Positions 1 through 25,616 of a DNA stretch of 25,616 nucleotides are shown here, piece by piece. The notes below the pieces were generated by a model, which had not been told where the DNA came from, did not search any database, and saw only the letters and a program-made list of their open reading frames with translations. Made by a program: the position numbers and the translations under genes. Source of the stretch: a virus. Positions within the stretch are counted from its first letter, which is position 1. Every line of letters begins with the position of its first letter. The stretch spans positions 1 to 25,616 of the IMG/VR virus record IMGVR_UViG_3300025586_000024; one strand, 5' to 3'.

Positions 1-3000
1 ATGTGATTGCAAAATCGTTTATATCGGTTGGCTTTATATTCAACCATAATGTCGTTCCGTTGGTGTCGCTAACACCTGATGCGCTTCCAAACGTATCAAC
101 AGTTTTTACCTCAAAATATATCAATGCCTCGGCGGTGTGAGCGGTTACCTCGGCTTCTGTCAAAAACCTAAAAAAACTACAATTATCATAATTCTCCCAA
201 GCAGACCAACTATCAGCCTCGACCTTGTGCCGAACGCTATAATAATCCCAATCATGCTCTGTATTTGGTAGCCATGTAAATTTAATGCCTTCCATCCAAG
301 GACTTGCCGTTAAGCCAGACGGAGCCGCCGGAGCAGGATTCGTTATTGTGATTTCGGCTAAACCGCTTGCATTGCCAAAAGTATCGTAAGTTCTTACTCT
401 GAATATTAATATATTTACTGGCGTTCCGCTTCCATCATCAGTATTCATATCATAAGAATAGGTATAATGATTTTGTTGTATCTTTCCAGTCCGTCTTGTC
501 GTTATACCACCGTTTGATAATACTTGAACTTCATAATAATCTCTATCAATATCAGTGTTAATATCCCATGTAATGTTTGCATCAAGCCCAGCCCATACAC
601 TTGTGCTATTTGTCCCCTCAATTTTCAAGTTTGTGGTCGTAGCCGGGGCTGGGTTTGTAACCGCTAATGTAGCTGGATTCTTTGATTTCTTATTTGCGGC
701 TTCATTAAAGCCCCATACTTTTATAGTGAACGAGTTTGAGGCAGTCCCATTATCAGCCAAATTCTTTTCAAAAGTATACACATAGGCGTTGTCAGCTATA
801 ATTTCTTTACGAACCTGAACTCCGCCAACGTGTATCTCAACCCAATATTTATAATAAACGTCATCGTACCATTCGCCTGCCCCAAGAGTTTCTTGCCCTG
901 CTGGTAAATGCCCTGCACCAGAAGTTAAGCTTCCTTTACGCCATACAAACTTAGCATCTTTTTTAGTGAACTCAGTTGCATTAAGGGTTGCTTCTCCATC
1001 CAATCTTAACCCGTTTATATCAGGCGGTATAAAATTCACATCGGTAATAGTAATATTGTCTGAAACCGGAGAAAGATTAGCCAAGCCAAGCCTGTTATAT
1101 GCTATCACTTTCACATAATATATTTGGCCAGGTTTTGTACCAAGAACTTCTATATTACTGTTTACTGTAATTCCAGTTTGATACGGCCACCACTTTTCGT
1201 TATCCATACTTAAATGTACATCGGCATAACTGAACGCTGTGTCTGCTTGCGGAATATTAAAAGAGATATAAAAACCAGGTTTATTTGACATCTCAGATAA
1301 ATCTAAATCAGTTACATTATCAGGTGAAGCAGCTGGATTCGGAAGTGTTGTATATTTTGGGTCGGGTAAAGATACGCCCGTAGTGTCTAAATATTTGTTT
1401 GCGCTTTCTTCTGCTAATATCAGGCTGCATTTATTGTGGTCTTTTAATGTCATTGTCTTGACTTTAAAAGGCTTACTGTCAACACCTGTTGCGCCATAGG
1501 AGAATACTGAATCTACAATAGGCGTAGAAGTGAAAGTTCCTGAGATATTTATTGTTCGGTTATTATTTGAAACAGATGTAACCGTTTTAGTTTCCAGCGT
1601 ACCGTCAGATAATCTTACACGAATAGTATAAGCTGCGGTATAGGTAATATCAATATTGGTTGTTACAGAAGAACTGGTAGCCTCTATAACTCTGCCACCA
1701 ACGCCCCAAGCAAGTAAATCGTTCTGGACTTGTACTTGATCGCCTGGTTCGCAATTAACTGCGTCTAAATCGCAATCAAATTCGTGGACTTTTGTAACTT
1801 CCTGCCCACAGCTTAAATAGTAACGGCCTGTTCTTAACGCTTCTGATGCTCTTACAGTCCCTATTGCATTTATAGTTTGTTGCCTTAACGGTTTAGTGGA
1901 TGTCCATTCATCTTCATCGACAACCTCTATAGTATTGATAGTGTAGCTTCTATCAGGATCGGCATGTTGGACTTCAACAAAGTTAGGTATCTCGCTTGCT
2001 TTCAAATAAGTTGTCTTCAGCGTTTCTGGATAAATATTGCTTTCATTAAAAAGCTGTATAGATGTTCTTGCTCTATCTATTACTGGTTTATATTTACCAT
2101 TGCTCCATATAACATTCCCTCTAAAACATCTTGATAGCATTTGTTTGGCAGAAGGCGCACTCATAAATCTGGATATAGGCAAATCCATCTCAAACCTGTG
2201 CTCAGTTCCGCTATCAAAATCAGTTACCATCTCCCAGCTATACCTTGCTTCGATTACAGCCGCAGTAGTATCGAAATCCGAAGCTCCGATATACTCTCCA
2301 AGGCCATACCTGCTATTGGTTAGGAAATCACGAGAACACCATATTGGATGGCGGCTCCATTGGCGTACATAATTACCAGTATCAGTGCAAGTTATATCGT
2401 CAACAATACGCTTATATGTGCTTGCGGTATCATCCCAATAACAGTCATCATAAGTTTGTGTAACTGAGGATATTTGAAGGTCTGGAACCAATACTTTTTT
2501 ACCACGAGTAAGCACTGTTATATTTGGGATTGAACCTGATAGCTGGTCTGTTGCCTGAATTTTTAAAGCTAATAATGCACTATTTCTGTAAGCAATATTT
2601 TCATAAACAGTTTCGTTAACGCCTGATAAATATAACGCTCCACCCTTTTTAAAAGATGTATATTCAGGGGTAGTACGAGTTATTTTTATATTGTATTGTC
2701 CGGCAGTTAAATTTGAGATTGTTCGGTACTCATAAGTAGTGGTTTTAGATGTATTCGTAATCGTGTGAGTGCCACCATCAGCCCAGCTTCCTGCTCCAAC
2801 AACTTGGTATTCAAGCTTATAAGTAACGCTGTTTGCGTTTATATTCCCTTGGTCGTCTTGTGCAAATAGTGTCGGACAAGTTAACTGCGCTTCAAACCCT
2901 TCTATACCTATACCAGTGGTTGTGTACGTTACTGGCGTGCCCTTTACTATTTTCCTCCCATCAGCATAAAGTGTATTGGTGTTGTGGAAACCATCTATTA

Positions 3001-3715
3001 CAGTCTGGTTATAAGTTCCGAGCCTGTAATCCCATGTGCATCCGGTATAGCTTGTATAAGCCTGCCCGTTTATTTCGATATAAGGGGTGTCAGATGTGGA
3101 AGTGCAAACACCTGATTCATCGGATTTCATTATACCTTCAATTTCGCCTTCTCCGAGATTTAAAAGCAAATGCAGATAGTTTTTGTCACCGTCAGAACTG
3201 CTATACTGCATTATCAAAGTGCCGGAGATTAAATACTCCCCGTACAGAACAGATACAGGGCCGTCAGGTTGAGTAACAATCCTTGCTCCATCCCATCCAT
3301 AAGAAGGGTCTGCGCTGGAACTGTCTCCAAGACCAGGTAGCGTAGGCATAGTAGGAGGGAATAACAGTTGGTCAGCCATGCTACCAAGAGAGTATGCTAT
3401 CGCAGCCATTTTAAGCCCAAACACAGGGTTTATCGTTAATATAGTGACAGCAACAAACGTAACAGCAGCAGAAACAATACCGACAGCCCCTTTATTTGGG
3501 TCTGGGATTACACGGATATCATCAAATTGTTCTAACTTATAGATATACCAATCGTTTGGCAAAACCATTATGTCATTTACAAAAACAATAACATATTCGC
3601 CCTGCAATTCTTTTATAGAGAACAAAACTTTGCTAATAGTTTTCGCAGAAGTAGATGTTTCTAAGAGAACTTCATCCGTTAAAAGCGATTTATATATAGT
3701 AACTTTAGATGTCAT
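1..3715 (-). CDS. gpJ/TipJ-like tail tip attachment protein with Fn3-like repeats (C-terminus outside window)
   Basis: Open from ATG at 3715 to the left edge, at least 1238 residues with no stop in the segments I translated. It is the central tail-tip or host-specificity protein of lambda-like siphophages, which sits at the tail end and contacts the receptor. After about 50 residues comes a hydrophobic stretch (GAVGIVSAAVTFVAVTI), usual in this family. Family-like motifs follow: YGWDGAR, GPVSVLYGEY, NLGEGEIEGI with an ING turn, then NSALLALKIQATDQLSG. From about residue 785 there are at least four fibronectin-III-like modules, separated by proline-rich linkers such as NPAPATTTN and NPAPAAPSG, with repeated TYDTFGNAS and TVDTFGSAS strands. 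The start overlaps the NlpC/P60 gene by 11 bases, which suggests translational coupling. The upstream SD (AGGA, 13 bases away) is weak. The receptor-binding C-terminus is not visible. Confidence 0.9.
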   Translation of the reverse strand, partial: MTSKVTIYKSLLTDEVLLETSTSAKTISKVLFSIKELQGEYVIVFVNDIMVLPNDWYIYKLEQFDDIRVIPDPNKGAVGIVSAAVTFVAVTILTINPVFGLKMAAIAYSLGSMADQLLFPPTMPTLPGLGDSSSADPSYGWDGARIVTQPDGPVSVLYGEYLISGTLIMQYSSSDGDKNYLHLLLNLGEGEIEGIMKSDESGVCTSTSDTPYIEINGQAYTSYTGCTWDYRLGTYNQTVIDGFHNTNTLYADGRKIVKGTPVTYTTTGIGIEGFEAQLTCPTLFAQDDQGNINANSVTYKLEYQVVGAGSWADGGTHTITNTSKTTTYEYRTISNLTAGQYNIKITRTTPEYTSFKKGGALYLSGVNETVYENIAYRNSALLALKIQATDQLSGSIPNITVLTRGKKVLVPDLQISSVTQTYDDCYWDDTASTYKRIVDDITCTDTGNYVRQWSRHPIWCSRDFLTNSRYGLGEYIGASDFDTTAAVIEARYSWEMVTDFDSGTEHRFEMDLPISRFMSAPSAKQMLSRCFRGNVIWSNGKYKPVIDRARTSIQLFNESNIYPETLKTTYLKASEIPNFVEVQHADPDRSYTINTIEVVDEDEWTSTKPLRQQTINAIGTVRASEALRTGRYYLSCGQEVTKVHEFDCDLDAVNCEPGDQVQVQNDLLAWGVGGRVIEATSSSVTTNIDITYTAAYTIRVRLSDGTLETKTVTSVSNNNRTINISGTFTSTPIVDSVFSYGATGVDSKPFKVKTMTLKDHNKCSLILAEESANKYLDTTGVSLPDPKYTTLPNPAASPDNVTDLDLSEMSNKPGFYISFNIPQADTAFSYADVHLSMDNEKWWPYQTGITVNSNIEVLGTKPGQIYYVKVIAYNRLGLANLSPVSDNITITDVNFIPPDINGLRLDGEATLNATEFTKKDAKFVWRKGSLTSGAGHLPAGQETLGAGEWYDDVYYKYWVEIHVGGVQVRKEIIADNAYVYTFEKNLADNGTASNSFTIKVWGFNEAANKKSKNPATLAVTNPAPATTTNLKIEGTNSTSVWAGLDANITWDINTDIDRDYYEVQVLSNGGITTRRTGKIQQNHYTYSYDMNTDDGSGTPVNILIFRVRTYDTFGNASGLAEITITNPAPAAPSGLTASPWMEGIKFTWLPNTEHDWDYYSVRHKVEADSWSAWENYDNCSFFRFLTEAEVTAHTAEALIYFEVKTVDTFGSASGVSDTNGTTLWLNIKPTDINDFAIT

Positions 3716-4112
3716 TGTGTCTATAATATCCTGTTATAGCCTTTGCCCATGTTTCGTGGTGCAGGCTTTCAATACGAGATTCGTGGTTTAAAGGGCTATG
3801 CAAAAAATTGTTTAAATCATGCAATACGATTCCAAGATGATGCTCAATAGAATGGCCTGGCAACCTGAATCCAACTCCACAATATGGTTCTGGCTTTTCA
3901 ATTCTCTGCCATTGTTTGCGATATTTATCTTGAATATAATTAAACCCTTGCTTATCCCAGTTTTCATCATATCTGTAATCGTAAAGCTCAATATTAAATT
4001 CTTGTCTGTAAAATAACTTTGCAAGCCCGTAACAATTTACACCAACATCTTTGTCATCGCCACCGTGTTTGTATGGAATACCAAGATATTTAACTGTATC
4101 AATAATTCTCAT
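3705..4112 (-). CDS. NlpC/P60 family tail-tip peptidase (gpK-like)
   Basis: 135 residues. NlpC/P60 proteins are cysteine peptidases that cut gamma-D-Glu-diaminopimelate bonds; in phage tails they help open the host wall at the tip. The catalytic Cys is in the motif VNCYGLAKLFY (C27), and the catalytic His is in HHLGIVLHD (H91 or H92); H105 in NFLHSP could be the third polar residue. It lacks the Mov34/JAB domain of lambda gpK, so it resembles the single-domain NlpC proteins of gene transfer agents and similar phages. The ATG overlaps the stop of the preceding gpL-like gene in TAATG, and the 3' end overlaps the tip-protein start. Order gpL, gpK, gpJ matches lambda-type tails. Confidence 0.85.
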   Translation of the reverse strand: MRIIDTVKYLGIPYKHGGDDKDVGVNCYGLAKLFYRQEFNIELYDYRYDENWDKQGFNYIQDKYRKQWQRIEKPEPYCGVGFRLPGHSIEHHLGIVLHDLNNFLHSPLNHESRIESLHHETWAKAITGYYRHNDI

Positions 4113-4756
4113 TAAAACCTCACTTTTTTAGTACCAATCCCAGGGAACCCCCCAAAATTAATAACATTGTTTCTAGAAGCGCAAGCATCCTTTGTATGCC
4201 TGCAAGTAGCTTCTGCCCCAACATACTGGCATGTGCTTGCATTTTTATATTTGTATTGGCATTGGTCACGCCTCATGCGTCTTAACGGAACAGTTACATT
4301 AGCTACAGCACCCTTTGAAGTAAGCTCAAACATGGCTATTTCTTCGCTGTGGTCAATAGAGCACCCATCGATATAAAAAGTGTTTACAAAACAGGCTGAG
4401 GCATTGGTAAGTTCATCTGCTGCCACCATTATATATTTTACACTATTGCGCCTTAGAGCGTCTTGAGTTTCGATATACGAGACTATCGTTTGGTCAACAG
4501 CCCCCATATTAACTTGAACTGCTGGAACCTTTGTGCCATCGTCAGTTTCTAAAGCCCCGAATGCCATAGGAGCAGGAGTATAATCTTGAGCAGTATCGGT
4601 ATTTGGTTTGAAATACGATACGGTTGCGTTAAAATCTGTCCAATATTCGTACAGTTCTGGACTCGCCTGAACTTGGACTTCATACAAGCCACGCATGCCT
4701 GCACTTTCTAATTCTAAAGCCCTGAATCTTAAAGATGCGTTGTAATCTCTACTCAT
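4112..4756 (-). CDS. gpL-like minor tail protein with four-cysteine C-terminal domain
   Basis: 214 residues. The C-terminus has four cysteines (C166, C176, C185, C192) in a pattern RDQCQYKY, STCQYVG, ATCRHT, DACASRNN, ending NNVINFGGFPGIG. This closely follows the end of lambda gpL, where a similar cysteine set holds an iron-sulfur cluster (family knowledge, recalled). The N-terminal part resembles the DUF1833/DUF2163 tail-hub domains and would form part of the tip ring between the tube and gpJ. Two further cysteines (C122, C132) lie outside the cluster. There are four N-A-S/T tripeptides, at about residues 6, 43, 118 and 172. The start overlaps the stop of the preceding gene in TAATG. The cluster itself is inferred from spacing only. 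Confidence 0.82.
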   Translation of the reverse strand: MSRDYNASLRFRALELESAGMRGLYEVQVQASPELYEYWTDFNATVSYFKPNTDTAQDYTPAPMAFGALETDDGTKVPAVQVNMGAVDQTIVSYIETQDALRRNSVKYIMVAADELTNASACFVNTFYIDGCSIDHSEEIAMFELTSKGAVANVTVPLRRMRRDQCQYKYKNASTCQYVGAEATCRHTKDACASRNNVINFGGFPGIGTKKVRF

Positions 4757-5541
4757 TAGATACCAGTTCCCTTTTGAGTAAACTCAATTTGACCAGTATA
4801 ATATGGCCCGTAATTATCATTAGATTCCTTATTAAAATCACCAGTGGGTTCTAAACCAATTTCATCACCAGAATAACGGCATTGATAAACCGGAAGAACA
4901 AACTTCTCCCAAGGGGTGCTGTAAGTCATAACAGGGCTGTCAGCAAGTGTGAATCTCCGCAAATCAGTGTCAATAGATGCGATAGTAGTATGTACGTACT
5001 GGTAAATATCATAAGCTCCTGAAACCGGAGTTCCAGAAGTTACTGAAAGCGTGTTAGATGTGTTTACGCTTACATTATATTCTGTGCCAACGCTATCCAT
5101 TACTTGATGGTTCTGCCATTCGTTTACTGTCCAAGATTTAGCAGCATCGGTTATAACAAGCCCTGATATGGTTGAATCATCCCCATAATCCCCACTATTT
5201 TGCCATAGGATAATATTATTCCCACCGTCCCCTGAGTTAACTGAAAAATCCTGAACATTATTAACGGTAACATGTAAACCGGATATAGCACTTATAGGTC
5301 TTGGATTACTCCAATCTACAACATAAAAGCTGGTAACTCCACCGTTCACACTTCTGAAATGGTTATTTATAATCCTGTATTGCCTCGCAGAAAGAAAATC
5401 AAAGCCATAAGTCATTGTATGGTAAACATTATATTTCTTTCGTGTTGACATTACATTTTGCCCAAGTGCGTTTCTCGCAGTAGTTCTTATAGGATTCCTA
5501 ATACATATATCAGGTTGTATAAACGGAAAAAAAGTAGTCAT
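4756..5541 (-). CDS. gpM/DUF2460-like distal tail protein with inserted beta domain
   Basis: 261 residues, directly after the tape measure, where lambda has gpM and gene transfer agents have a DUF2460 protein that links tube and tip. The N-terminal core (residues 1-84) holds GFDFLSARQYRIINNHFRSV and GGVTSFYVVDW, matching the helix-then-strand pattern of DUF2460. The C-terminal part (about 181-261) returns to the core with a final YTGQIEFTQKGTG strand. Between them, about residues 85-180 form an extra beta-rich insert with TISGLVITDAAKSWTVNEWQ and NTSNTLSVTSGTP, a type of small beta module seen in phage and surface proteins. The insert makes it longer than usual for the family. Family assignment rests on position plus these motifs. 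Confidence 0.65.
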   Translation of the reverse strand: MTTFFPFIQPDICIRNPIRTTARNALGQNVMSTRKKYNVYHTMTYGFDFLSARQYRIINNHFRSVNGGVTSFYVVDWSNPRPISAISGLHVTVNNVQDFSVNSGDGGNNIILWQNSGDYGDDSTISGLVITDAAKSWTVNEWQNHQVMDSVGTEYNVSVNTSNTLSVTSGTPVSGAYDIYQYVHTTIASIDTDLRRFTLADSPVMTYSTPWEKFVLPVYQCRYSGDEIGLEPTGDFNKESNDNYGPYYTGQIEFTQKGTGI

Positions 5542-5550
5542 ATTATTATA

Positions 5551-8500
5551 TTATCTCCCTGCTCTTGGGTCTCTTCTTGCCCTACCATAGGCGTTGGCAT
5601 TAAGGCTTATATCGCTTATTGCCCCTGCACCACGCTTTCTTAATGCCAAATCCATGCTTTCGCTATCAATTGCGTAAACATAATTATAAGTTTTGTGTAT
5701 AATCTGTTGTGGCTGTGCCTGCGGTAATCTGCCTGTGCTGTTTGCATAATTAAGCGCTGCAACCCCAATACTTCTTGTTGAACTGTCTTTGATTACATAT
5801 TCATCGTTTTTCAAAACACGCATTGTTTCATCGGAGGCTAAGCCACCATCGTGCATTTTTTTGATAAGACCGCCTGAATGAGCCATAGCGACTCCGCCAC
5901 CTGTTGGGAAATCTCCTACGCCTTCTATGCCAGAAGTACCGCCTCCCGCTCCTCCTGCACCCGCAGCTCCTACTGAAAGAACAGTTCCAAGCCAATCTAC
6001 ACTTTTTGCTGCACCCTTAAATGCTTGAAACATAACCCACTTAGCAGCCATATCAGCAATCATACGCTTTACTGAAGTTGTAAAAGCTCTCCAGTAGTCT
6101 CCAGCCGTTTTAAGTTCACCCATCATCGAATCAAAAAATACATCCGACATGGTATCTTTCATTGTATTGGCTGTTTCTTTAGTAAGGTCTTTCCATGTTG
6201 TAAATTCGTCTTTAAATTCTTCTGAAGCTTCCTTTAGCCCTTCAGCAATACCATCTGCCATCCCTTTAGGGGAGTCCGCTTCATCTGGTTTTGGCTTAGT
6301 TGCGGCTTCGACAATACCTAAGTTGGTAATCGCAGCTTGTATTGCTATTATTGAAGCAGCAAACCCCTCTAATTCTGCTTTAAAAAAAGGGCTTGTCTTA
6401 GCAAGATATTCTCTGGCATCGTAATAATCTTTTGCAAATTTTAAAAGTTTAGCATATTTTTCTCTACGGTCAGTGTTTTCTTTCTCCCATATTTTTATCC
6501 GTTTTTCATAACTGTCTTCTTCTGAATCTAATAATGTTTTTTCATAATCATCTTTAACTTTTGAAAGTTCATCTTTAACTTTATTTGCGTTTTTCTTAAC
6601 ATCTGCTTCTAACTTTTCTCTTTCATCAACACTGTCCTGTAATTTTTTAAATGCTTTAGTTTTTATATCTTCTATTTTTTCAGCGGCATCTTTTTCAATC
6701 TTTAATACTTCGTCAGTATATTTTTTGGTAATACGTGTTATTCCCTCAGCCAAATCAGAATAATTTCTCTTTCTTCTGTCCCATATTATCTTTAATCCGT
6801 TTGTTATTGTTTCTTGCTTACCATATTCTTCGCTTCCAATACCCTTTTTGTCCTCAATGCCTTTTAATATGCCTTTTGCAGTTTTATATTTTTTTTCAGT
6901 AGCATCTCTATCTTTTAATGCTTTCTCTAACACTTTAGTTTTATTTGTTTCGGTTAGCTTAAAAACTGATAAATTTTTAATAAAATCTTTACGTGCTTGC
7001 TCAGCAGCAGACGCTTGGTCGTATCTCAATTTTTCAAGTTCTTCAGTAGCGTCAGAAGACATCTTATAAGGTAATATTTCACCAGTAACTTTATAACTTT
7101 CTGGGTTAAGCACTGCTTCTAAAAGTTTTATATCTTCTAAAAGTTTTGGGTCTATAATTCTTTTAACACCAAGAAATTTGCCAAGTTTTCCTGCGAATGT
7201 TTTTTCTCTTGCTTCAAATGCAGCTTGTTCAGTTTTTTGGATTTCTAACCGCAATTTTAATTGTTCAAGCTGCTGCCTTTGTGCAGTCTCTATTGCATCT
7301 TTCTCTTCTTTAATAATGGCTTTTGTTATTTTTAATGTTTTCTTCAAAGAAATATTTTTATCATCTAATAATGGTATCAATGCTTTTTCTTTTTTTGCAT
7401 AATCAGCTAATATCAGTACTTTCTCTGCATCTGTTCTATTTGAATCAAGCATTAACACTTGAAGCTTTCTTATATCGTCAACCCTTTGGTTGCTCTTACT
7501 TGCAAGTTCTTCTATTGAGTCAGTAGCAGCATCTGTAGCTGCTTTTAGAGCCATATAACCACCAATTAATAATGTTATTCCGGTGATTATCCAATGAGAT
7601 TTTAAGAACATCAACGCTGTGTTAAAAGCACCAGTAGCTACGGTAGCATTAGTAGCCGCAACTTGAGCAGCAGTAAATCCAACAGCTACTTTAGCAGCAG
7701 CAGCAGCAGCTTTAACAGCAGCAGCAGCAGTAAGCATCATACGCACTTTTACAATAGCTAAAGTTATGCTTATTCCTATTAACAGCGGTGAAAGGTCTCT
7801 TAACGCAGCTACTAATGCTTGAATAGCTTTAGCTACCCCAATAATAATAGGCTTGGAAGCCTTTAAACTATCTATAAGAACTGCTTGGATTTGATGCCCT
7901 GTTAATATTAACTGATTTTGCATACCCATCATTGACCGTTCAAACATTACTTCAATAGCAGTAGTATCTTTTAAAGCCTCTGCCATCATGTTGAAAGCAT
8001 CAACGCCTTGGTCTAACATAACAACCAATGCTGCTGCCTCTCTACGGCGTAAACCAGCAAAGATATTCTGGAGGTCAAAGCCTCCCTTTGCTAAGGTCTC
8101 TAAAGACTCAAATAAAGTATGACTTGCAAGGCTTACATCCTCAAACTTAATCTCAACCGCTTTCAATTCCTTTCTTAATTTCGGCGTAGGCTCAATCAGT
8201 TTGCTAATTACACCCCTCAACCCAGTACCAATCGTAGAGGCTCTAATCCCAGCATTAGCCATCACAGCCATTGTAGCGGCAAGTTCTTCTATCGACATAC
8301 TAACTTTGTGCGCTATCGAAGCTACATAATTAAAAGTTGTGCCTAAATCATCAACCTCCAATTTAGAATAGTTCAATGCCGCACCGAGTATATTACCTAC
8401 TTTAGCAGCATCTTCAGCAGACAGCTTCCATACGTTAATTGCAGTAGTAAGAAATTTAACGACTTCGGTTGTGCTACCGCCAGTAGCAGTTGTAACCTTA

Positions 8501-9726
8501 TAAACAGTTTCGAGAGCTATGGCCGCATCAGCAGCATCCATACCAGCCTGACCAAGTATCTGTAATGCGTCTGTAGCTTCTTTTGCCCCCATTGTAGAAG
8601 ATTTAAAGGCGCTCATAGCCGCTTTTTCAAGCCTCTCGTACCCAGATGCAGTTGCCTGTGTTATAGCAGCGGCATCAACTAAGCCCTGATTAAAACTTAG
8701 AAAGTCACGAAGCCCTTGTGCTAATCCTTGTATCGTACCAAATATTATAGCTCCAGATGCAATCCAAGCAGCCTGAGACAACATCATATATTTGAAACCA
8801 GCTCCCCACCTTTCTTGAGCACGCCTTGCATCGCCCATTGCAGAGGTCTGTTTCCTAACTTGGTATTCAGAATGCTCAAGCCGTTTACTGAGTCTATTAA
8901 ACTGGTGTGCTTGTTTCTCCGTAGCCTTGCCACTACTTGCCATTGAAGTACTTAACTCTTTTACTTGCTGGCGAGTTAGCTTTGCTATTTTGGCATGGTC
9001 AGCAACTTTGAGATTCATCTTATGGAATTGGGCTGTTGTTGTACCAGCGGTAACGCCCATCTTTTTAAGTTCTTTAGACGGATACATAGCCTTTGTGTAC
9101 GTTTCTTTAAAATCTGTCATAGCCTTGGCTCTTGATGCTGTGGCTTTTTTAGAGTCTGCAAGCATTTTAGTGGTTGCTTGTTTACTGCTTTTTACTCTAC
9201 TAGCATAGCCTTTATTAAATTGTTCATTGCCAGCTTTAGCTATTTTCTGCTGTTCTGAGGCTGATTTTTTTTGGTCTGAAACTAATCTTGAGTTTGCCGC
9301 TGTTCCAACTTTTATTTTATCTTCAGCAACTTTTTTATTGAAGGCTGAGGTTTTTGCGTTTGCTGCTGTAATCTTTTTCTGGTCAGCAAGCATTTCTTTT
9401 GTTCTTACTTTTTGCGCTTTTACTCTGGCATTATAGTCTTTCTCAAATTGCTTATTGGCTGCTCTTGATGCTTTTCCCTGAGCAGCTATATTTTTATTAT
9501 GGGCTGCTAACATCTTGGTATTTGATTTCGCAGTAAACTTTTCTTTCGAGGACATCATCTTAGCGTTAAAAGCAGCAATAGTCGCAGATGATTTTTTAGA
9601 CATAGCAGCTAAACTTCTGTTTAAACCATCTACCTGTGCTTTAGCTTTTTCAATAGTAGCTGAAAGCTGTGCTAAATTTATCCTATAATCAAGGCCAATA
9701 CTATCTGATGCTGTTGTTATAGCCAT
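5551..9726 (-). CDS. Tail tape measure protein
   Basis: 1391 residues, the longest complete gene. Tape measure proteins set tail length and are ejected with DNA. The N-terminal 300 residues are Lys/Ala/Ser-rich coiled coil with an internal repeat (separate entry). Residues about 310-340 are hydrophobic, and about 345-590 match the TP901-type tape measure core (ATDALQILGQAGMDAADA, NYVASIAHKVSMSIEELAA, MANAGIRASTIGTGLRGV). Hydrophobic segments near 646-665 and 708-727 flank an alanine run. From about 800 to 1170 there is a long charged coiled coil. The C-terminus has the common glycine-rich ending (HSGGLIKKMHDGG, VLKNDEYVIKDSSTRSIG). ATG follows AAGG by 10 bases. If each residue spans about 0.15 nm in the tail, the length fits a tail of roughly 200 nm (inference). 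Confidence 0.95.
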   Translation of the reverse strand: MAITTASDSIGLDYRINLAQLSATIEKAKAQVDGLNRSLAAMSKKSSATIAAFNAKMMSSKEKFTAKSNTKMLAAHNKNIAAQGKASRAANKQFEKDYNARVKAQKVRTKEMLADQKKITAANAKTSAFNKKVAEDKIKVGTAANSRLVSDQKKSASEQQKIAKAGNEQFNKGYASRVKSSKQATTKMLADSKKATASRAKAMTDFKETYTKAMYPSKELKKMGVTAGTTTAQFHKMNLKVADHAKIAKLTRQQVKELSTSMASSGKATEKQAHQFNRLSKRLEHSEYQVRKQTSAMGDARRAQERWGAGFKYMMLSQAAWIASGAIIFGTIQGLAQGLRDFLSFNQGLVDAAAITQATASGYERLEKAAMSAFKSSTMGAKEATDALQILGQAGMDAADAAIALETVYKVTTATGGSTTEVVKFLTTAINVWKLSAEDAAKVGNILGAALNYSKLEVDDLGTTFNYVASIAHKVSMSIEELAATMAVMANAGIRASTIGTGLRGVISKLIEPTPKLRKELKAVEIKFEDVSLASHTLFESLETLAKGGFDLQNIFAGLRRREAAALVVMLDQGVDAFNMMAEALKDTTAIEVMFERSMMGMQNQLILTGHQIQAVLIDSLKASKPIIIGVAKAIQALVAALRDLSPLLIGISITLAIVKVRMMLTAAAAVKAAAAAAKVAVGFTAAQVAATNATVATGAFNTALMFLKSHWIITGITLLIGGYMALKAATDAATDSIEELASKSNQRVDDIRKLQVLMLDSNRTDAEKVLILADYAKKEKALIPLLDDKNISLKKTLKITKAIIKEEKDAIETAQRQQLEQLKLRLEIQKTEQAAFEAREKTFAGKLGKFLGVKRIIDPKLLEDIKLLEAVLNPESYKVTGEILPYKMSSDATEELEKLRYDQASAAEQARKDFIKNLSVFKLTETNKTKVLEKALKDRDATEKKYKTAKGILKGIEDKKGIGSEEYGKQETITNGLKIIWDRRKRNYSDLAEGITRITKKYTDEVLKIEKDAAEKIEDIKTKAFKKLQDSVDEREKLEADVKKNANKVKDELSKVKDDYEKTLLDSEEDSYEKRIKIWEKENTDRREKYAKLLKFAKDYYDAREYLAKTSPFFKAELEGFAASIIAIQAAITNLGIVEAATKPKPDEADSPKGMADGIAEGLKEASEEFKDEFTTWKDLTKETANTMKDTMSDVFFDSMMGELKTAGDYWRAFTTSVKRMIADMAAKWVMFQAFKGAAKSVDWLGTVLSVGAAGAGGAGGGTSGIEGVGDFPTGGGVAMAHSGGLIKKMHDGGLASDETMRVLKNDEYVIKDSSTRSIGVAALNYANSTGRLPQAQPQQIIHKTYNYVYAIDSESMDLALRKRGAGAISDISLNANAYGRARRDPRAGR
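7693..7730. repeat. GCT/GCA trinucleotide runs encoding polyalanine
   Basis: Two short in-frame runs of AGC/CAG units on the + strand (six units, then five) separated by TTTAA. On the minus strand they encode AAAAVKAAAAAAK in the tape measure, between two hydrophobic segments. A run like this could change in unit number by slippage without breaking the frame. Confidence 0.7.
9129..9570 (-). repeat. Four-copy ~38-residue coiled-coil repeat in tape measure N-terminus
   Basis: Residues 53-200 of the tape measure contain four diverged units. Each begins with F-N/E-K/A (F53, F94, F129, F170), followed 18-19 residues later by a K/E-M-L-A-D/H or RLVSD core (M72, M112, L148, M188), then KK. Spacing alternates 41, 35, 41. 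The best pair is 91-125 versus 167-201, offset by 76 residues (NKQFEKDYNARV versus NEQFNKGYASRV, then KEMLADQKK versus TKMLADSKK), so the region probably grew by duplication of a two-unit block. Confidence 0.75.
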
Positions 9727-9738
9727 TATATTAAAACC

Positions 9739-10122
9739 TTAGTTACCTTTAGTTCGGTGGTGTTTCGCAAAAAGCTCCACAATACCTTTCGTTCCAAGCA
9801 CGGTATCAACAGTGCCATCCAAAATATTCTTTTTTATTTTACTGCCTTGCTTGACAAGTTTCTTTATCTTTGATTTGCAAACTAACTTATTCTTTAAATG
9901 TAAATCGAGCATCTCTGACCGATTAAACCAGTAAGCCAAGCATTGACTTAAAAGAGATTCGTCTTTTTCGTTTTCATCATCAAGCCCTTTAACGAACTCA
10001 AGCCTTTCTTTATTTATAACTCTCGAAAAAGAATCCCATTCGTCTGAAAACCTTGAGAGCTTTTTATTCCTACACTCAGCATATGCCTTATCTACTCTAT
10101 CTGTGTAATCTTTTGGTATCAT
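9739..10122 (-). CDS. Small protein of unknown function between tail chaperone and tape measure
   Basis: 127 residues from ATG at 10122; an in-frame TTG at 10134 would add four residues, but its AGGG is only one base away, so ATG is preferred. The ATG overlaps the TGA of the -1 frameshift chaperone product as ATGA, which would couple its translation to the frameshifted ribosomes. The protein is charged and helical (SRFSDEWDSFSRVINKERLE), with a central CLAYWFNRSEMLDLHL and a basic middle KSKIKKLVKQGSKIKKN. I do not recognise a family. Its position between the GT-like gene and the tape measure suggests a role in tail assembly, perhaps a further tape-measure chaperone (inference). Confidence 0.7.
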   Translation of the reverse strand: MIPKDYTDRVDKAYAECRNKKLSRFSDEWDSFSRVINKERLEFVKGLDDENEKDESLLSQCLAYWFNRSEMLDLHLKNKLVCKSKIKKLVKQGSKIKKNILDGTVDTVLGTKGIVELFAKHHRTKGN

Positions 10123-10987
10123 AGATATTTCCAAGCCCTTTTATTTTGTTCTTCCGGCGTTGAAGCCTTGTTTTTTATATGCTTGCTACCGCCCATATTA
10201 TTCTTTTCATGCTCAAACTGTATGTTTTGAATAGTGCTCATTATAATAAGTTGAGCCAACGTAAATTTATCCTCAACCTCACCCGTACTCATCTTTAAGG
10301 CTTCAGCAGCACTATCTACTATAGAAAACTCTTGCAGATAGTCAGGTAATACTAATCCCTCGCCTTTTTTTAGCTTATTATCTGACGGGTGAGCATGTGC
10401 AAAAAATCTATAACACGCCCTCCAATACGGTCTTTTTCCATTTGTGCAAAGAATATTTTTTGAGCATCATAAAAAGAAATATTTTCTTCAATCCAATCTC
10501 TGCTTACTGACTTATCCTGTGCATTGCATATCGCATATATAACACCGACATAAATATCTAATACGGTGCTGACAATATTGCCGAGTCCGCCGTTTGCGAT
10601 AACATCCCTTATAAGCTCAACCATGTCCAGATACTCACTACCATCAGCTTCGCTATCAGATGCAGCAGAAACCTTGTTGAGTTTATCCTGAATGCTTTTA
10701 AATACAGGAATCAAATCAATCTTTTTAATCATTTCAGTAATAGCATCGAGAGCACAGGCCATTATTTTTTGGGTTTTGATATTAGACATGCGGACTTGGA
10801 ATGTCTTGTCGTCTATCTGGAATGTGTCTTGAGATAGCTCTGGTGTATGAGCTTCTGAGAACTCTTTTTCGGGTGGTTTCTCGGTAGGAGTATCTGCTTT
10901 TTTGCCAGATATTGTGCTTCTCTCACCTGAGTTTTTCTTTTTAAATATATCGTCTGCTGGCACTTCAACAGTTTTAGTATTCTTCAT
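10119..10987 (-). CDS. Tail assembly chaperone, -1 frameshift product (gpGT-like)
   Basis: Predicted 289-residue fusion: residues 1-196 of the short chaperone, then a -1 shift on T TTT TTG at 10406-10400 and 93 residues read from 10400 to 10122, stop TGA 10121-10119. The extension starts AHAHPSDNKLKKGEG, contains LPDYLQEFSIVDSAAEALKM, FTLAQLIIMSTIQNI and HEKNNMGGSKHIK, and ends NKRAWKYL. The -1 frame is open across the whole 279 bases, which otherwise would be a gap without a gene. In lambda the equivalent T part binds the tail tube protein while G binds the tape measure, in a low GT:G ratio. The ratio here cannot be read from sequence. Confidence 0.83.
10370..10987 (-). CDS. Tail assembly chaperone, short form (gpG-like)
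   Basis: 205 residues. It sits between the tail tube and tape measure genes, where siphophages encode the chaperone that coats the tape measure before tube growth. The first 55 residues are charged and low complexity (KKKNSGERSTIS, EKPPEKEFSE). The rest is a helical domain (KIMACALDAITEMIKKID, VELIRDVIANGGLGNIVSTV, DRIGGRVIDFLHMLTRQ). The ATG follows AAGGGGG by 10 bases. Translation stops at TAA 10372-10370, but a slippery site 27 bases before it can send ribosomes into the -1 frame to make a longer product (separate entry). Sequence family not recognised; the call rests on position and the frameshift. Confidence 0.75.
   Translation of the reverse strand: MKNTKTVEVPADDIFKKKNSGERSTISGKKADTPTEKPPEKEFSEAHTPELSQDTFQIDDKTFQVRMSNIKTQKIMACALDAITEMIKKIDLIPVFKSIQDKLNKVSAASDSEADGSEYLDMVELIRDVIANGGLGNIVSTVLDIYVGVIYAICNAQDKSVSRDWIEENISFYDAQKIFFAQMEKDRIGGRVIDFLHMLTRQIIS
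10400..10423 (-). promoter_or_regulatory. Programmed -1 frameshift signal (T TTT TTG plus upstream SD-like element)
   Basis: The heptamer TTTTTTG lies at 10406-10400 in the zero frame as T TTT TTG (codons 195-196), a canonical X XXY YYZ slippery sequence. Eleven bases upstream, GGAGGG (10423-10418) forms an internal Shine-Dalgarno-like element, the spacing known to stimulate -1 shifting in bacterial dnaX. I saw no obvious strong downstream stem. Confidence 0.82.
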
Positions 10988-11044
10988 AATCTGGTTGCCC
11001 CCTTGTGTAATAAGTTGGGTAAAAAAGTTTAACGCATATTTAGA

Positions 11045-11908
11045 TTAGTAACTCAGCATCCATTTCTTATAGAAATCATATCCAAGCGTACCATCATCAA
11101 AAGTCATTTCAACAGCCTGCGCTGACAACGTAATTGACGTTTCGTATTCCTCAGAAGCATCTTTAAAATCAAAATCGCCACCGCTGAAATTTCTTACTTT
11201 CGGGAAGTAGATAGCATGTTGAATTTTTATATTACCAGAACTATCCAGCTTGTCGTCCCAAAACAGCATTGCAGACCTGATTGTATCTGTTCCCATTCTA
11301 TCTATAAAGGCAGTTCTGGTAACTTTCTGAACGGTATCTTCATCTACCGTTGCGATTGGGAATCCAGCGCCTTCAAGAGTAAGCAGGCTTGCAGATAAGC
11401 TTTCAACAACAGCAAGATTAAACGAATCTTCAAGACTTGCCGAAGTAGGTGAAGCACATACGACAACATCATATTCGCTAAAACCTGGCGCTGGCGAAGC
11501 ACTAAGGCCAATGCTTTGGCGTGGAGCACCCATAAGAGAGCCAACCTTACACGCATTACCAGACAAGGTGTTGCGAATTGTCTGTCCCATAATAAGTGCC
11601 TCAACATACGGACTTAAATCGCTTGTGTTAAAAGTTATTTGTGCCGTTCTGTCAGTCTCCCAGAACTTACGAGATGTTTTAGGAATACCCCTTTTGAGTT
11701 CCCTCATTTCTTTTGTTACGGGGATTCTTGCTGACTGAATACTTCCACAATCATACCAGTTTGAAAGCGGATTCGATACATCTAACGCCAACACTGGAGC
11801 AGCATTCCCGACATAAGTGTTTTTATAGCTTGTGGATATCCACAATCTCGGTGATACAATTTCTACAAAATCAAGTTGTAAATTAGGTGAATCTTTAGTA
11901 GTAGCCAT
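11045..11908 (-). CDS. Probable major tail tube protein
   Basis: 287 residues, placed between the tail terminator region and the G/GT chaperone, the usual tube position. It is beta-rich with few long helices; motifs include PVLALDVSNPLSNWYDCGSI, RKFWETDRTAQITFNTSDLS and a C-terminal DFDFKDASEEYETSITLSAQ, a pattern in which strands end in a domain like those of other phage tube proteins. It has the strongest ribosome-binding site of the tail region (AAAAGGAGG, 12 bases before the ATG), which fits a protein needed in hundreds of copies. Function is assigned from position, composition and expression signal, not from a diagnostic motif. Confidence 0.72.
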   Translation of the reverse strand: MATTKDSPNLQLDFVEIVSPRLWISTSYKNTYVGNAAPVLALDVSNPLSNWYDCGSIQSARIPVTKEMRELKRGIPKTSRKFWETDRTAQITFNTSDLSPYVEALIMGQTIRNTLSGNACKVGSLMGAPRQSIGLSASPAPGFSEYDVVVCASPTSASLEDSFNLAVVESLSASLLTLEGAGFPIATVDEDTVQKVTRTAFIDRMGTDTIRSAMLFWDDKLDSSGNIKIQHAIYFPKVRNFSGGDFDFKDASEEYETSITLSAQAVEMTFDDGTLGYDFYKKWMLSY

Positions 11909-11929
11909 AATAAATTAACCTCCTTTTAT

Positions 11930-12415
11930 TCATAGTGTTCTTTTTTCGCCTTCATTCCCAGTGACTAGTAGGTTGTTCCCTATAATTAATGGATTTGCTA
12001 AAGGAGAAAATGTTTGGTTTAATATTTTTGGGTTTATTGCCCCGTTCCAATATGTTTCAATAATAAAGTTTCCTTTTGCCCCCTTCCATAATAATATCCT
12101 GAAATATGGTATTAGTTTTAATATGCCTACTCCATTTCCGTAATTATTATCGTGAGTATTATCAACGCCCCTGAGATCGCTTATACTGTCTATTTTGGCC
12201 TCATGGCTTAACTTATCATTGCCAGCCAAGCGAATTTCAATCTTAGCCTCAATCCTGTTGTTACATAGCAGATCAAGGGTAGTTTGGAGTTTCTCTAATT
12301 GGCAGACTATTTCTTTCTCCCTACAAGCAGACCTTTTGCAATGCGTTCTGTTCTTTTTATTCGCAAGATAAATATTCCCACAATACTTACATTTTATTTT
12401 AAATGGCTCTGGCAT
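11930..12415 (-). CDS. Zinc-ribbon protein of unknown function
   Basis: 161 residues. The N-terminus carries a zinc-ribbon-like motif: C9-x2-C12, a KKNR tetrad at 20-23, then C26-x4-C31 (with a further C38), the arrangement of small treble-clef or ribbon domains. A middle part (40-90) is charged and helical, and the C-terminal 60 residues are beta-rich (GILKLIPYFRILLWKGAKG, NFIIETYWNGAINPK). No catalytic motif seen. The ATG follows AGGTG by 5 bases, 4 bases after the preceding gene. Lying between the tail terminator and tube genes, it interrupts the standard order. It could be an assembly factor or a moron gene; I do not recognise the family. Confidence 0.7.
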   Translation of the reverse strand: MPEPFKIKCKYCGNIYLANKKNRTHCKRSACREKEIVCQLEKLQTTLDLLCNNRIEAKIEIRLAGNDKLSHEAKIDSISDLRGVDNTHDNNYGNGVGILKLIPYFRILLWKGAKGNFIIETYWNGAINPKILNQTFSPLANPLIIGNNLLVTGNEGEKRTL

Positions 12416-12419
12416 AATT

Positions 12420-12866
12420 TCACCTGTTTGACCTTCCAGTTTTAACCCTTGTATAAATATCTATCAACACGCTTGATATCCCAGTATCGTACGGCTGCTG
12501 AGTTCTTATCTTTAAAGCTTCTATCCATATCTTACCTATTATAACTGCTGTTGGCTTATCGTAAAAATCAATGCTGCGTAATCCGGTATCAGGATTGTCT
12601 AATACTCCAACAACATCGGTTACTATATCCATCAGCTCATCGCTGTCCTCATCTTCTCTCGCCACGCAATGTATTTGTGATTTTACTTTTGTGAATAAGC
12701 TTGGATTGTAATCACCCGTAAGAAAGATTGCCCAGCTATCTACATCTGTTGGCTTTGGCATCCCAACTGGATTGTAATAAAGACTATAAGAAGACGCTAG
12801 TTCAGTTTGGAAATACCTCCTCCAACTCCAGTAATAATTAGATATTGACCTTGTGACCGCTTTCAT
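12420..12866 (-). CDS. Probable tail terminator or tail completion protein
   Basis: 148 residues, just before the tube block and after a tail-completion-like protein, the lambda gpU-like position. Tail terminators cap the last tube ring and join it to the head. The sequence has alternating strands and helices (DVDSWAIFLTGDYNPSLF, KSQIHCVAREDEDSDELMDI, ending SSVLIDIYTRVKTGR), which fits the small alpha/beta fold of terminators. The ATG overlaps the stop of the 51-residue zinc-ribbon gene in TAATG, so the two are probably translated together. No family motif confirms it. Confidence 0.55.
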   Translation of the reverse strand: MKAVTRSISNYYWSWRRYFQTELASSYSLYYNPVGMPKPTDVDSWAIFLTGDYNPSLFTKVKSQIHCVAREDEDSDELMDIVTDVVGVLDNPDTGLRSIDFYDKPTAVIIGKIWIEALKIRTQQPYDTGISSVLIDIYTRVKTGRSNR

Positions 12867-13021
12867 TATCCAAGCTTCCTTAATTTATTATTGTTGCAAT
12901 CTTTGTCTTTCAGTTGGCGGCATCTATATATAGTTGTCTTGCTGCCGCATTTCCAACAACGATTTTTCTTCCCGAATAAACTTGTTGATTCAAAATTACA
13001 TTTTGTGCATTTACGAGTCAT
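12866..13021 (-). CDS. 51-residue zinc-ribbon protein
   Basis: A small gene in the gap between two structural genes. ATG at 13021, AGGA 9 bases upstream, TAA at 12868-12866 overlapping the ATG of the next gene. The protein has C5-x2-C8, 13 residues, C22-x2-C25, a clean two-knuckle zinc ribbon, plus C34 and C42. Motifs: RKCTKCNFES, GKKNRCWKCGSK, IYRCRQLKDKDC. It shares the C-x2-C then KKNR then Cys pattern with the 161-residue gene on the far side of the tail terminator. RNA or protein binding is possible; the role is unknown. Confidence 0.72.
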   Translation of the reverse strand: MTRKCTKCNFESTSLFGKKNRCWKCGSKTTIYRCRQLKDKDCNNNKLRKLG

Positions 13022-13025
13022 AAGT

Positions 13026-13556
13026 CTAAGTCCTGAATGCTTTTTTTACAGCTATACGCAAAGCCTGTACAAAATACTTCCGTTGTTTAGGCGTAAGTTT
13101 CCTCCCCGCCGCCGTAACTGGTGCTAAATGGTCTTTAGCTGGCTCAAACAATAGGCGGCCTGGATTATTTTGTGGCAAATACCCATATTCAGTTGTCCTC
13201 GCACGCCTAAACGCATTATAGTCTGTGCTTGCCTTTATCCCAGCGAAAATATTAATAAATAACAATGTCTTATTAATTATATCAACTTGTGTTGCTTTAT
13301 ATATTCCAAGCGTTTCTGCCCAAAACTTTTCTTTATATGCAACTTTTTGATGTTTCCAGCTTTCTGACAACGGCTCCCACTCTTGGCTTATAAAAGATGG
13401 TTTACTCGAAGCTCCTATCCCTGTCTTAACTAAATTTACATAATCATCACCAGCTTGTTTGGCCGCAACAAAAGCTTGTTGCGATACAGCCGCTAATAAA
13501 GCATCTAAATGCCTGAAGGCTTTTAAGGTATCTCTTTTGTTTACGGTTAATCTCAT
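13026..13556 (-). CDS. HK97 gp10-like tail completion protein
   Basis: 176 residues. The family sits at the head-tail joint, between connector and terminator. Features that fit: an N-terminal helical region (LDALLAAVSQQAFVAAKQAG), a middle with EWEPLSESWKHQK, and a C-terminal PGRLLFEPAKDHLAP followed by a basic helical end (KLTPKQRKYFVQALRIAVKK); the PxRxLFEPA-type segment is common in gp10-like and virion-morphogenesis proteins. ATG lies just after the stop of the upstream gene (TAATAAATG), with GGATGA as a possible SD. Family call is by motif recall and position. Confidence 0.6.
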   Translation of the reverse strand: MRLTVNKRDTLKAFRHLDALLAAVSQQAFVAAKQAGDDYVNLVKTGIGASSKPSFISQEWEPLSESWKHQKVAYKEKFWAETLGIYKATQVDIINKTLLFINIFAGIKASTDYNAFRRARTTEYGYLPQNNPGRLLFEPAKDHLAPVTAAGRKLTPKQRKYFVQALRIAVKKAFRT

Positions 13557-13559
13557 TTA

Positions 13560-14198
13560 TTATCTATCATCCGTTATAACTCTTAATTCGTAAGCTTGGT
13601 TAATATACCGTTTGTTATCAATATCTAAAATCTTCCATTTTTTATCGTTCCTATCCGTAAATCTGCATTCAGGAATCGGAGTAAAGCTTGCATTAATATT
13701 CCAAGGAACATTTACAATATACTCTGCAGATTCTATTTGGCCTATTGAATCAGATTCGTTTTCCGGTCTCATCTCTAGCCTGTTAAAACAAGCATGAATA
13801 CCTGTCTTTTGTATTATCCAGCCATAGTCAGTCCCTTCTGCGCCTATTGGTTCACCCCATACGTCCTTTGAAGCATTTGCAGCGTCAACATAAGAACTTA
13901 TATCGCCAGAAGCATTAGCCTTTTGTAAATAGCCCCTGATATATTGCTCTGTGCCTCCAGATGTATTTGGCTTATCTATGTTGGTAGGCACAAAATAGTC
14001 ACCTTCACCTGATATAATTGCCCCATCCGTAACAGAAGCATTATAATTCGCAAGGAAGGTATATTCATGCCCTGGTTTATCGTAAGATACATTGGCTTTT
14101 GATATAACCGCCTTAAAAGTATTTCCGGCAGACGTATATTCAGTTCCAACACGAACAAGATTACTCGCGATAACATTTTTTAGTTTTGATAAAATCAT
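13560..14198 (-). CDS. Putative head-tail joining (stopper) or neck protein
   Basis: 212 residues between a connector-like and a gp10-like gene, the slot of the head-closure protein. Beta-rich: GTEYTSAGNTFKAVISKANV, GHEYTFLANYNASV and GAIISGEGDYFVPT resemble the small barrel of stopper proteins, which check that a hole-like channel closes; the C-terminal DRNDKKWKILDIDNKRY strand pair is also typical of short adaptor proteins. It has four N-A-S tripeptides. Its start has a poor ribosome-binding site (nearest GGGA is over 15 bases away), so translation may depend on the preceding gene, which ends 15 bases upstream. Confidence 0.55.
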   Translation of the reverse strand: MILSKLKNVIASNLVRVGTEYTSAGNTFKAVISKANVSYDKPGHEYTFLANYNASVTDGAIISGEGDYFVPTNIDKPNTSGGTEQYIRGYLQKANASGDISSYVDAANASKDVWGEPIGAEGTDYGWIIQKTGIHACFNRLEMRPENESDSIGQIESAEYIVNVPWNINASFTPIPECRFTDRNDKKWKILDIDNKRYINQAYELRVITDDR

Positions 14199-14213
14199 AA
14201 TAAGATAATATTT

Positions 14214-14714
14214 CTATCCCTGAATAGCCCCGTTTGCATCAACATAATAGTCATACGCATTAAAAGTCTTTGTTTTGCCCACCAGCGTTGTTACAGGCCA
14301 TCCGCCATCTGTTTGTACCACCCCAACCATAGATAGTTGTGATTCCATAAGGCCAACAAGCCATCCTCTAAAGTCGCTGTAGCTTTGTTTCTTGGCTGTA
14401 AGAATAATATCAATAAGCCTTGTTTGGTCTGCTATAAGGTTTTGTTTTGCAGGCATATCAAGGATATTAATTCCAACCTGAATAATCACAGAGGAACGCA
14501 AGGCATCAGTTTTTAATTGGTCTCCACCGTTTAAAATATCTGACCAGTTCGGAACGGTTGTGCCACAAATCATACGTTCAGCCACACCGAGGATAATATC
14601 AGATTTCAATTCTGTATCTGTTAAATCATGGGAAGTTATACCAAGCAATGTTCTTACTTCGGTATAATAGCTGGTATCGCTTGTAGTGTCTATTATGTAT
14701 ATTGTATCACTCAT
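14214..14714 (-). CDS. Probable head-tail connector (gp6/gp15-like adaptor)
   Basis: 166 residues. Mostly helical in the first 130 residues: YYTEVRTLLGITSHDLTDTE, ELKSDIILGVAERMICG, LKTDALRSSVIIQVGINIL and LIDIILTAKKQSYSDFRGWL. Small all-helical adaptor rings under the portal (HK97 gp6, SPP1 gp15) have this composition and start with the same T-D-xEL-type helix pair. It is the first gene of the head-tail joining block, after the lysis genes. ATG follows AAAGG by 9 bases. Confidence 0.6.
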   Translation of the reverse strand: MSDTIYIIDTTSDTSYYTEVRTLLGITSHDLTDTELKSDIILGVAERMICGTTVPNWSDILNGGDQLKTDALRSSVIIQVGINILDMPAKQNLIADQTRLIDIILTAKKQSYSDFRGWLVGLMESQLSMVGVVQTDGGWPVTTLVGKTKTFNAYDYYVDANGAIQG

Positions 14715-14729
14715 AAAAGTTTGCCTTTA

Positions 14730-15143
14730 TTATTTAGCCTTTTTATCCCAAGCTGATCTTGCTACTGTGTAACCGCTATACCCTATCCCAAAAGTTGCCC
14801 AGAGAGCATCAGGGACACTTCCTAGCCATGCTTTCATTCCGGTAGCTATTTGAGTAGCCGCCCCTGGATTAAAAGCAGATAAAATTCCCATTGGGATAGA
14901 AGCAAGTATCAGTGCATACATAACATATAAAAACGAAGGCCTTGCCCTTGAAGTCCAAGGGTCTGTTGATTTAGCCTCTGCAACTATCGCACTCATCTGT
15001 ACTTCTACTTCTTTGAGCGCACCTTCTTGATTGAGTTTAGCCATCTGAAGCTTAGCTTTTTCTCTTTCAATAGGGTCTGGAAATATTTTATCCAGTACTT
15101 TGCCTGCTACCTGTAGTCCCGCTGTAATTGGGTCAAAACTCAT
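14730..15143 (-). CDS. Holin, GTA_holin_3TM-like
   Basis: 137 residues. A holin forms inner-membrane lesions that release the endolysin. The N-terminal half is a charged helix (PDPIEREKAKLQMAKLNQEG), followed by the family signature DPWTSRARPSFLYVMYALIL, a hydrophobic segment (ASIPMGILSAF) and a final segment (ALWATFGIGYSGYTVARSA). This charged-helix-then-DPWTSRARP arrangement is that of the 3-TM holins first described in gene transfer agents and common in phages. Good SD (GGAGG, 10 bases before the ATG). It directly follows the endolysin gene. Confidence 0.85.
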   Translation of the reverse strand: MSFDPITAGLQVAGKVLDKIFPDPIEREKAKLQMAKLNQEGALKEVEVQMSAIVAEAKSTDPWTSRARPSFLYVMYALILASIPMGILSAFNPGAATQIATGMKAWLGSVPDALWATFGIGYSGYTVARSAWDKKAK

Positions 15144-15149
15144 TTTGAT

Positions 15150-15566
15150 TTATCCTCCGTGTATAATTAACAGACCATCGTAATTTCTCGTGTCTAGATG
15201 GCACCAACCCACACCTTCTTCTAAACAAGTTATGTATGGGAATTTAGCCTTGTTGGAACGAATATAGTGCCTTGCTTCATCCGCTGTCTTATCTGCGAAC
15301 TTAGCATCAAAAGCTCTCCCAAATTTGTGCTGACTATATAAAGCACCAATAGGGCAATCAAACGGTCTCAAACCACCCCACTGATTATTGCCGCCCCAAT
15401 ACCAATTGTTTACAAGGGTCTTACCAGCCCATTCCCTAAGAGATTGCAGCGATATTAAAGCTCTGTCGTCAAACCACTGGAACCTGTTGTTGCCGTAATG
15501 AATAGTGGCCTCATACACATCTCTTGGGAGCAATTCATAAAGTTCAAAACTCTTTGGTATATACAC
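15150..15566 (-). CDS. Endolysin: M15 family zinc peptidase
   Basis: 138 residues. Zinc-dependent L,D- or D,D-peptidase of the VanY/L-Ala-D-Glu endopeptidase type, cleaving peptidoglycan cross-bridge peptides. Zinc and catalytic residues are visible: H80 and D87 in SQHKFGRAFD, E116 or E117 in CLEEG, and H123 with D125 in GWCHLDTR. No cell-wall binding domain or signal peptide; release therefore needs the adjacent holin. It starts with GTG after GGAGG at 11 bases. A short open frame directly upstream begins with a similar FELYE segment (separate entry). Confidence 0.9.
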   Translation of the reverse strand: MYIPKSFELYELLPRDVYEATIHYGNNRFQWFDDRALISLQSLREWAGKTLVNNWYWGGNNQWGGLRPFDCPIGALYSQHKFGRAFDAKFADKTADEARHYIRSNKAKFPYITCLEEGVGWCHLDTRNYDGLLIIHGG

Positions 15567-15589
15567 GATCCTTCACTCCTCCTTACATA

Positions 15590-15658
15590 TTAAAAGCTAC
15601 TTCTGGAGAATGAGATTGAAGCCTTTACTTCATATAACTCGAAACCCTCTGGCTTCAT
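15590..15658 (-). CDS. Possible 22-residue peptide ORF before the endolysin
   Basis: A short frame from ATG 15658 to TAA 15592-15590, with GGAG 11 bases upstream and four bases after the preceding stop. Its GFELYEV segment resembles the SFELYEL near the start of the endolysin. It could be a leader peptide, a relic of a duplicated start, or chance. Confidence 0.25.
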   Translation of the reverse strand: MKPEGFELYEVKASISFSRSSF

Positions 15659-15664
15659 TTTATT

Positions 15665-15871
15665 CTAATCTCCATATTTCATTAAATCGGTGCTTAATTC
15701 TACAAAGCAACGAGAAAGTTTACTTGATTTCTCTATCGCAACCCTTATTTGCTCTTTATCATCTTTATTTATTTTGGTAATTATCCGTTTTAACTTCTCT
15801 GTTTCATCTGCAAGATATTTAATCTCAGCCAGTATGTCTTTCATGCAAGTGTTCCCTAAACCCCCTTGCAT
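15665..15871 (-). CDS. Small helical protein in the lysis region
   Basis: 68 residues from ATG 15871, or 59 from ATG 15844. The second start has AGGGA seven bases upstream and avoids a long overlap with the preceding gene (its stop is at 15858-15856), so it is the more likely one. Sequence is a charged amphipathic helix (EIKYLADETEKLKRIITKI, NKDDKEQIRVAIEKSSKL) with no membrane segment or lipobox. Both starts sit in an inverted repeat (separate entry). Role unknown; position beside endolysin and holin suggests a lysis accessory protein (inference). Confidence 0.6.
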   Translation of the reverse strand: MQGGLGNTCMKDILAEIKYLADETEKLKRIITKINKDDKEQIRVAIEKSSKLSRCFVELSTDLMKYGD

Positions 15872-15874
15872 GAA
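15840..15874 (-). promoter_or_regulatory. Perfect 10-bp inverted repeat enclosing start codons and SD
   Basis: Arms 15840-15849 and 15865-15874 (TTCATGCAAG and CTTGCATGAA) with a 15-base loop. In mRNA the loop holds the stop of the upstream gene and the AGGGA Shine-Dalgarno; each arm contains one of the two candidate ATGs of the small helical protein. Folding would hide the second ATG until a ribosome finishing the upstream gene opens the stem, a layout expected for translational coupling (inference). Confidence 0.6.
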
Positions 15875-16155
15875 GCTTTGCCTTTTTCTTTACCCTCTTC
15901 ATTGCTTATTAATTTTTCAATCCGTACTGTCAAAGCGGTAAAAGCAGCAGTGTGGTTCTCAAGTACTGATTCAAACCTATCTAATTGTTTACGCCTTGCA
16001 ATATCCCTTTCATCAATTTTTTGACAATATACAGTAAAAACATCTTTACCTAATTTTGAATCAAGTCTTTTTAAAATATAGTTTGAAACAAACCAAAATG
16101 CACCCAGACCAGCTGCTAACCCTGCCAACATATATATTGCATTTGCGAACCCCAT
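15856..16155 (-). CDS. Membrane-anchored coiled-coil protein in the lysis region
   Basis: 99 residues from ATG 16155, which has AAGGAG eight bases upstream; an in-frame TTG at 16173 is less likely. One N-terminal membrane segment (AIYMLAGLAAGLGAFWFVSN), then a charged helical region of about 70 residues (ILKRLDSKLGKDVF, KIDERDIARRKQLDRFE, AAFTALTVRIEKLIS). The N-in, C-terminal coiled-coil layout resembles i-spanins and small holin-like proteins, and it lies in the same operon as the endolysin and holin. No o-spanin lipoprotein was seen nearby. Function is an inference from topology. Confidence 0.6.
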   Translation of the reverse strand: MGFANAIYMLAGLAAGLGAFWFVSNYILKRLDSKLGKDVFTVYCQKIDERDIARRKQLDRFESVLENHTAAFTALTVRIEKLISNEEGKEKGKASCKGV

Positions 16156-16199
16156 TCCAGAAACTCCTTTCAACTCAGCTAATTATTATAGCGCCATTA

Positions 16200-16454
16200 T
16201 TATAACCTGTGTAAGCTCACATTCCCGTACTGATTAGTAATATCGTCAGTTCCGTCAGTACAAGTTATCCCCATATAGATTTTATCCGCATCTGCAATGG
16301 TTGCAATCGAACCGCCCACAAGATTGCCCTGATCGTTGTTGCTAAATTTACGCTGTCCGATACAGGTTGGGCAAATTGCTAATCCAGCAACACCAACAGT
16401 TGTGTTTGCTTTAATAAGCTGAAGCATAATAACTCGAAGTCGTTGCCAGCTCAT
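16200..16454 (-). CDS. Possible small protein or displaced fibre C-terminus
   Basis: 84 residues from ATG 16454, preceded by AGGAG six bases upstream; the frame is open further up to TTG 16526. The first ~17 residues overlap, in another frame, the conserved fibre end and are probably not meaningful protein. From about 16408 on the composition is convincing: KANTTVGVAGLAICPTCIG, SNNDQGNLVGGSIATIADAD, ending QYGNVSLHRL. It may be the true end of the fibre, joined by a second frameshift near 16413, or a separate small gene. No family recognised. Confidence 0.4.
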   Translation of the reverse strand: MSWQRLRVIMLQLIKANTTVGVAGLAICPTCIGQRKFSNNDQGNLVGGSIATIADADKIYMGITCTDGTDDITNQYGNVSLHRL

Positions 16455-16551
16455 GTTCGGCTCCTGCTCCATCTTGGAAATACGGCTTATCGTCTGACTT
16501 GGGAAAGAATACCCCGAAAGAATCAACAGTCGAAGGCGTAGTAGTTTCTGC
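16411..16551 (-). pseudogene. Conserved fibre C-terminal motif in the shifted frame
   Basis: Read from 16551 after the ATG at 16555-16553, this frame encodes AETTTPSTVDSFGVFFPKSD followed by DKPYFQDGAGAEHELATT, ending SSYYASAY at TAA 16413-16411. This is the widely seen fibre or collar motif (AETxTP... DxxxYFQDGAGxEHE) that normally continues directly from a GTIFM-type strand, exactly where the 147-residue frame has ATGGGC instead of the expected ATGGC. The intact protein would be 184 residues. One extra G, a sequencing error or a +1 frameshift could each explain it. Confidence 0.75.
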
Positions 16552-16966
16552 CCATAAAGATAGTACCGCTTGGGAAAGTTGCTACTCCTGTATCGCTTAA
16601 TGTCGAAGCATTAGAAGTATATCCCTGCGCATCCCCTGAAGCACCGCTAAACCTGACTATCTCGTTATCTGTTGAACTAATTTTATCAATCTTATCTTCT
16701 ATGCTTGCATTGGCATTTGTGATGTTTGATTGAAGCACATCTATACTTGCGTTAGCCCTTGTAATATCGGTCTCGTTGTTTTCAATGCTGGCATTAGCAC
16801 GAGTTATATCTAAGCTTGCGGCATATCTGGCATCATTATAGCCCTTGTTGCCAACATCATTATCATTGATTGGGTTATCGTTAGCTTCAAGGTCTTGAAA
16901 TGCACCGTCTTTTGGTTGCCTTTGCCCTATTGTTGTATTCTCTAAAGAACGGCTCCACCCACCCAT
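16523..16966 (-). CDS. Tail or head fibre-like protein, apparent frame disruption near its C-terminus
   Basis: 147 residues as read, from ATG 16966 with AAAGGAG upstream. N-terminal part has VGNKGYNDARYAA, a common phage fibre phrase; then three 14-residue units starting ITRANASI, ITRANASI and ITNANASI (residues 54-95, two heptads each), forming a coiled-coil shaft; then GASGDAQGYTSNASTLSD and a beta-turn segment GVATFPSGTIFM, as in trimeric fibres. The last nine residues (GRNYYAFDC) look abnormal: skipping one G at 16552 gives the standard fibre ending (separate entry). Fibre identity is clear in type but its target is unknown. Confidence 0.7.
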   Translation of the reverse strand: MGGWSRSLENTTIGQRQPKDGAFQDLEANDNPINDNDVGNKGYNDARYAASLDITRANASIENNETDITRANASIDVLQSNITNANASIEDKIDKISSTDNEIVRFSGASGDAQGYTSNASTLSDTGVATFPSGTIFMGRNYYAFDC

Positions 16967-17006
16967 AACAAAATCTCCTTTTTTACAATTTATTGTGTCC
17001 TAAAAT

Positions 17007-17375
17007 TTATTCTTTTGAAATTATTAAATCCACATCTAATACAACAGGGCTTGCATTTGCTTCATTAGCTTTAAACTTAATCCATGTCGTACCAATAAGA
17101 GAAACATCAACCCTGTCTCTACTTGCTGTCGCAACACTTGACTTAAATAAAGGGTGTATAGCTGTAGCATTAGCAGGAGTATAAAATGTTTCATCTGGCG
17201 TATCGCCAATCTGATATGTTACTGCTACATTCCCGCCACCCGAAGCGTTTAAGTCAGTCCAAAACAATGTTTCAGGGCCACATTTACCAAGAAATATCGG
17301 AGTTGCAAGCACAATGCTGGCATTCTTTGCAATCGTTCTATTTGAAAACACTGTTATTTTTTCTGTTAACCCCAT
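17007..17375 (-). CDS. Small beta-rich putative virion surface protein
   Basis: 122 residues with strong SD (GGAGG, 9 bases before the ATG). Predicted beta-rich, with short strands split by polar turns (ITVFSNRTIAKNASIVLA, VAVTYQIGDTPDETFYTP, TWIKFKANEANASPVVLDV). No signal peptide, membrane segment or catalytic motif. The strong SD and position in the decoration and fibre block suggest a structural protein displayed on capsid or fibre (inference). It contains four N-A-S/T tripeptides in 122 residues, one followed by proline. No family recognised. Confidence 0.6.
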   Translation of the reverse strand: MGLTEKITVFSNRTIAKNASIVLATPIFLGKCGPETLFWTDLNASGGGNVAVTYQIGDTPDETFYTPANATAIHPLFKSSVATASRDRVDVSLIGTTWIKFKANEANASPVVLDVDLIISKE

Positions 17376-17409
17376 AATAAAAACCTCCAGACTCTTATTT
17401 ATTTTCTAC

Positions 17410-17784
17410 CTATCCAGTGATATCGTAAGTTACTGTTGACATTGGCGTTGCTGACCTACCAATATTGCCTCTATTTGATAATTGTATAGTTGACAAACTC
17501 CCAGTTAAAATAAATATGCCATCGGCTTTAACATCAAGAGATGCGTTTGCAGTAGTGCCTCCGCCTATCGTAACATTTATATCATTGTCAGGGGAGATCA
17601 TTACTGTCTTAGCAGATACCAATCCGGCAGGCATTATGCTAATATCAAGGCTACCATAAGAGATTTTGACATCATTTCGCCCACCTTCAGTAATAGTCGT
17701 ATCTACAGAAAAGTTCTTGAATCGAGTTTGTACATCACTATCGTACCCTCGGACATGCCCTGATATTTTTGTTTCTTTAGCCAT
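17410..17784 (-). CDS. Small beta-rich putative structural protein
   Basis: 124 residues. Its ATG overlaps the end of the upstream glycosyltransferase by 8 bases, with AAGG upstream, so the two genes are co-expressed. Sequence is made of short strands and turns (KISYGSLDISIMPAGLVSA, DINVTIGGGTTANASLDV, GIFILTGSLSTIQLSN) and has no hydrophobic signal. Looks like a small virion protein, perhaps a capsid or tail decoration. No family recognised. Confidence 0.6.
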   Translation of the reverse strand: MAKETKISGHVRGYDSDVQTRFKNFSVDTTITEGGRNDVKISYGSLDISIMPAGLVSAKTVMISPDNDINVTIGGGTTANASLDVKADGIFILTGSLSTIQLSNRGNIGRSATPMSTVTYDITG

Positions 17785-18829
17785 TGTTTATTACCTTTTT
17801 TATTAAATCCTCTACAACATGGATATGCTTTTCCATTGTGCATTCAGGAGCAAGTTTATCTACAGCAACCTTACAGGCTGGATACGCTTCCTCAAGCACT
17901 TCTGGTTTAATATCTTCTATCCTGTTAAAGGCTACTCCGATACCTGTTTCTTTAACGTACTTAGCTGTCGCTGGAGCACCTAATACTATAATAGGAAGAC
18001 CGCAAGCCAAATATTCCTGCTCTTTATTGGTTCTTGTCAGGTTTACCTGTTTTTGATCTAATTTTGGATTATTAAAAACGCAAAGTCCCCATTTCTTAAA
18101 TCGCAATGCTTCCATTAATTTTGGGTAAATCTTAGGCTGGTATGTGAAGCAGCCCAAATTTCCATAAGTATTATAGGCATCTCCATTCCCTGGTATCAAA
18201 TGCACTTCATTCCCATTGTTAACAAGCTGTTGTATAATAGGGTATAAATGTCTGTATTGAAATTGTTTGGTTTTATAAGGTGGGCTTTCTGCACCGCCTT
18301 CATAAACTAATCCACTCCGCTGCTCTATAGGCGGCATTGGCATCCTATGCCATTCATCATTACAATAGTGCTCCAACACGGCTGTTGGCTTATCTCGTAA
18401 CTGGTCTCTATGTAAATCAACGATAAATTCTTGTACTTCTTCGCTTACCATTAAAAGGCCATCACAATTGGTCATTGCTTTAAATTCATCAAGGGGCAAC
18501 ATACCCTGTCTGATACTATCTAAATCATGGGCATCAAGAATAATCTTGGCGTCAGGCTTGACTTCCCGTATCCAATTCAATGGATAGTTTGGCTCATTCG
18601 CATAGATAAAAATATCTGCGTCTATCTCTCTGATAGCATTCTTAAACTGAGTTTCATTGTGGTAAAAAGAAAACGAATCAAAGATGTCTGTCCCATAACT
18701 TATTTGATTTGCCACGCCGTGTATAGAATACCTACCAGTTTTTTTAAGAGCTTTAGCAATCTTAATAACCCTGATACATGCATGCCAGCTTGCATAACAA
18801 ATTTTTATTTTCTTAGTTTCTTCAGCCAT
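17777..18829 (-). CDS. GT-B glycosyltransferase (GT4-like)
   Basis: 350 residues. Two Rossmann halves: N-terminal KIKICYASWHACIRVIKIAK (8-27) with IILDAHDLDSIRQG (96-109), and a C-terminal nucleotide-sugar half with VHLIPGNGDAYN and the GT4-type motif KEQEYLACGLPIIVLGAP (269-286), in which E272 would bind the donor. A retaining GT4-type mechanism is likely; the sugar and acceptor are unknown. There is no membrane anchor, so it acts in the cytoplasm on nucleotide sugars. It is the third gene of a glycosylation cassette and overlaps the following putative virion gene, so it may glycosylate virion proteins or alter host surface sugars (inference). Confidence 0.8.
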   Translation of the reverse strand: MAEETKKIKICYASWHACIRVIKIAKALKKTGRYSIHGVANQISYGTDIFDSFSFYHNETQFKNAIREIDADIFIYANEPNYPLNWIREVKPDAKIILDAHDLDSIRQGMLPLDEFKAMTNCDGLLMVSEEVQEFIVDLHRDQLRDKPTAVLEHYCNDEWHRMPMPPIEQRSGLVYEGGAESPPYKTKQFQYRHLYPIIQQLVNNGNEVHLIPGNGDAYNTYGNLGCFTYQPKIYPKLMEALRFKKWGLCVFNNPKLDQKQVNLTRTNKEQEYLACGLPIIVLGAPATAKYVKETGIGVAFNRIEDIKPEVLEEAYPACKVAVDKLAPECTMEKHIHVVEDLIKKVINNG

Positions 18830-18891
18830 ATTATTTTATTTACCCTTTCCCCCAAACTATTGCTTTGGTTGGGAATTTAAGAATGTTAATA

Positions 18892-19134
18892 TTATTTAGT
18901 TAAGCGTGTTATATATTTTCTATGGAACCCAAAAGTCCTTGCAACCTTACGGAGCATAATGCCTTTATTAAGCATTCTTAACGCTTTTTCACGCTGTCCT
19001 TGCGCAAGGATTACGTATTCATCAATCTCCCAATCAGGCTGTTTAAGAGTTTTTAAAGACGGTATTTCTATATCTTCTTCCGCAGGAATATCTTCTTCTT
19101 CTTCTTTTTTTTCTTTGCTGTATTTTTTATTCAT
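18892..19134 (-). CDS. Small helix-turn-helix protein between two glycosyltransferase genes
   Basis: 80 residues. The N-terminal third is very charged (EKKEEEEDIPAEEDIEIP). The C-terminal part, QREKALRMLNKGIMLRKVAR and FGFHRKYITRLTK, has the spacing of a resolvase-type or transposase-type helix-turn-helix (residues about 47-80). It has a good SD (GAGAGGCG, inside the end of the upstream 960-residue gene) and its ATG is 5 bases after that stop. It could regulate the cassette, or be a small DNA-binding part of something larger. Function is inference. Confidence 0.6.
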   Translation of the reverse strand: MNKKYSKEKKEEEEDIPAEEDIEIPSLKTLKQPDWEIDEYVILAQGQREKALRMLNKGIMLRKVARTFGFHRKYITRLTK

Positions 19135-19138
19135 AATA

Positions 19139-22021
19139 TTATCGCCTCTCTTCTTTTCCTGTTGCTATTTTTATAATCTTCTCAGCTACTTTATCCCATG
19201 TGTGGTTCTCTAAAACTTTACGATACCCTGATGCTGCTATTTCTTCTCGCAGCTCAGAATCTTTTATAAGAATATCAATGTTTTCTATCATTTCGTATTC
19301 AGCTTCAAACCACAAGACTTCCTTGTTCCTAGTAAAGTAATTTTCAAGTCCTTTGCTATATTCTGTTAAAACGCAGCCCTTATTTGCCATATATCGCATA
19401 ATACGATCTGAAAAACTATCTTCATTTGAATCTGTATTATTTATTGCCAAAAGGATTCTGCCTTCAGCACACGCTTGATTAAAAGCTTCTCCGCAAACAG
19501 AGGCTTCGTAACCTTGCCCGTATTCCTTGACAGAATATCCAGCATCTTCAATGGCAGCTAATGCTACTTCTCTCTTGGTTGTTTTTTGCCCGATAAAAAC
19601 TACATCATATTTTTTCTCAACATTTTCAAATGGATGAAATTCTTTCGGGTCTATCCCTTGTAAAATGTGGTATATATCTGGCAAGCGGCATTCGCCTTCT
19701 GTTAATTCGTTATAAACCGCTTTAGCAGTCACAACGCTAAAATCTGCTGCTCCGGCCATCTTATAATACTCTTTATCGGTTTTCAAATGTGTTGCGGCAT
19801 CCATCATATACCAGCAAGTTTTCGCATTCCGGCCACAAGCTGTTATTGTTTTGGCTGTAACCCCATTGCATTTACAAAAGATAATTAAATCGTAATTTGC
19901 TGAGGACTTTACTATCTCTTGATTTGTTTTCTCCCATCCTATTTTGCTTGCAACTGTTCTGTAATTAAATCCGTCAACATGGTAGCCAGCACTATCAAAG
20001 GCTTTGGCGAAGGGTATGTTGGTTCCGCCTGCAACATCAAAAACACCGACCATGCCTATTCTTTTGATTGGAATTATACCGTTGCTGATATTCATTTTTT
20101 TAAGCTCGGCAGTAGTTGGGGATGCACACGTTGGTATAATGCCCCCGTTTGGCAATTTACAAAATCTACGTTCTTCACTAATAGCATATTCCCCACGTTT
20201 TTTTAAAATTGGTTTTTTAAAAATCAGCATATCAGAAACATTTGCCACAAAGTTAAACCCATTCTTAGTCATATCTTTAATAACGGTTTCGTTAGGCACT
20301 AAATGTATGTGTGCGTGAGCATCTGTTTTGCCAACATAAACAAACATTTCGCCATTATTTTTTAAAAGCCTATAACATTCTTTCATTGATTGCTGATAGA
20401 CTTCTTCTGGCAAATGCTCGTAAAAATCTATACAATGTATATTGTCATAATATCCATCAGGTTTGTTAATATTCTGGCAATCGCCTATCCATATATCTTC
20501 TAAGTTAGGCATTAGTTTTTTATAAAAAGGAATTGCGTTTGAAAGTCCGTGATTAAAATCTAAAGCATCAATTTTTACATCTGGATACTTCTGGCTTAAT
20601 TGATAAAGGGTTTTACCGTTCTGAAAACCTATATCTAAAACTCTTCCATTAATTTCAATACCGTCAAACCAATTCTTCCATCTATCTATATAGCCTTGGG
20701 GCCAAGGGTCTGCGTATTTATCTAAAAGTGTTTGCTCAGAAGTAATATTCTTAATCCAATCCTCTGATTTCTTTGAATATGAATCTGGAGAATATTCAAA
20801 TGTTTCTCCCTTCGCATTTATATATTTGTTAGCATCCATTTTAATTTCTATAGGCTTGTCTAACCCTTTGAATTTAAGGCATTCATCGCAAAGGCAAGCA
20901 GGGTCATGCCCGAAGCCATTGGCGCTAAAATCGTGCGATCTGCTTGAGATAATCTTTTCGTTATTTTGCAAAATAGGCATTGAGCCAACGTTATGGATTA
21001 AACCGCCTCCGTCAAATCTTTTGCCATACATCTCCCCAAGCAACTGGTTAATATAAACCATCGCTTCTTTATACAGTGTCTCCGGCTGGTCATTGTACAT
21101 GCCTAATCCGGTTTTCATAAAAACAACATCTGCCTCAAGAGGGTTATCATCAACCATGTGCCTCTGTTCTTCATGTCCATAAATAAAACTTGGGCATCCG
21201 CATTGTACACTCAGGTGTGTCGGGCCGCTTTGAGAACTTATCGAACATAGCGCTGAATTTAACATTGCGATTGTAATATCAAGGCTTTGGGATATATCGA
21301 TATCAGCTAAATCAATAACATCTCCATATTCCTTAGCTATCCCCAAAAGGCAATTGCCATCTTTTGTGCCGCCAATTGCGAAAGTAACTTTATCCCCGAA
21401 CTGATCGTAAAGCCTTTCAAATAGATTCTCCCAATATGATCTCGGCCAGTTGTTTGAAGGCAAGGGGTTTCTTAAATCTTCACAATGCCGTATCTGGTTA
21501 TTCACAACGTCTAAGAAGGTTTTTCTATGCACCTCACGAGCGAACACAATCACAACAGGCTTGCCACCATGCTGTTGAATTAACCTCTTGCTTTCTGTAA
21601 CAGCATTTGCTGATGCCGTTAATTTGTCAAAGAGCACGTGTTTATTATTGCGAAGTATTTTGTTAAAGCCCCTTGGAGGCTTAGTCCAGACAATATTTTG
21701 AGATATATATTTACTCTCAAGCTTATCTTTAAAATATTTTATAATCTTCGCATACATCTTTTGTCCGCATAAAGATTCAAAACAATCGCAATCGTACTTT
21801 TCTTTCGTAAACCAATCTGGCAAACTCCAAAATTCATCTGCAATCCCGTTTTGGTACAATGAATGCCTACCTTTATAACTCGCCACAATGATTTTACGGT
21901 CTTTATATTGTTGCCTGAGCCATCTTACATGTGGCATCCAGTGAGATAATTCCCACCCGAACTCACCTAAAAATGGCCCTGCAAAAACAACTCCGTTTGA
22001 TTCTATTTTTTGGTCACTCAT
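19139..22021 (-). CDS. Trifunctional glycosyltransferase-methyltransferase-glycosyltransferase fusion
   Basis: 960 residues in one open frame; ATG follows GGGGGGA by 11 bases. Residues 10-330 form a GT9-like GT-B domain: GPFLGEFGWELSHWMPHVRW at the start and ISSQSGPTHLSVQCGCPSF (261-279) near the donor site. A linker with a small cysteine cluster follows (C376, C378, C381 in DPACLCDECLKF). Residues 430-605 are a class I SAM-dependent methyltransferase: VLDIGFQNGKTLYQL (motif I), then D488 in KIDALDFN, and IHCIDFYEHLPEEVYQQSMK. Residues 653-955 are a CgeB/DUF3880-like glycosyltransferase: IGMVGVFDVAGGTNIPFA, IYHILQGIDPKEFHPF, SDRIMRYMANKGCVLTEYS and a final GYRKVLENHTWDKVAEKI. It would transfer two sugars and methylate a sugar or protein in the cytoplasm. 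Substrates are unknown. Confidence 0.8.
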   Translation of the reverse strand: MSDQKIESNGVVFAGPFLGEFGWELSHWMPHVRWLRQQYKDRKIIVASYKGRHSLYQNGIADEFWSLPDWFTKEKYDCDCFESLCGQKMYAKIIKYFKDKLESKYISQNIVWTKPPRGFNKILRNNKHVLFDKLTASANAVTESKRLIQQHGGKPVVIVFAREVHRKTFLDVVNNQIRHCEDLRNPLPSNNWPRSYWENLFERLYDQFGDKVTFAIGGTKDGNCLLGIAKEYGDVIDLADIDISQSLDITIAMLNSALCSISSQSGPTHLSVQCGCPSFIYGHEEQRHMVDDNPLEADVVFMKTGLGMYNDQPETLYKEAMVYINQLLGEMYGKRFDGGGLIHNVGSMPILQNNEKIISSRSHDFSANGFGHDPACLCDECLKFKGLDKPIEIKMDANKYINAKGETFEYSPDSYSKKSEDWIKNITSEQTLLDKYADPWPQGYIDRWKNWFDGIEINGRVLDIGFQNGKTLYQLSQKYPDVKIDALDFNHGLSNAIPFYKKLMPNLEDIWIGDCQNINKPDGYYDNIHCIDFYEHLPEEVYQQSMKECYRLLKNNGEMFVYVGKTDAHAHIHLVPNETVIKDMTKNGFNFVANVSDMLIFKKPILKKRGEYAISEERRFCKLPNGGIIPTCASPTTAELKKMNISNGIIPIKRIGMVGVFDVAGGTNIPFAKAFDSAGYHVDGFNYRTVASKIGWEKTNQEIVKSSANYDLIIFCKCNGVTAKTITACGRNAKTCWYMMDAATHLKTDKEYYKMAGAADFSVVTAKAVYNELTEGECRLPDIYHILQGIDPKEFHPFENVEKKYDVVFIGQKTTKREVALAAIEDAGYSVKEYGQGYEASVCGEAFNQACAEGRILLAINNTDSNEDSFSDRIMRYMANKGCVLTEYSKGLENYFTRNKEVLWFEAEYEMIENIDILIKDSELREEIAASGYRKVLENHTWDKVAEKIIKIATGKEERR

Positions 22022-22078
22022 TTTGTTATTTGTCCCCCCATAATATTTTTTTTGGGTTAGGTTATTTTAAAAGTCAGG

Positions 22079-22720
22079 CTATGCTCTTGACATAACATCA
22101 ATATAAATATCAGCTTCCCCACCATCAAGACTTGCGCCATACCAAAGGGATGCCGTTACATAAGCATTTATTAGTGTTGCCGTGGTATATGTTTTGTGCG
22201 TAAGAGAACCGGAAAGTGTTCTAATGTACGAACCTTTTTCTCCAGTAGTGCCATCCCATGCCCATCCTATCGGGGTTGCAAGCTGAGTAGCTAAGAAACC
22301 AGTTGGCTCACCAGCGTCTCCAACAGCAATACGAAGCAGGTCTGTTGAGGCTCCCCTTTTAAACGATACTCTTGCGTTTCCAACAGCATCATAAATGGTG
22401 TCACCAGGGCTTGCTCTAAATAATGGTACAGTATTAAAACGAGATGCTATAGAAAGGTCGGCTGTGGTTATTGTTACTTTCTCAGTGCGCAAAACATTCT
22501 TAAGGTTGGTAATCTTATTGTTGCCTAAATCTAATGTGGCCTGAAAAGTAACGGGGTCTGCCAGTATAATTTCATCGGCATTTATGGTATAGTCACCATC
22601 AATAGATGCAGTTAAGGTAGTTTTGACATGCGTAGTTTCAGCACCATTATAAGTGGTCGTGTGGTCTGTATGGAAATGTTTTAATCTTTTTGATCTTGTA
22701 AGAGTTGGCTTACCGGACAT
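22079..22720 (-). CDS. Beta-rich putative capsid decoration or fibre protein
   Basis: 213 residues with SD GGGAGGGAG before the ATG. Contains a fibre-like LDLGNNKITNLKNV strand, then SPGDTIYDAVGNARVSFKRG, DAGEPTGFLATQLATPIGWA and GSYIRTLSGSLTHKTYTTAT, ending in DGGEADIYIDVMSRA. These alternating strands and glycine turns resemble beta-sandwich decoration and fibre-tip domains. It lies between a capsid-associated gene and the glycosylation cassette, so it could be both displayed on the virion and a substrate of that cassette (inference). No family recognised. Confidence 0.6.
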   Translation of the reverse strand: MSGKPTLTRSKRLKHFHTDHTTTYNGAETTHVKTTLTASIDGDYTINADEIILADPVTFQATLDLGNNKITNLKNVLRTEKVTITTADLSIASRFNTVPLFRASPGDTIYDAVGNARVSFKRGASTDLLRIAVGDAGEPTGFLATQLATPIGWAWDGTTGEKGSYIRTLSGSLTHKTYTTATLINAYVTASLWYGASLDGGEADIYIDVMSRA

Positions 22721-22846
22721 AATAATCTCCCTCCCTTAATAAATTAATTGTTTAAGGAGAGGCTTGTCTCTGTATTTTTGGGCGCTAACAACTAAATATT
22801 TTTAAATTTTTATTCTTACTACCCATTTAACAGGAACCTCTCGGTT
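22721..22846 (-). other. AT-rich intergenic stretch
   Basis: 126 bases without a gene. A small stem AACC-GAGA-GGTT with a GNRA-type loop lies at 22835-22846, touching the end of the upstream gene. I see no convincing -35/-10 pair. It may allow independent expression of the next gene, but nothing proves it. Confidence 0.3.
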
Positions 22847-23242
22847 TTATTTTTTCTTATTCTTAGACCCTTTAGGTCTGCCAGTCTTTTTTTTAGACTT
22901 GCCTTTTTTCGTAGCCTTCGGTTTCTTTGGCTTTATAACCTTTGGCTTTTTTTTAGCCTTTTCAGGCTCTTTGGCTTCATCTGCCTCATCACCTAAAAGC
23001 TTATTAATCTTATCTTGATTAATCTGAGCCGCTGTCTTATTTTTTGGCTCTACGTTTTCTTCCTCTTTCTTTTCTACTTCGATATTATCAATTTCAACAA
23101 GAGAACATATCCTTGTTTCTACCAAGATAGATTTCTTTTCAAGCCAGAATCTAATAGCCTCTGGTGCCTCTTTATAGGGCCATTGCTGCCCTTGTTCATA
23201 TCCAGCAAGTGAAATATTTATTTTTATAAATCGTTGTTTCAT
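22847..23242 (-). CDS. Capsid-region protein with lysine-rich AT-hook tail
   Basis: 131 residues from ATG 23242, which has AGGAG eight bases upstream; ATG 23248 is too close to that site. An N-terminal domain of about 58 residues (KINISLAGYEQGQQWPYK, AIRFWLEKKSILVETRICS) is followed by an acidic linker (KKEEENVEPKN) and a lysine-rich tail. The tail ends in the AT-hook sequence KTGRPKGSKNKKK (GRP core near residues 121-123), which in other proteins binds the minor groove of AT-rich DNA. As the gene right after the major capsid, it may be a capsid-associated DNA-binding protein. That is inference; the N-terminal family is not recognised. Confidence 0.65.
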   Translation of the reverse strand: MKQRFIKINISLAGYEQGQQWPYKEAPEAIRFWLEKKSILVETRICSLVEIDNIEVEKKEEENVEPKNKTAAQINQDKINKLLGDEADEAKEPEKAKKKPKVIKPKKPKATKKGKSKKKTGRPKGSKNKKK

Positions 23243-23284
23243 TATCATTACTCCTGATATTTAGGGTAGTAAGGTTGTTATAAC

Positions 23285-23317
23285 CATAGTGAAAGTTAAA
23301 GTATCCCTTTCACTATG
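23285..23317 (-). terminator. Perfect 11-bp hairpin after the major capsid gene
   Basis: Arms 23285-23295 and 23307-23317 (CATAGTGAAAG and CTTTCACTATG) with an 11-base loop, starting 13 bases after the capsid stop. No T run follows on the minus strand, so it is not a classic intrinsic terminator; it may act as a stability or processing stem or a partial terminator that sets high capsid expression. A weak promoter-like pair (TTTACA, 16 bases, GATACT) overlaps it. Confidence 0.45.
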
Positions 23318-23330
23318 ATTATGTAAACAT

Positions 23331-24662
23331 TTAGAATACCTCTAAAGTTGCGAATCCGCCTGGCCCCCATACGATGGGGCCGCATCTCGAAAATGTGCCT
23401 GCTGTAATACCCCAATTAGGTTTCTTTACAAACTCCTGAGAATAAACATGAACACCAGGGGAAAGTGTATCTTCAGGACTCGTCTGACATGGCAAAGACG
23501 CAAATCTCTGCAAGTCTGTACGAGTTGTTTTAAATATCAGCTTATCATCATTCACAAATCTTTTGCTATAAACGATGAAATCACCAGTCTGCATTGAAAC
23601 ATCTGAAAGATCAGACGCAGCAAAGGTAAGTGTGTTAGTAGTCTTGTTTGTGATAGTAACAAGCCTCTGTATGCCATTGGCGGTATGGAACATAACTTTC
23701 AAGCTAACTGTTCCGTCAGCCCCAGGTAGCGGAGAATCATTATCCACGACAACGGTAGTAGAACTATTTTTAACTGTCGGAGTTTTAATAACCATACGCT
23801 CTGCATAAGTCCTGTCATCTACGACAAACTTAACATTACCACTTACAACCTTATTAAGAGTTGTTGCTGCTGCTTCGGTAGCCAACATAGTTCTTGACAG
23901 CTCAGGATTTTTCTCAATCCATGAGGTTGTTTCATCGGCATCTATCAATCTTTGTGCTGCCAATGTTGACATCCATATTTCAGTTACCTGTACACCCAAT
24001 GTTTGGGCTAAATATAGAATCATTTGGTTAATATCTTTAATTGGTGTTGCAGATGCGGCTGTAGCCCATGTGCCACCAGTTGTCCATCCGCCATAAGAAA
24101 CAGTACCAGCGGAGACAGCAGATAAACGATAATGAGGCTCAAGGATATAATCCGTTGAGCTTGGGCCAGGATAGTAATAGTCAATTCCATCACCAAAAAT
24201 ATGGAAATTTCCTGCGCCAATTAAAGCACCACAGAAAGCCTCTTTAAATGTTTCAAATCTGTGTTTCTGATGTGCCATAGCATTTCTCATCATGCCCTCA
24301 CCCCAAAGATTCGGGGTTGTACCATCAGCTTTATAAGGAGCCGTTGGGTTTTTTACTTGCACAAGGTCTTTGCTATCAAATCGAGAATACTCTCCAAAAT
24401 ACCCTGCGGAGAAACTTTTGTAAAAGCCACCAGGAATACCAACTGGCATCGGGTCTGCCCCAAGAGTTGTTGGAGGGGTCATGCCCCAGAAGTTATGCTG
24501 AAAATATGCAATCGCTTCGTCAGTAGTATATGCTTCGTCAGGGAAAAATGCCTGTTGCGCTTTATTTATATCAGGATACATAGGCGCAATAACGTCATAA
24601 ATACCCTTGATTACGTTAGGACTAAAAATCCTATTTGCAATGTAGTGAGAACTTCCTTCCAT
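23331..24662 (-). CDS. Major capsid protein (gpE-like, HK97 fold) with inserted domain
   Basis: 443 residues, preceded by a strong SD (AAAGGAGGTGA). Features of the lambda gpE-like family: an E-loop-like GEYSRFDSKDLVQVKNPT, a helical spine (AHQKHRFETFKEAFCGALIG), the strand region GVQVTEIWMSTLAAQRLI, then NVKFVVDDRTYAE, and later YSKRFVNDDKLIFKTTR and a C-terminal PVWGPGG-type ending (PIVWGPGGFATLEVF). Between FVVDDRTYAE and KRFVND, residues about 290-366 form an extra beta-rich domain (TVSLKVMFHTANG, RLVTITNKTTNTLTFA), which makes it longer than typical family members. An insertion there fits an I-domain or capsid-surface domain. Position and sequence agree. Confidence 0.85.
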   Translation of the reverse strand: MEGSSHYIANRIFSPNVIKGIYDVIAPMYPDINKAQQAFFPDEAYTTDEAIAYFQHNFWGMTPPTTLGADPMPVGIPGGFYKSFSAGYFGEYSRFDSKDLVQVKNPTAPYKADGTTPNLWGEGMMRNAMAHQKHRFETFKEAFCGALIGAGNFHIFGDGIDYYYPGPSSTDYILEPHYRLSAVSAGTVSYGGWTTGGTWATAASATPIKDINQMILYLAQTLGVQVTEIWMSTLAAQRLIDADETTSWIEKNPELSRTMLATEAAATTLNKVVSGNVKFVVDDRTYAERMVIKTPTVKNSSTTVVVDNDSPLPGADGTVSLKVMFHTANGIQRLVTITNKTTNTLTFAASDLSDVSMQTGDFIVYSKRFVNDDKLIFKTTRTDLQRFASLPCQTSPEDTLSPGVHVYSQEFVKKPNWGITAGTFSRCGPIVWGPGGFATLEVF

Positions 24663-24682
24663 TTTACTTCACCTCCTTTAAA

Positions 24683-25486
24683 TTAACCTCTATAAATACT
24701 CTCAAAATTAAAACGAGTGTAATTTGTAAATTCCCCGCATATTGTTAACGCAGGGCTTGAATCAACAGTGTTGAGATACCTTTTACCGTTGACATAATTA
24801 GAATCTACCCTTCCATCGTAAGAATATACGGCAGATTCAACCAGATAACCACCTTCTCCTACGGTACCAGTAGTGGAATCCAAGAAATTAAATTCCTGCT
24901 CCATTATAACAATTGTGTCAGATTCCTGGTACGCTTCGATAGCATCCGCAGCAGTAGTATTCGGAGCAACTAATACCAGTATATCGCCAGTACCAAGAAC
25001 ACCTTCTGCCGGAGTATCAGCGGGAGTATCAGTTAAGGTTACTTTGACATACCCAGTTCCGTTAGTTCCGCTGTCTTTTGCTCCAACAGATGCAATTGTA
25101 AGACTGTTTGTGCCAAGTATCATTGTTGATAAATCACCGCCACTCAATCCATTAAAATACAAATCGTTTGATGCAAATGCTGATACATCCAGAATTGCTA
25201 CTTCATCGCCAGCTCTAAAATAATCAGCCCAAATATTATCAATATCAAGAACTAATTTAGAACCACTCTGATCTCTAATAGGAATTTCTGGTATATAAGG
25301 CATATACTTCCAAGGGTTAGAAGTCTTATCGCTTGGCGCCCACAGACTAAATGCCGGAATCTTGCCACGGTTATATTTGTTGTCAACTGTAATAGAAATA
25401 CGATTAACTTTCCCGTTGTCCATAAAAGGATTTATTACTGCGCTTTCGCCGCCCAATCGGACGGCACCTCTTGATGTCATACCCAT
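24683..25486 (-). CDS. Putative head decoration or minor capsid protein
   Basis: 267 residues, immediately before the major capsid gene, with a strong SD (AGGAGGTGA, 6 bases before the ATG). It is beta-rich, with repeated turns such as KLVLDIDNIWADYFRAGDEV and LTIASVGAKDSGTNGTGYVK, where strands contain VKVTLTDTPADTPAE and GDILVLV. Position matches gpD-type decoration proteins that stabilise the shell, but 267 residues is long for gpD. It could alternatively be a spike or minor head protein. No catalytic motif seen. Confidence 0.5.
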   Translation of the reverse strand: MGMTSRGAVRLGGESAVINPFMDNGKVNRISITVDNKYNRGKIPAFSLWAPSDKTSNPWKYMPYIPEIPIRDQSGSKLVLDIDNIWADYFRAGDEVAILDVSAFASNDLYFNGLSGGDLSTMILGTNSLTIASVGAKDSGTNGTGYVKVTLTDTPADTPAEGVLGTGDILVLVAPNTTAADAIEAYQESDTIVIMEQEFNFLDSTTGTVGEGGYLVESAVYSYDGRVDSNYVNGKRYLNTVDSSPALTICGEFTNYTRFNFESIYRG

Positions 25487-25513
25487 TTAAAATCACCTCC
25501 TAAATATTTTTTT

Positions 25514-25615
25514 CTATCTGATTGGAATTACATTCCCTTTGCCAATTGATTGACCAACGGCGTAATCCTCCTGTTCGATTGTTTGTTTGTCTTTCTTTGC
25601 ATCTGCATGAAGTTC
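25514..25615 (-). CDS. C-terminal end of an upstream head gene (partial)
   Basis: The last 33 residues of a gene entering from the right edge, ending at TAG 25516-25514. The sequence is charged, then mixed (LHADAKKDKQTIEQEDYAVG, IGKGNVIPIR). A head protease or scaffold would be the usual neighbour upstream of the decoration and capsid genes, but the fragment is too short to identify. It ends 28 bases before the next ATG. Confidence 0.6.
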   Translation of the reverse strand, partial: ELHADAKKDKQTIEQEDYAVGQSIGKGNVIPIR

Positions 25616-25616
25616 G

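Follow-up and report, generated by a model that had tools for sequence, protein, structure and literature searches.

Programmed -1 frameshifting is strongly supported, on sequence grounds, at one locus of a tailed phage. Ribosomes slipping on a T_TTT_TTG heptamer, helped by an internal Shine-Dalgarno-like sequence (SD) and probably by a downstream stem, would attach a conserved 93-codon extension to a 205-residue protein and yield a fusion resembling the GT tail assembly chaperone; a probability of about 0.9 is assigned to this reading. The locus is contained in a virus record of 25,616 bases, hereafter called the window, a phage fragment whose genes are mainly located on the minus strand. It represents a well-supported, unusually complete and previously unannotated example of the G/GT type, whose mechanism is already known from lambda and P2, and the gene model is corrected by a 93-residue domain which is missed by ORF calling.

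Layout of the locus and frameshift signal

The zero-frame, G-like gene (205 aa, 10987..10370, minus strand) is conserved in four diverged relatives, and its stop codon is located at 10372..10370. The slippery heptamer is found in the X_XXY_YYZ phase at 10406..10400 (minus strand), and the SD-like sequence GGAGGG is found 11 nt before it, at 10423..10418 on the same strand, where it forms the strongest anti-SD duplex of the whole G-T reading frame (-9.8 kcal/mol). The T-like extension in the -1 frame (10119..10400, minus strand) is open for 93 codons, from 10400 to 10122, and is closed by a TGA at 10121..10119; joined to the 5' part of the zero-frame gene, it would give a fusion of 289 aa. Without the extension, an intergenic gap of 247 nt would be left. 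The stop of T overlaps the ATG of the next gene, at 10122, as ATGA, an arrangement also found in two of the relatives, L007 and L009. A preliminary description of this DNA had reported the heptamer in the zero frame, GGAGGG eleven bases upstream, 93 open codons across a gap of more than 200 bases and the ATGA overlap; all of these elements, and all of its coordinates, were found to be correct.

In order to evaluate the signal against its background, all in-phase X_XXY_YYZ heptamers (Y = A or T) contained in the 25 predicted genes of the window were collected. Among the 44 heptamers found, only that of the G-like gene is followed by at least 93 open -1 codons, the next best being followed by 30, and the same heptamer is the only one to have, at the right place, a SD duplex of -9 kcal/mol or lower. 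The -1 frame is open for at least 93 codons at about 1% of the codons of the window. TTG is a minority leucine codon in this phage (77 of 482), and SD sites precede many of its gene starts, such as AAAGGAGGTGA and AAAAGGAGG. A SD stimulator located 9-14 nt upstream, the spacing described for -1 stimulation, is known for dnaX, and its occurrence among IS elements is estimated at 56% (PMC5009743). Two of the three parts of this bacterial signal are evident at the locus, namely the in-phase X_XXY_YYZ heptamer and a SD-like sequence within the 9-14 nt range, the distance being 11 nt in five lineages.

The -1 part was also evaluated as a protein lacking a start of its own. It is conserved, and its first ATG, GTG or TTG codon in the window corresponds to residue 37, none being present in the first 36 residues; therefore, the whole conserved domain can be made only as a fusion. 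This bears on the explanation that T is a separately started gene, as annotated for the T-like part in some P2-like phages, or else that an error of sequencing or assembly has produced the frame break. The late start codon argues against the former and, against the latter, the four diverged contigs and a near-identical one show the same frame relation; both versions are extremely unlikely and largely refuted.

Conservation in related contigs

Four query proteins were used to search IMG/VR for relatives: G, T, the candidate tail tube protein and the tape measure protein. The search returned a near-identical contig (L002, 99.98% identical) and four diverged lineages, in which the identity of G is 73% (L006), 55% (L009), 51% (L023) and 46% (L007). 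In this comparison, which the preliminary description had proposed, the signal proved to be kept throughout: all four diverged lineages contain T_TTT_TTG in phase and at the same place, with a SD-like site 11 nt upstream of it, and their -1 extension is open for 88-93 codons. GGAGG itself is kept in three of the four (as GGAGGG, GGAGGC and GGAGGC), while L007 has the weaker GGTGGC/AGGTGG. The two codons of the heptamer are identical, silent sites included, in all five lineages; of 54 amino-acid-invariant columns of G (Met and Trp excluded), 11 are codon-identical, and both heptamer codons are among them.

The T part shares 49-80% identity with its relatives. Between the window and L006, codon positions 1, 2 and 3 differ with frequencies of 0.22, 0.12 and 0.38, with a dN of 0.16, a dS of 1.26 and a dN/dS ratio of about 0.13. 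By these measures, T is conserved as a protein and subject to purifying selection.

Conservation of the heptamer bears also on the origin of the fusion, which might be produced by transcriptional slippage on the run of six T, rather than by the ribosome. A homopolymer run is indeed present, and longer poly-T runs are known to cause slippage (PMC3711429). The run is, however, limited to six T, while the same review places transcriptional realignment at T runs above 8 (PMC3711429); moreover, the codon phase, the final G and the SD 11 nt upstream are conserved, although transcriptional slippage would need none of them. This origin is considered very unlikely, and ribosomal frameshifting is retained as the source of the fusion.

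A candidate stem downstream of the heptamer

The preliminary description had noticed no obvious downstream stem. When the 127 nt past the heptamer were folded, a perfect 9-bp helix was predicted, made up of a 5' arm CUCACCCGU (10393..10385, minus strand), which starts 6 nt past the heptamer, and a 3' arm ACGGGUGAG (10286..10278, minus strand), which closes a 116-nt domain containing an inner hairpin. The 9-bp helix is shared by L006. In L007 a different helix, 12 bp long and spanning 80 nt, starts 7 nt after the heptamer and is formed by UGACCAGAGCGA and UUGCUUUGGUCG; in L009 and L023 a hairpin spanning 17 nt starts 6 nt after the heptamer, AUCACC being paired there with GGUGAU or GGUGGU. In each of the five lineages the predicted stem therefore begins 6-7 nt after the heptamer, and its closure measures 116 nt in two of them, 80 nt in a third and 17 nt in two more; the arms of the window and of L007 are unrelated, and 3' arms are not homologous among the relatives. 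Rfam searches gave no match near the cut-off of any family.

Two controls were used, one based on every second position of the contig, the other, stricter, on sequences in which proteins are kept and synonymous codons are redrawn; the figures obtained from both are inflated, as the search range was set after the fold of the window had been seen. With this limit, helices as good as that of the window were found at 0.0008-0.0014 of the control positions (pairing distance up to 150-300) and helices as good as that of L007 at 0-0.0011 (pairing distance 100-300), while in the synonymous-codon control stems as good were obtained at a frequency of 0.032 for the window, 0.033 for L006, which is not independent, and 0.061 for L007. 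The folding energy of the domain was also compared with protein-preserving shuffles: it is matched in none of 400 for L006 and in 22 of 400, a borderline value, for the window, and is ordinary in L007 and L009.

These results leave room for a real frameshift stimulated by the SD and the heptamer alone, the stem being a by-product of the coding sequence. Synonymous codons yield equal stems in 3% of the cases for the window and in 6% for L007, the hairpins of L009 and L023 are only 6 bp long and are matched at 3-4% of the control positions, and the P2-like phages KS5, KS14 and KL3 have no predicted downstream hairpin (PMC3091744). Against this explanation, the stems start 6-7 nt after the heptamer in five lineages out of five, with unrelated arms in the window and in L007, and the folding of L006 is better than that of 400 out of 400 protein-preserving shuffles. 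The by-product explanation is accordingly judged quite possible, at slightly less than even odds, and a stimulatory stem at the heptamer of the window is considered slightly more probable than its absence. The statement that no stem is obvious is thus probably wrong, given a 9-bp candidate 6 nt past the heptamer (about 0.001 against positions, 0.03-0.06 against synonymous codons, both subject to the inflation described above).

The signal had been regarded as an interesting variant, with a SD and no stem. The SD part of this view holds, while its stemless part is weakened by the candidate stem, which would make the signal an ordinary three-part bacterial one, composed of SD, heptamer and stem. 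According to a further proposal, tentative and rather unlikely, the level of frameshifting in this phage group is determined by a stem having its 5' arm at a fixed distance of 6-7 nt from the heptamer and a 3' arm of variable location. Were it true, selection would act on where the stem lies rather than on its sequence, and the stop codon of G would be contained within the long-range form, which could make termination and frameshifting influence each other. The five lineages, in which the heptamer and the SD spacing are fixed and the downstream RNA structure varies, form a series useful for the study of how phages set the G:GT ratio.

Proposed mechanism

From the features described above we infer that frameshifting occurs at the locus, at a ratio by which most ribosomes would terminate at 10370 and release the 205-aa G-like protein. 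When a ribosome is located on T_TTT_TTG, the internal GGAGGG would pair with the anti-SD of its 16S rRNA, and the stem beginning 6 nt downstream would probably resist unwinding; both may act as stimulators. The tRNAs on TTT and TTG would then slip back by one base, and reading would continue for 93 codons, to give the GT-like fusion of 289 aa. If the proteins act as in lambda, the tape measure protein would be bound by both G and GT, and the tail tube protein would be recruited by the T domain.

Gene neighborhood and identity of the putative chaperone

A short product and a -1 fusion encoded just before the tape measure gene are the arrangement of lambda and of many tailed phages (PMC5009743). 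The tape measure protein (1391 aa, 5551..9726, minus strand) is identified by PF10145 (6e-29) and by many PHROG tape measure families. On the other side of the locus, the tail tube position is occupied by a 287-aa protein (11045..11908, minus strand), conserved in the relatives; searches gave only weak family hits for it, none of them a confident match to a tail tube family. The locus is therefore placed between a putative tail tube gene and the tape measure gene, as in G/GT systems, with one gene intervening before the latter. This gene (127 aa, 9739..10122, minus strand), whose start overlaps the stop of T, is conserved in the relatives and belongs to no known family. In L006, a further ORF of 95 aa (L006:4993-5280) is inserted before its counterpart.

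Neither G nor T gave anything significant in searches of Pfam, PHROGs, NCBIfam and PDB sequences. No relative of the fusion was found among annotated phages, nor were any found in GTDB genomes searched with GT and tail tube profiles, and no significant similarity was revealed when G and T were compared with the chaperone of a Vibrio phage and with Xylophilus phage Lumi. ORFs of the G/GT type from different phages are reported to share little similarity (PMC5009743). The name of chaperone extension, used in the preliminary description, is thus strongly supported in its frameshift part, as five lineages share both signal and extension. From the order and layout of the genes, no family model matching either protein, we infer that the gene is a tail assembly chaperone of the G/GT type. 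The G/GT scheme would so be extended to a group of uncultured phages for whose G and T proteins no relatives were found in the annotated phages and GTDB genomes searched.

In the structural gene region of the window, two large genes of 350 and 960 aa are located at 17777-22021 (minus strand); from their sequence they look like enzymes of the glycosyltransferase/methyltransferase type. An in-phase A_AAA_AAG is found at 17801 (minus strand), eight codons before the end of the gene at 18829..17777; 30 open -1 codons follow it, and its SD is weaker (-5.8). It is a possible, unsupported candidate for a second shift site.

Comparison with known frameshift systems

The closest likeness is to gene E of P2, where E+E' is produced at the same heptamer, TTTTTTG (PMC3091744), with Phe-Leu at the end of the short product and the tape measure gene following closely downstream. 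A short similar motif surrounds the shift site, AGKVVGFL in P2 against GGRVIDFL in the window and GGKVIDFL in relatives. P2 differs from the present locus in the lack of a SD of the GGAGG type 11 nt before the heptamer and in the length of its E protein, 91 aa against the 205 aa of G; for P2, moreover, no hairpin past the heptamer is reported (PMC3091744). A profile comparison of E/E' with the present gene gave a suggestive match at the shift site, which is not significant, and PF06528, matched by P2 itself at 1e-23, is absent from the window and from the four relatives; the gene was therefore not assigned to the P2 GpE family. SD-like stretches, GGTGGAG and GGAGG, are found 7-10 nt upstream of TTTTTTG in some E genes of P2-like phages (L041 and L043), and the combination of a SD with a T-run heptamer is therefore probably not unique.

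The bacterial dnaX and IS element signals share with the locus a SD 9-14 nt upstream and an X_XXY_YYZ heptamer; they also have a structure a few nt downstream (PMC5009743), to which the candidate stem may correspond. They differ in having an A-run heptamer instead of a T-run, whereas here the candidate stem, possibly an unusual one, is long-range (116 nt) and the signal is located in a phage tail gene.

As in lambda, a short product and a low-level -1 fusion would be encoded between tail tube and tape measure genes (PMC5009743). The heptamer of lambda is instead G_GGA_AAG, with no internal SD at the corresponding place, and no sequence similarity was detected between lambda G/GT and the present G/T. 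A lambda-type site was observed in Vibrio phage K120 g1 (L030, 3305-4101), where an annotated tail assembly chaperone ends in an in-phase G_GGA_AAG and an open -1 frame precedes the tape measure gene, a layout which, as read from the sequence, corresponds to an unannotated lambda-type GT fusion.
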